DNA of 64,000 nt. It comes from Gracilimonas sp. (GTDB lineage Bacteria > Bacteroidota > Rhodothermia > Balneolales > Balneolaceae). This document shows positions 1 to 64,000 of this stretch, piece after piece; position 1 is the stretch's first letter, and each line of letters starts with the position of its first letter. Where the stretch lies: positions 186,001 through 250,000 of the forward strand of contig NZ_JAVJQO010000004.1 of the NCBI RefSeq assembly GCF_040218225.1. Reading direction: 5' to 3'. The position numbers and the translations under genes were made by a program. The notes under the pieces are model-generated. The model worked only from the letters and a program-made list of their open reading frames with translations, had not been told where the DNA came from and did no database searches.

Positions 1-653
1 AACGTATCAGCTGGCTGAAGCAGAAATTGAACAGCATCGGTGAAGTGAATCCGCTGGCGATCGAAGAATATAAAGAAGAAAAGGAGCGGCTGGATTTCTA
101 CGAAGAGCAAATTCAGGATCTGGAAGAAGCCGAGGAGCAGCTACTCGAAACCATCGATGAGATCAACGAAACGGCTACCGAGCGCTTCAATAAAACGTTT
201 GAAAGAATTCGGGTAAACTTTCAGAAGGTATTTAAAACGCTTTTTGAAGCCGATGACTACTGTGATTTGCTTATTGAGCAGGATGTAGAAGACCCGCTGG
301 AAGCCCGCATCGAAATCAAGGCTCAGCCTCGCGGTAAACGCCCATCTGGTATTTCACAGCTTTCCGGTGGAGAAAAAACGCTGACGGCTATCGCCCTGCT
401 TTTTGCTATATATCTGGTAAAGCCCTCTCCGTTTTGTGTTTTGGATGAGGTAGACGCTCCTTTGGATGATGCCAATATTGAGCGGTTTGCCAAAATGATC
501 AAAGAATTCAGTGAAGACACCCAGTTTATCATCATCACGCATAACAAAAAGACCATGAGCAAGGCCGAGATGATGTATGGCGTGACTATGCCTACTACCG
601 GTGTAAGTCGCTTGGTGGGCGTGAAGCTTGATGAAGTGGAAGATGTGCTCTAA
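1..653 (+). CDS. smc: Chromosome segregation ATPase SMC, C-terminal part (5' end outside window)
   Basis: The reading frame is open from position 3, so the gene enters from the left edge; only about 216 C-terminal residues are present. The visible part starts with the end of the long coiled coil (charged, Glu-rich, including NPLAIEEY, a typical SMC segment) and ends in the C-terminal half of the ABC ATPase head. The ABC signature LSGGEKTL and the Walker B/D-loop segment VLDEVDAPLDD are both intact, followed by the switch histidine in IIITHNK. SMC proteins dimerise and, with ScpA/ScpB, organise and segregate the chromosome. Because the N-terminal Walker A half is missing from the window, SMC is preferred over related ABC-type coiled-coil proteins on the strength of the NPLAIEEY and SGGEKTL context. 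Confidence 0.93.
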   Translation, partial: RISWLKQKLNSIGEVNPLAIEEYKEEKERLDFYEEQIQDLEEAEEQLLETIDEINETATERFNKTFERIRVNFQKVFKTLFEADDYCDLLIEQDVEDPLEARIEIKAQPRGKRPSGISQLSGGEKTLTAIALLFAIYLVKPSPFCVLDEVDAPLDDANIERFAKMIKEFSEDTQFIIITHNKKTMSKAEMMYGVTMPTTGVSRLVGVKLDEVEDVL

Positions 654-841
654 GAATATTCAATAATGAACATTCAACATGGAATGTTGAAGTTTAGTTG
701 GTTTGCAGCAGATTGCTAATTCTAACTCCGTACCTAGCTCCGATCGCTCTGCGTCGGTGCGAGTTTTCGACAGGTTCTTTAAAAATGCTTCCAAAACAAT
801 ATATTTCCGTCATCATCATTTCCTGAAATAACAAAATAGTT

Positions 842-1780
842 ATGAAATCTCTCATTCCGGTTTTTCTGATTTTATCGTTTCTTCTAATCTCCTGTCAGTC
901 TGAAAAAAAGCAGCCTGATTTTGATTCTCTACCAATTTCGGCTCAAACTATTTCTTTACTGGGGGATACACTGAAGACTGATATTCAGGCTATTCCTCAG
1001 CAATATTTAATCCGGATTGATTCGTTGAGTAAGCTTTCTTTTCAGGAAGATCGCATACTAGACCATATGATTTGGGAAGCCCGTAAAACAGCCTATGCGG
1101 GAGATTACCGGCAGGCAGTTCAGCTATTTACGGATGCGATCAACGAATTTCCCGAAGAGCCCAGATTGTACCGCCACCGTGGTCACCGATACATCACGCT
1201 CCGGGCATTTGATTTGGCAATTAATGACTTTCAGCGAGCCGCACGACTTTTTGAAGGGGAGGAAGACCTCACCGAAAAAGATGGCTTACCCAATGATCAG
1301 GATATCCCTTTAAGCACTCTTCAAACTAACACTTGGTACCATCTTGGCCTGGCCCATTACCTTAAAGGTGAATATGAGCAAGCTAATCTGGCTTATGAAA
1401 ACGGGCTTCAGGTTGCCCTAAATACCGACATGCAGGTAGCGTTTCTTTACTGGAAGTACATGTCCCTAAGAAAATCCGGGAAAGACACCGAAGCTGGCAA
1501 ATTATTGGAACAGATTTCACCGGACATGAGTCTGATTGAGAACACCAGTTATCACGAGTTACTTTTGGTTTTCAAAGGTGTTTTCTCTCCCGATCAAATC
1601 TTATCGGAAGAAAATTCAGAACTTGATAACGCTACTCTGGGATACGGGCTTGGATTCTGGCACCATATAAATGGCAGAACCGAACGGGCAGAGCAAATCT
1701 GGCAGCGGGTTTATGATGCCGGCAACTGGGCTGCATTCGGCTATATTGCCAGCGAGGCTGAATTAGCCCTTAAAAATTAA
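842..1780 (+). CDS. TPR-containing lipoprotein
   Basis: The N-terminus is a lipoprotein signal: a hydrophobic stretch ending in the lipobox LISC with Cys18, so the mature protein is probably lipid-anchored. About 312 residues long. Two tetratricopeptide-like regions are visible, roughly residues 85-145 (AVQLFTDAINEFPEEPRLY) and 165-200 (WYHLGLAHYLKGEYEQA), pointing to a protein-protein interaction role. Its stop codon overlaps the start of the next gene (TAATG), so it is translationally coupled to an asparagine-synthase-like protein; the two probably act together. No enzymatic motif is seen and no specific function is recognised. Confidence 0.8.
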   Translation: MKSLIPVFLILSFLLISCQSEKKQPDFDSLPISAQTISLLGDTLKTDIQAIPQQYLIRIDSLSKLSFQEDRILDHMIWEARKTAYAGDYRQAVQLFTDAINEFPEEPRLYRHRGHRYITLRAFDLAINDFQRAARLFEGEEDLTEKDGLPNDQDIPLSTLQTNTWYHLGLAHYLKGEYEQANLAYENGLQVALNTDMQVAFLYWKYMSLRKSGKDTEAGKLLEQISPDMSLIENTSYHELLLVFKGVFSPDQILSEENSELDNATLGYGLGFWHHINGRTERAEQIWQRVYDAGNWAAFGYIASEAELALKN

Positions 1781-3489
1781 TGGGCTGGTTTATTGGCATA
1801 TCAGGCAATAATCAAACCTTAAAAACCCCGCTTCAATCTCTTTCTTCAAATCATGATTTCTGTACTGAATTCGGGTCTTTTTATTTAGTCGGCGGAGGCA
1901 TCACAGAAACGATACACTTTCACGAAGATGCTTCATCGAACTCAGGCTGGATAGCTTCAGGAGTTGGTATTTCTGCCGGAGAGAATCCGAAATTATTTAA
2001 TCAAGCTGACTGGAAACAGGCAGTCCAAAATGAAGCCAGCTATTTGCACCAGCTCAATGGCCATTTTGCGGTTTGCAGATGGGATGAAAATCAGACTGAA
2101 CTGATTACTGATCAACTGGGAATGCGGAATGTTTATATCCACAAGGCAAAAGACTTTGTTCTCTTCTCTACCAGGCTCGATTGGATGATGAAGCTCGTTC
2201 CGGAGGCCTCCATAAATTGGAAGAAGTTTGGGAGTCGCTGGCTGGCTATTAATCAGTTTTCACAGGAAAGCTTTATAAATGGAATTGAGCGGCTTTCGCA
2301 AAGTGGGCATGCTATCATCAATTCCAGAGAAGTTGAGGTTTCCAATCAGCGATGGAACTATAACACCCGGGAAGTTACTTCACAGAACTTCATAGACTCA
2401 TTATCAAGCTTTAGCACGCTTCCACTAAAAAACGGACTTCCGGTTTCATTAGGTTTATCAGGCGGGCTTGATTCCCGCACTCTTTTTGCAATTCTTCTTC
2501 AGCAATCCAAATCGAACTGGACTACTCATACTTTTGGTGAAACAAACCATCCGGATTTAGAAACTGCGACTTTGCTAAGCCAGCTTTACGATAAAAAGCA
2601 TTATGTTTTTCGAGAGGCGGTTCCTGAAGCTAAAGACATCGAAGGGTTTCTTCCTGATTTTATTGGGCAAACCATCCTCACCTCAACTCCTTCGCATTAT
2701 GTTGGATTTCAAGCCTATAAAAAAATTCAGGAACTGGGGCTAGCCGTTATTGATGGGGGGTTTGGAGAAATTGCCAGGCGCCGTTTCATGAACAGCCTTC
2801 TTTTAAGAGCCAGGACAGCTTTAATTAAAAAAGATGTTTCGGCTCTGATTCCTTTTTTGCGTCTTCAAAGAGCCGATATTTTTACCAAAGAATGTAATAA
2901 TGCAATGTTTATTGGTTTGGAAGAAGAACTTCAAGAAGAAATCAACGCCATGCCAGACATCGCTAAAATAGGAATAGAAAACTGGCTGGATTTATTCTCT
3001 GTGCGAACACGTGTCCCAAACGGAGCAGGCCCCGAACAAGCACGTTCTGATAATGAGTTACTTAATTACATGCCTTTTTTACAGCCAGACTTAATTGAGT
3101 TAGCGCTAAACCTCCCCCTGAAAGACCGCAAGAATGCACATGCTTTCCGTTCTTTTATAAAAAATAATGCTCCTAAACTTCAGAACGAACCCCTTATAAA
3201 AGGCAATTACTCCTATCCTTACTGGATGAAAGATTACACTTCTGCTGTGTGGATGCTGATTAAACACAAGCTTGGAATGAAACACGAAAGCTCTCAAACT
3301 ATTGACTTCCTGATGACTATAGAAGAGTATATCAGGGATCTTTATAACTCACAATCGGCAAAAGAGTTCTCGGCTTATGATCATGATAAAATCAATCAGT
3401 TAATTACCGGCTTTTATGATGAGAAGAACCATGACCTTGCTCATCAACTAAACTGGTGGCTTGCATTTGAAGTTTTCCGCAGACTCTGA
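1780..3489 (+). CDS. Asparagine synthase-like protein lacking the N-terminal catalytic cysteine
   Basis: The 569-residue protein has the two-domain layout of glutamine-dependent asparagine synthetases. An N-terminal class II amidotransferase-like region (with LNGHFAV near residue 92) precedes an ATP-pyrophosphatase domain whose PP-loop, LSGGLDSR, lies at residues 226-233. Position 2 is Gly (MGWF) where true AsnB enzymes have Cys2, the glutaminase nucleophile, so glutamine hydrolysis is unlikely. The synthetase half could still activate a carboxylate with ATP and use ammonia or another amine. Lasso-peptide cyclases belong to this superfamily, but no precursor or B-protein gene is seen nearby. 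It overlaps the upstream lipoprotein gene by one base. Substrate unknown. Confidence 0.82.
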   Translation: MGWFIGISGNNQTLKTPLQSLSSNHDFCTEFGSFYLVGGGITETIHFHEDASSNSGWIASGVGISAGENPKLFNQADWKQAVQNEASYLHQLNGHFAVCRWDENQTELITDQLGMRNVYIHKAKDFVLFSTRLDWMMKLVPEASINWKKFGSRWLAINQFSQESFINGIERLSQSGHAIINSREVEVSNQRWNYNTREVTSQNFIDSLSSFSTLPLKNGLPVSLGLSGGLDSRTLFAILLQQSKSNWTTHTFGETNHPDLETATLLSQLYDKKHYVFREAVPEAKDIEGFLPDFIGQTILTSTPSHYVGFQAYKKIQELGLAVIDGGFGEIARRRFMNSLLLRARTALIKKDVSALIPFLRLQRADIFTKECNNAMFIGLEEELQEEINAMPDIAKIGIENWLDLFSVRTRVPNGAGPEQARSDNELLNYMPFLQPDLIELALNLPLKDRKNAHAFRSFIKNNAPKLQNEPLIKGNYSYPYWMKDYTSAVWMLIKHKLGMKHESSQTIDFLMTIEEYIRDLYNSQSAKEFSAYDHDKINQLITGFYDEKNHDLAHQLNWWLAFEVFRRL

Positions 3490-3503
3490 CTACTGGAGGT
3501 TCT

Positions 3504-4664
3504 TCAACCCAGCGCCTGCTCAATATCCTCCCAGATATCTTCCACGTTTTCAAGACCAATAGACAGGCGAATCAACCCCTGGGTGATGCCCACCTTTTGG
3601 CGTTCTTCTTCCGACAGCTTGGAGTGTGTGGTAGAAGCCGGGTGAGTGGCAATCGTTCTTGAGTCTCCCAGATTTGCGGTAAGAGAAAACATCTTGAGTG
3701 AATCCAGAAAGTTTTTTCCAGCTTCCAACCCGCCATTTATTCCAAACGTAACAATTCCTCCACCCATCGACATTTGCTTCTGCGCTATTTCATATGCCGG
3801 GTGATTTTCCAGAAAAGGATATTTCACCCATTGCACCTGTTTATGATTTTGCAGCCGCTTTGCTATTTCAAGAGCGTTTTCAGAATGTCGCTCCATCCGA
3901 ATTTGTAGCGTTTCTAAACTTTTCGATAACATCCATGCATTGAATGGTGAGAGGCAAGGACCCGAATGACGTGCGAACGCTTCAATCTCATCAATTAAAT
4001 GCTGTCGGCCAACAATAGCACCACCAAGGCCACGTCCCTGTCCGTCAATATATTTTGTGGCAGAGTGTATCACCAAGTCGGCTCCAAACTCAATAGGATT
4101 TTGAATCACCGGAGTGGTGAAGCAGTTATCCACCACATAAATCAGATTGTGTTTTTCAGCAATTTCCTTTGCTTTAGCCAGATCGATAATATCCAGCGCC
4201 GGGTTGGAAGGTGTTTCCAGGTACAGGATTTTTGTATTTGGCGTGATGGCATCTTCCCATTCATCCAAATTGGTAGCCGAAACATAGTTCGTTTTGATAT
4301 TCCACTTGGGAAAAATCTGTGTAAACAATTTATGTGTTGAACCGAATACCGAGCGGGACGAAAGCACTTCATCGCCCGCATTAAGTAAAGCCGCAAAAGT
4401 TGAAAACACAGCAGCCATTCCGGAGGCCGTAGCCCAGCCTGATTCTGCTCCTTCCATCAAAGCAATCTTGTCGATAAATTCATCCACCGTTGGATTTGAG
4501 TACCGGCTGTAAACATTGCCTTCTTCTTCACCTGCAAACATAGCCCGCATGTGTTCCGCATTATCGAACACATAGCTGGATGTCATATAGATAGGCGTAG
4601 AGTGCTCGCCAAATTTTGTACGTTCTGTTTGGGTGCGGATAGATTGCGTTTCTTTACGCTTCAT
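3504..4664 (-). CDS. metZ: Trans-sulfuration PLP enzyme, probably O-succinylhomoserine sulfhydrylase
   Basis: This 386-residue protein belongs to the Cys/Met-metabolism PLP family (cystathionine gamma-synthase fold). The PLP lysine is Lys204 in SATKYIDGQGR; YSRYSNPTV near residue 52 is the conserved phosphate-binding and tetramer-contact segment, and YLETPSNP and VVDNCFTTP are also family signatures. Such enzymes make homocysteine from an activated homoserine and sulfide, or cystathionine from it and cysteine. The SATKYIDGQGR form and absence of a neighbouring metB/metC pair favour the direct sulfhydrylase MetZ, but cystathionine gamma-synthase or methionine gamma-lyase cannot be excluded by eye. 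Converges with the asparagine-synthase-like gene with only 14 bp between stops. Confidence 0.85.
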   Translation of the reverse strand: MKRKETQSIRTQTERTKFGEHSTPIYMTSSYVFDNAEHMRAMFAGEEEGNVYSRYSNPTVDEFIDKIALMEGAESGWATASGMAAVFSTFAALLNAGDEVLSSRSVFGSTHKLFTQIFPKWNIKTNYVSATNLDEWEDAITPNTKILYLETPSNPALDIIDLAKAKEIAEKHNLIYVVDNCFTTPVIQNPIEFGADLVIHSATKYIDGQGRGLGGAIVGRQHLIDEIEAFARHSGPCLSPFNAWMLSKSLETLQIRMERHSENALEIAKRLQNHKQVQWVKYPFLENHPAYEIAQKQMSMGGGIVTFGINGGLEAGKNFLDSLKMFSLTANLGDSRTIATHPASTTHSKLSEEERQKVGITQGLIRLSIGLENVEDIWEDIEQALG

Positions 4665-4712
4665 AATCTTCGATAGGTATTTTTGAGTGAGTTGAACCCA
4701 AGATAATGATAA

Positions 4713-4785
4713 AGTGTGAACGTGTTAATTCAACAACGTTGCTATTGATTGAACATAGAAGACGCTGTCAAAGTACGTTCACACT
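4713..4785. repeat. 11-bp perfect inverted repeat upstream of metZ
   Basis: AGTGTGAACGT at 4713-4723 is exactly complementary to ACGTTCACACT at 4775-4785, with about 51 bp between. It lies between the M14 peptidase stop and the metZ start, in the region expected to hold the metZ promoter. It could be a transcription terminator stem (weak, no T-run), an operator pair, or a remnant of a dispersed palindromic element. No SAM-riboswitch core was recognised. Confidence 0.5.
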
Positions 4786-4798
4786 ATTTAAAATTGGA

Positions 4799-7306
4799 TT
4801 AGTTTCCTACAAAGAACACCGCATTTCCAAAGAGTAGTTTTCCATTATGCCAGAATCCCCGGTATAACGGATTATCCACCATATAAACTACATGACCGGC
4901 TCCCATATTTTGTACACCAAAGGCAAGTGTATGCTCTAAAGATTTCTTTGCTTTATTTCCAACAAAGCCACTTCGGTGTGCATCTGTTTTTACAGCGCCC
5001 ACATTCCAGCCATTATCAAGGTACTTAAAAGCACTAGAACCCAATTTGAGAGACATATACTGCTCATCATAACCAAAGGCCAGAGGGTGAGAAGTATCCA
5101 GCATTACTTCGAAAATGCTTCCCGGATTTGAGTATTGTGCTCTGTCACGCGATGCTTCGCTATATTTCTGAAGTTTATCTTCCGGATCTTCACTTTCTTC
5201 GTTTTCAACTTCCAGGTCTTTACGTTTAAGGTTAAAGCCATCTCTTCCGGCTAAGTCATTATTAGCATTCCCGAGGGCAATCAACGTTCCTCCTGATCTA
5301 ACCCAGTCTTTAATGGCATCCAATTCGCCATTTCCTATTGCAGAACCGTAGGTATCCGGGAGTATCAGGACGTGGTACTTATCCCAGTCGACAGATGCTG
5401 CGTCACTAATATTAATCAGATTTACGGGGTAATCTATCTGTTGATCAAAGTAATTCCAGATATGACCTACCATATATGAACTGGTTCCCTCACCAGATAA
5501 TAGTGCTACTTTTGGTTTTTCGATGTAGCGGACGGATGAAGAACCGAAGTCTTTACCTGAATCCACAAAACCAGTAGCAACAGGCGTAACGATACGATTC
5601 AACATATTGGCTTCATCCTTTACTATTTGGTCAAATTTTGCCCCAAGGTTTTCATTTCCATTTCTGGTTATGACTAGTGTTCCCGGTGCATATTTTTCGC
5701 CGTTCAGGGTAAATCCTTCTTCTGCGTATCTTACTGTTACACCTTCATCGAGTAAGCGGGACAAGTATCTAAGATCTTCTATAGAATTCCATTTAGCTAT
5801 ATATGCATATGGCTTATCGATAACAGGAGTCAGTTTATCTTCTGTGCTCATCGCTAGTGGTTTGGTATCCAGCTGACCTTTAATTGCATATCCTTCAACA
5901 CCATAAGCATAGTGCATTTCCCAAGCCGTGATATCATAGGTTAAAGAATCTGCCAATTCTGGTTTCGGCTCAAACAACACCCTAACAAGCGTTCCTTTGG
6001 GTTGATAAGTACTGATTACATAATCCCCTTCCTCAATTGAAACCCGGCCAGTCTCTCCGGTGCTATAATCGTACCCATTTGAATTGGACGAACGGCTAGC
6101 CACTCCAAAATCGATGCGTTGATTTTTTAGATATCTGAGTAATTGGGATACCTTATCAGGATTACTGCTCTTTTTCACTACAAAGGTCTTGTATTCACCT
6201 GCTCCATTTCGGGTTGCACCAGTGAAGTAATCAGAAAACTCCTGAATTACCCTGTCATGGTTTTTTGAGGTTATTTCAACCGTTGAGATACCCGTTGTAT
6301 GATGATGATTCAGACGATCTTTAAGGGTCAGAGTATCTCCTTCTGGTTTATACACACCCAAACCGGCAAAACCTCCTCCGGCTTGTTCATAGGTCATTCC
6401 TATTGCGCCATGGAATGTTGGCCATGTATCTCCGTAACTAGGATAAAAAAGATCAAAAACTTCTTTTGTGAAATACAGCCAGTTTTCTTCATCAAAATAT
6501 TTGGTATGGTTTTTTCCAATCATCGTCTGAAACTGTCGCTGCCAATCGGTAATAGCCATGTGGAAAGGCTCTGCTGCAGGAGCAAAATAATAGGGTGAAC
6601 GATAACTTTGCTCATGAAAGTCGACGTGTACATGTGGCATCCAGCTGTTGTAAACCGGAATACGTTGCTGTGTTTCAACTTGTGTTTGCCACGCCCAGTC
6701 ACGGTTCAAATCAAAATAGTAGTGATTAGTCCTGCCTCCTGGCCATGGTTCATGATGTTCTCTGGCATCGTGGTTAGGATTAAATTCTTCACCTACTACC
6801 GTGCGGTACCAGTTTACATACCGGTCTCGCCCATCCGGATTTACCATCGGGTCCATGATAACTACGGTGTTCTCCAGCCACGCTGTTTTTTGGGTAACCA
6901 ACTCATAAACCGACTTTAAGGCTGCTTCACTTGATGAAGTTTCATTGCCATGTACGTTATAGCTTAACCAAACTATAGCCTTCTGATTTTGGGTAGGGGT
7001 ACCTGCCTCCAGATTAGCCAGCTTCAGGTTGTTCGTTCTTATTTCTTCCAGATTTTGATGGTTTGCTTCCGAAGTTACAACCGCATAAACCAATTCCCGG
7101 CCTTCATTTGTTTCGCCGTACTTCGTTAACGTAACAAGCGGAGATTCATCAGCAACATGCTGAAAATAGTTCAACACTTTGTAATGAGGAGTCCACTGGG
7201 CACCCAGCTCATACCCCAAAAACTCATCGGGTGATTGTACCTGCCCCCAGGCACTCACAGTTAGTAAAAAACATCCTAGTAGTGATAATAAAGCAGCTTT
7301 TTTCAT
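4799..7306 (-). CDS. Secreted M14-family zinc carboxypeptidase with C-terminal ThuA/amidotransferase-like domain
   Basis: The 835-residue protein begins with a Sec signal peptide (MKKAALLSLLGCFLLTVSAWGQ, cleavage probably after AWG). The M14 zinc site is visible: His119 and Glu122 in YNVHGNE and a third ligand His231 in VDFHEQ. DPMVNPDGRDRY around residue 152 is the family's substrate-binding segment, and Glu307 (MTYEQAGG) is the likely catalytic glutamate. The C-terminal third (from about residue 600) has an alpha/beta pattern, VALLSGEGTS ... VLILPDTYGS ... WVRSGGTLIALG, typical of the class I amidotransferase/ThuA-like fold attached to this M14 subgroup. It should act outside the cytoplasm on peptides. 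Gene stands alone. Confidence 0.88.
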   Translation of the reverse strand: MKKAALLSLLGCFLLTVSAWGQVQSPDEFLGYELGAQWTPHYKVLNYFQHVADESPLVTLTKYGETNEGRELVYAVVTSEANHQNLEEIRTNNLKLANLEAGTPTQNQKAIVWLSYNVHGNETSSSEAALKSVYELVTQKTAWLENTVVIMDPMVNPDGRDRYVNWYRTVVGEEFNPNHDAREHHEPWPGGRTNHYYFDLNRDWAWQTQVETQQRIPVYNSWMPHVHVDFHEQSYRSPYYFAPAAEPFHMAITDWQRQFQTMIGKNHTKYFDEENWLYFTKEVFDLFYPSYGDTWPTFHGAIGMTYEQAGGGFAGLGVYKPEGDTLTLKDRLNHHHTTGISTVEITSKNHDRVIQEFSDYFTGATRNGAGEYKTFVVKKSSNPDKVSQLLRYLKNQRIDFGVASRSSNSNGYDYSTGETGRVSIEEGDYVISTYQPKGTLVRVLFEPKPELADSLTYDITAWEMHYAYGVEGYAIKGQLDTKPLAMSTEDKLTPVIDKPYAYIAKWNSIEDLRYLSRLLDEGVTVRYAEEGFTLNGEKYAPGTLVITRNGNENLGAKFDQIVKDEANMLNRIVTPVATGFVDSGKDFGSSSVRYIEKPKVALLSGEGTSSYMVGHIWNYFDQQIDYPVNLINISDAASVDWDKYHVLILPDTYGSAIGNGELDAIKDWVRSGGTLIALGNANNDLAGRDGFNLKRKDLEVENEESEDPEDKLQKYSEASRDRAQYSNPGSIFEVMLDTSHPLAFGYDEQYMSLKLGSSAFKYLDNGWNVGAVKTDAHRSGFVGNKAKKSLEHTLAFGVQNMGAGHVVYMVDNPLYRGFWHNGKLLFGNAVFFVGN

Positions 7307-7496
7307 TATTCTGATCGATTATTCAGATTTAAATTTGCATCCTCCATTCAAAGGTTGGTGAATGGTAGGTATTCAAATGCGTGTGTACAAGTAAATTTTA
7401 ATTATATAACAGATTATTCATTGTTGCTAATCCCCATTGTCAAAACTGTTATCTTTTCTGTATGATTAACAAAAGTCCAAAATTCAATTATCCCGC

Positions 7497-9086
7497 GTGA
7501 TTATAAGCAATAGTAACAACCAGGTTGCCCCTATCAAACGCATTGCCGCCATCGACATTGGCACCAACTCTTTCCATGCTATCATTGTGGATGTCTACTC
7601 CGATGGTAGCTTCCGGACTTTAGATAAGCTGAAAGAAATGGTTCAGCTTGCCAAGGGCGGGATGGGCAAAAGGCTATCTGAAGGAGCTTTTAAACGAGGG
7701 TTAACAGCTTTAAGAAATATCAAACGCCTGGCAGATAGCTACGAGTGTGAAGAGATTCTGGCTTATGCAACCAGCGCCATCCGTGAAGCTGAAAACGGCG
7801 GGGAGTTTATCCAAAAAAGCATTGATGACATCGGCATTAAAATGAATGCCATCCCCGGCCGCGTTGAAGCTGAGCTGATTGGCCTGGCAGTTCGTCACGG
7901 CGTAAAGTTAACTGAAGAACCTGTGCTCATGGCTGATGTAGGTGGCGGGAGTGTGGAATTTCTTCTCGGGAATGAGAAAGAGTTCTTTTTCAAGGCCAGT
8001 AAAAAAATCGGGGTTTCCCGGATGACGGAAATCTTTAAGCCCAGCGACCCCATCACCAAAGAAGACATTAAAACACTGGAAGATCATTATGAAGAACAGC
8101 TCCGGGATGTAGCACAGGCGTTTGCACAGCACCGAACGGATACTATTATTGGCTCTTCGGGTACTATGGAGAATATTGCCCAGATGATCGCTGCCCGGAA
8201 GGATAAATCCTTTGACGTGACATTAAATGAAATGGAGTTCTCTGCTGATGACTTCAAAAAGTTTTATGACTGGTTTATAAAATTAAACCGAAAGGAAAGA
8301 AAGAATGTATCCGGGCTGGATACAAAGCGGGTAGGCTTTATCAATACCGGGGTTGTACTTTTGGATTTCCTGATTCGAAAATTTGGCATTAAAACCGTAC
8401 GGATTTCCTCTCAGGCGCTGCGCGAAGGTATTGTAATCCGATATCTTAAAAAGGATATGATCGGACTTCAGTGGAGTGGGGCTTTTGCTGACCCACGCCG
8501 GCGAAGTGTGTTTGAACTTCTTCGTAAAACCGATTGGCATGAGACCCATTCCCGACACGTAGCCAACATGGCACTCACTATTTTTGATGCTTTGGAAGAT
8601 GAGCTGGAACTCAGCCTGAACGACCGCGAGCTTCTGGAATACGCCAGCTACCTACACGACATTGGGTATTATATTTCTCATTCCAAACATCACAAACATG
8701 CCCTCTATATCATTCGCCATTCTGATTTAAAGGGTTTTAAAGAAGATGAAATTGAGATCATTGCCAACGTAGCCCGCTATCATCGCCGATCAACCCCCAA
8801 AAAACGACATGGAGAATACTGGAAAATGCCCGCACCCATAAGGAAACGAATTAAAAGCCTTTCCGGAATTTTGCGGGTCGCCGATGGCCTGGATCGAAGC
8901 CACTATCAAAATGTGAAAGACTTACAGGTTTTCTCTGAAAAAGACCAGATTAAGCTGAATATCCGTACAGAGGGTGAGCCATATCTGGAGATCTGGGGAG
9001 CTGAACGCAAATCTGAACTCCTTAAAGAGGTAACGGGCAAAAAGATAAACATCGAACGCGTGCTCGAACCCAGCTATATCGGATAA
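7497..9086 (+). CDS. Ppx/GppA-type exopolyphosphatase / (p)ppGpp phosphatase with C-terminal HD domain
   Basis: Residues 17-300 form the acetate kinase/Hsp70-like Ppx/GppA domain: phosphate-1 loop AAIDIGTNSFH (17-27), ADVGGGSVEF (146-155) and GSSGTMEN (219-226), then SSQALREG (304-311). The C-terminal ~190 residues are an HD-type phosphohydrolase-like domain, with His354 in SRHVANMAL, His387-Asp388 in SYLHDIGYY and the histidine-rich HSKHHKHA. This two-domain form is common among Ppx/GppA proteins that hydrolyse inorganic polyphosphate and/or convert pppGpp to ppGpp. The chosen start is GTG at 7497; no in-frame ATG lies close upstream and no strong ribosome-binding site is evident, so the start is uncertain by a few codons. 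Confidence 0.9.
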   Translation: MIISNSNNQVAPIKRIAAIDIGTNSFHAIIVDVYSDGSFRTLDKLKEMVQLAKGGMGKRLSEGAFKRGLTALRNIKRLADSYECEEILAYATSAIREAENGGEFIQKSIDDIGIKMNAIPGRVEAELIGLAVRHGVKLTEEPVLMADVGGGSVEFLLGNEKEFFFKASKKIGVSRMTEIFKPSDPITKEDIKTLEDHYEEQLRDVAQAFAQHRTDTIIGSSGTMENIAQMIAARKDKSFDVTLNEMEFSADDFKKFYDWFIKLNRKERKNVSGLDTKRVGFINTGVVLLDFLIRKFGIKTVRISSQALREGIVIRYLKKDMIGLQWSGAFADPRRRSVFELLRKTDWHETHSRHVANMALTIFDALEDELELSLNDRELLEYASYLHDIGYYISHSKHHKHALYIIRHSDLKGFKEDEIEIIANVARYHRRSTPKKRHGEYWKMPAPIRKRIKSLSGILRVADGLDRSHYQNVKDLQVFSEKDQIKLNIRTEGEPYLEIWGAERKSELLKEVTGKKINIERVLEPSYIG

Positions 9087-9115
9087 TAAAAAGCTCCGAT
9101 GCTAAGCATCGGAGC
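9086..9115 (-). terminator. Rho-independent terminator for the M28 peptidase gene (minus strand)
   Basis: Perfect 10-bp stem GCTCCGATGC / GCATCGGAGC (9093-9102 / 9106-9115), loop TAA. On the minus strand it is followed by UUUUU. It lies just beyond the stop of the plus-strand Ppx/GppA gene and may also limit that transcript, though no T-run follows on the plus strand. Confidence 0.75.
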
Positions 9116-9124
9116 AAGTTATCG

Positions 9125-9213
9125 GTCATCTCCGGCACATGCCCGGGATCTATATGCCTTAAATAGTTCTTAATCGTTCGAAAAAACAAGATTCCTGCCT
9201 TCACAGGAATGAC
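9125..9213. repeat. Dispersed repeat (GTCAT...CCTGCCTTCxCAGGAATGAC type)
   Basis: Begins GTCATCTCCGG and ends ATTCCTGCCTTCACAGGAATGAC. The right half closely matches the end of the repeat at 49027-49122 (ATTCCTGCCTTCGCAGGAATGAC), and the two ends (GTCAT/ATGAC) are inverted. It fills the gap between two convergent genes. No coding potential. Confidence 0.7.
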
Positions 9214-9234
9214 TTATCTAAACGTATTTCAGCC

Positions 9235-10608
9235 TTAATCTCCAAACGAGCCAGCCGGGCCCGGGAAAACAACCGGACTTTCAAAACCGTCTTCTGAAAC
9301 ACTGGCCACGCCAAAGTAATAATTATCAATTACAACATTCTCGAGGGTATGTTCGGTTTTATCAGCAGGAACAAACTCACTTTTTTGCCATTGGTTGGCA
9401 TCTGTTAGTCGCCAGTAGATCTTATATCCAGCCAGCTGCGGATTTTGATCAGGATCCAGAGCTTTCCATTTTAACGTAGTACTTGGACGTACAGCTCCTT
9501 CAATTCCGACTTCAGCAGGCGGGCTTGGAGCCCAGCTCATCGATGCCATTACGACGGCATTCAATCCAGTTAGTTTGGCGGCGAAATCGAATTCTACTTC
9601 ATCCAGTACATCTCCATATTCAACACCGTCTTCAGTTCTTAAATCCTGATGCTGGCGATTGTAGTCTTCATTGGTTTCCATAATACGAACCCCCGGGAAA
9701 CCCGCTTCATTAAACGGACGATGGTGTCCGCCCCGTCCAAACCTATCTAAACGATAAATCATCATTACATCCAGGTTTCGGATGTAGAGATCCGCCATCT
9801 TATCAACATACCGGGCTAAGTTTCGGGACGGAGAATCTACCTCGCCACCCGTAAAGCGCCGAATTCGGCCTTCACGTTCTGTTTCAACTGCCCGGGTACC
9901 TTCCGAAAACACACGGGCGGTAGTATTATCGATTACCTGATTTATGCCCTGAATATTTCCAATCATGTCATTATTCAAAACTCCTTTGATATCCCAGCCT
10001 TTTTCCTTTGCGTACTCAGCTAGTATTTCACCACCGAATAAGCCCTGCTCTTCACCAGAAAGAGCTGCATACATGATGGAGCCCTCAAATTCGTAGTTTG
10101 TCAAAACACGAGCAGCTTCCAATGCACCTGCAACCCCGGAAGCATTATCATTTGCCCCTGGAGATTCTGACTCCCCATCCATTACATCACTTACCCGAGA
10201 ATCGATATCACCGCTCATTACGACAAAACGATTCGGATCAGATGTACCTCGCTGTATCGCTATTACATTGACAATTTCCACTGGTTGAGGGATCCGGTTC
10301 TCACCATCAATATAATCCCGAACATAAAACACCTCTAGACATCCGCCGCATTCTTCCGAAATACGCTCAAATTCAGCTTTTATCCAGCGCCTGGCTGCCC
10401 CAATTCCGCGGGTATCTGAAGTGGTATCAGAAAGAGTGTGACGGGTTCCAAAACTAACGAGTTTGCTGATATCCGCCTCTATTCTATCTGCCGATGGAGC
10501 AGCACCTATTTCACGGAGCACTTCCGTTTCAAGAGTTTGTGAAAAAGCGATACCGAAAAAAGTAAAACTGAAAAGAAGAGAAAGAGTAGTAGCTTTAAGT
10601 GATTTCAT
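9235..10608 (-). CDS. Secreted M28-family aminopeptidase with C-terminal Fn3-like domain
   Basis: A 457-residue protein with an N-terminal signal peptide (hydrophobic to residue ~22, ending FGIAFSQ). The M28 metal-site segments follow in order: VVMSGDIDSR, GANDNASG, the catalytic pair in SGEEQGLFGG, NNDMIG and HHRPFNEAGFPG. The first segment normally reads G-H-x-D; here the His ligand position is Asp (GDID), a noteworthy substitution. From about residue 375 a fibronectin type III-like domain (TTLKWKALDPDQNP ... YKIYWR) ends the protein. Likely periplasmic or exported peptidase. Starts 4 bp after the stop of the small membrane-protein gene upstream on the same strand, so the two form an operon. 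Confidence 0.85.
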   Translation of the reverse strand: MKSLKATTLSLLFSFTFFGIAFSQTLETEVLREIGAAPSADRIEADISKLVSFGTRHTLSDTTSDTRGIGAARRWIKAEFERISEECGGCLEVFYVRDYIDGENRIPQPVEIVNVIAIQRGTSDPNRFVVMSGDIDSRVSDVMDGESESPGANDNASGVAGALEAARVLTNYEFEGSIMYAALSGEEQGLFGGEILAEYAKEKGWDIKGVLNNDMIGNIQGINQVIDNTTARVFSEGTRAVETEREGRIRRFTGGEVDSPSRNLARYVDKMADLYIRNLDVMMIYRLDRFGRGGHHRPFNEAGFPGVRIMETNEDYNRQHQDLRTEDGVEYGDVLDEVEFDFAAKLTGLNAVVMASMSWAPSPPAEVGIEGAVRPSTTLKWKALDPDQNPQLAGYKIYWRLTDANQWQKSEFVPADKTEHTLENVVIDNYYFGVASVSEDGFESPVVFPGPAGSFGD

Positions 10609-10612
10609 AGAT

Positions 10613-11080
10613 TTAATTTTTATTGAGATTATTTTGGGAGTCCTTAAGATCGTCAGGCGTTTTTCTGTCCTGATTTAAATATTCCCGAAGGTTTTCCTGG
10701 AATTTAATTTGTGCCTTTAACCCGGTTCTGTGACCAAAAAAAGCACCTGACCCACAGGCAACAATCACAGTGAACATAAAAGTAAGCTCCGATTCTCCCA
10801 ACCCGGCATCATAAATCTGAACCCACACTAAAGGCGGAGCTGCCACAAGTAGAGCAAAAATATACGGAACAGGATTTGGCCCCTGAAGTCGTCTCATAAA
10901 CCGCCGGCCAGACAAGAAAACGAGGTTCATATAAACCAGACCAAAACCCAGAAGAACAAGCAACCCTGCATAAGAAGGGGTATTGATCATACCTAAAAAC
11001 TCAGACGAGATAAGGGTGAAAGCGGCCGAAATCATTAAAATGCCGGAAGCGTAAAAAATGAACCGAGGTAAATTATCCAA
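10613..11080 (-). CDS. Small four-helix membrane protein, function unknown
   Basis: 155 residues with four hydrophobic segments (about residues 6-30, 37-56, 70-88 and 98-118) separated by short loops, then a charged hydrophilic tail rich in Asn, Asp and Lys. No motif recognised. The gene ends only 4 bp before the M28 peptidase start on the same strand, so they are very probably cotranscribed. It may assist or simply accompany the exported peptidase; that is inference from spacing only. Confidence 0.7.
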   Translation of the reverse strand: MDNLPRFIFYASGILMISAAFTLISSEFLGMINTPSYAGLLVLLGFGLVYMNLVFLSGRRFMRRLQGPNPVPYIFALLVAAPPLVWVQIYDAGLGESELTFMFTVIVACGSGAFFGHRTGLKAQIKFQENLREYLNQDRKTPDDLKDSQNNLNKN

Positions 11081-11197
11081 AACGGGTTTATTGATTGATT
11101 GGGGATTTTAAAGACAAGCTGAAATTCCTAAAAACACACCCCAAATTCCAATACGAACATATCTTTTAACGCTTGGGCCTGAACTTTTCCAGAATGT

Positions 11198-12523
11198 TTA
11201 TTTTGAGGTAAGCCAATTTTCAGGATTCAGGTTCTCATTACCCTGACGTACCAGGAAAAAGATCACTTCACCCAATTCAGACTGACTGGTTCCTGATAAA
11301 CCCAGCTGCTGACCACGTGCAAGAATACTTCCCACTTCCACATCAACCCGACTTAAATTACCATAAGCAGTGTAGTAGGAGCCATGCTTCACAAATACAA
11401 CATCCCCATAACCCGGTAAAGGCTGAATACGAAATACGTAGCCATCCGAAACCGATTTAACCGGAGAGGCTGCATCAGCAACAATATCGATACCAGGATG
11501 CTCGGTTACTGTACCATAGAGAGGATTACGGACGCGCCCGAATTTTTTCGCTACTGTTTTGCTGTTAACCGGCCATGGTAAGCTGCCCTTGGCCTGTGCA
11601 AAAGCATTTTCATAAGTCAGCAGTACTTCATCGCTCACAAAATTTTCGCGAACAATGGGGCGGGAGTATTTCTCAACCTCATCAGCACGGCGGGCAGCAT
11701 CGGCAATATTTCGTGCTTCTTCCAATCGTCTCAAACGCTCATTTTCAGCTTCCCGCAGGTCTTCCTCTTCGGCAATCAGGTTCGTGAAAGTACTTTCCAG
11801 ATTCTCTTTTTCCTGGCGGGTTTTACGAAGTTCCTCCAGCCATGTGCTGCGCTCCTGCTTAATCTTTTCTACCGTTTCCTGCTGCTGCTGTCGCTGATCT
11901 CCCAATTCTTCTTTCTCTTCGCGGATTTCACCAAGCACCACCTGGTTTTTCTTGTAACTATCCTGTAAATCGTCTTTTACCTGATCCAGCTCTTGTTTGT
12001 TCTTTTTGATGAGCCTGGCCTGCTTCGTCTTTTGTTCTTCAAACCGTTGCAAATAATTTGAACGAACCAGCATTTGGTTGATCGACCTGGAAGTTAACAG
12101 CAGCTCCAGGTTTCCTGCCCGGCCATTTTTATAGGCGTATAAAATAATCTGCTTATAATTATCGATCAGCTGTTCCAGCTCTTGTTCCCTGAGTTCAATT
12201 TCTTTTTCGGTGAGCTGAATTTCTGCTTCAATCTGGCTTTGCTCTTCCTGCAGGCTTTTGATTTTATCATCCTGAAGAGCGATAAGGTTATTCAATGACT
12301 GAAATTGTTCAAATGACTTATCGAAACGTTCTTCAGCCTGACTTACCCGCTGCTGGTAATTCTTAATCCGGGCTTCCAACACATTGATTTCTGCACGGGT
12401 ATTTTCCTGTCGCTTCAGCAGTTCTTCTCTTTTCTCCTGATATGTTTGAGCAAATGACTCCGCCCCCATCAGCAAGGTTAAAATCAAAACTCCAATAAAA
12501 CGGATGCAGCTTTTCGCTTTCAT
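11198..12523 (-). CDS. EnvC-like murein hydrolase activator (coiled coil plus degenerate LytM/M23 domain)
   Basis: 441 residues: a signal peptide (VLILTLLMGAESFAQ), a long coiled coil from about residue 30 to 290 rich in Gln, Glu, Lys and Arg, then an M23/LytM domain. The domain keeps HPGIDI (the H-x3-D zinc pair) but the family's final HLHFEVR-type motif reads GEVIFFLVR, so the H-x-H zinc/catalytic histidines are gone. Loss of these residues is the hallmark of EnvC/NlpD-type proteins, which switch on cell-wall amidases instead of cutting peptidoglycan themselves. The gene overlaps the DUF4292 lipoprotein gene by 4 bp (ATGA), giving the TPR - lipoprotein - EnvC order seen in Bacteroidota. Role in daughter-cell separation is inferred from the family. 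Confidence 0.87.
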   Translation of the reverse strand: MKAKSCIRFIGVLILTLLMGAESFAQTYQEKREELLKRQENTRAEINVLEARIKNYQQRVSQAEERFDKSFEQFQSLNNLIALQDDKIKSLQEEQSQIEAEIQLTEKEIELREQELEQLIDNYKQIILYAYKNGRAGNLELLLTSRSINQMLVRSNYLQRFEEQKTKQARLIKKNKQELDQVKDDLQDSYKKNQVVLGEIREEKEELGDQRQQQQETVEKIKQERSTWLEELRKTRQEKENLESTFTNLIAEEEDLREAENERLRRLEEARNIADAARRADEVEKYSRPIVRENFVSDEVLLTYENAFAQAKGSLPWPVNSKTVAKKFGRVRNPLYGTVTEHPGIDIVADAASPVKSVSDGYVFRIQPLPGYGDVVFVKHGSYYTAYGNLSRVDVEVGSILARGQQLGLSGTSQSELGEVIFFLVRQGNENLNPENWLTSK

Positions 12524-13281
12524 ATCCTTTGAATTACAATATCTTTTGGAATGTCTATTTCCAGATTAAGTTTTCCAGGGTTTACCTCGAGGCTTCTTAC
12601 TAAAAACACAACCCGTGAATCGCCATCTGCGCTAAAGATCGTGATTTTTCTTGGTAATGTGAATCCATTAAGTTCACCATAACTTTCATAGACAATGCGT
12701 GAATATGGTGCCATACCTTCATAGGTTTGATCAACCTGCTGAACCCATCCTTCTTCTTTATTCACAAAAACCTGAGCTCCGTTTTTTAACCGCAACTGAT
12801 AGGAATTATTGCTTTCCCAAACTGACTGAATATCTTTTGCCTCAACCTTAAAGTTAAGCAGGTCCAGAATATTAATGGAAGCCAGCTCATTCAGGCTGGT
12901 CATGCGGCCATCATAAATCGAAATTTTTTGAGCAACCTTGTCCAGCTTGTTGTAAATCAGGATAGAGTCTTCGTCTACAAGCATTTGCCCGCCTTCAATA
13001 CCAATACGGTTTTGAAATGTCAGCAAGCTTAGCGCGCGATTTGCTTCAAAATCAATAGTAACCCGGTCGCTGTTACCCGGCTCACTTACCAAAGCCCGGC
13101 CCTTCCCTTTAATGGCATTAAGCTCCGATTCATAATTCGGAATCTCAGAAACAATGTCTTCTTCAGGGATATTGATTCGACTAAAGTCACCTTCGGTAAC
13201 CGTTCTTGTTGAGGTACAAGAAGTGATTACAAAACCAATGACCAAAAATTTTAAAAGTGAAAACGGGGATTGAAATGTCAC
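12520..13281 (-). CDS. DUF4292 family lipoprotein
   Basis: 253 residues starting at GTG with a lipoprotein signal ending in VITSC (Cys22). The rest is predicted to be beta-rich, with the pattern of outer-membrane-associated LolA/LolB-like lipoproteins (alternating strands, for example SRIVYESYGELNGFTLPRKITIF), as expected for DUF4292. It starts one base after the stop of the TPR gene and overlaps the EnvC-like gene by 4 bp, so the three are translationally coupled. Function is not established for this family; the constant neighbourhood suggests a part in envelope assembly or division. Confidence 0.78.
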   Translation of the reverse strand: MTFQSPFSLLKFLVIGFVITSCTSTRTVTEGDFSRINIPEEDIVSEIPNYESELNAIKGKGRALVSEPGNSDRVTIDFEANRALSLLTFQNRIGIEGGQMLVDEDSILIYNKLDKVAQKISIYDGRMTSLNELASINILDLLNFKVEAKDIQSVWESNNSYQLRLKNGAQVFVNKEEGWVQQVDQTYEGMAPYSRIVYESYGELNGFTLPRKITIFSADGDSRVVFLVRSLEVNPGKLNLEIDIPKDIVIQRI

Positions 13282-13282
13282 G

Positions 13283-14965
13283 CTAATTTATCTTTTCCTG
13301 CAAATGTGTTCGGGTTGAATCGTTATCTAAAGCTTGCTGCCACCATTTTCGGGCTTCTTCCATATTGCCAAGTTGTTCTTCCACATCGCCCATGTGCTCC
13401 AGAACTTCAGCACTTGCTGCACCGGTTTTAATGGAAGCATCGATAAAACGGCGGGCTCTGTCATAATCACCAAGCTTGAAATAAACCCAGCCTACCGTAT
13501 CCAGGTAAGCTGCATTTTCAGGTGCTACTTCAATGGCTTTTAGTGCTAATTCTTTAGCTCGTTCCAGGTTTTCTTCGCGCACCGATAAATTGTAAGCATA
13601 ATTGTTCATCGCATTATCGTTTTCGGGATCGTAACGAAGAGCCAGTTCATAGGCTTCATCAGAAGCTTCGTGTTTCTCCAGATTCGCCCTTACATCACCC
13701 AGGGTACTATAAACTATTGACTTAAATGGGCGACGTGCGGGAGCCCGCGCAGCATTTTCAAGCCATTCTTCTGCTTTATTGTTCTGGTCGTTAAGCATAT
13801 AGGCACTCCCCACAAAGAACTGTACAAAGGCATCATCAGGAACGACCTCATCTGCTTTTTGGCCTACTTCAATGGCTTCCTCATATTTTTGCTGCCCCAT
13901 TAATAACTGAAGCCGCTGCCTCCACGCTATATCATCTTGAGGAAGTAATTCATTGGCCCGCTCCAGCTTCTCTAATGCTTTTTCGGGTTGAGCCGTTTGC
14001 GCATAAAACTCACCAGCCAATGTAAATGCGGGTCCATATTCTGACTCACTTTCGGTTAAGGTATCCAGCACTCGTTCTGTCTCTATTCTCAACTGTATAT
14101 TTTGTGAATCTTGCTGAACCCGGGAGTATAGAAAACGGGCGATATTCATTTTATCAACTGCTTCAATCAGCGGGTCACCAATAAAATTGGTAAGTAGTGT
14201 GCCGGCACTGTCCCACTTTTGTTCATCGAGGTAAATACCGGCAAGGTTAATTAATGATTGAGGATCGCGCGCATTCCGATCAAGTGCATCTGCCAATACT
14301 TTTTTTGCGGAATCAATCTCTCCATTTCTAGCATAATATTCTCCCAGCATATTCAGCATTTCCAGATTATCAGGATCGATCTTACGTACTTTTTCGAGTT
14401 GAGCTATGGCAGAATCCGGAACAACCAACGATTCGTAATTCCTGAACTTCATCAACAAAACCTGAATATCAGGTCCGGTTAATTTTAGAATCTGATCCAG
14501 CATTTCATTTGATTTCAGGAATTCCCCATAGTCATTGTATGTATCAGCCAGCATGTATAATGCGTCAAAATCATTGGGGTGGTAATCCAGCAGAAGTTTG
14601 AGTTCATCCAGCGTGGCTTGATTCCGGCCCGCTGCCCTGTAAATCTGTGCCAGTTTTAACCGATACCATTTATTAGCTGGCTCAGCTTCCGCTGCTTGCT
14701 TTCCATAGAGTGCAGCGTTAGGCAGATCATCCAGCTGAAGGTAGGTATCGGCTAAGGCATAATTCACCCCTGATGCGTTTTCCAAATTCCTGGAAGCTTC
14801 AAGCAATAAGTCTCTGGCTGTTTCGAATTCCTCATTCTCAAATGCTTCCAATCCCTGTATATAGGCTGCCTTTCCAGTCAGTTCGGCATCAGACTGAATT
14901 TGAGCAAGCAAAGGACTGGCTCCAAGCAAAAGTATTATTAAAAAAGTGGTTTGAAAATATTTCAT
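13283..14965 (-). CDS. Secreted/lipid-surface TPR repeat protein
   Basis: The start is placed at the ATG at 14965, which gives a clean signal peptide (MKYFQTTFLIILLLGASPLLAQ); the frame is open much further upstream but that part crosses a terminator and an RNA-like region and is not expected to be coding. The mature ~540 residues are tetratricopeptide repeats almost end to end, with at least ten helical pairs of the form ALYMLADTYNDYGEF and NNYAYNLSVREENLERAKELALKAIEVAPENA. First gene of the TPR - DUF4292 - EnvC-like operon. Likely a periplasmic scaffold; partner unknown. Confidence 0.87.
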   Translation of the reverse strand: MKYFQTTFLIILLLGASPLLAQIQSDAELTGKAAYIQGLEAFENEEFETARDLLLEASRNLENASGVNYALADTYLQLDDLPNAALYGKQAAEAEPANKWYRLKLAQIYRAAGRNQATLDELKLLLDYHPNDFDALYMLADTYNDYGEFLKSNEMLDQILKLTGPDIQVLLMKFRNYESLVVPDSAIAQLEKVRKIDPDNLEMLNMLGEYYARNGEIDSAKKVLADALDRNARDPQSLINLAGIYLDEQKWDSAGTLLTNFIGDPLIEAVDKMNIARFLYSRVQQDSQNIQLRIETERVLDTLTESESEYGPAFTLAGEFYAQTAQPEKALEKLERANELLPQDDIAWRQRLQLLMGQQKYEEAIEVGQKADEVVPDDAFVQFFVGSAYMLNDQNNKAEEWLENAARAPARRPFKSIVYSTLGDVRANLEKHEASDEAYELALRYDPENDNAMNNYAYNLSVREENLERAKELALKAIEVAPENAAYLDTVGWVYFKLGDYDRARRFIDASIKTGAASAEVLEHMGDVEEQLGNMEEARKWWQQALDNDSTRTHLQEKIN

Positions 14966-15028
14966 TGCAATCATCTCAACGCTAAGTATAACAGGAAAGT
15001 GTGATTTATGCTCATTTGCTTCATCAAT

Positions 15029-15056
15029 AAAAAAAGCCGGATGGATTATCCGGCTT
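15029..15056 (-). terminator. Strong Rho-independent terminator at the 3' end of a putative minus-strand RNA
   Basis: Stem GCCGGAT / ATCCGGC (15036-15042 / 15048-15054), 5-nt loop, followed on the minus strand by a run of seven U (A-tract at 15029-15035). It lies upstream of the TPR gene start (14965) and points toward it, so it must end a transcript that starts to its right, where there is no gene on the minus strand. This is the main reason for calling an RNA gene here. Confidence 0.85.
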
Positions 15057-15255
15057 TTAAACATATGCAGCCCTGAAGCTGCCTCTCTTTTGATAAATAG
15101 AAAAGTGATTATTAGAAATGGTGGTTCGGAGTGTTTTCGTTCCCAATTGTTAAAATCTAGTGCAGGGGCTTGTTTTAAAGCTTCAGCTTTGTTTACTTTC
15201 AAGCCATGCAAATTTTATGTGCACATAGGATCAACTTTACTCCACTCCGGCGAAT
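15029..15255 (-). ncRNA. Putative structured small RNA (rod-like hairpin plus terminator; 6S-like architecture possible)
   Basis: Between two divergent genes lies a 414-bp gap with no convincing ORF. It contains nested complementary segments that would fold one long interrupted hairpin on the minus strand: CACTCCG at 15243-15249 with CGGAGTG at 15127-15133; ATTTT 15212-15216 with AAAAT 15152-15156; TGCA 15207-15210 with TGCA 15161-15164; CAAGCC 15200-15205 with GGCTTG 15167-15172; and an apical GCTTT/AAAGC at 15177-15190. A second hairpin (GCAGC/GCTGC, 15067-15082) and the terminator follow. A long imperfect rod with an internal bubble is the layout of 6S RNA, but no sequence signature was matched, so this stays a hypothesis. 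tmRNA was excluded (no tRNA-like ends). Confidence 0.5.
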
Positions 15256-15284
15256 TCCGCGACGGCGGTAGTCATATTTATATA

Positions 15285-15300
15285 ACTGCTTTATAGCAGT
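15285..15300. repeat. Short palindrome upstream of the putative RNA
   Basis: ACTGCT TTAT AGCAGT, a 6-bp stem with a 4-nt loop, in the divergent promoter region between the putative minus-strand RNA and the plus-strand arginine operon. Could be a regulator site or a small hairpin; nothing more can be said. Confidence 0.4.
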
Positions 15301-15379
15301 TCTCATCTTTACAACCGCACGATCCTAACTCATAACTTCTACCAGAACAGAAGTTTATTCACTCTACTCACTTACGCAC

Positions 15380-16024
15380 ATGTCTGTTTACATTTATATC
15401 GCTTCAGAGCATCACACTTCTTATGCAGATGAAATCTGTATTATGATTGAAGAGGCCGCACACAAACGCGGCACTGGTATTGCAAAGCGTGATCCTGAAT
15501 ACATCAAAAAGAAAATCAGAAATGGAAATTCTGTTATAGCCCTCGATAACAAAACACTGGTCGGTTTTTGTTACATCGAGATTTGGGAAAACAAGAAGTA
15601 TGTGGCCAACTCGGGCCTGATTGTAAACCCGGATTACCGTGGACAGGGAATAGCAAAGAAAATTAAATCCAAAGCTTTTGAACTTTCCCGAAAGAAATAC
15701 CCGGAGTCAAAATTATTTGGGATAACCACCAGCCTCCCGGTGATGAAAATTAACTCCGACCTGGGATATCGCCCGGTCACTTTTTCAGAACTTACCCAGG
15801 ACGACACATTCTGGAATGGTTGTCAAAGCTGTCCTAACTATGACATCCTTACCCGAAATGAACGAAAGAATTGCCTTTGCACGGGAATGATGTTTGATCC
15901 TAAAAACCCAAACACGAAGCCTAAAGCCGAGCGGGAGAAAAATATCGCCAAGTATTATCGGTGGGTGCGGCTGAAGTCGGCCAAATTCCTGAAGTTTATT
16001 AACCCCATAAACCTGTTTTTTTGA
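15380..16024 (+). CDS. GNAT acyltransferase heading the arginine cluster; candidate N-acylglutamate synthase
   Basis: 214 residues with a GNAT core: beta-strand VANSGLIVNPDYRGQGIAKK (75-94) carries the acyl-CoA pyrophosphate-binding R-G-Q-G-I-A loop at 87-92. A C-terminal extension has a Cys cluster, C148-x2-C151 and C165-x-C167, that could bind metal. It is the first gene before argG, argC, proC, argD, argF', argB, deacylase and argH, and no ArgA or ArgJ is seen elsewhere in the cluster. The first step of the pathway, acylation of glutamate, therefore most economically falls to this protein. Related genes occur in the same place in Bacteroidota arginine clusters. Whether it uses acetyl-CoA or succinyl-CoA is not visible; the ArgF' residue argues for succinyl. 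Confidence 0.78.
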   Translation: MSVYIYIASEHHTSYADEICIMIEEAAHKRGTGIAKRDPEYIKKKIRNGNSVIALDNKTLVGFCYIEIWENKKYVANSGLIVNPDYRGQGIAKKIKSKAFELSRKKYPESKLFGITTSLPVMKINSDLGYRPVTFSELTQDDTFWNGCQSCPNYDILTRNERKNCLCTGMMFDPKNPNTKPKAEREKNIAKYYRWVRLKSAKFLKFINPINLFF

Positions 16025-16044
16025 AATTAACTCTAAACATAATT

Positions 16045-16184
16045 GTCATTGCGAAGGATTCAGCGGCCGAAGAAAGCAAATCCTGTGGCAATCTCCATGA
16101 AAAACCTGGAATATCGAATTATGGAGATCGCTTCGTCGGCTTACAGTAGAATTTATTTAACCATTTTCACTCTTCGCGACGACG
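16045..16184. repeat. Dispersed palindromic repeat, family A (GTCATTGCGAGG type)
   Basis: Starts GTCATTGCGAAGGATTC and ends CTTCGCGACGACG. Inside, GGCAATCTCCATG and ATGGAGATCGCTTCGTCGG face each other as an inverted pair. Same family as 20313-20466, 53032-53171 and the tandem array at 35021-36254. It lies between the GNAT gene and argG within the operon. Confidence 0.75.
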
Positions 16185-16208
16185 CATTAATTCAACTTTT
16201 AATTGACC

Positions 16209-17405
16209 ATGAATAAAAAGAAAAAAGTCTTACTCGCCTTTAGTGGCGGACTCGACACCAGCTATTGTGCTATCTGGCTGGCTAAAGATCAGGGCTATGA
16301 AGTGTGTACCGCAGCTGTAAATACCGGTGGCTTTGATAAATCCGAAGAAAATGCACTGGCTGAAAAAGCCAAAAATCTAGGCGTCGAAAACCACATAATG
16401 CTAAATGTAGAAGAAGAATTCTACCAAAAAGGCATCAAATACCTCATCTTCGGCAACGTCTTAAAAAATCACACTTATCCACTTTCGGTAAGTGCTGAAC
16501 GGGTATTTCAGGCGGTGGCTATTGCTGAGTACGCCAAAGAAATCGGGGCGGATGCCATCGCTCATGGAAGCACCGGCGCAGGAAATGATCAGGTTCGTTT
16601 TGACCTGGTGTTTCAGGTGATAGCTCCGGATATCGAAATCATCACTCCTATCAGAGATCAAAAACTGAGTCGTGAGGAAGAAGTGGAGTACCTAAAATCT
16701 CATGGTGTTGAACAGGAATGGGCGAAAGCCAAATATTCCATCAACAAAGGGCTTTGGGGAACTTCGGTGGGCGGAGCTGAAACGCTGACATCTCACAAGG
16801 CTTTGCCTGACGAAGCATGGCCAACAGAGGTCATTAATGGTGATTCGTTATTGGTTGAACTGGAATTCAAGAATGGAGAACCCATTGGAATTAATGGCGA
16901 GCAAATGGACTCCGTTTCAACGATTAAACGATTAAACGAACTCGCCGCTCCATATGGAATTGGAAGAGATATTCATGTAGGTGATACCATCATTGGCATT
17001 AAAGGCCGTGTTGGTTTTGAAGCAGCCGCACCGATGATCATCATTAAATCGCACCAGCTACTGGAGAAGCATACCCTTGGCAAATGGCAGCTCTACTGGA
17101 AAGATCAGTTGTCCGAATGGTACGGAATGCTGATGCACGAAGGTCAGTACCTCGATCCGGTAATGCGCAATATTGAAACCTTTCTGGAAGACACTCAAAA
17201 AACAGTGTCTGGCAAAGTATTTATAAAACTAGAATCCAAACGATTTGAGCTGGAAGGTATTGAATCAGAAAATGACCTTATGGGTAGTAAAGCAGGTCAA
17301 TATGGAGAAATGAACAACGCCTGGAGTGGCGAAGACGTAAAAGGATTCACAAAAATTTTAGCTAACTCCATGCTTATCCAACAAAAAATACAGAACCATG
17401 ATTAA
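16209..17405 (+). CDS. argG: Argininosuccinate synthase
   Basis: Joins citrulline and aspartate using ATP in the penultimate step of arginine synthesis. The 398-residue protein opens with the PP-loop LLAFSGGLDTSYC and contains AHGSTGAGNDQVRFD, typical of the family. The ATG at 16209 is preferred over a TTG two codons upstream. Its end overlaps argC by 8 bp. The frame shows no damage and the length is usual for the family. Confidence 0.97.
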   Translation: MNKKKKVLLAFSGGLDTSYCAIWLAKDQGYEVCTAAVNTGGFDKSEENALAEKAKNLGVENHIMLNVEEEFYQKGIKYLIFGNVLKNHTYPLSVSAERVFQAVAIAEYAKEIGADAIAHGSTGAGNDQVRFDLVFQVIAPDIEIITPIRDQKLSREEEVEYLKSHGVEQEWAKAKYSINKGLWGTSVGGAETLTSHKALPDEAWPTEVINGDSLLVELEFKNGEPIGINGEQMDSVSTIKRLNELAAPYGIGRDIHVGDTIIGIKGRVGFEAAAPMIIIKSHQLLEKHTLGKWQLYWKDQLSEWYGMLMHEGQYLDPVMRNIETFLEDTQKTVSGKVFIKLESKRFELEGIESENDLMGSKAGQYGEMNNAWSGEDVKGFTKILANSMLIQQKIQNHD

Positions 17406-18360
17406 AGCAGGCATTATAGGCGGAGCCGGGTATACGGCCGGTGAACTGATTCGCATTTTACTTCATCACCCTGAAGTGGAAATTGAAAGCGTGGTGAGCC
17501 GAAGTCATGGCGGGGAGTTTTTATATGCAGCCCATCCTGACCTGGAAGGAGAAACAAGCCTCAAATTTGATACTGAATTGTCAAAGGATGTGGATGTGGT
17601 TTTTCTGTGTTCTGGACATGGCAAATCAAAAGCAGTTGTTGAGGGAAATGGAATACCTGCATCAGCGAAAATTATTGATTTAAGCTCAGACTACCGTATC
17701 AAAGGTGAGCATAATTTTGTGTACGGATTGCCCGAATTAAACCGTAATAAAATTAAAGAAGCAAATCACATTGCTAATCCCGGATGTTTTGCGACTTGTA
17801 TTCAGCTGATCCTGCTTCCGCTGGCAGCTAAAAACCTACTGAACAAACCGGTTCATGTAACCGCCATCACCGGAAGTACAGGCGCCGGACAAAATCCAAC
17901 CGACACTACGCATTTCAGCTGGAGAAGTAATAACGCCTCCATCTACAAACCGTTGAAGCATCAGCATCTGGGAGAAATCAAACAGAGTTTGGAGCAGCTT
18001 CAGAATGAATTTAATCAACCGGTTCACTTTATTCCCATGCGGGGGGCTTTTACCCGCGGAATCCTGGCCGCCTGTTATGTTGAGCTGGACCCATCAGCAC
18101 ATGAGATAGAAAGACTTTACAAAGAATATTACAGCGAGCATCCTTTTGTAACAGTGACAGATTCTTCTCCTGATATAAAAAGGGTTTTAGGCACCAATAA
18201 AGCCCAGATTCACATTCAAAAAGAAGACGGACAAATATTAATCACGGGTGTGATTGACAACCTGACAAAAGGTGCTTCTGGCCAGGCTGTACAAAATATG
18301 AATTTAATGTTCGGACTGGATGAAACCGCCGGACTCAATCTAAAATCAACTGCATTTTAA
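17398..18360 (+). CDS. argC: N-acyl-gamma-glutamyl-phosphate reductase
   Basis: NADPH-dependent reduction of N-acylglutamyl phosphate to the semialdehyde. 320 residues; Rossmann start IIGGAGYTAGELIRILL, catalytic cysteine in NPGCFATC (about residue 129), and the C-terminal GAFTRGILA segment. Given the succinyl-type residue in ArgF', the substrate may be N-succinyl- rather than N-acetylglutamyl phosphate. Overlaps argG and is followed after 2 bp by proC. Confidence 0.96.
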   Translation: MIKAGIIGGAGYTAGELIRILLHHPEVEIESVVSRSHGGEFLYAAHPDLEGETSLKFDTELSKDVDVVFLCSGHGKSKAVVEGNGIPASAKIIDLSSDYRIKGEHNFVYGLPELNRNKIKEANHIANPGCFATCIQLILLPLAAKNLLNKPVHVTAITGSTGAGQNPTDTTHFSWRSNNASIYKPLKHQHLGEIKQSLEQLQNEFNQPVHFIPMRGAFTRGILAACYVELDPSAHEIERLYKEYYSEHPFVTVTDSSPDIKRVLGTNKAQIHIQKEDGQILITGVIDNLTKGASGQAVQNMNLMFGLDETAGLNLKSTAF

Positions 18361-18362
18361 CC

Positions 18363-19172
18363 ATGGCTAAAAAACACGACATCGCGATCATAGGAGCTGG
18401 AAACCTGGGAATAGCTATTGCCAAGGGGATTGCCGGAGCAAAACTGGCCAAGCCAAAGAATATGTACCTGACCCGGCGCCATCTGGAAAAACTGGATCAT
18501 CTGAAATCACAGAAATTCAGGTTGACTTCAGATAACAAGGAGGCTGTTCAGCATGCTGAATATATCTTCCTTTGCGTTCAACCCAAGCAATTGCCGGCTG
18601 TCCTGGAAGAAATAAACACTGTGCTGGATTCTGAAAAACATGTGCTTATCTCCACCATCACCGGTGTAGAAATCAGTACCATTGAACAGCATCTGGAAGC
18701 GGAAATGCCCATCATCCGGGCCATGCCAAACACTGCCACAGCCATACAGGAATCAATGACCTGTATGTGTGGCAAGAATGTATCCAATGGACAACTCCAG
18801 GAAGTGAAGACTTTATTCGAGGCATTGGGTGAAGCGCTTATCATCGACGAAAACCTGATGAAAGCAGCTACGGTTTTAGCGGCCAGCGGCATTGCTTTTT
18901 TCCTTCGATACATTCGTGCTGCAACTCAGGGTGGAATTCAGCTTGGTTTTCACGCTGAAGAAGCCCAGAAAATTGCCATGCAAACCGCCCGCGGAGCTGC
19001 TTCACTATTAGTGGAAGGCCACAATCACCCAGAAACTGAAATCGACAAAGTGACCACTCCACAAGGCTGTACCATTGCCGGGCTGAACGAGATGGAACAC
19101 CAGGGACTGAGTTCGGCCGTCATTAAAGGGTTGCTCGCCTCCTACGAAAAAATCAACACCATTACGCAATGA
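18363..19172 (+). CDS. proC: Pyrroline-5-carboxylate reductase
   Basis: 269 residues with the N-terminal nucleotide-binding motif IIGAGNLGIAIAKGI, the IRAMPNTATAIQES segment (near residue 118) and the C-terminal VTTPQGCTIAGL signature of ProC. It makes proline from pyrroline-5-carboxylate. Its position inside the arginine operon, 2 bp after argC and overlapping argD by 4 bp, couples proline synthesis to arginine synthesis; P5C can also come from ornithine or glutamate semialdehyde. No proA/proB in the window. Confidence 0.95.
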   Translation: MAKKHDIAIIGAGNLGIAIAKGIAGAKLAKPKNMYLTRRHLEKLDHLKSQKFRLTSDNKEAVQHAEYIFLCVQPKQLPAVLEEINTVLDSEKHVLISTITGVEISTIEQHLEAEMPIIRAMPNTATAIQESMTCMCGKNVSNGQLQEVKTLFEALGEALIIDENLMKAATVLAASGIAFFLRYIRAATQGGIQLGFHAEEAQKIAMQTARGAASLLVEGHNHPETEIDKVTTPQGCTIAGLNEMEHQGLSSAVIKGLLASYEKINTITQ

Positions 19173-20296
19173 ACCTATTTCAAGTATATCCGCTTTTTGA
19201 TGTTGAGCCCGTGAAGGCCAAAGGTAATTTTGTGTATGATGCTACCGGACAAAAATACCTCGATTTCTATGGCGGGCATGCCGTCATTTCAATCGGACAT
19301 GCACATCCGCACTATGTAGATCGGGTAAATGCCCAGCTCAATGATATTGGCTTTTATTCCAATTCCGTACCTATTGGCATTCAGCAAGAACTCGCCAAAA
19401 AGCTGGGCAAGCTTTCTGGTTACGACGACTGGAATTTATTCTTATGTAATTCCGGAGCTGAAGCCAATGAAAATGCCCTGAAAGTTGCCTCCGCTCATAA
19501 TGGACGAAAGAAGATTTTGGCCTTCAAAGGGGCTTTCCATGGGAGAACTTCGCTTGCCGTTGCAGTTACGGATAATCCCAATATCGTATTTCCGGTGAAC
19601 GAAGGTGCGGAAGTTCTTCGCTTTGAATTGAATGATTTTGAAGGCGTTGAAAAAGCCCTAAAACAAGAAGATATAAGCTCGGTGATCATTGAAGGGATTC
19701 AGGGAGTAGGCGGGATTGAAACACCTTCACCGGAATTCTTCCAACACTTGCGAACGCTCTGCGATGAGACCGCTACCGTTTTAATTTTAGATGAAGTACA
19801 ATCCGGATTTGGGCGAACCGGCAAGTTCTTTGCACATCAGTTATTCGGGATTGAGCCGGATATCATTTCGATGGCCAAAGGCATGGGTAACGGATTTCCG
19901 GTTGGCGGCGTGCTGATCCACCCCAGGTTTGAAGCATCATTCGGGATGCTGGGAACCACCTTTGGAGGCAATCACCTGGCCTGCGCAGCTTCTCTTGCAG
20001 TGCTTGAAGTTCTGGAGCAGGACAACCTGATGCAGAAGGCGGTACAACTCGGCTCCTATCTGAAAGAGAAATTAGAGAAACTTCCAAAAGTGCAGGAAGT
20101 CCGTGGTTTTGGGTTGATGATTGGCGCAGAGTTTAACCAGCCGGTAGCCGAATGGCGAAAAAAATTACTCTACGAGCATCATATTTTTACGGGTTCCTCT
20201 TCCAATAAAAATGTATTGCGCTTGCTCCCTCCGCTTAGCATCGGGAAAGAAGAATGCGACGAATTAATTACGGCCCTGAAGGAGGTTCTGAAATGA
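19169..20296 (+). CDS. argD: N-acylornithine aminotransferase
   Basis: Class III PLP aminotransferase of 375 residues. Visible features: FYGGHAVISIGHAHPHYV near the N-terminus, the phosphate-binding SGAEANENALK, LILDEVQSGFGRTGKFFA with the cofactor-contact Asp, and the PLP lysine in SMAKGMGNGFP. Converts the N-acylglutamate semialdehyde to N-acylornithine. ATGA overlap with proC. A 199-bp gap filled by a dispersed repeat separates it from argF', but the operon probably continues. Confidence 0.95.
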   Translation: MNLFQVYPLFDVEPVKAKGNFVYDATGQKYLDFYGGHAVISIGHAHPHYVDRVNAQLNDIGFYSNSVPIGIQQELAKKLGKLSGYDDWNLFLCNSGAEANENALKVASAHNGRKKILAFKGAFHGRTSLAVAVTDNPNIVFPVNEGAEVLRFELNDFEGVEKALKQEDISSVIIEGIQGVGGIETPSPEFFQHLRTLCDETATVLILDEVQSGFGRTGKFFAHQLFGIEPDIISMAKGMGNGFPVGGVLIHPRFEASFGMLGTTFGGNHLACAASLAVLEVLEQDNLMQKAVQLGSYLKEKLEKLPKVQEVRGFGLMIGAEFNQPVAEWRKKLLYEHHIFTGSSSNKNVLRLLPPLSIGKEECDELITALKEVLK

Positions 20297-20312
20297 CAGA
20301 TTTGAACGCCAA

Positions 20313-20466
20313 GTCATTGCTAGGAGCCCTTGCCTTTGGAGAAAGGAATGATCATTCAAACGACGAAGCAATCTCCCTGAGTAAAACAACTGAAGGAAAT
20401 CGTGAAGATCGCCACGTCGGAAGGCTCCATGACCATAATCATACAGTAAAACTCCTCGCGATGACC
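20313..20466. repeat. Dispersed palindromic repeat, family A
   Basis: Starts GTCATTGCTAGGAGC and ends CTCGCGATGACC; contains GACGAAGCAATCTCCCT followed by the inverted ATCGTGAAGATCGCCACGTCGG. An ORF called across it (20254-20499) is a by-product. It is inserted between argD and argF' without obvious effect on the operon. Confidence 0.75.
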
Positions 20467-20495
20467 GGACTTTTAACTTTTAATAATACCGATCA

Positions 20496-21446
20496 ATGAA
20501 ATCATTCCTGTCCATTAATGATGTAGAAAACCTCCCGGAGCTTGTAAAAGACGCGCTGGAAATCAAGAAGAACCCGCATGTGTATAAAGACCTTGGACTG
20601 GATAAGTCTATGTGCCTGATCTTCCTGAACCCCAGCCTGCGAACACGACTCAGTTCTCAGAAAGCGGCTTTCAACCTTGACTTGAACACGGCAGTTCTGG
20701 ATGTTGGCAGTCAGGGTTGGCAGCTTGAATTTGCAGATGGCGTAAAAATGGATTCAGATAAAGCTGAACACATCAAGGAAGCCGCAGCTGTGATCGGCTC
20801 TTATTTTGATATTGTAGCCATACGTGCTTTTGCCAAACTGGAAAACCGGGAGGAAGATTACAGTGAACAGGTGATGGAATCGTTTAAAAAATACTGCCCG
20901 GCCCCGGTTATCAATATGGAGTCTGGAACCGGACACCCATTACAGGCACTGGCTGATCTTATCACCATTGAAGAACATAAGACTGTAGAAAAACCGAAGG
21001 TTGTATTAACCTGGGCTCCTCACCCCAGGGCACTTCCACAGGCGGTGGCTAACTCATTTTCGAAATGGATGCAGGCCGCAGGTTTCGACCTGACTATCAC
21101 TCATCCTCAAGGTTATGAGTTAGTGGGTGAAGCGGTTGGAAATGCTAGCGTCGAATACAATCAGAAAAAAGCTTTTGAGGGTGCAGACTTTGTGTATGCC
21201 AAAAACTGGAGCAGTTATTCACAGTATGGAAAAATCCTTTCTCAGAATCCGGATTGGATGGTGACCGCTAACAAAATGAAACTTACCAACAACGCAAAGT
21301 TCATGCACTGCCTTCCGCTTCGCCGAAATGTGATTGCTGAGGATGACGTAGTTGACAGTGAAAATAGTCTGATCATTCCCCAAGCTGCCAACCGAATTTA
21401 TTCGATGCAGGTAGTTCTGCAGCACATTCTAAAGGAGTTAAAATGA
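20496..21446 (+). CDS. argF': N-acylornithine carbamoyltransferase (predicted N-succinylornithine type)
   Basis: 316 residues. Belongs to the AOTCase/SOTCase branch of transcarbamylases. The carbamoyl-phosphate site is NPSLRTRLS (45-53); later motifs include ESGTGHPLQALADL and FMHCLPLRRN. Residue 90 (MDSDKAEH) is Ala. In published work on Xanthomonas AOTCase and Bacteroides fragilis SOTCase, Glu at this position gives acetyl specificity and Pro, Ala, Ser or Val gives succinyl specificity, so this enzyme is predicted to use N-succinylornithine. Overlaps argB by 4 bp. Confidence 0.93.
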   Translation: MKSFLSINDVENLPELVKDALEIKKNPHVYKDLGLDKSMCLIFLNPSLRTRLSSQKAAFNLDLNTAVLDVGSQGWQLEFADGVKMDSDKAEHIKEAAAVIGSYFDIVAIRAFAKLENREEDYSEQVMESFKKYCPAPVINMESGTGHPLQALADLITIEEHKTVEKPKVVLTWAPHPRALPQAVANSFSKWMQAAGFDLTITHPQGYELVGEAVGNASVEYNQKKAFEGADFVYAKNWSSYSQYGKILSQNPDWMVTANKMKLTNNAKFMHCLPLRRNVIAEDDVVDSENSLIIPQAANRIYSMQVVLQHILKELK

Positions 21447-22204
21447 AACCCGTGAAAGTCATTAAAATTGGGGGAAAGGTCATTGATGACGAGCAAAAAC
21501 TGGATACTTTTCTGCACGCTTTTGTGTCTGTCAAAGAGCCGAAGGTGCTGGTTCATGGTGGAGGGTCTATTGCCTCCAGGATGGGCGTGCGGCTCGGCAT
21601 CAAACCAAATATGATTGATGGCCGCCGCATTACCGATGCAGAAACGCTGGAAGTCATCACCATGGTGTATGGCGGACTGGTGAATAAAAAAATTGTAGCA
21701 AAACTGCAGGCCTTGGATACTAACGCCATTGGACTTTCCGGTGCTGACCTGAACATCATCCCCGCAAAAAAACGGAATCCCGAACCCATAAATTTTGGCT
21801 GGGTGGGCGATATAGAATCAGTGAACACCAAATGGCTGACACAATTTTTGAACGAGAACGCAATTCCGGTTCTGGCTCCACTCACGCACGATGGCAACGG
21901 TAATATGCTTAATACCAATGCCGACACGATTGCCTCTTCGGTGGCATCTGCTCTCAGTAGCGATTTTAAAACGGAACTTATGCTTTGTTTTGAACAAGAC
22001 GGCGTAATGAATAAAGGGCAGGTTGTGACCGAAATGAACCTGCTGCTATACCGATATTTAAAAGACAGCGGCGCAATAACAGATGGTATGATTCCCAAAC
22101 TGGATTTAGGTTTCTCAGCGCTTAAAAGTGGAGTCAAAAACGTAAGCATCCGAAGTTTTGGAGCCGTAGCAGAAACCAGCTCCGGGACTAAATTAACAAG
22201 ATGA
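21443..22204 (+). CDS. argB: N-acylglutamate kinase
   Basis: Amino-acid kinase family, 253 residues, short form without an N-terminal arginine-sensing helix. KIGGKVIDD (residues 7-15) and VHGGGSIASRMGVRLG form the phosphate and acyl-glutamate site; IGLSGADLNII and NADTIASSVASAL are also typical. Phosphorylates N-acylglutamate. The missing N-terminal extension suggests weak or no arginine feedback, as in other short ArgB proteins (inference). The alternative long ORF on the opposite strand (21553-22221) is a shadow. Confidence 0.94.
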   Translation: MKPVKVIKIGGKVIDDEQKLDTFLHAFVSVKEPKVLVHGGGSIASRMGVRLGIKPNMIDGRRITDAETLEVITMVYGGLVNKKIVAKLQALDTNAIGLSGADLNIIPAKKRNPEPINFGWVGDIESVNTKWLTQFLNENAIPVLAPLTHDGNGNMLNTNADTIASSVASALSSDFKTELMLCFEQDGVMNKGQVVTEMNLLLYRYLKDSGAITDGMIPKLDLGFSALKSGVKNVSIRSFGAVAETSSGTKLTR

Positions 22205-22257
22205 TGGAATGCGGATGACACAGGTTAAGCAGATGATCAAAGAAAAATATAAAACCA

Positions 22258-22348
22258 GTCATTACGGACTCGATCCGGGATCTCCAGAATCAAACTTAGA
22301 TGCTATTCAGGGAGATTCCGGTTCTACACTACGTTTGACCGGAATGAC
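22258..22348. repeat. Dispersed repeat (GTCATTACGGACTCGATCCGGGATCT ... GGAATGAC)
   Basis: Lies between argB and the deacylase gene. Ends are inverted (GTCATTACGGA / ACCGGAATGAC) and GGATCTCC faces GGAGATTCC inside. Related in style to the repeats at 24878-24954, 39201-39226 and 56532-56557. Confidence 0.6.
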
Positions 22349-22363
22349 AAATGAAACTTGAAT

Positions 22364-23437
22364 ATGAAAGACATCAACCAACTTAGCGAACAAGCCATAG
22401 AGCTGCTGAAAAAGCTGATTTCCACCCAATCGTACAGTGGCGAAGAAGACCAAACTGCGGATTTAATTTCTGGAGTGATGAAAGAATTTGGATTTGAGCC
22501 ACTGCGTAAGGGGAACAATATTTGGGGCTGGTCAGGAGCGGTCGATCCCAACAAACCAACCCTCATGCTGAACTCTCATCACGACACAGTAAGGGCTTCT
22601 TCCAAGTGGAGGAAAGACCCGTTTTCCCCAACGCTGGAAGATGAAAAGCTTTTTGGTTTGGGAAGTAATGATGCGGGCGGACCACTCGTAAGCCTGCTCG
22701 CCACATTTGTCTATCTCGCTCAAAAAAAGCAGCCGTACAATCTGGTTTTCCTGGCTTCTGCGGAAGAGGAAACTTCAGGAAAAAAAGGTGTTCCCATTGT
22801 CCTTCCTGAACTCACCAAAATTGATTTTGCTGTTGTGGGCGAACCCACTTCTATGGATCTTGCCATCGCCGAACGCGGACTCATTGTGCTGGATTGCGTA
22901 AGTCATGGCGAAAGCGGACATGCCGCACGGGCTGAAGGGATAAATGCTCTTTACAAAGCAATGAAAGATATCGAGTGGTTCCGCGCATTTGAGTTCGATC
23001 AGGTATCGGAGGTGTTGGGATCCATAAACATGACGGTCACTCAAATCGAGGCAGGAAGTCAGCACAACGTGGTGCCGGATGAATGCCGGTTTGTGGTAGA
23101 TGTCCGTCCCAATGAATGTTACACCAATCAGGAAGTGGTCGATATTATCCGCAAATATGTGGACTGTGATGTGAATCCGCGATCACTGAATTTAAATGCA
23201 TCGGGTATCGATTTGAATCATTCTATCGTGAAAAAAGCGAACGAGTTGAACATCAGAACCTATGGATCCAAGACGATGTCGGATCAGGTTCACATGCCGT
23301 TCAACAGCGTAAAAATAGGACCTGGCGATACCCGTCGTTCTCACACGGCCGATGAGTTTATTCATCTGGATGAAATTCGCGACGGCATTAAAACTTATAT
23401 TGAGCTTTTGGATGGATTGGAATTGGAACGCGGATAA
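22364..23437 (+). CDS. M20-family deacylase (ArgE/DapE-like), predicted N-acyl-citrulline/ornithine deacylase
   Basis: 357 residues, start at ATG 22364 rather than the TTG two codons earlier. The M20 zinc site is visible: NSHHDTV (first ligand His and Asp), GSNDAGGPL (bridging Asp), SAEEETSG (catalytic and ligand Glu pair), GEPTSMDLA, and the C-terminal His in SHTADEFI. In the AOTCase/SOTCase route the acyl group is removed from N-acylcitrulline before argininosuccinate synthase, and this is the only deacylase in the cluster. With Ala90 in ArgF' it is predicted to remove a succinyl group. Sits between argB and argH. Confidence 0.88.
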   Translation: MKDINQLSEQAIELLKKLISTQSYSGEEDQTADLISGVMKEFGFEPLRKGNNIWGWSGAVDPNKPTLMLNSHHDTVRASSKWRKDPFSPTLEDEKLFGLGSNDAGGPLVSLLATFVYLAQKKQPYNLVFLASAEEETSGKKGVPIVLPELTKIDFAVVGEPTSMDLAIAERGLIVLDCVSHGESGHAARAEGINALYKAMKDIEWFRAFEFDQVSEVLGSINMTVTQIEAGSQHNVVPDECRFVVDVRPNECYTNQEVVDIIRKYVDCDVNPRSLNLNASGIDLNHSIVKKANELNIRTYGSKTMSDQVHMPFNSVKIGPGDTRRSHTADEFIHLDEIRDGIKTYIELLDGLELERG

Positions 23438-23544
23438 CATCGATTTTGCGGGTAGTCGCTAATTTACTTTGTATCTGTGATGATCTGCAGAATCCACGTC
23501 ATCCGTGTTTTAGAGCTTTCGTGGCAAATTAAAAATCAACAATT

Positions 23545-24840
23545 ATGAGTAACAAGAAACTTTGGGAAAAGGGCATTGAAACTGATGCTTTCATCGAGAA
23601 ATTCACGGTGGGTAAAGACAGGGAACTTGACCTTGAACTTGCTAAGTATGACGTGCAGGGCACCATCGCTCATATTACCATGCTCGAATCGGTTGGACTG
23701 CTGGAGAAAGGAGAGCTTGAAATCCTGACCAAAGAGCTGAACAGAATTCTTGAGGAGGTTATTGAACCCGGCGATTTTGAAATTGAAGAGGGCGTGGAAG
23801 ATGTACATTCCCAAATTGAACTGATGCTTACAAAAGAGCTTGGCGATATAGGCAAGAAAGTACATTCCGGTCGTTCCCGAAACGATCAGGTGCTGGTGGA
23901 TATTCGCCTTTATCTCCGTGATCAAATCAAAGAAATTGCCGGGCTTTCAAAAAAATTATTCAACACGCTGATTGATCAAAGTGAAGCTACCAAAGAAGTG
24001 CTTCTTCCGGGATATACCCATACCCAGGCCGCCATGCCCTCCAGTTTTGGGATGTGGTTCGGGGCTTATGCTGAAAGCCTGGTGGATGATTTGGTACTAC
24101 TGGAATCTGCTTATCATATCATCAATCGAAATCCGCTGGGATCGGCAGCAGGCTATGGTTCTTCCTTCCCGCTAAACCGAAAAATGACAGCAGAGCTTCT
24201 GGGTTTTGAAGGACTGAATGTGAATTCAGTCTATGCCCAAATGGGAAGGGGTAAAACCGAACAAACTTTGTCTTTTGCCATGGCCGGACTTGCCGGAACC
24301 CTCAACAAACTGGCTGCTGATGTGTGTCTCTACAACAGCCAGAACTTTCAGTTTTTGAAGCTGCCGGATGAACTCACCACTGGCTCCAGCATCATGCCCC
24401 ACAAAAAGAATCCGGATGTATTTGAGCTGATCCGCGCTAAAACCAATGCACTGAAAACACTACCCAACCAAATTATGATGGCTACCACGAATCTGACTTC
24501 CGGCTACCACCGCGATTTCCAGATTTTGAAAGAGCAGCTGTTTCCCGCCATCGAAGAATTAAAAAGCTGTTTATTCATTACCGAATACGCGGCCGGACAA
24601 ATGAAGGTAAATGATAAAATTTTAGACGATCCAAAATACAAACTCATCTTCTCTGTGGAAGCCGTCAATGAGTTAGTAAAAGATGGCGTGCCTTTCCGGG
24701 ATGCATATCAACAAGTAGCTCAACAAATTGAAGACGGTATTTTTGAACCTCCGACTGAATTGAATCATACTCATGAAGGCAGTATCGGAAATTTGGGCAA
24801 TGAGCAGATAAAAGAACGGATGAATAAAATTGAGATTTGA
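23545..24840 (+). CDS. argH: Argininosuccinate lyase
   Basis: Final step: argininosuccinate to arginine and fumarate. 431 residues of the fumarase/aspartase superfamily with the signature GSSIMPHKKNPDVFE, the conserved SGRSRNDQV segment and PGYTHTQAAMPSSFG holding the general-acid histidine. Last gene of the arginine cluster, 107 bp after the deacylase, followed by a dispersed repeat. Confidence 0.97.
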   Translation: MSNKKLWEKGIETDAFIEKFTVGKDRELDLELAKYDVQGTIAHITMLESVGLLEKGELEILTKELNRILEEVIEPGDFEIEEGVEDVHSQIELMLTKELGDIGKKVHSGRSRNDQVLVDIRLYLRDQIKEIAGLSKKLFNTLIDQSEATKEVLLPGYTHTQAAMPSSFGMWFGAYAESLVDDLVLLESAYHIINRNPLGSAAGYGSSFPLNRKMTAELLGFEGLNVNSVYAQMGRGKTEQTLSFAMAGLAGTLNKLAADVCLYNSQNFQFLKLPDELTTGSSIMPHKKNPDVFELIRAKTNALKTLPNQIMMATTNLTSGYHRDFQILKEQLFPAIEELKSCLFITEYAAGQMKVNDKILDDPKYKLIFSVEAVNELVKDGVPFRDAYQQVAQQIEDGIFEPPTELNHTHEGSIGNLGNEQIKERMNKIEI

Positions 24841-24877
24841 GGGTAAGGTTTAAAAATATTTACTCCCACACCCTGCT

Positions 24878-24954
24878 GTCATTCTGAACTTGTTTCAGGA
24901 TCTGAAAAAGCTTGGTAAGCCTTAAAAAGATGCTGAAATAAATTCAGCATGACG
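24878..24954. repeat. Dispersed repeat (GTCATTCTGAACTTGTTTCAGGATCT type)
   Basis: Contains two inverted pairs: CTGAACTTGTTTCAG and GCTGAAATAAATTCAGC, with terminal GTCAT...ATGAC. Located after argH. Related to 56532-56557 (GATCCTGAATCAAGTTCAGG) and 39201-39226. Confidence 0.7.
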
Positions 24955-24981
24955 ACTTTCTTTACTTATCATTAACTCAAT

Positions 24982-25533
24982 ATGGCGAACTACCTCTACT
25001 TCATAGCACTTATTCCACCAAGTCCGCTAAAGGATGAAGTACAGAAACTAAAGCTGGAAGTGAAAGAGAAGTTTAACAGCTCACATTCGCTGAATGCCCC
25101 GCCGCATATAACACTTCTGAGTCCCTTCCGGCTGGAGGATGAAAACGAAGACAAACTGGATTCCCTGCTCGATGTTTTTTCTCAAGCTTTTAAACCTTTT
25201 GAAATCCAGTTTAACGACTTCTCTACCTTTCCGCCCCGCGTGATTTTTATCGATGTGGAGAAAAGCCCAAAACTGATGAAAGTGCAAGAAAAACTGGAAG
25301 AGCTGGCGCGTAAAAACTCAGAGCTGTTTAATTATAACTATGATAAGCGCCCCTATCACCCTCACCTCACTCTGGCCTTCAAAGACCTCACCAAATCCAA
25401 CTTTCATAAAGCCTGGAAGGAATTTCAGGACCGAACTTTTGATGCATCCTTTACCGCAAAGGATTTATACCTCTTAAAACACACCGGCGAAAACTGGAAA
25501 GTGGTTCGCAGTTTTTCATTCCGTGCTTCTTAG
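24982..25533 (+). CDS. 2H phosphoesterase, RNA ligase/cyclic phosphodiesterase (LigT/ThpR) family
   Basis: 183 residues with the two family motifs H-x-T/S-L: PPHITLLSPF (near residue 40) and HPHLTLAFKDL (near residue 127). Their histidines form the symmetric catalytic site that opens 2',3'-cyclic phosphates or joins 2'-5' bonds in RNA. The physiological substrate is unknown. Its end overlaps by 18 bp the end of the convergent FAD oxidoreductase gene. Confidence 0.87.
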   Translation: MANYLYFIALIPPSPLKDEVQKLKLEVKEKFNSSHSLNAPPHITLLSPFRLEDENEDKLDSLLDVFSQAFKPFEIQFNDFSTFPPRVIFIDVEKSPKLMKVQEKLEELARKNSELFNYNYDKRPYHPHLTLAFKDLTKSNFHKAWKEFQDRTFDASFTAKDLYLLKHTGENWKVVRSFSFRAS

Positions 25534-27075
25534 CTTGATCTGCTTGGCACATCTCATCCCATCCATAGCTGCGGAAACAATGCCTCCCGCATAACCTGCC
25601 CCTTCTCCACAGGGATATAATCCGGCGATCTGCACATGCTCCAGTGTTTCCCGGTCCCGGGGAATTTTAACCGGGCTGGATGTTCGGGTTTCCGGGGCAT
25701 GCACAACCGCATCATTGGTTAAATAGCCACGCATGCTTTTTTCGAATTGAAGAAATCCTTCTTTCAGCGTTTTGTGAATAAATGAAGGCAAAATAGAACC
25801 CAGTTCAACGGAGGTAATTCCGGGAGCATAAGACGTATTGGGCAGATCTTTGGAGACATCGCTTTTGATGAAATCCCGTAATCGCTGCGCCGGGGCTGTT
25901 TGAGTTTCACCACCTGCTTTCCACGCTTTTTGTTCAATAGCTCGCTGAAATTCCATGGCTGCCAGGGGACCGTATTTCTCAAAAGACTTGAAATCTTCCG
26001 GCTTCAATTCAACTACTACTCCCGAGTTTGCCGTTGAACGAGCCCGCCGTGATGAAGACCATCCATTTGTAACGATCTCTCTGGGTGAAGTGGCGCAGGG
26101 AGCAATCACACCTCCGGGACACATACAAAACGAATACACCCCTCGATCATCCACTTGTTTCACAATACTATAAGCGGCAGGTGGAAGATAGTCTCCCCGG
26201 GTTTCACAATTATACTGAATGGAATCGACCAGCGACTGCGGATGCTCCACTCGAACACCAATAGCCAGCGGCTTCAGCTGAATCTCAATCCCTTTACGAT
26301 GCAGCAACTCAAAAATATCCCTTGCAGAGTGACCCGTTGCCAGAATCACCTTTTTTGCGTAAAACTTTTCACCATCCCTGGCTTCCACTCCCCTTATAGA
26401 AGAGGAATCCGTAATAAGATCGGTTACACGGGTATTAAAATGAATCTCACCTCCATGCTGAAGAATACACTCCCTCATGTTAGCGATGATTTTGGGAAGT
26501 TTATTAGTCCCGATGTGGGGATGAGCTTCCACCAGGATATTCTTTACTGCTCCAAAACCAACCAACAACTCCAGCACCTTTTGAACATCACCCCGCTTCT
26601 TTGAACGGGTATAAAGCTTTCCGTCTGAATAAGTACCGGCTCCTCCTTCCCCAAAACAATAGTTAGAATCTTCATTTACGACATGCTGTACATTGATTCC
26701 CTTCAGATCCTGGATACGGTCTTTGGCATTTTTACCACGCTCTAAAATGACCGGCTTCAATCCTTGTTCCATCAATTCAAGAGCTGCAAACAATCCGGCT
26801 GGCCCCGCCCCGATGATAATTACCTCTTCCGCATTACTGACATTCGGATAATCGGGCAACGTGATTTCTTCGGACTCAAATTCCTCATTAATATAGAGCC
26901 GGACTTTCAGATTATAGTACGCCTGCCGGGCACGGGCATCAATGGATCGGCGCAAGACTTCCACATAACGAAGATCTTCGGATGCCAGGCCTTCTTTGTC
27001 AATGATATATTCTTCAAGTAAATGAGGCTCACCTGCCACTTCGGGCAGAACGCGGATCTGTAGTTCTTTTTGCAT
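25516..27075 (-). CDS. FAD-dependent oxidoreductase (COG2509-type NAD(FAD) dehydrogenase)
   Basis: 519 residues. The FAD-binding Rossmann motif GAGPAGLFAALELMEQGLKP starts near residue 88, unusually far in, after an N-terminal ~80-residue domain, a layout typical of the uncharacterised COG2509 dehydrogenases. Other visible family features are CFGEGGAGTYSDGKL, SFCMCPGGVIAP and the closing FAD-contact GLYPCGEGAGYAGGIVSAAMDG. Soluble; substrate unknown. Stands alone on its strand; divergent from the MDR gene downstream. Confidence 0.85.
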   Translation of the reverse strand: MQKELQIRVLPEVAGEPHLLEEYIIDKEGLASEDLRYVEVLRRSIDARARQAYYNLKVRLYINEEFESEEITLPDYPNVSNAEEVIIIGAGPAGLFAALELMEQGLKPVILERGKNAKDRIQDLKGINVQHVVNEDSNYCFGEGGAGTYSDGKLYTRSKKRGDVQKVLELLVGFGAVKNILVEAHPHIGTNKLPKIIANMRECILQHGGEIHFNTRVTDLITDSSSIRGVEARDGEKFYAKKVILATGHSARDIFELLHRKGIEIQLKPLAIGVRVEHPQSLVDSIQYNCETRGDYLPPAAYSIVKQVDDRGVYSFCMCPGGVIAPCATSPREIVTNGWSSSRRARSTANSGVVVELKPEDFKSFEKYGPLAAMEFQRAIEQKAWKAGGETQTAPAQRLRDFIKSDVSKDLPNTSYAPGITSVELGSILPSFIHKTLKEGFLQFEKSMRGYLTNDAVVHAPETRTSSPVKIPRDRETLEHVQIAGLYPCGEGAGYAGGIVSAAMDGMRCAKQIKLRSTE

Positions 27076-27209
27076 GGCTCAAAAATATGGAATTGGCTAA
27101 GAACTTACCCCATGCAATCACACTGATTCATTCCACTTTTTTGGAATGCACTTTTTCACACCTTTGTTTTGCAGGAAGAAATAAAAAGACATTCATCAAA
27201 ACAAAAGAT

Positions 27210-28166
27210 ATGAGTAACCAAATGAACGCTGCCTTTATTGAGCAGTATGGAGATTCCAGTACCATAAAAACAGGAAAACTAGAAAAACCAGAAGCCGGAG
27301 AAGGCGAAGTCCTGGTTAAAATTCAGGCAGCCGGAGTTAACCCCGTGGATGGAGCCATTGTTGGCGGAATGCTTAAAGATGCCATTCCCGGAGAATTCCC
27401 TCTTATCCCCGGTTGGGATGTAGCAGGAGTGGTTGAAGAAGTTGGTCACTCAGTGAGCCGATTTAGCCCCGGTGATGAAGTATACGCGTATGCACGCCGG
27501 CCTAAAATCCAGCATGGTACTTTTGCCGAATATATCAGCTTGCCGGAATCTTATCTCGCAGAACGACCGACAAATGTGTCTGCAGAAGAAGCAGGCGGAA
27601 TCCCTTTAGTTGGATTAACAGCTTATCAGTCTATTTTTGATTTTGGAGAGCTTAAAAAAGGTCAAACCCTGCTCATTTTAGGTTCTTCCGGTGGAGTTGG
27701 GACGCTCGCCATACAGTTAGCGAAATCAGTCGGCGCCAAGGTAATTGGTGTGGCAAGCGAAAAAAATCATGACTACATGAAAGAACTCGGTGCTGACATA
27801 ACCATCGACTATAACGAAAATCATGTTGGCGAAGCTGTTAAAGAAGCTCAACCTGATGGTGTGGATTTAATTTTCCATTGCTCACGGGGAGATTCCTTTG
27901 CGCAAGTAATGGAAGCCGGAGTATTAAAAGAAGGCGGAAAAGTGGTTTCTATCACCAACAGCAAGCCCGATATCAGCGATGATATTGACTTCAAATATGT
28001 ATTCGTGGAACCGAATGCGGAACAACTCGAACACATTGCTGTACTGGCTGACAGTGGCAAGATTTCTGTACCCGTCACTGAGACCTTTTCCTTGGAAGAA
28101 GCCGGCGAAGCACTCGAAAAAATACAGTCTTTACATACCCGCGGTAAACTGATTATTACTCCTTAA
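27210..28166 (+). CDS. Zinc-independent MDR-family NADPH:quinone oxidoreductase-like protein
   Basis: Start placed at ATG 27210, which begins exactly where the family similarity begins (MNAAFIEQYGDSS); the open frame further upstream reads as non-coding. 318 residues: GroES-like N-terminal domain (VQAAGVNPVDGAIVGG), then the Rossmann motif GSSGGVGTLAIQLAKSVGAKVIGVAS. The structural and catalytic zinc cysteines of alcohol dehydrogenases are absent, as in quinone oxidoreductases and enoyl reductases. Followed by a clear terminator at 28185, so it is a single-gene unit. Confidence 0.88.
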   Translation: MSNQMNAAFIEQYGDSSTIKTGKLEKPEAGEGEVLVKIQAAGVNPVDGAIVGGMLKDAIPGEFPLIPGWDVAGVVEEVGHSVSRFSPGDEVYAYARRPKIQHGTFAEYISLPESYLAERPTNVSAEEAGGIPLVGLTAYQSIFDFGELKKGQTLLILGSSGGVGTLAIQLAKSVGAKVIGVASEKNHDYMKELGADITIDYNENHVGEAVKEAQPDGVDLIFHCSRGDSFAQVMEAGVLKEGGKVVSITNSKPDISDDIDFKYVFVEPNAEQLEHIAVLADSGKISVPVTETFSLEEAGEALEKIQSLHTRGKLIITP

Positions 28167-28184
28167 AAGAGGAAACAAAAAAAG

Positions 28185-28221
28185 TAAGCCCCGAATCGCA
28201 TCAACGGTTTGGGGCTTTTTT
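28185..28221 (+). terminator. Rho-independent terminator of the MDR gene
   Basis: AAGCCCC (28186-28192) pairs with GGGGCTT (28211-28217), extended by GAA/TTT; followed by TTTTT. Directly downstream of the MDR oxidoreductase stop. Confidence 0.9.
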
Positions 28222-28280
28222 ATTGTAAAAGGCGATTTCCGATTGTATAATCCTCTTTATTTAAAATAATCAGGTTATAT

Positions 28281-30017
28281 ATGAAATCCGTTTTACGCTC
28301 TTCGATTCTTTTACTATTCATTCTATCTGCTCTTCCTGTTAAACACGCTGTCGCACAAATTGATCGCGAAGCTGGTAACATGATATCAACCCGCTCCGAG
28401 GTTATTGCACAGCGCGGGATGGTAGCTACCAGTCAGCCCCTGGCAACGCAGGTGGGACTCCAGGTTTTAAAAAACGGAGGAAATGCCATTGATGCGGCTA
28501 TTGCAGCCAATGCGGCCATGGGTTTAATGGAACCCACCGGAAATGGAATCGGGGGCGACCTCTTTGCCATTATCTGGCATGAGGAAAGCGGAAAATTGTA
28601 TGCCCTGAATGCCAGCGGCCGTTCACCCCGCGGCCTTTCCTACGACCGCCTGATGGAAATACTGGAAGAGAAAGGCGAAGATGGCATCCCTCCCTACGAT
28701 CTTCTTTCGGTTTCAGTGCCCGGAGCTGTGGATGGATGGTTCACCATGCATGAGCGTTTTGGCTCAACGCCGATGGAAGATATTCTTGAAGAACCCATAT
28801 GGTATGCGGAAAATGGGTTTCCTGTGAGTGAAGCCATTTCCGCAAGCTGGCGCCGAAGTGCTCCTTATTTAAGCCGGCAGCCCGGGGCCTTTAAAGAGAC
28901 TTTTACCTTTGATGGGCGTGGTCCGAATAAAGGAGAAATCTTTAAAAATCCTGATTTAGGGAACACCTTCCGACTTCTGGCCAGCGAGGGTCGGGATGCT
29001 TTTTACCGGGGTGAAATTGCTGAAAAGATCGACAGCTGGATGAAAGAAAACGGAGGCTACCTTCGCTACGAAGATTTTGACAAGCATGAATCAGAATGGG
29101 TGGAACCCCAAACCGTCAACTATCGGGGCTACGATGTATATCAGGTAGGCGGAAATGTACAAGGGACGGCGGTACTTCAGATGCTCAATATTCTGGAAGG
29201 CTTTGATCTTTCAAAGACCGGGTTTGCCACAGCCGAAACTTATCACCTCTTTATTGAAGCAAAAAAGCTGGCTTTTGAAGATCGGGCGAAGCATTACGCA
29301 GATCCTTCTTTTTATGATGTCCCTTATGAAAAATTATTATCCAAAGAATATGCGGCCGAGCGCCGAAAACTGATTGGTGATGAAGCCCGCGAAGACCTCA
29401 CTACCGGCGTGGATGTTCTCGAAGACGGCGATACCATTTATCTCACCACAGCCGACAAGCACGGCAACATGGTCTCCCTGATTCAAAGTAATTTCCGGGG
29501 AATGGGAACAGGATTTGTCGTTCCCGGAACCGGATTCAGCTTCCAGAACAGAGGCGAGTTATTTTCACTCGATCCAAATCACCCCAATGTTTACGAACCC
29601 GGGAAACGTCCTTTTCATACCATCATCCCGGGCTTTGTTATGAAAGATGGCGAGCCGTTTATGACCATCGGGAATATGGGCGGAGCCTATCAGCCGATGG
29701 GGCATGTCAGCCTGATCACCAATGTGATTGACTTCGGCATGAATATGCAACAGGCGGGAGACGCCCTGCGCTGGGAACACTCCGGATCATCTCAACCCAC
29801 AGATGGAATGGACGAAACGCTGACGGATGTAGGAATGGTAAGTATCGAATCCTCCATTGATTACCAGGTGGTTCGCGACCTGGAAGCTATGGGGCATGAT
29901 GTTCAAATTGGGCACAGCTTCTTCGGAAGATTCCAGGCCATCATGCGCGACCTTGAAACGGGTGTTTATTATGGCGCTTCCGAATCACGGGTAGACGGAC
30001 AGGCGGCTGGGTATTAA
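28281..30017 (+). CDS. ggt: Gamma-glutamyltransferase (exported)
   Basis: 578 residues beginning with a signal peptide (hydrophobic to residue 26, ending HAVAQ). Cleaves and transfers the gamma-glutamyl group of glutathione-like peptides in the periplasm. The precursor self-cleaves before a threonine; alignment of ADKHGNMVSL with the family's VDKDGNAVSL places the nucleophile at Thr385 (GDTIYL). NGIGGDLFAI and NPNHPNVYEPGKRPFHTIIP are typical. Differences: the usual PPSSGG segment reads GGNVQGTA, and the autoprocessing TTH is T-I-Y, so it may belong to a distinct Ggt-like subgroup with another substrate. Confidence 0.88.
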   Translation: MKSVLRSSILLLFILSALPVKHAVAQIDREAGNMISTRSEVIAQRGMVATSQPLATQVGLQVLKNGGNAIDAAIAANAAMGLMEPTGNGIGGDLFAIIWHEESGKLYALNASGRSPRGLSYDRLMEILEEKGEDGIPPYDLLSVSVPGAVDGWFTMHERFGSTPMEDILEEPIWYAENGFPVSEAISASWRRSAPYLSRQPGAFKETFTFDGRGPNKGEIFKNPDLGNTFRLLASEGRDAFYRGEIAEKIDSWMKENGGYLRYEDFDKHESEWVEPQTVNYRGYDVYQVGGNVQGTAVLQMLNILEGFDLSKTGFATAETYHLFIEAKKLAFEDRAKHYADPSFYDVPYEKLLSKEYAAERRKLIGDEAREDLTTGVDVLEDGDTIYLTTADKHGNMVSLIQSNFRGMGTGFVVPGTGFSFQNRGELFSLDPNHPNVYEPGKRPFHTIIPGFVMKDGEPFMTIGNMGGAYQPMGHVSLITNVIDFGMNMQQAGDALRWEHSGSSQPTDGMDETLTDVGMVSIESSIDYQVVRDLEAMGHDVQIGHSFFGRFQAIMRDLETGVYYGASESRVDGQAAGY

Positions 30018-30025
30018 GAACGAAA

Positions 30026-30355
30026 TTACGTTTCAATTAGATGTGCCGGAGGCGAGGTAGCTTCCACAGCGGAAAAGGTTTCGATAATCTTATAGGTGTG
30101 TTCAACATCCTTGGGAACGAGATATGAATTCCCTTCGGTGAGTTCTACAATCTGATCCTCCAAATGCAGTTCGGCCTTTCCTTTCAGCACATAGCCCACG
30201 GTTTCATACGGACTGCTGTGCGTTTCTTTGTTGATACCCGGCTCTTCATTCCTCCAAACTCTGAGCCCTACATCTTCGCCGGAAGCCATAATCTCTTTGG
30301 CTTCATCCGTTTCCTGTACTTTCTCTTCTGCAATCTCCTCGGTTGCTGTACTCAT
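30026..30355 (-). CDS. Cupin-domain protein
   Basis: 109 residues forming a single small cupin barrel: ETHSSPYETVGYVLKGKAELHL (metal-site motif 1) and EGNSYLVPKDVEHTYKI (motif 2, with a conserved His). N-terminal 20 residues are Glu-rich and probably disordered. Binds a metal or small ligand; role unknown. It lies downstream of hsdR on the same strand but 85 bp away, so it need not be part of the restriction system. Confidence 0.85.
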   Translation of the reverse strand: MSTATEEIAEEKVQETDEAKEIMASGEDVGLRVWRNEEPGINKETHSSPYETVGYVLKGKAELHLEDQIVELTEGNSYLVPKDVEHTYKIIETFSAVEATSPPAHLIET

Positions 30356-30440
30356 AAATTTTTTCTCTGTTGATGTATTCGAATTCGCTAAAAGCTACAA
30401 CAGATGAGCTGGTGATGAGGTTTCATTGGGGAAATTGTAT

Positions 30441-33400
30441 TCACCCTACCTTGATCTCATTCAAGCTTCTAACCTTCTCAACCAGCAGATCAATGACTTT
30501 GGCATTGTTATCAAAGACCCCATCTAATCCGTCTTCATCAATAAAGTCGAACGGTGGTTCGTAGAGGTTGGCAACATCCAGGTGGCCTTTTTCGGTGTAG
30601 AATTCAATCATCTGCTCAATAAACTGTATTTGATTTGAACTGAGCTGATTGCTTTGCAGGAATTGATCGAATTCTTTGACCACGGCTTCTCGATCCAGCC
30701 CTGAAACAGATCGTACAAACTCGACTATCTTTAAATTCTTACCCACGAGCTCATGAAATTCCTCGGAACTAATGCTTGGATCGGACTCCAAAAGAAACTG
30801 CTCCAGGGTTTCAAGGTCTTTATCCGTGAGCGGTTTCGCTTTCCGGATTTTCTCAATGATCAAATGATTGCTGTGTTCTTCGATGAACTTCCGGATCTTT
30901 CTCAGGTACCGATCTTTATTAATTGCAGACTCACCTACCATCCCTTCTTCAAATTCCGGATCGGATAATTCATCTTCAAAATCCGTAAATGCAATGGTTT
31001 TATCTTTCGTATCGATCAAATGCATTAGCTCTCTTAGATTGGCTCTGATCTCATCCATCTCAGAAGGGTGGGGCGACTCCCAAAATTCTTCACTCATGGA
31101 TTGTTGAACCGAAGGCAACACATTCTTTACTGCCGGTATATGCTTTTTGTTAAACAATATCTCCGCAATGCGAATGGCGTTTTCTTTGAGATTACTTTTC
31201 TCCAGCACTCCGTCTAACACCTGATGTTGTAAATTGAGCATCAACAAATCATATCGACGAGTCCTTTCATCTTCGTTCAAATTAGGAGGGATAACCTCAG
31301 CCAGCTTTCGTACAATTTCATTGCGTTCATTGGACTGTAGATGCTCCCAAACCGATCGCTCTTCTAGTTTATGCACTAGCTTTAAGTGCGGCCTGACCTG
31401 AATACTTTGATGATCAAGGTTTGAAACCTGCTGATGAAGTAGATTCAATAATTCGGTCCGGTACTCCTGCAATACTTCATCCTGATTGTACGGTTCGTTG
31501 GTCAGCTTAGAAGTCAGACTCAATCGTTGTTCAAAAATGCGTGCTGTTATCGAAGCGCTGGAAGTGGTCTCATATCCTTCTGGATTTTCCTCAAAGAACT
31601 CGAAGTTGCCACAGTAATCGAAAATCAGAAAGTGCTGCTTATCCTCACCGGGGCCAAACAGATCAGGACGCAAACGGGTACCACGACCAATCATCTGATT
31701 GAACTTTGCCTTGGAACGAACCGGTTTAAAAAAGACCAGGTTTACACAGTCAGGTGCATCTATTCCCGTATCCATCATATCCACCGATATGGCAATGACA
31801 GGCATTTTCTTAGGGAAACAGAAATCCTCAATTAAATCCTGAGCATATTCTACCTTATTGTGAATTACTTTGGCAAGTTTTCCTGCATAAGCAGGATAGA
31901 TTTTATCAAAAGTCTCGCGGATAAACTTTGCATGTCGCTGATTCTTAGCAAAAATGATGGTGTCTCCAAGTCGGTCACCACCTTCTACCTTGATTCCATA
32001 CTCCATGAGCTGAGTAAGAACTTTCTCAACCGTATCCTCATTGAACAGGAATGCATTTAATTTCTGGGGATCTACATATCCCGGACCGGTTTCTAGATCG
32101 GTATCTCTGATGAGATCATCATACACCTTTTTCTCTTCTTCGGATAGTTCAGAGTAGGTAACACCATGCGTTAAAAGATTTCCGAGAACTTTTACTTTTT
32201 TCGGAGGAACCAAAAACCCATCATTCACCGCCTCTTCTAATCCATATGCATAAGTGGGATTTCCTTGTTCGGCATTGAATAGATCATAAGTGTCGTGGTC
32301 AACATCTTCTTTGGGCGTGGCTGTTAACCCCAGCAGCAGGGCGTCAAAATAGTCGAAGATGGCCTTATATTTATTATACACACTTCGGTGAGCCTCATCG
32401 ATGATCACGAGATCAAAGTGGCCGGGATCAAACTTTCGCTTTCCTTCTTCCAGGTTTTCGATCTGGTTTAGCATCGTCGGATAGGTGCTGAAGACCACTC
32501 GAGCCGCATCATCATTCTTTTCTTCCACTAAGTTTACGATGGGAACTTCGGGGAGGTGTTCTGCATAATTTTTATAGGCTTGCTTCACCAAGGCGTTGCG
32601 ATCCGCTAAGAACAACACACGTTTAGCCCATTTCTTTTTAAGCACCATATCCGTGATGGAAATAGCGGTACGGGTTTTTCCTGTACCGGTGGCCATCACC
32701 AGTAACGCCCGGCGGTGCCCCTCCTGGAATCGTTCCCCGACTCTTCGAATAGCGGCTACCTGATAGTAACGTCCTGTAATTTTTTTATTGACCTCCGCCA
32801 GTTTAAGCGACTCTTTATTCGCTCGCTGAAAGAACAGCTTTTGAAGGCTGTCTTTCGTGTAGAATCCTAAAACTTTTCGCGGAGGGTACTGCTCATCGTC
32901 CCAGATCCAGATCTCATAACCGTTCGACATGAAGATGACCGGGCGAACGTCAAACTCTTTCTCCAGGCAATCCGCATACAGCTTGGCCTGATGCTGTCCT
33001 TCATCATAGCTGCGAGTCGTTCGCTTGGCTTCCACCAAGGCAAGGGGTTTGCCGTTATCATCCCAAAGCACATAATCCACATAGCCGGTTCCGGATTTGT
33101 TGGGCATTCCCGAGACCTCATACTCGCGGACGTTCCGCTCGGCCGGGTCCCAGCCTGATTCCCGAAGCATGACATCAATCAGTAGTTCGCGGGTCTCCGC
33201 CTCGTTGTAATCGTGATTATCAGCGTACTTGCGGGTTTGCAAGCGCATCTGTTTGATCTCGCGGTTGCGCTGCTCTAAAGCTTTGTCTTTTTCTTCCAGC
33301 GACTGCTGTAATTCCCGCAAGCGATCTGCCCGTTCTTCCATTTGGGATTCGAGCTCCTGCAATCGCTCCAGAGATTCTTTGGAAGCCGATTCTACCTTGG

Positions 33401-33821
33401 GGACTTTATTGGGATCAAATTCCAATTCAGGCTTGGGCTCTTCATCGGTAGTGTACGTACTATAAAGCCAATACATCACATGAAAAACTTCCCGGCAAAC
33501 TCGCAAGGCATCGTCTTCTGTGACTCGCTTGTTTTCGTGAAGTGCAATGTTGCCCACCTTCCGAATCACTTTGATCTTCTCATACACCTTATAGCCAATG
33601 ATCTTTTTGAAGCCCATTTCATTGGTGATGTTATACAAACCGGTGTCGTAGGGGAGTTCTAAATCTTCGTCATGTTCGTACATCCACAGTACCACCTGCT
33701 CGATCAAGTGCCGGGCACGGCCGCAGGCTCCACGCGGATCAAAATGCACGAGTTTTTCCACGGCTTGGGCATCATCGATAAACTCGGGCCAGTCGGGATG
33801 TAGAAAGTCAAAATTGGACAT
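30441..33821 (-). CDS. hsdR: Type I restriction enzyme subunit R (HsdR, EcoEI-like)
   Basis: 1126 residues. Order of parts: N-terminal helical DUF4145-like domain (1-120); coiled coil (145-195); nuclease domain with the PD-(D/E)xK core Asp249 (GYVDYVLW) and Glu264-x-Lys266 (LVEAKRTT); superfamily 2 helicase motor with Walker A MATGTGKT (376-383), DEAH box (475-478), GLTATP, and the arginine-finger motif GRGTRLRPD; then the EcoEI-type C-terminal domain that docks on the methylase. It cuts DNA after ATP-driven translocation when the HsdMS methylase meets unmethylated sites. The gene begins 3 bp after fic, so the two are cotranscribed. All motifs are intact, so restriction should be active. Confidence 0.96.
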   Translation of the reverse strand: MSNFDFLHPDWPEFIDDAQAVEKLVHFDPRGACGRARHLIEQVVLWMYEHDEDLELPYDTGLYNITNEMGFKKIIGYKVYEKIKVIRKVGNIALHENKRVTEDDALRVCREVFHVMYWLYSTYTTDEEPKPELEFDPNKVPKVESASKESLERLQELESQMEERADRLRELQQSLEEKDKALEQRNREIKQMRLQTRKYADNHDYNEAETRELLIDVMLRESGWDPAERNVREYEVSGMPNKSGTGYVDYVLWDDNGKPLALVEAKRTTRSYDEGQHQAKLYADCLEKEFDVRPVIFMSNGYEIWIWDDEQYPPRKVLGFYTKDSLQKLFFQRANKESLKLAEVNKKITGRYYQVAAIRRVGERFQEGHRRALLVMATGTGKTRTAISITDMVLKKKWAKRVLFLADRNALVKQAYKNYAEHLPEVPIVNLVEEKNDDAARVVFSTYPTMLNQIENLEEGKRKFDPGHFDLVIIDEAHRSVYNKYKAIFDYFDALLLGLTATPKEDVDHDTYDLFNAEQGNPTYAYGLEEAVNDGFLVPPKKVKVLGNLLTHGVTYSELSEEEKKVYDDLIRDTDLETGPGYVDPQKLNAFLFNEDTVEKVLTQLMEYGIKVEGGDRLGDTIIFAKNQRHAKFIRETFDKIYPAYAGKLAKVIHNKVEYAQDLIEDFCFPKKMPVIAISVDMMDTGIDAPDCVNLVFFKPVRSKAKFNQMIGRGTRLRPDLFGPGEDKQHFLIFDYCGNFEFFEENPEGYETTSSASITARIFEQRLSLTSKLTNEPYNQDEVLQEYRTELLNLLHQQVSNLDHQSIQVRPHLKLVHKLEERSVWEHLQSNERNEIVRKLAEVIPPNLNEDERTRRYDLLMLNLQHQVLDGVLEKSNLKENAIRIAEILFNKKHIPAVKNVLPSVQQSMSEEFWESPHPSEMDEIRANLRELMHLIDTKDKTIAFTDFEDELSDPEFEEGMVGESAINKDRYLRKIRKFIEEHSNHLIIEKIRKAKPLTDKDLETLEQFLLESDPSISSEEFHELVGKNLKIVEFVRSVSGLDREAVVKEFDQFLQSNQLSSNQIQFIEQMIEFYTEKGHLDVANLYEPPFDFIDEDGLDGVFDNNAKVIDLLVEKVRSLNEIKVG

Positions 33822-33824
33822 GCT

Positions 33825-34910
33825 TTACTTGTTATCTACTAATATTTCCAACAAATTGTTGTTAATGTAATAATTATCTCTTCCCTGTTTTACTTTTTTT
33901 AGAAAATTGGCCTCCGACAGTTCGTCTAAATATTTGGTAGCGGTAGGGCGACTGACTCTCAAGTCGTCTTTCAGGTGATTGATTTTGGTATAAGGATGCC
34001 TGAAAATATGATTGATCAGGTCCTGACTGTAAAAAGAGAATTGTTTTCTGATTTCATGCTTGGCCCTTAGCATTTCTTCTCGAATCTGGGTGATGTCTTC
34101 AATGGTGCCGATGGATGTTTGTTTAACCCCTTCAAGCAGATACAAAATCCAGCTTTCCCAATCATTGTGGGTTCTTACGCGTTGCAACAACTCGTAATAT
34201 TTTGGCTTATTTTGTACGATATACCTGCTTAGATACAGTACCGGAATATCCAGCAATCCTTTTTGAACTAGGTACAGCATGTTGATAATCCGTCCTGTTC
34301 TCCCATTCCCATCATAGAACGGATGGATGCTTTCAAACTGAACATGAATGATGGCCATTTTAATAAGCGGATGAACAGGAGAGAGCTCATCGTTATTGAT
34401 GTATTGCTCCAGATTATTGAGGGCTTTTAGGATAACCTCTTTGTGTTGAGGCGGAATAAATACCACTTCTCCGGTAGCAGGATTCGTTAGTTTTGTCCCG
34501 GGTAAAGCCCGTACGCCCGCATCGTTATCTTCCAGGGTTTCCTGAATGGCAATGATATCGTTAATTCGTATAAGTCCACCTTTTTGAATACGGTCAAAGC
34601 CTTCTTTTAGGGCAACGGCGTATCTCTGTACCTCCTTTGTAGTTTGATCTATTCTCTTCTCTTTTTCTACATCGGCTTTGTAAAGGGCATCGCTGGTGGT
34701 AACAATGTTCTCAATTTCGGAGGAATCTCTTGCCTCCTGAATGGGCAGCGTATTAAGCAGAATAGCCTGATTCGGAATGGTTTGAGAAATCCCCTTTAAC
34801 TCAGATAAATACTGCTGAGCTTCCAGCGCTTTTTTGAGCACTTCAGGCGTTTCCACATTCACATTGGGAGGAAGCGGGCTCCATTCCCATTCTTTTGGTT
34901 CGGATGTCAT
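33825..34910 (-). CDS. Fic-domain protein (AMP-transferase) with C-terminal winged-helix domain
   Basis: 361 residues. N-terminal Fic/DOC N domain contains the inhibitory motif S63-x3-E67-N68 (SSEIEN), so activity is probably held off by its own helix. The Fic core motif HPFYDGNGRTGR is at 196-207, with the catalytic His196. The flap GEVVFIPPQHKE (147-158) is typical. The last ~60 residues look like a winged helix-turn-helix (LKDDLRVSRPTATKYLDELSE, recognition helix RPTATKYL). Fic enzymes attach AMP to a protein hydroxyl. The gene sits between hsdS and hsdR of a type I system, an arrangement seen in other genomes; the HTH and palindromes upstream suggest self-regulation. Confidence 0.93.
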   Translation of the reverse strand: MTSEPKEWEWSPLPPNVNVETPEVLKKALEAQQYLSELKGISQTIPNQAILLNTLPIQEARDSSEIENIVTTSDALYKADVEKEKRIDQTTKEVQRYAVALKEGFDRIQKGGLIRINDIIAIQETLEDNDAGVRALPGTKLTNPATGEVVFIPPQHKEVILKALNNLEQYINNDELSPVHPLIKMAIIHVQFESIHPFYDGNGRTGRIINMLYLVQKGLLDIPVLYLSRYIVQNKPKYYELLQRVRTHNDWESWILYLLEGVKQTSIGTIEDITQIREEMLRAKHEIRKQFSFYSQDLINHIFRHPYTKINHLKDDLRVSRPTATKYLDELSEANFLKKVKQGRDNYYINNNLLEILVDNK

Positions 34911-34927
34911 AACATTTTGGTTAATTC

Positions 34928-34994
34928 TTTACACATATAAGAGTATATGTAAAAAATATCCGAATTTCTTTACATATAATGGAAACGTGTAAAG
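34928..34994. promoter_or_regulatory. Putative operator: four TTTACA half-sites before fic
   Basis: Two inverted pairs upstream of the fic start (34910): TTTACACATATA (34928-34939) faces TATATGTAAA (34944-34953), and TTTACATATA (34969-34978) faces CGTGTAAA (34986-34993). Half-site consensus TTTACA(C)ATATA. Arranged over the expected promoter of fic-hsdR and near the winged-helix-bearing fic gene, they resemble a dimer-bound autoregulatory site. Binding protein unknown. Confidence 0.55.
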
Positions 34995-35020
34995 AAAACA
35001 GTGATTATTTATAGTATCGT

Positions 35021-36254
35021 CATCGCGAGGAGAAATGAATGCTTACAGTCGAGTTATATTGTAATCCGACGACGCGATCTCACTGAACTATTTGGGATCT
35101 CGCTATCGGGAGATTGCTTCGTTGAACTATATCCCAATCCTGCATTAAGCATTTCGGGCGCCTCGCAATGACGGGTTTCTATTTTAATCCCGGTAAATCA
35201 CCCAATCCCGAAAATCATAGTTCAAATACCCGGTCATCGCGAGGAGTATCGGTGTTTTCACTCGGCCACCATTTTCTTCCGACGAAGCGACCTCCCTGCA
35301 TTACTTGAGATCTCGCTATCGGGAGATTGCTTCGTTGAACTACATCCCAAACCTGCATTAAGCATCACGGCGCCTCGCAATGACGGGTTTTTATTTTTTA
35401 ATCCCGGTAATCCCCCAATCCTGAAAATCATGGTTCAAATACCCGGTCATCGCGAGGAGTATCGGTGCTTGCACTCGGCCACCATTTTCTTCCGACGAAG
35501 CGATCTCCCTGAACTACTTGGGAGGCTGCTATCGGGAGATTGCTTCGTTGAACTACATCCCAAACCTGCATTAAGCATCACGGCGCCTCGCAATGACGGG
35601 TTTTTATTTTAATCCAGGTAATCCCCCAATCCCGAAAATCATGGTTCCAATACCCGGTCATCGCGAGGAGTATCGGTGTTTGAACTAAAGCAATTTGTCT
35701 TCCGACGAAGCGATCTCCCTGCATTACTTGGGATATCGCTATCGGGAGATTGCTTCGTTGAACTATATCCCAATCCTGCATTATGCATCACGGCGCCTCG
35801 CAATGACGGGTTTTTATTTTAATCCCGGTAATCCCCCAATCCCGAAAATCATGGTTCAAATACCCGGTCATCGCGAGGAGTATCGGTGTTTGAACTAAAG
35901 CAATTTGTCTTCCGACGACGCGATCTCCCTGCATTACTTGGGATCTCGCTATCGGGAGATTGCTTCGTTGAACTATATCCCAATCCTGCATTATGCATCA
36001 CGGCGCCTCGCAATGACAGGTTTCTATTTTAATCCCGGTAAATCCCCCAATCCTGAAAATCATGGTTCAAATACCCGGTCATCGCGAGGAGTATCGGTGC
36101 TTGCACTCGGCCACCATTTTCTTCCGACGAAGCGATCTCCCTGCATTACTTGAGATCTCGCTATCGGGAGATTGCTTCGTTGTTCTGCATCCCAATCCTG
36201 CATTATGCATCACGGCGCCTCGCAATGACGGGTTTTTATTTTAATCCCGGTAAA
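35021..36254. repeat. Tandem array, six copies of a ~211 bp unit derived from repeat family A
   Basis: Units start at CATCGCGAGGAG: 35021, 35235, 35448, 35659, 35869 and 36080 (spacing 214, 213, 211, 210, 211). Each ends CTCGCAATGACGGG plus TTTATTTTAATCCCGGTAA, and holds an inverted pair GACGAAGCGATCTCCCT / GGGAGATTGCTTCGTTG. Copies 4 and 5 share one variant block (TTTGAACTAAAGCAATTTG), copies 2, 3 and 6 another (CACTCGGCCACCATTTTC). Small ORFs called here simply read the repeats. The array fills the gap between fic and hsdS. Units are too long and too uniform for CRISPR. Confidence 0.92.
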
Positions 36255-37433
36255 TCACCCAAACGCCCCCTGCACCAACGACGAAAACAACTCTTCTGAT
36301 TTTTTTAAAATGAGCTTGTTTTCTGCTCTTTCTTTCATAATGCTTTCTGAAATATTTAAAAACTTATCCTGCATCTCAATGGGAGGTAATATAATTTCAT
36401 AATCCTTTACCATACCGACATTTAAGTTCGGCTGATTCCCGCCTCTCCCCATTTCTCTTAGTTCATCATATTGAAGCTTTAGGTAATTGAATAAAAAGTC
36501 CGGTTTAAATTTTTCAGATGGATAAATAGCCGCACAAGCTTGGTTAGTTGTTGCTTCCAGCTTTAACATGCCAACATTCCCTCTTGTCTTACCTTGTCCA
36601 TACATAGCTACCAAAATTGTATCCTTTGGATATAACTTACAGCTGGACTCTTTTAAGCCTAATTCAGTAATAGTTTCTTCAGATTCATAAATATATCTTC
36701 CGCTAACTTCTGTTGTTTTAACCCATGGAATTTTCCCACCAAAATACTCCGGTTTTTTTCTTGAAGGAGTGCTGCCAGAATTTATCTTCGTTAGTTCTTT
36801 CAACTTTACTTTATCCCACCCTTTCGGATTGGTAACCGGATCCCCAAACATCTCCAAAAACACGCTTTGGATGAGTTCGTCGTATTTGGCGAGCATTTCC
36901 CTGTCTATGTCGATGAGCCGCTGCGCCCGGTCCAGCTTCTCCACAATGGCTTTCTGCTCGGTAAGGCTGGGCAGGGGGATTTTTACCTTATCAAGATATC
37001 TTTTGAGTTGTAAATTTCGGATACCTGTAGTTTTATTTTGAAATAACTCACTTCCGCCCCTTATGTAAGAATGAAGTAATCCATAATGAACATACTTTGG
37101 CTCTACTTCTTTCTTTGGTCTAATTGCACTCGTAAAGTTGCTAAACAAATAATTTTCACCATCGTCAATATCAAAATATACCACGCGACCAACGGGTTGA
37201 TTTTTGCTACCACCAGATTTCTCTATAATAATATCTCCTGGTTTAAGCCTTTTCTTCTCAATCTTTCGGTCTGGAATTTCACGAAATGCTACATCATGCA
37301 AATCAATCCTTCCATCATCTGAAAAATTTGTATTCCTAATAACAGGAATGCCATCTGATTCTGATTCAGCTTCGTTTCCCCATTCACCACTAACCGGTTT
37401 TTCGACAATTTTTGAAATGCTAACTCTCTTCAA
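36255..37433 (-). CDS. hsdS: Type I restriction-modification specificity subunit HsdS
   Basis: 392 residues with two target-recognition domains, roughly 1-155 and 205-365. Each is followed by a helical conserved region: LTEQKAIVEKLDRAQRLIDIDREMLAKYDEL after the first, and EMQDKFLNISESIMKERAENKL after the second. The second domain contains the typical opening GSTPSRKKPEYFGGKIPWVKT. The two halves set the bipartite DNA site. The N-terminal TRD lacks a long leading segment and begins MKRVSISKIVE, so it may be slightly short. ATGA overlap with hsdM. The gene's end adjoins the tandem array. Confidence 0.93.
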   Translation of the reverse strand: MKRVSISKIVEKPVSGEWGNEAESESDGIPVIRNTNFSDDGRIDLHDVAFREIPDRKIEKKRLKPGDIIIEKSGGSKNQPVGRVVYFDIDDGENYLFSNFTSAIRPKKEVEPKYVHYGLLHSYIRGGSELFQNKTTGIRNLQLKRYLDKVKIPLPSLTEQKAIVEKLDRAQRLIDIDREMLAKYDELIQSVFLEMFGDPVTNPKGWDKVKLKELTKINSGSTPSRKKPEYFGGKIPWVKTTEVSGRYIYESEETITELGLKESSCKLYPKDTILVAMYGQGKTRGNVGMLKLEATTNQACAAIYPSEKFKPDFLFNYLKLQYDELREMGRGGNQPNLNVGMVKDYEIILPPIEMQDKFLNISESIMKERAENKLILKKSEELFSSLVQGAFG

Positions 37434-38905
37434 ACCATCCCCTCCAGTTCATCCAAAATTTTCAGGCGTTCTTCGGCAAGCTGTCGCAGTCCGGGCTGAC
37501 CATCTTTCCCGTTGATGATGGTTTTGGGATCGTCGTATTCCACTTCTTCGTATTCAATCTCTTTGTAGCGGTTAATGGAGAGATCGTAGTTTTGCTCCAC
37601 GATCTCGTCTTTTGGCACGAGGAAACTGCGCTCGGTGCGCTTGCGGCCGGTTTCATCGTCTAAATTATGGTATCGCTGAATGATGTCGGGGATGTCGTCG
37701 TCTTCAATTTTATCGCGCTTGTCATCGAGGGAATAACCGTCGGCTTTCATATCGTAAAACCAAACGTTATCGGTTCCGCCCGAGTTGGTTTTGGTGAAGA
37801 TGATCACAGCCGTACTCACTCCGGCATAGGGTTTAAATACCCCGCTCGGCATAGAGATCACCGCATTCAGCTGCTGCTCTTCCACCAAAATCCGGCGTAT
37901 TTCCTTATGCGCTTTGGAACTTCCAAATAGCACACCATCCGGCACCACCACGGCAGCCCGTCCACCGGTTTTCAGCGCTCGTAAAAAGAGGGCATTAAAC
38001 AGCAATTCGGTCTTTTTGGTCTTTACGGTTTGGAGCAGATCGACCGCTACACTGTCATAATCCAGCGAACCCTTAAACGGGGGATTGGCAAGAATAAGAT
38101 CAAAGCGGTCACGAAGGTCATCATCATCCGAAGAAGAAAGCGAATCTTTGTAGTCAATCGTCGCGCCGTCAAAACCATGCATCACCATATTCATATTCCC
38201 GATGCGGAGCATGGAGTTGTCAAAATCGTAGCCGGTAAACATCTCCGACTTAAAATGTTCGCGGGTTTTATCATCCACCATGGCCTTGGCGTGGTTATCG
38301 CGAATGTATTCTCCGGCAGCCACTAAAAATCCGGCCGTACCACAAGCAGGATCGGCGATATTCTCCAGCGGCTTGGGCTGGGTCAGCTCCACCATCATCT
38401 TAATAATGTGTCTCGGCGTACGGAACTGCCCGTTTTGTCCTGACTCTTTCAATTTCGAGAGCATGTATTCATACACATCTCCCTTCATATCTCGATTACT
38501 CAAATCAAGCTGATCCAATAAATCCACCACACGCGCCAATGTGGATGCTTTCGGAAACATAAAAATAGCTCCCTCCATATGCTTGCGATAGGTATTGCCG
38601 TTTTTACCTCCCAGTTTTTTCATAAACGGAAACACGTCATCTCTGACCGTTTCGAATAATGCATCCGGGTCGAGCTGCTTTAAATTTCGCCACCGAAGAT
38701 GTTCTTCATCTTCCGCAAAAATCATTTCTTGATCATCACCGGTACGAATAGCTTTTCTTTCTTTTCGAAGTTGATCATCATCCAGTCCTTTGATGAACAA
38801 GAGATAGGTCAGTTGTTCAATGACGGTAAGCGGATTGGAAATGCCCGCCGTCCACAGCGTTTCCCAAATTTTATCGACTTTATTTTTTAGTTCGCCTGTG
38901 AGCAT
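37430..38905 (-). CDS. hsdM: Type I DNA methyltransferase HsdM (N6-adenine)
   Basis: 491 residues; start set at ATG 38905, where the family N-terminus (MLTGELKNKVDKIWETLW) begins, although the frame is open 21 codons further up. Contains the N-terminal helical HsdM domain, the SAM-binding motif DPACGTAGFLVAAGEYI and the catalytic NPPF (ILANPPFKGSLDYD). With HsdS it methylates adenine in the recognition site and, with HsdR, forms the restriction complex. First gene of the hsdM-hsdS pair; hsdR is 3.6 kb downstream, after the repeat array and fic. Confidence 0.96.
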   Translation of the reverse strand: MLTGELKNKVDKIWETLWTAGISNPLTVIEQLTYLLFIKGLDDDQLRKERKAIRTGDDQEMIFAEDEEHLRWRNLKQLDPDALFETVRDDVFPFMKKLGGKNGNTYRKHMEGAIFMFPKASTLARVVDLLDQLDLSNRDMKGDVYEYMLSKLKESGQNGQFRTPRHIIKMMVELTQPKPLENIADPACGTAGFLVAAGEYIRDNHAKAMVDDKTREHFKSEMFTGYDFDNSMLRIGNMNMVMHGFDGATIDYKDSLSSSDDDDLRDRFDLILANPPFKGSLDYDSVAVDLLQTVKTKKTELLFNALFLRALKTGGRAAVVVPDGVLFGSSKAHKEIRRILVEEQQLNAVISMPSGVFKPYAGVSTAVIIFTKTNSGGTDNVWFYDMKADGYSLDDKRDKIEDDDIPDIIQRYHNLDDETGRKRTERSFLVPKDEIVEQNYDLSINRYKEIEYEEVEYDDPKTIINGKDGQPGLRQLAEERLKILDELEGMV

Positions 38906-38979
38906 GATTTGATCACCTATTAAGATAGATTTAGAAATTATAAATGCATAGCATAACGAAACAAACATCTCCCGAAAAC

Positions 38980-39014
38980 AAAAAAGCCCGATACAATTTA
39001 ACCTGCATCGGGCT
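38980..39014 (-). terminator. Terminator downstream of tRNA-Phe
   Basis: GCCCGAT (38986-38992) and ATCGGGC (39007-39013) form a 7-bp stem; on the minus strand the stem is followed by UUUUU. It ends the tRNA-Phe transcript before hsdM. Confidence 0.85.
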
Positions 39015-39024
39015 TTACTTGATG

Positions 39025-39097
<73 letters not shown>

Positions 39098-39112
39098 TTT
39101 CAACAAGGACGG

Positions 39113-39144
39113 CAAAGATACAGGGTTTGGAATCTTTATACAAT
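39113..39144 (-). promoter_or_regulatory. Bacteroidota-type promoter for tRNA-Phe
   Basis: On the minus strand: ATTG, 20 bp, TATCTTTG, then 15 bp to the first tRNA base. TATCTTTG matches the Bacteroidota -7 consensus TAnnTTTG exactly and the upstream TTG lies at the expected spacing of a -33 element. Confidence 0.7.
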
Positions 39145-39200
39145 AATAAATTGGCAGAAAGCAGAGTCTTTTTACCAAACAGCATTAATTACCACATCAA

Positions 39201-39226
39201 GATCCCGGATCAAGTCCGGGATGACA
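39201..39226. repeat. Dispersed palindromic repeat (GATCCCGGATCAAGTCCGGGATGACA)
   Basis: CCCGGA TCAAG TCCGGG palindrome followed by ATGACA. Same style as 56532-56557 and 24878-24954; common intergenic repeat in this genome. Confidence 0.7.
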
Positions 39227-39420
39227 ACATTGGGTAGATCAAAAATACGAAGCCTTACTTTGTCATCCCGAGTGCGTAGTAAACCTTTAACTCTGAGATG
39301 TAATACACGAGGGACCTCAAAGTTAAAACTACCCGTTAATGCAGAACCTGATATCCTTCGCGTTGTGTAAAAGATGCCTTTCAAAATTCATTGGCGCTCA
39401 GGATGACAATACCCTAAAAC

Positions 39421-41130
39421 CTACTCTCCCGAAATATGTATGTCTTTTAAGCGAAGCTGTAGCGTACGCCGGCCGTTCCAGTTATTCTCTTCCAGTACAT
39501 AGGCAATTTTAAACGGATCTCCCTTTCGTACATCCGGCAGGTATTCGTGCATATTAAAGCCGATGGTATCAAAAACTCCGGAACCGTTTTGGCTGACCCG
39601 CATCTTCAGGTGTCCATTCCCTACAATCGTGGGAACACCTACCACTGTAACCTCTTCACTTACAAAAACAGGACGGAGGTTGCCGGGGCCAAAGGGCTCA
39701 AACTGACTCAACAACTTCCAGAATTTCATATCCACTTCCCCCAGGTCCAGCTTGGCATCAACGGTAAGTTCTGGTTCAAAAGAATTTTCTGAGAGGTCGG
39801 TATAGGCCAGCTCGTTCATCCGGCGACGGAATTCAGACAGATTCCCCTCTTCGAGGGTGAGTCCGGCCGCAAACTCATGCCCGCCAAACTGCTCAAGTAA
39901 ATCACCACACTTCTTGATGGCATCATAAATATTGAAGCCCTTAATACTCCGTGCCGATCCTTTGATCTTTCCATCTACGTTACTGAGCATAATAGCGGGG
40001 CGGTGATATAAATCCACCAGCCGCGAGGCCACAATTCCAATCACCCCAAGATGCCAGTCTTCACTGTACAACACGATGGTGGAAGTCTCATCCATATCAA
40101 AATCTTTTTCGATTTGCTCCATGGCTTCCTTCATGGTTTTGGAGTCGGTATCCCGGCGTTTCAGGTTAATCGATTCCAGCTCGTAGGCATGCGATTTAGC
40201 TTCACCCAGACTCTCGGAAATCATGAGCTTTACAGCCGTACTGGCATCGCCCATACGTCCGGCTGCATTAATCCGCGGGCCAATGGAAAACACAATTTTG
40301 GACGTGTTTACATCTTCCTTGGAAACCTTGATCAACTCAAGCAGCGCTTTAATTCCAACACGCGGACTCCGCTGTATCATCTGCAGGCCAGCTTTCATCA
40401 GCACCCGGTTTTCATCAATGATGGGCACGATATCGGAAGCAATAGAAATGGCCACCAGATCCAGAAACTTATAGGAAATAGTATCCGGCAACCCCAACTT
40501 GTGGATGGTTCCCTGAATGAGTTTAAAACCAACACCTGCACCAGAGAGCCCTTCAAAGGGATAGCTGCAATCGGGGCGCTTGGGATCGAGAACAGCTATG
40601 GCATCCGGAATTCCATCGCCTACCGTATGGTGATCACAAATAATCAGGTCGATGCCTTTTTCTTTGGCCACCCTGGCTTCTTCAATAGCTGTGATTCCGC
40701 AATCTACCGATACAATCAGTGAAGCCTTAATTTCTTCAGCGTACTTAATACCATCGGGATTAATACCATACCCCTCTTTGAAGCGATGAGGAATGTAATA
40801 GTCAGCATCTACCCCAAATTCTTTTAAAAAAGTGTAGACGCAGGAAGTTGCCGTAGTCCCGTCAACGTCGTAGTCGCCGTAAACGAGTACTTTCTCACTT
40901 TTACGAATGGCCAGAGCTAAACGTTCTGCACCAGCTTCCATATCCTTCATTAAAAAAGGATCGTGGAGGTTTTCTATCTTTGGCCTGAAAAAGTATTCTG
41001 CATCATCGTATGTTTTTATGCCGCGTATAGCCAATAGTTGGGCTATTTTGTCCGGAATTCCAAGCATATCCCCTAATTTGGCGATGTACTTTTCCTCTTC
41101 CGGCTGCGCGTATACCCAGCGGAATGACAT
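39421..41130 (-). CDS. recJ: Single-stranded-DNA-specific exonuclease RecJ
   Basis: 569 residues from ATG 41130; the open frame extends further up but without similarity. DHH phosphoesterase motifs: VYGDYDVDGTTATS (motif I, near 78), VSVDCGIT, ICDHHTVGD (DHH box), SGAGVGFKL; the C-terminal DHHA1 domain has GGHEFAAGLTL, and an OB-fold follows. RecJ degrades single strands 5' to 3' in recombination and mismatch repair. Length is normal for the short form of the family. Confidence 0.96.
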   Translation of the reverse strand: MSFRWVYAQPEEEKYIAKLGDMLGIPDKIAQLLAIRGIKTYDDAEYFFRPKIENLHDPFLMKDMEAGAERLALAIRKSEKVLVYGDYDVDGTTATSCVYTFLKEFGVDADYYIPHRFKEGYGINPDGIKYAEEIKASLIVSVDCGITAIEEARVAKEKGIDLIICDHHTVGDGIPDAIAVLDPKRPDCSYPFEGLSGAGVGFKLIQGTIHKLGLPDTISYKFLDLVAISIASDIVPIIDENRVLMKAGLQMIQRSPRVGIKALLELIKVSKEDVNTSKIVFSIGPRINAAGRMGDASTAVKLMISESLGEAKSHAYELESINLKRRDTDSKTMKEAMEQIEKDFDMDETSTIVLYSEDWHLGVIGIVASRLVDLYHRPAIMLSNVDGKIKGSARSIKGFNIYDAIKKCGDLLEQFGGHEFAAGLTLEEGNLSEFRRRMNELAYTDLSENSFEPELTVDAKLDLGEVDMKFWKLLSQFEPFGPGNLRPVFVSEEVTVVGVPTIVGNGHLKMRVSQNGSGVFDTIGFNMHEYLPDVRKGDPFKIAYVLEENNWNGRRTLQLRLKDIHISGE

Positions 41131-41350
41131 GATTGTTTTGTGCTTTATTTTTATACATAGAGGCAAATCGGCGGCCAGGCCGGTACGCCAACGCAAAATG
41201 CGTTCTTATTACTTATATAAAATACTATTTAACGAGAGAAAATCAGCATGTTTGTTAACATAAAAATCACAATGCCCCTTCATCGTTCAAATTCGGCCCA
41301 ACTCTTCAAAAAATAATTACAAGTATTTATGTCTGAACCGATTTATTTGG

Positions 41351-41381
41351 TTGAGAACCGTCAAATAAATCCCGAACTTTG
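41351..41381 (+). promoter_or_regulatory. Probable promoter of the leucine-dehydrogenase-type gene
   Basis: TTG (41351-41353), exactly 20 bp, then GAACTTTG (41374-41381), one mismatch from TAnnTTTG. About 47 bp upstream of the start codon at 41429. Confidence 0.45.
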
Positions 41382-41428
41382 GAAGCGGTTCCAGAAAAGA
41401 GCCTTATGAATAATTTATCCTTGTTGAA

Positions 41429-42604
41429 ATGATTGATGCACCCGTTAAACACCCCAGGAAATTGACTGAAGAAAACCCAAATTTTTCCATTTTTAATCAG
41501 CTTGCCAACCATGAACATGAGCAGATCGTGATGTGCTCTGATCCTGAAGTTGGACTGAAGGCCATCATCGCTATTCATAATACAACACTTGGTCCTGCTC
41601 TTGGCGGAACCCGTATGTGGAACTATGAATCTGAAGAAGCTGCACTCAAAGATGTACTTCGCCTTTCACGGGGCATGACCTACAAAGCAGCTATTTCCGG
41701 GCTGAATCTAGGAGGCGGTAAAGCTGTCATTATCGGCGACCCGCATACTGAAAAAACCGAAGCTTTATTCCGGTCTTTTGGTCGCTTTGTGGATGGCTTG
41801 GGTGGACGATACATCACCGCTGAAGACGTGGGAATGACCGAGCGGGAGATGGAATGGATTTATTCCGAAACCAAGTATGTAACCGGAATCCCAAAAGCGT
41901 TGGGTGGCAGTGGAAATCCTTCTCCGGTGACTGCCTATGGTGTGTACATGGGAGTGAAAGCCTGTGCCAAAAAAGCGTATGGAAGTGATTCACTGGAGGG
42001 CAAAAAGATCGCACTTCAGGGAGCCGGAAATGTGGCATCCTATTTTGCTAAACATGCATCCAAAGAAGGAGCAAAACTCTACATTTGTGATATTTACGAA
42101 GACAAAGCCAAGTCTCTGGCTGAAGAAGTGGGTGGGGAGCTGGTAGATCCTGACGATATTTACGGACTGGATGTAGACATCTATACCCCTTGTGCTTTAG
42201 GCGGTGTCATAAATGACGACACCATGGATCAGTTTAAGTGTGATATTATTGCCGGCGGCGCCAATAACGTGCTGGATGAAGAAGATAAGCACGGACAAAT
42301 GCTGCTCGACAAGGGCATTTTATACGCACCAGACTATGTGATTAACGCCGGTGGAATTATAAACATTGCCAGCGAACTGGAAGGATATAATGAGGAAAGA
42401 GCTCTTCAGAATGCCGGAAATATCTATAACACCATCACTGACATTCTAAATTATTCAGAAGAACATGGCATCCCGGCTCATGTTGCTTCTAACGATCTGG
42501 CAGAGAAAAGAATCAATACGATTGGCCATATCAAGAATAAATATTCCTCTAAAGCAAATGTATCCGGAAGGCTTGGAGAAGTTTACAAACGGTTTATCGA
42601 CTGA
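41429..42604 (+). CDS. Leucine/branched-chain amino-acid dehydrogenase (Glu/Leu/Phe/Val family)
   Basis: 391 residues, somewhat longer than the usual ~360. NAD-dependent oxidative deamination of leucine, valine or related amino acids is likely. The N-terminal domain has LGPALGGTRMWNY (substrate loop) and the paired lysines Lys86 (MTYKAA) and Lys98 (GGGKAVI) that define the active site; the Rossmann motif is GAGNVASYFAKHA. Similarity to leucine dehydrogenase (GPALGGTRMW) is clearer than to glutamate dehydrogenase, but phenylalanine dehydrogenase is not excluded. Monocistronic: own promoter-like element and strong terminator. Confidence 0.88.
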   Translation: MIDAPVKHPRKLTEENPNFSIFNQLANHEHEQIVMCSDPEVGLKAIIAIHNTTLGPALGGTRMWNYESEEAALKDVLRLSRGMTYKAAISGLNLGGGKAVIIGDPHTEKTEALFRSFGRFVDGLGGRYITAEDVGMTEREMEWIYSETKYVTGIPKALGGSGNPSPVTAYGVYMGVKACAKKAYGSDSLEGKKIALQGAGNVASYFAKHASKEGAKLYICDIYEDKAKSLAEEVGGELVDPDDIYGLDVDIYTPCALGGVINDDTMDQFKCDIIAGGANNVLDEEDKHGQMLLDKGILYAPDYVINAGGIINIASELEGYNEERALQNAGNIYNTITDILNYSEEHGIPAHVASNDLAEKRINTIGHIKNKYSSKANVSGRLGEVYKRFID

Positions 42605-42637
42605 TAGATAAAGTCAATCCTATTTGAGTGAGTGAAA

Positions 42638-42669
42638 GGGGCGCTTCGGTTTGAGGCGCCCTTTTTTTT
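42638..42669 (+). terminator. Rho-independent terminator of the leucine-dehydrogenase-type gene
   Basis: GGGCGC (42639-42644) pairs with GCGCCC (42656-42661), followed by eight T. Immediately upstream of repeat element 1. Confidence 0.92.
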
Positions 42670-42677
42670 GTGGGGTG

Positions 42678-42861
42678 GCCTTCGCGGGCATTGACCCTCT
42701 CCTTTGTTTCCTCTCCCCAGAGAGGAAGACTCCTTAGTGATATTTCAGCTTATTTCAAGACTCTTGCCAATGGGTATATTCTTTTACTCACTCATAAACC
42801 AACCAAGGAGTCTTCCCCGCTCGGGCGGGGATTGAGGGGCGGGTCAATGCCGGCGAAGGGC
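42678..42861. mobile_element. Repeat element 1 flanking DUF559 gene, with terminal inverted repeats
   Basis: 184 bp. Left end CCTTCGCGGGCATTGACC (42679-42696) is complementary to right end GGTCAATGCCGGCGAAGG (42842-42859) at 17 of 18 positions. Inside, GGAAGACTCCTT faces AAGGAGTCTTCC, so the whole can fold on itself. About 80% identical by eye to element 2 (43308-43490), same orientation; the block CCAATGGGTATATTCTTTTA onward through CTCACTCATAAACC is identical. No coding capacity. Confidence 0.8.
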
Positions 42862-42880
42862 TCTGCACTTTTATAAAAGC

Positions 42881-43252
42881 TCACTCATGCTCAAGTATCC
42901 ACCTTTCTATTTCCATCACTACAGACTCCGTATAGTGCTTAGCATCAGATTCACTAAAACGCAGAAAACTCACACCCAACTGCTCAATTATTTCCTGACG
43001 TTGTTTATCATATTCAATTTTATAGTCATGACTTCTGCCATCAATTTCGATTGCTAACCTGAGTTCACGGCAATAGAAATCAACGATGAAACGATGGACT
43101 GGATGCTGCCTCCGGAATTTATAATCGAGTAGCTTCTTATTCTTAATTGCTTTCCAAATTTCGATTTCGCCTGGAGTCGAATTTTTTCGAAGCCAGCGGG
43201 CTTTGGCAATAAGATCTTTCCTATATGGAATGATTGGTATTCTCTTTTTCAT
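42881..43252 (-). CDS. DUF559-family endonuclease-like protein (Vsr/PD-(D/E)xK fold)
   Basis: 123 residues. Start chosen at ATG 43252, preceded by AGAGGG on the minus strand; the longer frame runs into the flanking repeat. DUF559 signature parts are all present: ARWLRKNSTPGEIEIWKAIK, YKFRRQHPVHRFIVDFYCRELRLAIEIDGRSHD, and the helical end. The D-F-Y-C and A-I-E-I-D-G-x-x-H residues form the putative metal site of this Vsr-like nuclease fold. Flanked on both sides by 184-bp elements with inverted ends, in direct orientation. Biochemical function of DUF559 proteins is not established. Confidence 0.9.
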   Translation of the reverse strand: MKKRIPIIPYRKDLIAKARWLRKNSTPGEIEIWKAIKNKKLLDYKFRRQHPVHRFIVDFYCRELRLAIEIDGRSHDYKIEYDKQRQEIIEQLGVSFLRFSESDAKHYTESVVMEIERWILEHE

Positions 43253-43307
43253 TGTACCCTCTTTTATTTTAAAAACTATAAAAAATGAGGTAATGGCAAG
43301 TTTTTGG

Positions 43308-43490
43308 GCCTTCGTAGGCATTCACCTTCTCCTTTGTTTCCTCTCTCGGGAGAGGAAGACTCCTTGGTTATATCAGATTCCGCTACAACATGACTGCCAA
43401 TGGGTATATTCTTTTACTCACTCATAAACCAACCAAGGAGCCTCCCCGCTCGGGCGGGGATTGAGGGGTGGGTCAATGCCGGCAAAAGGC
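43308..43490. mobile_element. Repeat element 2 flanking DUF559 gene, with terminal inverted repeats
   Basis: 183 bp, direct copy of element 1. Left end CCTTCGTAGGCATTCACC (43309-43326), right end GGTCAATGCCGGCAAAAGG (from 43471). Inner pair GGAAGACTCCTTGGTT / AACCAAGGAGCCTCC. Its left end lies 56 bp upstream of the DUF559 start. The rest of the gap up to Hsp33 holds only a promoter-like motif. Confidence 0.8.
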
Positions 43491-43546
43491 TATCCCTTTT
43501 TTAAAAGACCATACTTCTCCCTCCAAATAAAATTACTTTTTCTGCG

Positions 43547-43554
43547 TATCTTTG
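43547..43554 (+). promoter_or_regulatory. Probable -7 promoter element of hslO
   Basis: TATCTTTG, an exact TAnnTTTG match, 39 bp upstream of the chosen Hsp33 start at 43594. No clear TTG at -33. Confidence 0.5.
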
Positions 43555-43593
43555 AGGTACTATTTTTTAAAAAGAGATTTTTTTATTCCACCT

Positions 43594-44496
43594 ATGAACA
43601 TTGAAGAATATAATTTTAAAGACCGTCTTATTAAGGGCATAACAACTGACGGTCATTTCAAAATATCTGTTGTTAAAACTACTGAAGTCGTGAAAACGGC
43701 TCGAGAAAACCACCAGCTTTCCTTGCTGAATACCGTCATTTTAGGGCGGGCGTTGACAGCCACCATGCTGCTGGCTTCTGAACTAAAAGGAGAAGAACGC
43801 ATCCAGCTTCGTATGGATGGTGACGGACCCATTGGTTTTATCATAGCAGAGGCAAACTCGGTTGGAGAGATTCGTGGTTATGTTCAGAATCCTGCCGCTG
43901 ATCTGGATTATACTAACCCGGAAACCGAGCTTGGAGATGGTATCGGGTTAGGAATCATGACCTTCTCAAAAGTGCTTTACAACGAAGCCGAACCTAAAAC
44001 AAGTACCATCCAGCTGGTTAAGGGTGACATAAACAGTGATGTAGCCCATTATCTTGCTCAATCCGAACAAATTCCTTCTGCTCTTCTTACCGATGTAGGA
44101 ATTGACGAGGACGGTAACGTTACCGAAGCTGGCGGATTATTGATTCAGCGTTTACCCGGAGCTCCTGACGGTCAGATTGATTTGCTTCAGGAACGATTGG
44201 GCTCATTTCCGGCTATCGACGAATTGTTGTCAGATGATCAGTATATCGATGAGATTATGAGCAAGGCAGTATCCCCTCTGAAAGTTAAAGAACTAAACCG
44301 ACAGCCTGTTGATTTCTTCTGCCGCTGCAGCCGCAAACGTTTTCTGAATGCACTGGCTATGCTCAGCTACGAAGACCTAAAAGAAATGGACGGCGAAGGG
44401 CAGGAAATGGTTTGCCAGTATTGCAACAATAAGGAGTTTATTTCGAAAGAAGAGATCGAAAAAATTGTGATGGATGCTCAGGCTAAAATGAATTAA
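43594..44496 (+). CDS. hslO: Redox-regulated chaperone Hsp33
   Basis: 300 residues from ATG 43594 (a TTG 14 codons upstream overlaps the promoter motif and is not used). The N-terminal substrate-binding domain has RALTATMLLASELKGEERIQLRMDGDGPIG; the C-terminal zinc switch is intact: Cys243-x-Cys245 and Cys274-x2-Cys277. On oxidation the four cysteines form disulfides, release zinc and turn on holdase activity against heat plus oxidative stress. Followed after 10 bp by an uncharacterised membrane protein. Confidence 0.95.
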   Translation: MNIEEYNFKDRLIKGITTDGHFKISVVKTTEVVKTARENHQLSLLNTVILGRALTATMLLASELKGEERIQLRMDGDGPIGFIIAEANSVGEIRGYVQNPAADLDYTNPETELGDGIGLGIMTFSKVLYNEAEPKTSTIQLVKGDINSDVAHYLAQSEQIPSALLTDVGIDEDGNVTEAGGLLIQRLPGAPDGQIDLLQERLGSFPAIDELLSDDQYIDEIMSKAVSPLKVKELNRQPVDFFCRCSRKRFLNALAMLSYEDLKEMDGEGQEMVCQYCNNKEFISKEEIEKIVMDAQAKMN

Positions 44497-44506
44497 AAAA
44501 AATCTT

Positions 44507-45337
44507 ATGGGAAAGCTCTCCGACGAAGAAATCAGGCAAATTGTACAAAAAACCACACTGCTCCAAAAGTTTGGAGAGCAAAGCAACTCAAGAAAACCTG
44601 AGGATGCTAATAAGGAAATCCAATCCCTTTATGAGATAACAGACGACCTTGGCATTCCCCGCCGGTTCGTTTACGAAGCTTACGTTGAGCAAAGTGGTAT
44701 CCCGATTCATGAACCGATGGTTATTGATAACCACGACTTTAACAGCACAGAGGTTGTTGGATTTGCCAGAGGCACCATCGATAAAGAGCTTTTTAATGAA
44801 CTAAAAGGTCAGGCAGAATATCATTTTAATACATTGGGGACTGTTACCCGGCGGCGAAATAAAATTATCTGGAAAGCCAGGCCCGTTGGCCCATCCAAAT
44901 TTATAGCCTCTGCCAACTCTCCGGAAATAGAGTTTGAGCAATTAGACGGGAATACCAAAATCAAAGTTAGCCAAAGTCTAAAGACCCTTAACAAGTTCTA
45001 TTTACCAGCTGCCGCCGCAGCTTTTGGAGCTTTCATGCTTTTTGCAGGGGCCATTTTTGGTCAGTTTAACAATGATGTTGCCCCTCCTTTGATTGTTTCT
45101 GCGATCATTCTGGCTGGTACTTTCTTTTATTCCCGTTTTATTAATAGCCGCAAGAAAAAACGGAAGAAAGATCTTCAGGGATTTACGGAAACCCTTCAGG
45201 GGAAAATTGAACGCCACCTGAAGTCAACCATTGATGCAAAAGCTCAGGAAAAAGAAAGCGGCCAAATTGAAATTCCTGAAAATGAATATGAAGAAGAAGA
45301 TGTTAAGGAAGACTCACGATCAAAAATAAAAGAATAA
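44507..45337 (+). CDS. Uncharacterised protein with two membrane helices and charged tail
   Basis: 276 residues. N-terminal ~150 residues soluble, starting with a helical stretch (SDEEIRQIVQKTTLLQK) and containing RRRNKIIWKARP. Two adjacent transmembrane helices (about 167-187 and 195-213) are followed by a highly basic, then acidic cytoplasmic tail (RKKKRKKD ... EYEEEDVKEDS). No motif recognised. It is 10 bp downstream of hslO and 21 bp upstream of the NDH-2 gene; probably one operon, so a stress or respiration link is possible but unproven. Confidence 0.75.
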   Translation: MGKLSDEEIRQIVQKTTLLQKFGEQSNSRKPEDANKEIQSLYEITDDLGIPRRFVYEAYVEQSGIPIHEPMVIDNHDFNSTEVVGFARGTIDKELFNELKGQAEYHFNTLGTVTRRRNKIIWKARPVGPSKFIASANSPEIEFEQLDGNTKIKVSQSLKTLNKFYLPAAAAAFGAFMLFAGAIFGQFNNDVAPPLIVSAIILAGTFFYSRFINSRKKKRKKDLQGFTETLQGKIERHLKSTIDAKAQEKESGQIEIPENEYEEEDVKEDSRSKIKE

Positions 45338-45358
45338 CCACTTTCACTCCTCACTCAT

Positions 45359-46594
45359 ATGGGTAAAAATGTAGTTATTGTCGGCGGAGGATTCGCCGGA
45401 ATTTCAGCCGCAAAAAAACTGGCCAACACATCCTACAAAATCACTATCGTTGACAAAACCAATCATCACCTTTTTCAGCCTTTACTTTATCAGGTAGCCA
45501 CAGCCGCCCTTTCACCAGGCGATATTGCCATGCCAATCCGGGCGATCTTCAGCAAGCAGAAGAATGTGCAGGTTATTTTGGGGGAAGTCACCAGGGTAGA
45601 TAAAGACCAAAATCGCATCTATCTGCGAAACGGATCCAGTCTTCCCTTTCATTATCTGATTCTGGCACCCGGAGCTCAATACAACTATTTTGGAAATGAA
45701 AAATGGAAAGAGCATGCGCCGGGACTGAAATCACTTTCTGATGCACTCGAAATACGGGAACGTATTTTACTTTCTCTCGAAAAAGCTGAGCAAATCATTG
45801 ATGCCGAAAAAAGGAAGCCTTTTCTGACCTATGTAGTAATTGGGGGCGGCCCAACCGGAGTAGAGATGGCTGGCTCCATCGCTGAAATTGCCAAGCGAAG
45901 CATGATGCGGGATTTCCGGAATATCCGGCCTGAAGAAACTACAATTTATCTTATAGAAGCAGCCGAAGGAATTCTGAATGGTTTCGATAAACCACTACCT
46001 GAAAAAGGCCTTCAAACATTAAAAGATATGGGCGTGGAAGTATTACTGAATTCTCCTGTTGAAGAGATCAGGGAAGATGGTGTTCAGGTTGACGGGCAGT
46101 TTATCGAGACTCCAAATATAATCTGGGGAGCTGGAGTTAAGGCCTCTCCTATAATCCAGGAATTAGGTATTGAAACCGACCGCATGGGACGGGCTATGGT
46201 TGAAGGGGATCTTTCTATATCGGGTTCACCAAATATTTTCGTAGCCGGAGATGCCGCTCATGTTAAAGATGAAAGAGGAAATCCATTACCGGGACTTGCT
46301 CCGGTAGCCCTTCAGCAGGGAAAGTATCTGGGAAATATTATTAAGCAATCTTCTTCTAACCGTAAACCTTTTCACTATGTCGACAAAGGCACTATGGCCA
46401 CTATCGGCCGCGCCAAAGCAGTTGCTGATATTCGGGGATTTAAATTCAGCGGCTTTTTTGCATGGCTGCTCTGGGGACTCATCCACATTTTCTTTCTTAT
46501 TGGCTTCCGAAATCGATTCCGGGTTTTTGCCGAGTGGACCTGGCATTACATCACTTTTAAACGCGGTGTTCGACTGATTGCAAAAAAAGAATAA
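45359..46594 (+). CDS. Type II NADH:quinone oxidoreductase (NDH-2-like)
   Basis: 411 residues with two Rossmann motifs: FAD-binding VIVGGGFAGISAAKKLA at the N-terminus and NAD-binding VVIGGGPTGVEMAG (near residue 160). LFQPLLYQVATAALSPGDIA and the FAD-contact FVAGDAAH are NDH-2 hallmarks. A hydrophobic C-terminal segment (FFAWLLWGLIHIFFLIGF) would attach it to the inner membrane. It passes electrons from NADH to quinone without pumping protons. Close behind the hslO and membrane-protein genes. Confidence 0.92.
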   Translation: MGKNVVIVGGGFAGISAAKKLANTSYKITIVDKTNHHLFQPLLYQVATAALSPGDIAMPIRAIFSKQKNVQVILGEVTRVDKDQNRIYLRNGSSLPFHYLILAPGAQYNYFGNEKWKEHAPGLKSLSDALEIRERILLSLEKAEQIIDAEKRKPFLTYVVIGGGPTGVEMAGSIAEIAKRSMMRDFRNIRPEETTIYLIEAAEGILNGFDKPLPEKGLQTLKDMGVEVLLNSPVEEIREDGVQVDGQFIETPNIIWGAGVKASPIIQELGIETDRMGRAMVEGDLSISGSPNIFVAGDAAHVKDERGNPLPGLAPVALQQGKYLGNIIKQSSSNRKPFHYVDKGTMATIGRAKAVADIRGFKFSGFFAWLLWGLIHIFFLIGFRNRFRVFAEWTWHYITFKRGVRLIAKKE

Positions 46595-46624
46595 AGGATA
46601 ATTTTACTTCTCTTGAATAGATAG

Positions 46625-46632
46625 TAGCTTTG
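46625..46632 (+). promoter_or_regulatory. Possible -7 promoter element of the APC permease gene
   Basis: TAGCTTTG, a TAnnTTTG match 25 bp upstream of the ATG at 46657. A clear -33 TTG at 20 bp is not seen. Confidence 0.4.
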
Positions 46633-46656
46633 CTCTTCAACTTAGTTTAGACTTTT

Positions 46657-48996
46657 ATGCCAGATTTAAAACGTGAGCTCGGGTTTTGGGATGCCCTTAC
46701 CATCGGAGCTGGAACCATGATTGGGGCAGGTATCTTCCTTCTTGCAGGCATTGCATTAGAAATGTCTGGACCGGCTGCAATTTTTGCCTATTTATCAGCA
46801 GGTGTGGTTTGTATGATAACTGCTTCGAGCGCCGCTGAGCTTGCTACCGGGATGCCAAAATCCGGAGGTGATTATTTCTTCGTTTCCCGTTCTCTTGGAC
46901 CTGCTTTTGGTGCTATCTCCGGGGTTGGAATCTGGCTGAGCCTGACCTTTGCCATTGCCTTTTATCTCTATGGTCTGGGAGAATATATGTCCCAGTTTTT
47001 ACCCCTTTCAGCTTTCTGGGGTGCCGTAATTGGAGGTGTTTTACTTACCATTCTTAATGTTATCGGAGCTAAGGAATCTGGCCGGACACAGGTCGTAGTT
47101 GTTCTTATTTTATTCGTGATTTTAGGAGGATTCAGTATCCTTGGGCTCTTTCATATTGAAGCTGATTACTACGATCCCTTCATGCCTTTTGGGTTTGATT
47201 CTATTTCTGCCACAACGGCCCTGGTATTTGTTTCCTTTCTGGGCTTTGTTAAAATTGCAGCCGTTGCCGAGGAGATCAAAAACCCCTCCAAGAATTTACC
47301 CCGTGCTTTAATTGGCTCAGTGGCGCTGGTTACTCTTTTGTATGTGATTATTGTATTGGTGATTGGCGGAATGTTTCCTCAGTCTACCATCGCTGATGTC
47401 CGTGACCCGCTTACTACTGCTGCCCGAACCATTCTTGGGAACCCGGGAGCCATTGCTATTATCATTGCAGGCTTGTTAGCAACGCTTTCATCTGCCAATG
47501 CCAGTATTATGGCTTCTTCCCGAATTAACCTGGCTATGGCCCGCGACCGCATGGTTCCTAACTGGCTGAGTGCGATCCACAAAAAATTACTAACTCCATA
47601 TCGGGCTATTGTTTTAACTGGCATTCTTGCTTTGTTCTTCCTTTTACTGGATAGCCTTGAAAACCTCGCCAAAATTGCCAGTGTGCTTCAGCTTTACAGC
47701 TATGCGGCCCTGAATATTGGTTGTGTTGTACTCAGAGTTTCCAATCCGGATTGGTATAAACCCACATACCGGACTCCCGGAACGCCCTGGTTACAAGTTC
47801 TTGCTGCTATTGGCTGTTTATCCATTATTATTTCTTCAGGACCGTTTGCACAAATTGCCGTAGTTGTACTTATCGTGGTAAGCCTGGCCTGGTACATGAT
47901 TTGGGGACGCTCCCGTGTTGACTTCGAGCATGCGGTCCCTCAATTCAAGCAAAACTGGAAAGAAAAAGGCTTCAAAGTATTAATTGAAGCACCCCAACGA
48001 CATGAATCCGAATTTGAAGAATGGGCACCTGCCATCCGGGCTCTTGATATCAAAAAAGGAAGAAAAGTTGTTACTGCACTGGCCAACCCGGTTCATGAAC
48101 AAGCCTTATTGAAAGTATCTCAACTGATTGCCACGGGTAAAGAAGAGGGTGGTTCTGTCACAGGCTTAAATATGCTCAAAGTTCCTTTTCAAACTCCGAT
48201 TTCAACTGTTGAACGAATGATTCAGCAGCAGGAACCGATACGCGAAAGTATTCAGCAAATCAGCGAAGCCTCTAGAGTTGAGAACCTCGATTCCCGAAAT
48301 AAGGAAGTACTTGCCTCCACTACCTTTGATTCAGCCTCTGCCGCTTCTCACGATATTTTTAAAGGACTGATCAACGAAACAGAAAACCGGGAAGCCGATA
48401 TATTGGTTATGGGTTGGCAGGGAGGATTCAGCCTTGGCCGGATTTACAACACACCCATTCAACCCATTATCAAAAACCTGAAGGCTGACCTTGCCGTTCT
48501 TAAAGACCGTGGGCTGGAAGATATAGAATCCGTTGTGGTACCCTGGGGCGGTGGGCTTCATGCACGCCTTGGAATGGAAATAGGCATTCGTATCGCCCAG
48601 GCTATTGATGCCAGGCTGCGCGTATTACGACTTGTTAAGCCCGGCACAGATCTTAAGGAAGAGGAAGAAGAACTCAGGGAAAGAGTAAGTCCTTTGCTGG
48701 AAGGTTTTGATAAAGTGGTATTCACTATCAAGGAATCGACCGATGTGACCGGTGGCATGCTCGAAGAACTGGAAGAACATCAGGATGATTTGATTATTAT
48801 TGGAGCCTCTCACGAATGGGGCATCCGCAATGTGCTGTTTGGTACTATTCCGGATATTATTGCCGACCGTGCCCCATGTTCGGTATTAATGGTTCGCCGC
48901 TACGTCACCGAAGACTGGAAACTGAAGGCTACGGAAGGGATTAAGCGGGTGAAAGAGCAGTTGGGTATGACATCATCGCCTGAGAATAATAATTAG
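46657..48996 (+). CDS. APC-family amino-acid permease fused to two universal-stress-type domains
   Basis: 779 residues. The first ~420 form about 12 transmembrane helices beginning with the APC signature ALTIGAGTMIGAGIFLLAG. The C-terminal ~350 residues are soluble and contain two Usp-like modules; the last has the nucleotide-loop pattern GASHEWGIRNVLFGTIPDIIADRAPCSVLMVRR. Such fusions are known among amino-acid transporters and cation antiporters, and the Usp part may sense ATP or cyclic nucleotides. Substrate not predictable. Confidence 0.88.
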   Translation: MPDLKRELGFWDALTIGAGTMIGAGIFLLAGIALEMSGPAAIFAYLSAGVVCMITASSAAELATGMPKSGGDYFFVSRSLGPAFGAISGVGIWLSLTFAIAFYLYGLGEYMSQFLPLSAFWGAVIGGVLLTILNVIGAKESGRTQVVVVLILFVILGGFSILGLFHIEADYYDPFMPFGFDSISATTALVFVSFLGFVKIAAVAEEIKNPSKNLPRALIGSVALVTLLYVIIVLVIGGMFPQSTIADVRDPLTTAARTILGNPGAIAIIIAGLLATLSSANASIMASSRINLAMARDRMVPNWLSAIHKKLLTPYRAIVLTGILALFFLLLDSLENLAKIASVLQLYSYAALNIGCVVLRVSNPDWYKPTYRTPGTPWLQVLAAIGCLSIIISSGPFAQIAVVVLIVVSLAWYMIWGRSRVDFEHAVPQFKQNWKEKGFKVLIEAPQRHESEFEEWAPAIRALDIKKGRKVVTALANPVHEQALLKVSQLIATGKEEGGSVTGLNMLKVPFQTPISTVERMIQQQEPIRESIQQISEASRVENLDSRNKEVLASTTFDSASAASHDIFKGLINETENREADILVMGWQGGFSLGRIYNTPIQPIIKNLKADLAVLKDRGLEDIESVVVPWGGGLHARLGMEIGIRIAQAIDARLRVLRLVKPGTDLKEEEEELRERVSPLLEGFDKVVFTIKESTDVTGGMLEELEEHQDDLIIIGASHEWGIRNVLFGTIPDIIADRAPCSVLMVRRYVTEDWKLKATEGIKRVKEQLGMTSSPENNN

Positions 48997-49026
48997 ACGG
49001 TAGGGCTGGCTGGTTATCTAATTGAG

Positions 49027-49122
49027 GTCATTCCGCGGCGTATGCCCGGAATCTTGTGCTGTATTAGTGTCGAACTGCTAGCTTTAAAAAGCATTCAGAT
49101 TCCTGCCTTCGCAGGAATGACT
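49027..49122. repeat. Dispersed repeat (GTCATTCCGCGG ... CCTGCCTTCGCAGGAATGAC)
   Basis: Matches 9125-9213 in its ends. Contains CTGCCTTCGCAGG hairpin. Fills the gap between convergent genes. Confidence 0.7.
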
Positions 49123-49125
49123 CAA

Positions 49126-49578
49126 TTAAATAGCGAAGGAGGTTCCGCAACCGCAGTTTTCAACGGCATTAGGATTGTCGAAGGTGAAACCGCGGGCATC
49201 CAGTCCATCCGGATAGTCGATTTGCATCCCTTCCAGGTACATGAGGTGCTTCGGAGCTACAATGATCTCAACTCCATAGCTTTCGTACACCTTATCTTCA
49301 TCCGTGCGGTAATCCAGCCCAAGCTTGTAGCTTAAGCCAGAGCAACCTCCGCCGTCAACAGCTACACGCAGGTATAAGTTGTCATCAAGGTCTTCCTGCT
49401 GCTTTATTTTTTCTACCTGGCGGGCTGCCCGCTCAGTAAGCACTACAGGTTCACCGGTCAGTTCTTCTTTTTGGTAATCTTTTTCAGTGATGGGCTGAGG
49501 TGCAGCTGCTTCCTCTTCGTCATCCACATCAATTAATGAGGATATTACATCATCTAAACTTTCTTCTTCAACACTCAT
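49126..49578 (-). CDS. A-type iron-sulfur carrier (IscA/ErpA/HesB family)
   Basis: 150 residues. The C-terminal ~105 are the HesB domain with the three cluster-binding cysteines: VDGGGCSGLSYKLGL and NCGCGTSF. An unusual acidic N-terminal extension (about 45 residues, SVEEESLDDVISSLIDVDDEEEAA) precedes it. Carries [Fe-S] clusters to apoproteins; the nearby lipA (a radical-SAM [4Fe-4S] enzyme) is a plausible client. Downstream of the AlbA-type gene on the same strand, 30 bp apart. Confidence 0.92.
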   Translation of the reverse strand: MSVEEESLDDVISSLIDVDDEEEAAAPQPITEKDYQKEELTGEPVVLTERAARQVEKIKQQEDLDDNLYLRVAVDGGGCSGLSYKLGLDYRTDEDKVYESYGVEIIVAPKHLMYLEGMQIDYPDGLDARGFTFDNPNAVENCGCGTSFAI

Positions 49579-49608
49579 GTCGCTCCCTTTATTTAGAACG
49601 AGTCAAAA

Positions 49609-50307
49609 TTACGAACTTTTTTTGGAAAATGTATAATGCGTGATGCCGTCTTTCTCAAAGAGATCCAAAACTCCGGCGCTCACCAAATTTACCAAAATCT
49701 TGGCTGCCCTGTACGTAGTTACACTTATGAGCAGCGAGAACCTCTTAACCGTGATGTCTCCATATTCATTCAGAAAACGGAATAACTGCTGTTCCTTTTC
49801 TCCGTACTCAAAGGTGACGCCTTCATCGGAATAATTCTGCTTGAGCACTTCTATATATTCATCACTGGCAACTACGCTTTCATCTTCCATTCGCACATAT
49901 ACCTGCCTTACTTTCTTTCCTTTCACATAGATTGGCTTTTCATGAGCTTCCGGTACTTTCACAATCAGCACGTCACGTTCCCCCAGATTCAGCAATTCAA
50001 TTTTGATAGGAACTTCAGGAATACATTCTTCAGAAGCCGCCTGGTTCAGCCAAAACTCTTCTTCATGGTAGCCTTCCACTCCGATCATTTCTCCATTATC
50101 TTCTACTCCAATCAGAATGGTACCCCCTTTTGTATTGGCAAAAGCAGCAATTTCACGAGCTATTTTTTCCGGGGAAGCCACGCTGTGTTTGAATTCCAGA
50201 AAGCTGCTTTCGCCGGTCTGGATAAGTCCTTTAAGATCACCTGGAGTAAGCTTTGAAACCTGTACACTATTCGTGTACTGCAAATAAAACTCGAGTTCGT
50301 CTTTCAT
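49609..50307 (-). CDS. AlbA_2 (Schlafen AAA-4-like) domain protein with C-terminal helical domain
   Basis: 232 residues. The AlbA_2 domain shows ESSFLEFKHSVASPEKIAREIAAFANTKGGTILIGVEDNGEMIGVEG, the usual nucleic-acid/nucleotide-binding segment of transcriptional-regulator-like proteins. The C-terminal ~65 residues may be a winged helix (GDITVKRFSLLISVTTYRAAKILVNLVSAGVLDL). Probably a regulator; target unknown. 40 bp downstream of gpsA on the same strand. Confidence 0.82.
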   Translation of the reverse strand: MKDELEFYLQYTNSVQVSKLTPGDLKGLIQTGESSFLEFKHSVASPEKIAREIAAFANTKGGTILIGVEDNGEMIGVEGYHEEEFWLNQAASEECIPEVPIKIELLNLGERDVLIVKVPEAHEKPIYVKGKKVRQVYVRMEDESVVASDEYIEVLKQNYSDEGVTFEYGEKEQQLFRFLNEYGDITVKRFSLLISVTTYRAAKILVNLVSAGVLDLFEKDGITHYTFSKKSS

Positions 50308-50347
50308 GATTGTAGATGATTATAGGTTGAACTCTGGATGAAACCTG

Positions 50348-51364
50348 TTACATCACGATTTCATCTTTAGGGTCGCGGGTCATGAGTTCATATAATGCAT
50401 CCCGCGGGTCAACATTTTCAAATAAAATACTGTAGATAGCTCTGGTAATGGGCATTTCAACATTATTCTTAACGGCCCAGTCTCTCACAGATTTTGTAGT
50501 TTTTACACCTTCGGCCACCATATTCATACTGTCGATAATATCTTTCAGCTTCTCTCCCTTACCAATGCGAAATCCTACCGAACGGTTCCGGCTGTGGGTG
50601 CTCGTGCAGGTTACGATCAAGTCTCCCATACCTGTTAAACCAGAAAAAGTATCAGAATGAGCTCCCATCATCAGTCCCATGCGCTTCATCTCGTGAAGAC
50701 CTCTTGTGATAAGAGCTGCCTTGGCATTATCTCCCAGTTCGGCTCCGTCCACAACACCAGCTGCAATAGCCATGATATTTTTCACGGAACCGCCAATTTC
50801 GACGCCAATCACATCATTATTAATATATACCCGGAACATGGGAGTGAGAAAGGTTTCCTGAATAATACGTGCCGTCCGTGTTGAGTATGCGGCAGCCACA
50901 ACGGTTGTTGGTTTTAACTTCCCGACCTCCTCAGCATGGCTGGGGCCGTACAAAACCCCGATATTATCTTCATATGTGGTTCCTTCCATCACTTCAATCA
51001 GGATCTGAGACATGGTCTTGAAGGTGTCGTTCTCAATTCCTTTTGCTACAGTCACAAGAATTTCGTGGCCGTCAAGGCAGGGCTTTAATTTTGCAGCTAC
51101 TTCCCGCAATGTGTGTGATGGAGTTGCAAAAACGACCATATCCTGAGATTTCAGGCACTGCTCTAAATCGTTGTATGCTTTTATTCCTTCTGGAAGCGGG
51201 ATATCATTCAGGTAAGAAGGGTTTATATGATTCTCATTGATCTGCCTGGCAATATTCTCTTCACGGGCCCACATCTGAACATTATTACCGGCCGTATCCA
51301 ATACGAGAGCAAGGGCTGTACCAAAACTTCCTGCACCTACAATCGTTACGTTTCGCTTGCTCAT
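50348..51364 (-). CDS. gpsA: Glycerol-3-phosphate dehydrogenase [NAD(P)+]
   Basis: 338 residues with the Rossmann motif VGAGSFGTALALVLDTAGN, the ligand-binding GPSHAEEVG and EIGGSVKNIMAIAAGVVDG (active-site Lys) and GLTGMGDLIVTCTS. Makes sn-glycerol-3-phosphate for phospholipids. ATGA overlap with the upstream plsY, which uses its product. Confidence 0.96.
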   Translation of the reverse strand: MSKRNVTIVGAGSFGTALALVLDTAGNNVQMWAREENIARQINENHINPSYLNDIPLPEGIKAYNDLEQCLKSQDMVVFATPSHTLREVAAKLKPCLDGHEILVTVAKGIENDTFKTMSQILIEVMEGTTYEDNIGVLYGPSHAEEVGKLKPTTVVAAAYSTRTARIIQETFLTPMFRVYINNDVIGVEIGGSVKNIMAIAAGVVDGAELGDNAKAALITRGLHEMKRMGLMMGAHSDTFSGLTGMGDLIVTCTSTHSRNRSVGFRIGKGEKLKDIIDSMNMVAEGVKTTKSVRDWAVKNNVEMPITRAIYSILFENVDPRDALYELMTRDPKDEIVM

Positions 51365-52068
51365 GCTTCTGCCTCCGCCAACTTCTCAGCAGCCTTATCT
51401 TTTTCTTTGTTTTTCTTCCCGTAGAGATTCACACGATTTTCATTTCCATCCAATAAACGCCGAATATTTGATTTATGCTTATAAATAATTCCGGCGGCTA
51501 TAAATGTGGCAAAAATGATGATACTTCCATCCACGAAGTATCCAAACCCATATCGCATAATCACCAGGCTAATGGGATAGATAAAACTGGCAGTGATTGA
51601 AGCTAAAGAAACGTATCGGGTTCCAAATGTAATGGCAATAAAAACTACTGATGAAATACTGATGGAAATAGGCTCAATACCAAATAGCATTCCGCAGGCT
51701 GTTGCTGCACCTTTCCCACCTTTGAAATTGGCAAATATTGGGAACATATGCCCGATTACCGCCATTAGTCCACAGGTGATTTTCAGAAAAGCATCAGCTT
51801 CCCAGCCCGGAGGTGCAATAGGACCATTTCCAATTTCGAAGGCATACATACTCACCCAAAAAGAGGCGACAAAGCCCTTCATAAAATCAAGAACCAGTAC
51901 AGAAGTACCTGATTTCCAGCCTAAAATCCGGAAAGCATTTGTACTACCCAGGTTTCCACTGCCTAGAGTGCGAATATCGGTTTTATGAAAAATCTGCCCC
52001 ACCCAGAGCGAGGAAGGAATAGACCCTAACAGAAAACTAATTGATAAAACAATAAGTAATGAAACCAT
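51361..52068 (-). CDS. plsY: Acyl-phosphate:glycerol-3-phosphate acyltransferase PlsY
   Basis: 235 residues, five or so membrane helices. The PlsY loops are visible: GSIPSSLWVG, IRTLGSGNLGSTNAFR (Ser/Gly-rich motif 1) and FPIFANFKGGKGAATACG (motif 2). Adds the first acyl chain to glycerol-3-phosphate. A long basic/Ala-Glu C-terminal tail (KKNKEKDKAAEKLAEAEA) overlaps gpsA translation start; the coupled pair supplies and consumes glycerol-3-phosphate. Confidence 0.95.
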   Translation of the reverse strand: MVSLLIVLSISFLLGSIPSSLWVGQIFHKTDIRTLGSGNLGSTNAFRILGWKSGTSVLVLDFMKGFVASFWVSMYAFEIGNGPIAPPGWEADAFLKITCGLMAVIGHMFPIFANFKGGKGAATACGMLFGIEPISISISSVVFIAITFGTRYVSLASITASFIYPISLVIMRYGFGYFVDGSIIIFATFIAAGIIYKHKSNIRRLLDGNENRVNLYGKKNKEKDKAAEKLAEAEA

Positions 52069-52127
52069 AGCTATTTCTTTGCTCCAAGTTACTACAGAAA
52101 GAACAGGAAGAAAACTACCTTTTCAGC

Positions 52128-53006
52128 TTAAACGTGTCGTTCAGCGTGGTAGGAAGAACGAACCAGCGGACCACTTTCCACATGTTCAATTCCCAGTTTT
52201 TCACCGATCTCTTTGTATTCCGCAAACTGATCAGGATGCACCCAGTCCATTACCGGATGGTGCATTTTTGTAGGCTGCATATACTGACCAATGGTTAACA
52301 CATCCACACCGTGTTCCACACAATCCTGCATTAGTTCAATAACTTCTTCCCGGGTTTCACCCAAGCCGACCATTATTCCGGTTTTTGTTCTCAAGCCGGC
52401 ATTTTTTGTGCGTTGAAGGAGTTCCAATGAACGCTCATAGCGGGCTTGTGGACGCACTCTTCGATATTTGCTTGGCACGGTTTCCAGGTTGTGGCTAAGT
52501 ACATCCGGTGGTGTATCAAAAACGATTTGAAGGGCTGCATCCCATTCGCCACGAAAGTCGGGAATAAGAGACTCAATAGTCACACCCGGAATAGCTTTTC
52601 TGATTTCTTTGTGGCATTCTGCAAAAATCGGAGCACCTCCGTCTTTCCGCTCATCACGATTCACAGATGTAAGTACTACGTGCTTAAGCCCCATTTTAGC
52701 TGCTGCATCAGCAACCCGTTTTGGCTCATCCCAGTCCAGATCTTCCGGCGGGCGACCTGTTTTAATAGCGCAAAAAGCACATGAACGGGTACATACATCC
52801 CCCAATATCATGAAGGTAGCTGTTCCGGCTCCCCAGCATTCTCCCATATTCGGGCAGCGGGCCTCGGCACAAACCGTATTCAAATTATGTTTCCTGATAT
52901 TCTCCGAAACTTCTTTGAATTTCTCTCCTGATGGAAGTTTAACGCGCAGCCAGTCGGGCCGGCGATTTTCGGATGGTTTGTCTACTACCTGTAGTTCTTT
53001 AATCAT
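52128..53006 (-). CDS. lipA: Lipoyl synthase (radical SAM)
   Basis: 292 residues. Auxiliary cluster cysteines Cys46, Cys51 and Cys57 ([12 protein letters not shown]) and radical-SAM cluster Cys72-x3-Cys76-x2-Cys79 (CTRSCAFC) are intact, with the C-terminal RSSYHAE motif whose serine completes the auxiliary cluster. Inserts two sulfurs into octanoyl groups. lipB and lpdA lie upstream on the same strand, 180 bp and 1 kb away, with a family-A repeat between lipB and lipA. Confidence 0.97.
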
Positions 53007-53031
53007 GGTGCTTCTTTAATAATTTCAGCAT

Positions 53032-53171
53032 GTCATTGCGAGGGATTCAACGACCGGAGGAAGTAAATCCCGTGGCAATCTCCATTATTTAATTTCATTG
53101 CCATTTTAGGGAGATCGCTTCGTCGAAAGAGTTCTTTGAGCGCTCTAACTCTTTTGCCTCCTCACGATGAC
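53032..53171. repeat. Dispersed palindromic repeat, family A
   Basis: GTCATTGCGAGGGATTC at the left end, CTCCTCACGATGAC at the right; GGCAATCTCCATT inside faces AGGGAGATCGCTTCGTCG. Same family as 16045-16184 and the tandem array. Lies between lipB and lipA. Confidence 0.75.
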
Positions 53172-53186
53172 AAATTATATCTAAAG

Positions 53187-53912
53187 TTACAAAATATTAT
53201 GCTCCACTTCCTGCAAGGAACCCCTGGCCGAAATGGATACATCGAAAACGTTTTCGAAGTGGAAAACAATCCGCTTTTTCACTTCATCCACATCAATTTC
53301 ACTGCCCGTCAGCTTTTGCAAACTGGTAACGGCTTTGTCATCAATTCCGCACGGAACAATGTTATTGAAATATCTCAGGTCGGTGTTCACGTTCAGTGCA
53401 AAACCGTGCATGGTTACCCATCGTGAACAACGAATGCCCATAGCACAAATCTTTTCATTGTTTACCCAAACACCAGTGGCTCCTTCAATTCGTCCTGCTT
53501 CAAACCCATAATCGGCACACACCCGAATCATGACATCTTCCAAAAAACGCAGGTATTTGTGCACATCGGTGAAATGACGATCCAAATCCAAAATCGGGTA
53601 GCCCACAACCTGTCCCGGCCCGTGATAGGTAATATCACCACCACGATCAATTTTGATAAACTCAGCCTCAAGCTGTTGAAGCTCCATCATAGACCGAAGC
53701 ATGTGTTCTTCTTTACCGCTTTTACCTAGTGTATACACATGCGGATGTTCCACAAAGAGTAAGATATCGTCGAGGCGTTCTCCTTCGAACTCTCCCTTTT
53801 GCTCGGCGCGCTTTTCATCTATGATGCGTTGCTGCACGGCATGCTGCAAATCCCATATCGGCTGATATGAGGCAGAACCCAAATCGTATAGTTCGACTTT
53901 TTTGCTCATCAT
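53187..53912 (-). CDS. lipB: Octanoyltransferase LipB
   Basis: Start set at 53912 (or ATG three bases further in), since the longer frame begins inside a terminator hairpin. 241 residues. RGGDITYHGPGQVVGYPI, GVWVNNEKICAMGIR (catalytic Lys) and PCGIDDKAVTSL (catalytic Cys) are the family's active-site motifs. Moves octanoate from acyl-carrier protein to the lipoyl domains of dehydrogenase complexes; LipA then sulfurates it and LpdA reoxidises the lipoate. Confidence 0.93.
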   Translation of the reverse strand: MMSKKVELYDLGSASYQPIWDLQHAVQQRIIDEKRAEQKGEFEGERLDDILLFVEHPHVYTLGKSGKEEHMLRSMMELQQLEAEFIKIDRGGDITYHGPGQVVGYPILDLDRHFTDVHKYLRFLEDVMIRVCADYGFEAGRIEGATGVWVNNEKICAMGIRCSRWVTMHGFALNVNTDLRYFNNIVPCGIDDKAVTSLQKLTGSEIDVDEVKKRIVFHFENVFDVSISARGSLQEVEHNIL

Positions 53913-53921
53913 ATTCACAGA

Positions 53922-53947
53922 TAAAAATGGCTCCCTGTTGGGAGCCA
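53922..53947 (-). terminator. Terminator between lpdA and lipB
   Basis: TGGCTCCC (53928-53935) / GGGAGCCA (53940-53947), 4-nt loop; followed on the minus strand by UUUUU. It separates lpdA from lipB, or could act as attenuator for lipB, whose start lies 10 bp further on. Confidence 0.8.
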
Positions 53948-53959
53948 AATCATTTATTC

Positions 53960-54042
53960 GTCATCCCGCACCTGATGCGAAATCTCCTGAATTAACATCT
54001 ATTTTTGCAAAAAGGAGATCGCGGGTCTTCGCCCGCGATGAC
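53960..54042. repeat. Dispersed repeat (GTCATCCCGCACC ... CGCGATGAC)
   Basis: GTCAT/ATGAC ends inverted; contains ATCTCCT facing AGGAGAT and the hairpin GCGGGTCTTCGCCCGC. Lies downstream of lpdA. Confidence 0.65.
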
Positions 54043-54051
54043 TTATTTCCT

Positions 54052-55473
54052 TTATTTTTTCTTAACGGGAGTTCCTAAATGAACACCTTCGTTGTACGCT
54101 TCAGCAACAGCTTCCATCACAGCCTCAGAGAGGGTTGGGTGTGGGTGAACTGCACTGATAACTTCATGGCCGGTCGTTTCAAGGTCACGTGCCACAACCG
54201 CTTCTGCGATCATTTCCGTAACGCCGAACCCAATCATATGGCAGCCTAACCACTCTCCGTACTTGGCATCGAACACTACTTTTACAAAGCCTTCTTCATG
54301 GCCAAGAGCCGTTGCTTTACCAGATGCTGAAAGCGGAAATTTCCCAACTTTTATATCATAGCCTTCGTCTTTGGCTGCCTGTTCCGTTAATCCAACAGAA
54401 GCAATCTGTGGTTCGCAATACGTACAGCCCGGAATGTTATTATAGTTCACCGGATGCGGGTTTTCGCCGGCCAGCTGTTCGGCAAGCACTACAGCCTCAT
54501 GAGAAGCTTTATGAGCCAACCATGGAGCGCCAATTACATCACCGATGGCATAAATTCCGTCCACATTGGTTTTATAGGTTTTCTTGTCTACAACGATGGC
54601 GCCTTTTTCGGTTTTAACACCGGCTTTGTCCAGGCCAAGATTCTCAACGTTACCAGTCACGCCAACAGCAGAAAGCACCACATCAGCTTCGATCTTCTCT
54701 TCGCCTTTCTTGGTTTTTACCGTGACTTCAACGCCTTTACCTTTCTTCTTCACGTTCTCGACCGTGCTTCCGGTCATCACGTTCATGCCTTTCTTCTTGT
54801 AGATTTTGCCGAGCTCTTTACCTACATCTTTGTCTTCAACAGGTACCAGTGTATCCTGAAGCTCTACGATAGTCACTTCTGTTCCGATAGCATTATAGAA
54901 GTAAGCAAACTCAACTCCGATAGCACCGGCACCAACAATCACCATTTTCTTTGGCTGCTTCTCCATAGTCATGGCTTTTTCAGAATCAATGATCATCTCG
55001 CCATCAATTTCCAGGTTTGGAAGCTGACGCGGACGAGCACCGGTTGCCACGATAAAATTCTTCGCCTTGATGGTTTCCTGCTCTTTGCCTTTGTCGTCAT
55101 TTACTGCCAACTCAGACTTGGATTTGAAAACGCCCGTTCCCATGAACACTTCAATCTTGTTGGCCTTCATCAGGAACTGAACGCCTTTGCTCATCTTGTC
55201 TGCAACACCACGACTACGTTTCACCATACCGCCAAAATCAGCAGAATAGTCCTTCACATTAATTCCATAATCTCCGGCGTGTTCAATCGACTCAAAAACC
55301 TCAGCCGAACGCAACAGGGCTTTTGTGGGAATACAGCCAATATTCAAACACACACCACCAAGATGTCTTTTTTCTACAATTGCTGTTTTAAAGCCAAGCT
55401 GAGAAGCACGGATTGCGGCTACATATCCGCCGGGGCCTGACCCGATTACACATACATCAAATTCTTTTGCCAT
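54052..55473 (-). CDS. lpdA: Dihydrolipoyl dehydrogenase (E3)
   Basis: 473 residues from ATG 55473, the start of the family similarity (MAKEFDVCVIGSGPGGY); the longer frame is not needed. Redox-active disulfide Cys42-x4-Cys47 (GGVCLNIGCIPTKAL), NAD Rossmann IVGAGAIGVEFAYFY, FAD-contact YAIGDVIG and the C-terminal catalytic HPHPTLSE. Reoxidises the lipoyl arms of 2-oxoacid dehydrogenases and the glycine cleavage system. The dehydrogenase E1/E2 genes are not in the window. Confidence 0.96.
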   Translation of the reverse strand: MAKEFDVCVIGSGPGGYVAAIRASQLGFKTAIVEKRHLGGVCLNIGCIPTKALLRSAEVFESIEHAGDYGINVKDYSADFGGMVKRSRGVADKMSKGVQFLMKANKIEVFMGTGVFKSKSELAVNDDKGKEQETIKAKNFIVATGARPRQLPNLEIDGEMIIDSEKAMTMEKQPKKMVIVGAGAIGVEFAYFYNAIGTEVTIVELQDTLVPVEDKDVGKELGKIYKKKGMNVMTGSTVENVKKKGKGVEVTVKTKKGEEKIEADVVLSAVGVTGNVENLGLDKAGVKTEKGAIVVDKKTYKTNVDGIYAIGDVIGAPWLAHKASHEAVVLAEQLAGENPHPVNYNNIPGCTYCEPQIASVGLTEQAAKDEGYDIKVGKFPLSASGKATALGHEEGFVKVVFDAKYGEWLGCHMIGFGVTEMIAEAVVARDLETTGHEVISAVHPHPTLSEAVMEAVAEAYNEGVHLGTPVKKK

Positions 55474-55734
55474 GGTACTTTTGATAATAGTTTTTGAAGT
55501 TAATCGCTTCATTTCAAACAAAACCATGAAGCGGACTTTTTAAAGCCCTAAAAGGTAAGGGTTTTTCTTTTGAACTTCGAATAAACACCGAACATTCAAC
55601 AAGGAATAATGATTTTCGAAAAGAATTGCTGTTTGCGCTTATAAATTTCTTATAAACTCTACAATCTTTAATACTCAATGCTGTTTGAATTTGTTATAAT
55701 AGAGCTCAGAGAGGCGAAACGAACCGCGACTATT

Positions 55735-56508
55735 ATGAAAAAGACCATCATCACATTCCTGCTATTCCTATTAATAATACCCATGCTGGCACTGGCCGGC
55801 ACTTCCGACCCGGAAAAAAAGAAACACAACATCGATGAGCTTGCTGAATATTTTGAAGCAAAAGGCTATGCTTTTAACGACTTACTTGAAGATTCCCGCT
55901 TCAAACTCATTGAAGACATTACCGGGAAGTTTACACGGGCTGTCGAAATCAAAATCGAGAGTTTTGAAGATTACCAGAACATTATTAAGTACGATATTAA
56001 GAAACAAAAACTGGAAGACTTTCTTGTTAAGTACGCCCCAGAATTGAACGCTGCCCAGGAAAAATACGGCATCCCCAAACATGTAATTGCCGGTATTATC
56101 GGGATTGAATCTGAATTTGGCAGGTATAAAGGCAGCTACAATCCTTTTAATGCTTACGTTTCAATGTATGCGGAAGGTTATCGAAGCGATTGGTCTAAAG
56201 CTCAACTGGAAGAACTTCTTATTTTTGCTAAAAAGAATGACCTCGACATCTTATCTTTGGAATCCAGCTATGCCGGAGCAATGTCTTATGCTCAATTTAT
56301 TCCTTATTCGCTCAATCGTTGGTGGGTAGGATCTGATCTTTACTTCATGCCGAATAATATTTTCTCTGTAGCCAATTACCTGGCTCATTTTTATGAAATC
56401 ACCGGTAGCATGGAGAAAGCAGTGATGCGCTATAATCCAAGTACCATGTATACCAAAGTGGTTTTGGAACTGGCGGAAGAAGCCCGCAAGCTGGAAGAGG
56501 CAAGGTAA
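55735..56508 (+). CDS. MltB-like lytic murein transglycosylase
   Basis: 257 residues from ATG 55735, which starts a clear signal peptide (IITFLLFLLIIPMLALAG). The SLT_2/MltB core appears as HVIAGIIGIESEFGRYKGSYNPFNAY; the Glu of GIESEFG is the expected catalytic residue. AMSYAQFIPYSLNRW corresponds to the family's GAMGQFMPSS stretch. Cleaves peptidoglycan glycan strands; shorter than E. coli MltB and without a lipobox Cys, so likely soluble in the periplasm. Confidence 0.86.
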   Translation: MKKTIITFLLFLLIIPMLALAGTSDPEKKKHNIDELAEYFEAKGYAFNDLLEDSRFKLIEDITGKFTRAVEIKIESFEDYQNIIKYDIKKQKLEDFLVKYAPELNAAQEKYGIPKHVIAGIIGIESEFGRYKGSYNPFNAYVSMYAEGYRSDWSKAQLEELLIFAKKNDLDILSLESSYAGAMSYAQFIPYSLNRWWVGSDLYFMPNNIFSVANYLAHFYEITGSMEKAVMRYNPSTMYTKVVLELAEEARKLEEAR

Positions 56509-56531
56509 AAACTCGTTTTGTCGTTATTTCA

Positions 56532-56557
56532 GATCCTGAATCAAGTTCAGGATGACA
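56532..56557. repeat. Dispersed palindromic repeat (GATCCTGAATCAAGTTCAGGATGACA)
   Basis: CCTGAA TCAAG TTCAGG palindrome followed by ATGACA; companion of 39201-39226, differing mainly by C/T changes that keep the pairing. Confidence 0.7.
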
Positions 56558-56570
56558 ACCATTTTTTATA

Positions 56571-56608
56571 TAAAAAAAGCACCTGCTCATTAGTAGAACA
56601 GATGCTTT
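56571..56608 (-). terminator. Rho-independent terminator of the subtilase gene
   Basis: On the minus strand GCATCTGTTC pairs with GAGCAGGTGC using G-U wobbles, then a run of seven U. The wobbles pair only on the minus-strand RNA, so the terminator is directional. It ends the S8 peptidase transcript. Confidence 0.8.
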
Positions 56609-56641
56609 CGTACTTTTTTGGCTTTAAGCCTGATATTATTC

Positions 56642-57886
56642 TTATTGGATAATAATAGGATCGGCAGTTCCATCAGGATCACCATTTGCGGTTCCATCGG
56701 CAGAAGGATTACCACCTGTTACCAGAAGAACACCAGCTACATGTGGAGTTGCCATGGAGGTACCACTAATGGTATTTACGCCACCGTCTCTCCAAAGAGA
56801 TTCAACATCCACGCCGGGTGCAGCATATTCAATCGGTGGGTTTCCATAGTTGGAGAAAGATGCAAAGTTGTCGTTGCTGTCGATTGCTGAAACCGTCCAT
56901 ACATTGTTGTATTCGACACGGGCGGGAGACGAGTTGTTAGCATCGGCTCCGTCGTTACCGGCCGCAAGAGCAAACATGATTCCGTTATCTGCAGCACTCT
57001 TAACAGCATCGTCAACCGCTTGAGATGTTCCTCCTCCTAAACTCATATTGGCAACGTCACCGGATGATCCATTGGCAGCAACGTAATCAATTCCGTTGAT
57101 TACTCCGGAATAAGCACCGCTTCCATTACTGTCCAATACTTTTACGCCAACCACAGTGGCACCAGCTGCTACTCCAATAACGTCAATATCATTATCAAGG
57201 GCAGCAATCGTACCAGCTACATGAGTACCATGTCCGTTACCATCATCAGCTGTACTTTCACCTGATACAAATGATGTACTTAACGATGTATTAACGTTGA
57301 GGTCATTATGATCCAGATCCACTCCTGTATCAATGACCCATGCGGTAAGTCCGGCCCCGTCAACAGCTCCACCAACACGATTAATGCCATACGGAGTTAC
57401 CTGAGGGTCTCCACCGCCATAATCGCAACCAATTCCGAAATAGATGCACCAGAATGATTGTGTTGCTTTAGGAGGAGAGAGTATGACAATTCTGTCCTGC
57501 TCTACATAATCAACCCTATCGTCGTTTCTGAGAGCATTGAGTTGATCTTCATCCAGCTCGGCCACAAAACCGCTTACTGAATACTTATAGGTATTCCTGA
57601 TATTTGCTTCAGGAATTTTGTTCTCAGTTGTTATGGAATTAATCTTTTGATCGACCAGTTGCGCTCGTTGCGTCTTTCCTAGTCGCCGCTCATTGCCCTC
57701 TTCTTTGAATACTACAATATACTGCCCTTCGATTGGCTGGTCTTGCTTGGCCAGTATTTGCTCGGCTTTCTCTTCTTTGGTGAGTTCGTCTTGTTTATTT
57801 ATGCTTGTTGATTGATCACATCCCGTGATGACTAAAGCTCCGATTATTAGTAAGGAACTTAGCTTTTTTAACATATTACTTGACAT
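56642..57886 (-). CDS. Subtilisin-like serine peptidase (S8), lipoprotein precursor
   Basis: 414 residues. Lipobox ITGC with Cys23; an inhibitor I9 prodomain follows (QYIVVFKEEG ... VDYVEQDRIV, residues 55-135). The catalytic triad is Asp186 (VIDTGVDLDH), His222 (GHGTHVAGT) and Ser377 (SGTSMATPHVAG), with the oxyanion Asn311 (AAGNDG). The prodomain is probably removed on maturation, which could separate the enzyme from its lipid anchor. Own terminator downstream, gene-free 262 bp upstream. Confidence 0.93.
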   Translation of the reverse strand: MSSNMLKKLSSLLIIGALVITGCDQSTSINKQDELTKEEKAEQILAKQDQPIEGQYIVVFKEEGNERRLGKTQRAQLVDQKINSITTENKIPEANIRNTYKYSVSGFVAELDEDQLNALRNDDRVDYVEQDRIVILSPPKATQSFWCIYFGIGCDYGGGDPQVTPYGINRVGGAVDGAGLTAWVIDTGVDLDHNDLNVNTSLSTSFVSGESTADDGNGHGTHVAGTIAALDNDIDVIGVAAGATVVGVKVLDSNGSGAYSGVINGIDYVAANGSSGDVANMSLGGGTSQAVDDAVKSAADNGIMFALAAGNDGADANNSSPARVEYNNVWTVSAIDSNDNFASFSNYGNPPIEYAAPGVDVESLWRDGGVNTISGTSMATPHVAGVLLVTGGNPSADGTANGDPDGTADPIIIQ

Positions 57887-58089
57887 AGATTACCTCTGTT
57901 AATTGGTGTTCTTTTTATAACAGCAATTAAGAGTTAGCTAACTATCTATGACCGGACATTTTTTAATTGCTTACATCTCCAAGAGTAAAAAAATGCAAAA
58001 ACGTTACAAATTAGTGTTGTTTTAACTGTTTTTAGAAACAAATTATTAACTAATATGTACCTAAAAATCTTTGGGAAGCATCGTTTTAC

Positions 58090-58123
58090 AAAAAAAAGCC
58101 CCTTCAGTTAAGAAGAGGCTTTG
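58090..58123 (-). terminator. Rho-independent terminator of the GNAT gene
   Basis: Minus-strand GCCTCTTC pairs with GAAGGGGC (one G-U), loop TTAACT, then UUUUUUU. Just past the stop of the GNAT acetyltransferase gene at 58149. Confidence 0.85.
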
Positions 58124-58148
58124 AAGTTGTTAGGCTGATATCAGGATA

Positions 58149-58640
58149 TCAGTTCAAATTTTTGGTCATGAAATACCACTTAGGATCGCCATACTCGAAG
58201 TCCTGTTTTTCATACAGGCGCCGCGCTGGATTGTCTTCCCGAACTTCCAGAGTAATTTTGGAACAGCCCATTTCCCTGGCTTCTTCCTCAATATTTTCCA
58301 GCATCATGGTTCCGATTCCCATTCCACGAGCGTCGGGGTGAACCGCCACATCATGAATTTTAAATACCTTGCTGGCGGTAAAAGTTGAAAATCCTACAAA
58401 ACAGGTTACAATACCTAGTGCTTTTTCATTCGCATAGGCAATGTAGGTCATGGTGGTGGGCACTTTCTTCATCTCTGCGATCATATCTACGCGGACTTCC
58501 TCATCCAGCGGTTCATCCTGCCCCATAGGATCTCTCGCAAAGAGGTCTACAATCTTGACTATATCTGAGGCGTGTTTAGGGTTATTTAAATCTGCTTTTA
58601 AAATCTTGACGTCTGTTGAAACGTCTGCTTCTGCAATCAC
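58149..58640 (-). CDS. GNAT-family N-acetyltransferase
   Basis: 163 residues with a full GNAT core: FKIHDVAVHPDARGMGIGTMMLENIEEEARE, where the acyl-CoA loop is R-G-M-G-I-G; the last strands KITLEVREDNPARRLYEKQDFE are typical. Acceptor unknown (RimI/small-molecule type). Stands alone with its own terminator. Confidence 0.9.
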   Translation of the reverse strand: MIAEADVSTDVKILKADLNNPKHASDIVKIVDLFARDPMGQDEPLDEEVRVDMIAEMKKVPTTMTYIAYANEKALGIVTCFVGFSTFTASKVFKIHDVAVHPDARGMGIGTMMLENIEEEAREMGCSKITLEVREDNPARRLYEKQDFEYGDPKWYFMTKNLN

Positions 58641-58776
58641 TCTTTTATGATTTTGTTTAAATGAATTTAATGAGGTTTTAAGTTAAAAAGATTAGGCGGG
58701 GGTTTAAAGGGAATAACCTTTTTCTAACTTTTCTTTGCAGAAAGATAATTTGGCTTTAATGATTTTTGAACAGTTA

Positions 58777-58853
58777 AACACCGAACAAGGAACATCGAAC
58801 TCCGAATTTTGAACGGAATGGTTCAAAGTTCGGAGTTCCTTGTTGGGTGTTCG
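58777..58853. repeat. Long inverted repeat after the M19 dipeptidase gene
   Basis: AACACCGAACAAGGAAC ... CGAACTCCGAA on the left faces TTCGGAGTTCCTTGTTGGGTGTT on the right (58777-58814 / 58821-58853), a ~33-bp imperfect stem with a 6-nt loop. It begins one base past the M19 stop. Weaker relatives occur at 675-692 (TTCAACAT/ATGTTGAA) and half a copy near 55583 (ACACCGAACATTCAACAAGG). Confidence 0.8.
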
Positions 58854-58854
58854 T

Positions 58855-60147
58855 TTACTCTTCCTGAGCTTGAATTTCGGAGGCAACGGCTTCCGCTTCA
58901 TCCAAAACCCGGAGTAAATTCCCACTCCAGAGCATCGCGATTTCTTCTTCAGAATAACCACGTTTTACCAGCTCATGCGTCACATTGAAGGTTTCGGAGG
59001 CATCCATCCAGTTGTAAACGCCGCCGCCGCCGTCAAAATCAGAGCTGATTCCCACGTGTTCTATTCCAATTAAATCGACCATATAATCCAGGTGATCAAT
59101 CAAGTCTGAGACACTTACCGGCGGGTACATACTGTTCACTTCTTCCACAATCCGAGGCTCGGCATTATCCTGAGCTGTACGATACATTTCCATGTATTCG
59201 TCGCGTTCTTCTTCGTTCATTTCACGTATATCGCCCCAGTTTAAAAGCTCAAAACCTAATTTTCCGGCTTCTTCTTCCAAAATTGTGCGCGAGGCATCCT
59301 GCCATGCAGCGTGTTTTTCAGAATCCAAATAGCTTCGGAAAGCTACCGTTTGAACCACTCCGCCATTCTCTTTCAGCAGCATCAGTTCTTCATCGCTCAG
59401 ATTTCGGCTCACATCATTCATTGCCCGTGCTGAAGAGTGTGAAGCAATGACCGGAGCCTTGGATAGCTTCATTGTTTCTATATTCGCTTTTTTGGAAGGG
59501 TGGGAAATATCGATCAGCATCCCCAGTCGATTCATTTCAGCAATGGCTTCTCTTCCTAAATCACTCAGGCCGTCATGCATCCATTCGTCATCTTCTTCTC
59601 CGGTGTTGGAGTCGCTAAACTGGCTATGTCCATTATGGGAAAGCGACATATAGCGTGCTCCCCTTTCATAAAACTCTTCAATTCTGGAAAGATCTGTTCC
59701 AACCGGATAGCCATTCTCCACACCAATCATCGCTACTTTTTTTCCTTCGGAAATGATGCGTTGAACATCTTCAGAAGTCGTCGCCAGCTCAATCTGATCG
59801 GGAGCGATATCGTCAGTTAAGCGATGAATGGCTTCAAATTTACTATCTGCATTGTCATAGGCATCGGCATATCCCTCTTCAGTCAAAGTATCCTGCCCGG
59901 TATATACAACCAGCCAAACTACATCCAGTCCGCCTTCTTCCATTTTAACCAGATCCACCTGTGTATCCAGTCGCTGCGTGTAATTGGTCTCTTCTGTGAA
60001 ATTATTCACATTGATATCTACATGTGTGTCCAGGGTAATGACCCTTTCATGGATGTCCATGGCTTTGTCAAAAATTTCTTTTTCGCTGGGGGCGCATCCC
60101 ACTATTAAAAGGAGTGCAAGAATTGATGAGCTGAGTAGTTTTTTCAT
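58855..60147 (-). CDS. Membrane dipeptidase (M19, renal-dipeptidase family) lipoprotein
   Basis: 430 residues. Lipoprotein signal ending LIVGC (Cys18). Metal-binding features of the family are present: TLDTHVD (H-x-D) near residue 40, GVENGYPVG with the bridging Glu, MSLSHNGHSQFSDS, LIDISHPSK and ASHSSAR; the terminal GISSDFDGGGG supplies the final Asp. Cleaves dipeptides, including D-residue ones, at the cell surface. Confidence 0.92.
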   Translation of the reverse strand: MKKLLSSSILALLLIVGCAPSEKEIFDKAMDIHERVITLDTHVDINVNNFTEETNYTQRLDTQVDLVKMEEGGLDVVWLVVYTGQDTLTEEGYADAYDNADSKFEAIHRLTDDIAPDQIELATTSEDVQRIISEGKKVAMIGVENGYPVGTDLSRIEEFYERGARYMSLSHNGHSQFSDSNTGEEDDEWMHDGLSDLGREAIAEMNRLGMLIDISHPSKKANIETMKLSKAPVIASHSSARAMNDVSRNLSDEELMLLKENGGVVQTVAFRSYLDSEKHAAWQDASRTILEEEAGKLGFELLNWGDIREMNEEERDEYMEMYRTAQDNAEPRIVEEVNSMYPPVSVSDLIDHLDYMVDLIGIEHVGISSDFDGGGGVYNWMDASETFNVTHELVKRGYSEEEIAMLWSGNLLRVLDEAEAVASEIQAQEE

Positions 60148-60205
60148 ATCGATCTATATTATTGAAGTGATTTGAAGTGGAGAATCTATGTTAATTTTGG
60201 GAAAG

Positions 60206-60236
60206 TTGTGAAGGTCAGAGGAACGCAATACCCTTG
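60206..60236 (+). promoter_or_regulatory. Probable promoter of the GlsB-like gene
   Basis: TTG (60206-60208), 20 bp, TACCCTTG (60229-60236), one mismatch from TAnnTTTG. About 45 bp upstream of the start at 60281. Confidence 0.5.
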
Positions 60237-60280
60237 TATCCCATTTATTTAATAGATATTAACAAAAAACAGGAGCTGCC

Positions 60281-60547
60281 ATGACGCTTATGTATTTATT
60301 GAGTTATATCACCATTGGATTGGTAATTGGATGGCTTAGTCGTGTAATCACTAAAGACCGTGGTGTAACCATGCTTCCGAGCTTGGCATTTGGTGTACTT
60401 GGCGCCTTAGCCGGTACTTTTATTGTTCAGGCTGTTGGGCTTGCCGGAACAGCGTTCTATTCAGTCGTTGGTGCTGTTGGAGTTTTATTTACGGTTAACG
60501 TATTCCGCCAGGACGATCCCATTTTTGTTGAGACGGAAAAAGCCTGA
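60281..60547 (+). CDS. GlsB/YeaQ/YmgE-family small membrane protein
   Basis: 88 residues, almost entirely hydrophobic with three membrane helices: LLSYITIGLVIGWLSRVI, LAFGVLGALAGTFIVQ and SVVGAVGVLFTVNVF. The G-W-L-S pattern after helix 1 and the G-x-x-G-A-x-x-G helix are family features. Linked in other bacteria to stress responses; mechanism unknown. Confidence 0.85.
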   Translation: MTLMYLLSYITIGLVIGWLSRVITKDRGVTMLPSLAFGVLGALAGTFIVQAVGLAGTAFYSVVGAVGVLFTVNVFRQDDPIFVETEKA

Positions 60548-60647
60548 TTTTCCATCTTAATATCTTTATTCATTTTAAGGGAACAATTTTAAGGGTTTGG
60601 AATTAGGTATTAGTGAGAGACCTACCAAACCCTAAATTTATTTCCGA

Positions 60648-61046
60648 ATGACTATTAAAGACCGCAGAATTCATCTCTTCCTGCAATTGTTTTTCCTTTT
60701 TGTTGGGCTTTATCAGTTTATACAATTAGTTGGCTCACTGCAGAGCGGTCAGTTTTCGGGAAACCTTTTTGAATTTCAATTTAATGATCTGCCCATAATT
60801 ACCATTGCCACCTCTATTATTGTAGGTGCAACATCCCTTATAAGCAGCTTCTCACTTTGGACACGAGCCAGCTGGGCATATGGGTTTACCCTTTTTACCT
60901 CCGGGATTTTATTTATGTATCATCTAATGAATTTAAGTGAGGCTATACTTCAAAATTCATACGAGATTATTCCCATTGTACTGGTGTTGGTCGTCATTCT
61001 TCAAAGCTTCCCCTTTTTATTACGCCGATCCTACCGAAGCGTGTAA
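60648..61046 (+). CDS. Four-helix membrane protein, function unknown
   Basis: 132 residues with four hydrophobic segments (about 9-27, 47-66, 73-92 and 104-124) and basic ends (MTIKDRR, RRSYRSV). No motif recognised. Between the GlsB-like gene and the M15-like membrane protein, all on the plus strand and about 100 and 30 bp apart, so they may share transcripts. Confidence 0.7.
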   Translation: MTIKDRRIHLFLQLFFLFVGLYQFIQLVGSLQSGQFSGNLFEFQFNDLPIITIATSIIVGATSLISSFSLWTRASWAYGFTLFTSGILFMYHLMNLSEAILQNSYEIIPIVLVLVVILQSFPFLLRRSYRSV

Positions 61047-61076
61047 CCCAAGAAGCTTTTATTCGTTCAAACAGCC

Positions 61077-61808
61077 ATGGATAAGATTTCCCAAAAAGAT
61101 ATCGACTGGCTACTGAATATGGACAAAACCGGGGTTGCAACTTCAGCTCCCCAAACCGATTCACCACAGAAAAAGAAAAAAACCGGCTTTCGTATTTTAT
61201 TCGGACTGATGATGATCATCGGCCTGGTTATTATGCCTTTCTTTCTGCTTATCCGAACTTCTGTACTTCTGAATCTATCCTACGGGTGGAATGGCTGGCT
61301 GGCACTGGGGGGCGGAATCTTTGCCACAGTTTTACTGCTTCTCTTTTACATTTTCTTTTTGTTCAGGCGGATTGAAAATAAAAAAATGCTTTTGAAATTC
61401 AGCCTTGGTGGTATTGGAGCTCTTGTATTCGCTTTCTGTTTTTATGGGGTGATGTATATTTCATCAGTAAATGCTAAAAGTGAAGAGATTCGGGAAGTGT
61501 ATAGATCCATGCATCCTATTTTGAGGGTCGCTATCGCCACAACAACTCTGGCCGATAATGACCTGGTAGTCACTGATATTCAGCGGCAACCAGAAGATTA
61601 TGCCGCCATGGGATTACCGCTCAACCAACGCTCTCTTCATTTCAGGCAAGAAACAGGATATGTACACGCCATAGATCTTAGAACAATCGGCAGAAATGAA
61701 TTTCGAAACATGTTGCTTCGCGGCTCTCTTGAAATTATGGGATTAAACACCATTCGCCACACAGGCACAGCTGATCACCTTCACGTATCCCTTTCCGTCG
61801 CTGATTAG
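61077..61808 (+). CDS. Membrane-anchored protein with M15-peptidase-like C-terminal zinc pattern
   Basis: 243 residues. A hydrophilic N-terminal ~38 residues are followed by three membrane helices (about 39-60, 71-95, 106-127) and a C-terminal ~115-residue domain on the far side. That domain carries RSLHF ... GYVHAIDLRT and TADHLHVSLSV. The spacing of S-x-H, x-A-x-D-L and H-x-H recalls the H/D/H zinc site of M15 D-Ala-D-Ala carboxypeptidases and their hedgehog-like relatives. Not assigned by eye to a named family; could be a degenerate relative. Wall-peptide cleavage is a hypothesis only. Confidence 0.65.
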   Translation: MDKISQKDIDWLLNMDKTGVATSAPQTDSPQKKKKTGFRILFGLMMIIGLVIMPFFLLIRTSVLLNLSYGWNGWLALGGGIFATVLLLLFYIFFLFRRIENKKMLLKFSLGGIGALVFAFCFYGVMYISSVNAKSEEIREVYRSMHPILRVAIATTTLADNDLVVTDIQRQPEDYAAMGLPLNQRSLHFRQETGYVHAIDLRTIGRNEFRNMLLRGSLEIMGLNTIRHTGTADHLHVSLSVAD

Positions 61809-61885
61809 AGCCGGTTTTCCCTTGTTTCTCTGTCATATAATTGCGACCATCAGGTACTTCAAAATTAGCTAAGGAGACACGGAAT

Positions 61886-63292
61886 ATGTCCACATATAAA
61901 TTCTATGAACAGGTCAACAAGAACTTTGATAAGGCAGCCAAATATACCCGTTTTGACAAGGGTATTTTAGCTCAAATCAAAATATGTAACACGGTATACC
62001 ATGTTACCTTTCCCGTTCGCCGCGATGATGGGTCTATTGAGGTAATTGAAGGCTGGAGGGTTGAACACAGCCATCACAAATTACCTACTAAAGGTGGTAT
62101 TCGTTACAGCCATAAAGTGGATGAAGATGAGACCATGGCTCTGGCTGCCCTCATGACTTATAAATGTGCGATTGTAGATGTGCCTTTTGGTGGTGCCAAA
62201 GGGGGAGTCAAAATCAGCACGCGGGAGTATTCAGAGAACGAGCTCGAACGCATTACCCGGCGTTACACATACGAGCTCATCAAAAAAGGATTTATTGGCC
62301 CTGGTGTTGACGTACCTGCTCCTGATTATGGTACCGGCGCCCGTGAAATGGGATGGATTCTGGATACCTATCGCCAAATGAAAGACGACCTGAACGCTGA
62401 AGCTTGCGTAACAGGGAAGCCGATTCAGCAAGGGGGTATCCGTGGACGAACAGAAGCTACAGGCCGGGGTGTTTACTTCGGGATTCGTGAAGCATGTAAT
62501 AATAAAGAAGACATGAAAAGAATCGGCCTTGAAACCGGGGTCGAAGGAAAAACCTTTGTGGTTCAGGGACTCGGTAATGTTGGGTATCACGCTTCAAAGT
62601 ATATGACCGAAGCCGGAGCCAAAATGGTGGGTGTTGCTGAAATTGAAGGTTCCATCTATGATGAAAATGGCATCGATTTAGAAAAACTAATGGAGTTCAG
62701 AAAAGAAACCGGATCTATTATTGGTTTTGGAAATACCAAAGAATTAAAGGACCGTGACAACGCACTAACTTCAGAATGTGATATCCTGATTCCGGCTGCA
62801 CTGGAAAGCCAGATCACCGGCGACAACGCAGCGGATGTAAAAGCAAAAATCATAGCCGAGGCTGCAAATGGTCCTACAACTGCCGATGCTCACGACATGT
62901 TAAAAGAACGTGGCGCACTGATCTTGCCTGACACCTACCTGAATGCAGGCGGTGTGGTCGTATCTTATTTCGAATGGCTGAAAGATATTCAACATGTTCG
63001 CTATGGCCGGTTGAGTAAGCGGTTTGATGAAACCAGCATGAAAAAAATCCTGAGCGTTATTGAGAATATCTCAGACCGCAAGTTTACCGATGAAGAGCTT
63101 AAAGACTTAGCCCATGGAGCTGGTGAATATGACCTGGTTGATTCCGGCTTGGAGGAAACCATGATCACCGCTTATGAGCAGATTGCTGAAGTTCGGAACG
63201 AGCACAATCTTGATGACCTGAGAACGGCTGCTTTCATCAATGCCATTAATAAGATTGGCATCATGTACGAGCAAATGGGCATTTTCCCGTGA
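61886..63292 (+). CDS. Glutamate dehydrogenase (Glu/Leu/Phe/Val family)
   Basis: 468 residues from ATG 61886, preceded by AAGGAG at 61871-61876, one of the few clear Shine-Dalgarno sites in the window; the frame upstream is not needed. Substrate domain motifs PTKGGIRYS, MTYKCAIVDVPFGGAKGGV (catalytic Lys) and VPAPDYGTG; Rossmann motif VQGLGNVGYHASKYM; C-terminal NAGGVVVSYFEWLKD. Interconverts glutamate and 2-oxoglutarate plus ammonia; coenzyme preference not predicted. Glutamate is also the precursor for the arginine cluster in this window. Confidence 0.94.
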   Translation: MSTYKFYEQVNKNFDKAAKYTRFDKGILAQIKICNTVYHVTFPVRRDDGSIEVIEGWRVEHSHHKLPTKGGIRYSHKVDEDETMALAALMTYKCAIVDVPFGGAKGGVKISTREYSENELERITRRYTYELIKKGFIGPGVDVPAPDYGTGAREMGWILDTYRQMKDDLNAEACVTGKPIQQGGIRGRTEATGRGVYFGIREACNNKEDMKRIGLETGVEGKTFVVQGLGNVGYHASKYMTEAGAKMVGVAEIEGSIYDENGIDLEKLMEFRKETGSIIGFGNTKELKDRDNALTSECDILIPAALESQITGDNAADVKAKIIAEAANGPTTADAHDMLKERGALILPDTYLNAGGVVVSYFEWLKDIQHVRYGRLSKRFDETSMKKILSVIENISDRKFTDEELKDLAHGAGEYDLVDSGLEETMITAYEQIAEVRNEHNLDDLRTAAFINAINKIGIMYEQMGIFP

Positions 63293-63302
63293 TCAAATTT
63301 TC

Positions 63303-63352
63303 AAATTCCAATTTCCAATTTGAATCGTATTGGAAATTTGGATTTGGGTTTT
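63303..63352. repeat. Inverted repeat after the glutamate dehydrogenase gene
   Basis: AAATTCCAATTTCCAAT faces ATTGGAAATTTGGATTT about 9 bp later. It may end the glutamate dehydrogenase transcript as a stem-loop, but there is no T-run. Confidence 0.55.
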
Positions 63353-63365
63353 GGAATTTCACCCT

Positions 63366-64000
63366 GTGGATGAACTAAATACCATATCGATTGATGGAAG
63401 TGGCTATGTTATCGCTGCTTTCATTGGCTACCTGATTATCCTTTTCGGGATTGGAATATATTCGGCCCGTTTTTCATCTGAAGGAATTTCCGAATTCTTT
63501 ATTGGCGGACGGAAAATGAACCGGTTAGTTGTGGCTCTTTCCGCCGTTGTTTCGGGCCGAAGTGCCTGGTTGTTACTCGGAGTTACTGGGATGGCTTATG
63601 CGCAGGGTGCTTCTGCTCTTTGGGCTGCCGTTGGATACATCGTGGTAGAGTGGTTTCTGTTCATGTATTATGCCAGGCGGCTCCGGCAATTTTCAGAACG
63701 CTACGACTGTATCACCGTTCCTGACTTTTTTGCCGAACGCTTTGATGATAAATCCGGCTCTCTCCGGATTACTCTGGTTGTCATCTTCCTTGTTTTTATG
63801 GTGAGTTATGTCTCTTCTCAATTTGTAGCGGGAGGAAAGGCTTTCGCTTCCAGCTTTGGCATCACTCAAAATATGGGTGTATTCTTATCGGCAGCCATTA
63901 TTTTGCTATACACCGTTCTGGGTGGATTTATGGCCGTAAGCCTGACTGACACCATCCAGGCTTTTTTCATGATTATAGCCCTCGTCTTTCTGCCCATTAT
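63366..64000 (+). CDS. Sodium:solute symporter (SSS family), 5' part only
   Basis: Open to the right edge, so only the first ~211 residues are seen; start assigned to GTG 63366 as the first plausible codon in frame (no in-frame ATG before Met51, a TTG at 63351 is possible). Several membrane helices with SSS-family motifs: FIGYLIILFGIGIYSARF (helix 1), SEFFIGGRKMNRLVVALSAVVSGRSAWLLLG, AAVGYIVVEWFLF, and LGGFMAVSLTDTIQAFFM. Resembles the proline/pantothenate symporters (PutP-like). Substrate not determinable from the fragment. Confidence 0.88.
   Translation, partial: MDELNTISIDGSGYVIAAFIGYLIILFGIGIYSARFSSEGISEFFIGGRKMNRLVVALSAVVSGRSAWLLLGVTGMAYAQGASALWAAVGYIVVEWFLFMYYARRLRQFSERYDCITVPDFFAERFDDKSGSLRITLVVIFLVFMVSYVSSQFVAGGKAFASSFGITQNMGVFLSAAIILLYTVLGGFMAVSLTDTIQAFFMIIALVFLPI

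Follow-up and report, generated by a model that had tools for sequence, protein, structure and literature searches.

A DUF559 nuclease-like gene between two direct copies of a palindromic element, and the association of DUF559 genes with such repeats in other bacteria

The window, by which we mean the whole 64-kb stretch of Gracilimonas sp. DNA analyzed here, contained a DUF559 nuclease-like gene on the reverse strand (42881-43249) with an element on either side. The first-pass annotation had placed this gene between two direct copies of a self-complementary element, and pairwise comparison and BLAST showed this arrangement to be real. The left copy (42677-42865) and the right copy (43307-43491) were both in forward orientation, were 86% identical and shared a central block of 53 nt with 96% identity. 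The gene was shorter than the 123 residues first given, since the ATG at 43249 produced a protein of 122 aa; starting at an in-frame ATG further upstream would extend it to 146 aa. The proposed inverted ends and inner inverted pair were both seen in the left copy, where their coordinates were read on the forward strand. Namely, sequence reading and folding paired the outer 5' arm GGCCTTCGCGGGCATTGACCC (42677-42697) with the 3' arm GGGTCAATGCCGGCGAAGGGC (42841-42861), and folding also paired the inner arms at 42728-42738 and 42802-42812. Each copy consisted of two outward-facing units with a hairpin and a mirror-repeat tail. According to the motif scan, these units were located at 42697-42726 (reverse) and 42814-42842 (forward) in the left copy and at 43327-43356 (reverse) and 43443-43471 (forward) in the right one. 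The same motif occurred nowhere else in the window.

We designated the element of the window gene E1 and that of the only other DUF559 gene in the genome E2. Both E1 copies had outer inverted ends, one hairpin per side and an inner stem, and as single-stranded DNA they were more stable than dinucleotide shuffles (z of -7.3 and -3.6; 0/200 shuffles in each case). Support for this structure from covariation was modest. The proportion of paired cells was 88.5% compared with 85.6% in shuffles (0/500), and the covariation score was reached by 3/500 shuffles, with a one-column slide scoring nearly as high. Three of the five structure measures (the counts of paired changes and of pair types) did not exceed the shuffles, and the inner-stem test was marginal with 105/2000 shuffles equally good. 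The left and right copies were mosaics: the 5' half of the left copy was nearest to its orthologue (5/95 differences) and its 3' half was nearest to the other copy of the same genome (3/81 differences).

Apart from the two E1 copies and the match of these copies to their own reverse complement, a whole-genome BLAST search (3.54 Mb) returned one remnant of 43 nt, which was on a different contig and had its half-units in reversed order; there was no further full-length E1 copy in the genome. Thus, the element was concentrated at DUF559 genes in this search, rather than being common genome-wide with no enrichment near them. For the window elements, Rfam yielded nothing relevant, and whalefall-1 (RF01762) stayed below its gathering cut-off there and in genome G000. 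The PADLOC matches were all weak. The window also contained a tandem array of units of about 213 bp in up to six copies (35040-36242) and two dispersed repeat families (16044-16098 and 53031-53085; 9189-9222 and 49097-49130), which resemble palindromic repeats of the GTCATTGCGAG and GTCATTCCTGC types.

The product of the window gene matched Pfam DUF559 (PF04480) at 2.4e-29, with 101.8 bits against a curated cut-off of 20.6, and had weaker Pfam matches to MTES_1575 and DUF2726. Profile searches connected it to the solved DUF559 structure 3HRL (1.5e-33) and to the homing endonuclease I-Bth0305I (3R3P, 4.1e-7). The AlphaFold model (pLDDT 89.6) matched the folds of 3HRL, I-Bth0305I (Foldseek 9.7e-5) and, weakly, Vsr, so the fold was predicted to be of the Vsr/EDxHD type. 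The conserved residues included E28, R47, Q48, D57, E68, D70, H74 and D81 in the numbering of the window protein.

The second DUF559 gene of the genome was bracketed as well, by two direct copies of E2 (209 nt, 91% identical). E2 differed from E1, and the genome also contained one gene-less full-length E2 copy (77%) and one fragment. The folding of the two E2 copies was no better than that of shuffles (z of -0.8 and -0.6). Just past the second E2 copy, at L005 2096-2129, we observed a third type of hairpin-plus-mirror-tail repeat with no DUF559 gene of its own in view. Separately, the copy of the E2-bracketed gene in genome G027 (L075 763-1131) had an apparent frameshift near its end.

Bracketing of this kind was not limited to one genome. 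DUF559 genes were present in 65 of the 92 Balneolaceae genomes, with 0 to 9 matches per genome. After removal of seven same-place duplicates, two very long ORFs and one ORF with a short flank, 57 Balneolaceae ORFs left 47 loci; direct flanking repeats (E<1e-5) were found at 37/47 of them, in comparison to 5/150 random intervals. Mismatched pairs of flanks shared repeats in 11/150 cases, so some of the elements were common to several loci. A second set was obtained by searching named genomes with a single DUF559 alignment. It contained 80 loci, of which six had short flanks, and at least seven of the remaining 74 were also in the Balneolaceae set. These loci belonged to Balneolota, Bacteroidota, Cyanobacteria, Ignavibacteria, Calditrichaeota, Neomarinimicrobiota and anammox planctomycetes. 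Flanking repeats were direct at 34/74, inverted at 25/74 and of either kind at 46/74, compared with 3/137 control intervals from the same loci. A direct repeat at E<1e-5 was absent at 10/47 Balneolaceae and 40/74 cross-phylum loci. By sequence reading, the cross-phylum elements had a common design, ACCCACCCC-nn-CCCCTCCnnGGAGGGG ... CCCCTCCnnGGAGGGG-nn-AGGGGTGGGT.

Ten loci from a plasmid collection (Alphaproteobacteria and Deinococcus) were examined as well. Repeats flanked six of these at E<1e-5, including a Sphingobium locus that was counted by its repeats, and a seventh at 0.007. The Sinorhizobium meliloti unit consisted of CCCTCACCCTAACCCTCTCCCCG and its palindrome, which occurred at 26 places in the record, and the rhizobial element RIME1 may be similar to it. 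Additionally, the Neisseria gonorrhoeae relative of 3HRL was bracketed by direct repeats of 122 nt (88%). Overall, DUF559 genes were flanked far more often than control intervals across the genomes compared.

In each E1 half-unit, the hairpin had a purine arm that was separated by a short loop from its own mirror image, which is the pattern of an intrastrand triplex. We scanned for this motif within 400 nt of each gene, using seven-base arms with at most one mismatch each, and compared the counts by Fisher tests. It was found near 68/74 cross-phylum DUF559 genes (49 on both sides) against 4/140 control intervals of the same loci, near 29/47 Balneolaceae genes (17 on both sides) against 0/40 controls, and in 8/12 loci of a further set that had no controls. 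The motif was missing near the other 6/74 cross-phylum genes. Its strict form was absent from the E2 copies of L005, from L011 and from the whalefall-type loci examined. Since E2 and these whalefall-type loci did without it, the motif was not universal.

The elements and the proteins also varied together. For the loci with a direct repeat of at least 100 nt (n=29), the nearest-neighbour element came from the same DUF559 subfamily in 28/29 cases, compared with a permutation mean of 4.9 and a maximum of 15. The similarity of the proteins followed that of the elements at these loci (Mantel rho 0.33, with 0/1000 permutations as high), and rho was 0.31 over the 401/406 pairs whose outer flanks did not align. 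Common descent within a single bacterial family may account for part of this pairing. One exact element pattern occurred in 29/65 DUF559-bearing but only 3/27 DUF559-free Balneolaceae genomes (p of 0.0019, Spearman coefficient of 0.50, ancestry ignored), with some counts inflated by overlapping matches. The pattern was also present in 25/30 other DUF559-bearing genomes. The reversed control pattern was absent from most genomes and occurred three times in one cyanobacterium that had four true matches. The first-pass annotation had named DUF559 homologues in genomes without the element as a refuting outcome, and taken literally this outcome occurred, since the pattern was absent from 36/65 DUF559-bearing Balneolaceae genomes. 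However, different DUF559 subfamilies carried different elements, so a single exact pattern represented one subfamily only. Both bracketing and gene-element pairing were well supported.

The genes themselves were under purifying selection (dN/dS of 0.05-0.26 in five comparisons), and at least seven of the Balneolaceae matches listed had internal stops. One explanation for a DUF559 gene near repeats would be a host repair nuclease that processes structured or mismatched DNA and is kept near, or captured between, repeats without spreading them. The Caulobacter protein VsrA, which belongs to the same fold family and itself carries DUF559, fits this idea: according to the accessible text of the corresponding paper, which does not describe repeat bracketing, VsrA sets off the SOS response when a methyltransferase is mutated, and a Vsr-type role in T:G mismatch repair is proposed for it (PMC12907096). 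The stable position of ycjD, the E. coli DUF559 gene, in many strains points in the same direction. However, genes that are multi-copy and patchy among the 92 genomes, with broken copies and subfamily-specific elements, look selfish. We therefore considered a host repair role quite improbable.

Comparison of orthologous sites revealed several states of the unit. By eye, the site upstream of one gene contained an E1-like element-gene-element block in genomes G000, G023 and G027, a solo element in G026 and G029 and neither in one more genome; G029 had the solo element with zero DUF559 matches in its genome. Similarly, the E2 site contained the whole block in G000, G027 and G024 and a solo E2 in G023. 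The existence of empty sites, which had been raised as a check, was confirmed by a locus of G028 with 99.5% identical flanking copies, since the orthologous site of G021 had neither gene nor elements. In this case, 928 nt in G028 corresponded to 36 nt in G021 between aligned blocks that were 85% identical on one side and 96-97% on the other. The ends at this site were ragged, and we detected neither a target-site duplication nor a clean insertion junction. Nor was there a clean junction in Sinorhizobium, where both aligned relatives (K101 and C101) carried the gene. The solo E2 of G023 was at a breakpoint (L074, reverse strand, downstream of an alanine-dehydrogenase-like gene), and the next gene was unlike that of G000 and G024. 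An element-mediated inversion in G023 was considered and dropped, because the expected gene was not beside the other E2 locus of this genome (L109).

Such sites might suggest homing without transposition, where solo elements are empty alleles that are cut by the nuclease and then converted by recombination, and the elements spread in some other way. The relationship of the DUF559 protein to I-Bth0305I in sequence and fold is what homing would predict, as are the solo elements at sites where relatives carry the gene. The location of the gene between two direct copies would also be expected if the insert had duplicated its site. In contrast to the known EDxHD homing endonucleases, no intron or intein was present and the gene was located between palindromic repeats in intergenic DNA. 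Moreover, one neighbouring gene differed at the solo sites of G026, G029 and G023, so these solo copies may be scars of deletion or rearrangement. Homing alone also does not provide the movement to new sites that tight gene-element pairing at non-orthologous positions asks for, and we regarded it as unlikely.

Some of these repeats already have names. The BoxC/PIT/TM repeats were known from E. coli by the 1990s. The hairpin-plus-tail units flanking DUF559 genes were identified as these repeats (BoxC/PIT/TM_ECO), and a stretch of the E. coli unit recurred 13 times in the text of Holder et al. (2015; PMC4666352). The accessible text of that paper gives 23 copies in E. coli MG1655, including five inverted pairs, reports triplex formation by TM_ECO in vitro together with raised rearrangement at such loci, and cites the earlier work of Hoyne and Maher (2000, 2002). 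It also states that the authors never found genetic-mobility activities near the units (PMC4666352). Both the published repeats and the units described here had a hairpin followed by a mirror-repeat purine tail, were intergenic, occurred singly or as inverted pairs, were present in many genomes and were linked to genome instability. They differed in that no mobility gene had been published for BoxC/PIT/TM, whereas our units bracketed DUF559 genes and paired with their subfamilies. Moreover, triplex formation has been observed in vitro for TM_ECO (PMC4666352, accessible text), whereas the window element is known by its sequence pattern.

In E. coli, the ycjD gene was located between sapF and fabI and was followed by one BoxC/PIT/TM unit. 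The unit was present in 5,100/5,426 E. coli genomes at 1 to 7 places (median 4; 51-nt query), which is an undercount because megablast was used. No clean empty ycjD site was found; two ycjD-less strains that we examined (L258 and L259) had an efflux operon after sapF. At another E. coli site, between ypfG and tkt, the unit was present in 6/40 evenly spaced rows, and 33/40 aligned without it. Three unit-less rows that we examined had a GTAG-type REP at this position, in one case with otherwise identical flanks.

Another DUF559 subfamily was flanked by the Rfam family whalefall-1 (RF01762), whose half-unit scored above the gathering cut-off. In the accessible text of the original report, whalefall-1 counts among the noncoding RNAs regarded as certain, with no role assigned to it, and comes from environmental sequences only (PMC2864571). 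Matches were found in 38/92 Balneolaceae genomes, 18 of them above the cut-off, with up to 52 per genome. In at least eight genomes (G002, G005, G007, G025, G026, G035, G039 and G040), a DUF559 match was no more than about 130 nt away. Individual matches were located at L121 3727-3782, L114 4737-4792 and L116 9332-9389 and 9966-10023, and those of L114 and L116 flanked DUF559. In G040 (contig C1, L247-L248), the whalefall-type units occurred both tail-to-tail and head-to-head in a BIME-like manner. Two full elements of this genome (L248) also bracketed an ordinary 289-aa ORF.

This ordinary gene would be expected if the repeats were spread by an unrelated enzyme and served as terminators or insertion hot spots, with DUF559 genes merely landing between them as passengers. 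The alternation of unit and REP-type sequence at the ypfG-tkt site would be expected as well, and so would solo elements dispersed far from any DUF559 gene, for instance in G022 and G038, with 36 pattern matches. However, control intervals from the same loci rarely contained either the repeats or the motif, and a passenger gene would not match the type of element to the subfamily of the protein. It was therefore very improbable that DUF559 was a passenger, and this was the least plausible explanation that we considered.

The first-pass annotation had compared the locus to a REP/BIME-plus-RAYT arrangement. The genomic predictions of this comparison (bracketing, pairing and a gene-less site) were borne out, but the HUH enzyme of RAYT systems was not part of the picture. 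As in REPtrons and BIMEs/REPINs, the gene was flanked by palindromic repeats, the repeats were also scattered as single units and inverted pairs, and types of protein paired off with types of repeat. The enzyme in REP/RAYT systems is the HUH Y1 transposase (TnpA_REP), whereas here it was a nuclease of predicted Vsr/EDxHD fold. Additionally, the unit design as read had a purine-rich mirror tail in place of a GTAG-type foot, and several DUF559 genes per genome were common. CGTC-type REPs are said to be without a transposase in the accessible text of one paper (PMC3733652). We considered DUF559 as their enzyme and dropped this idea, since four motif matches were within 700 nt of DUF559 genes and none resembled a bracketing REP. 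Among the mostly freely available papers that we searched, none tied DUF559 to repeats.

The explanation that we favored, with a probability of about 0.65, was that a Vsr-fold nuclease recognises, cuts and spreads its cognate palindromic repeat, and that the gene with its two elements forms one selfish unit. It draws on the analogy to REP/RAYT systems, whose enzyme is unrelated, and to homing endonucleases. As the gene lies between such repeats in many bacteria, and each type of enzyme has its own version of them, the enzyme is probably the agent of their spread. In this view, two palindromic units face outward in the element, and in each of them a mirror-repeat tail follows the purine-rich arm of a hairpin. 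With such an arm and tail, it could fold as a hairpin or an intrastrand triplex when the DNA is single-stranded or supercoiled. We infer that the DUF559 protein would bind its own cognate element and nick or cut it, and that repair of the break may then carry a copy of the element, or of the whole element-gene-element block, to a new location. Such repair would also homogenise or delete copies when the direct repeats recombine with each other.

A broader hypothesis is that REP-type mobile repeats have a second class, independent of HUH enzymes and spread over many bacterial phyla, which has DUF559 proteins as its dedicated nucleases. This class would include BoxC/PIT/TM of E. coli, with YcjD as the E. 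coli member, as well as the rhizobial GAGGGTTAGGGTGAGG-type palindromes and the whalefall-1 "RNA". We consider this slightly better than even, and thus somewhat less certain than the selfish unit itself. If the link holds across phyla, it would give the BoxC/PIT/TM repeats an enzyme and DUF559 a function, and it would explain an Rfam "RNA" (whalefall-1) as mobile DNA. E. coli K-12, where ycjD lies beside such a unit, would allow a direct test of the idea. Finally, with such a link, REP-type systems would have arisen around two unrelated enzymes.
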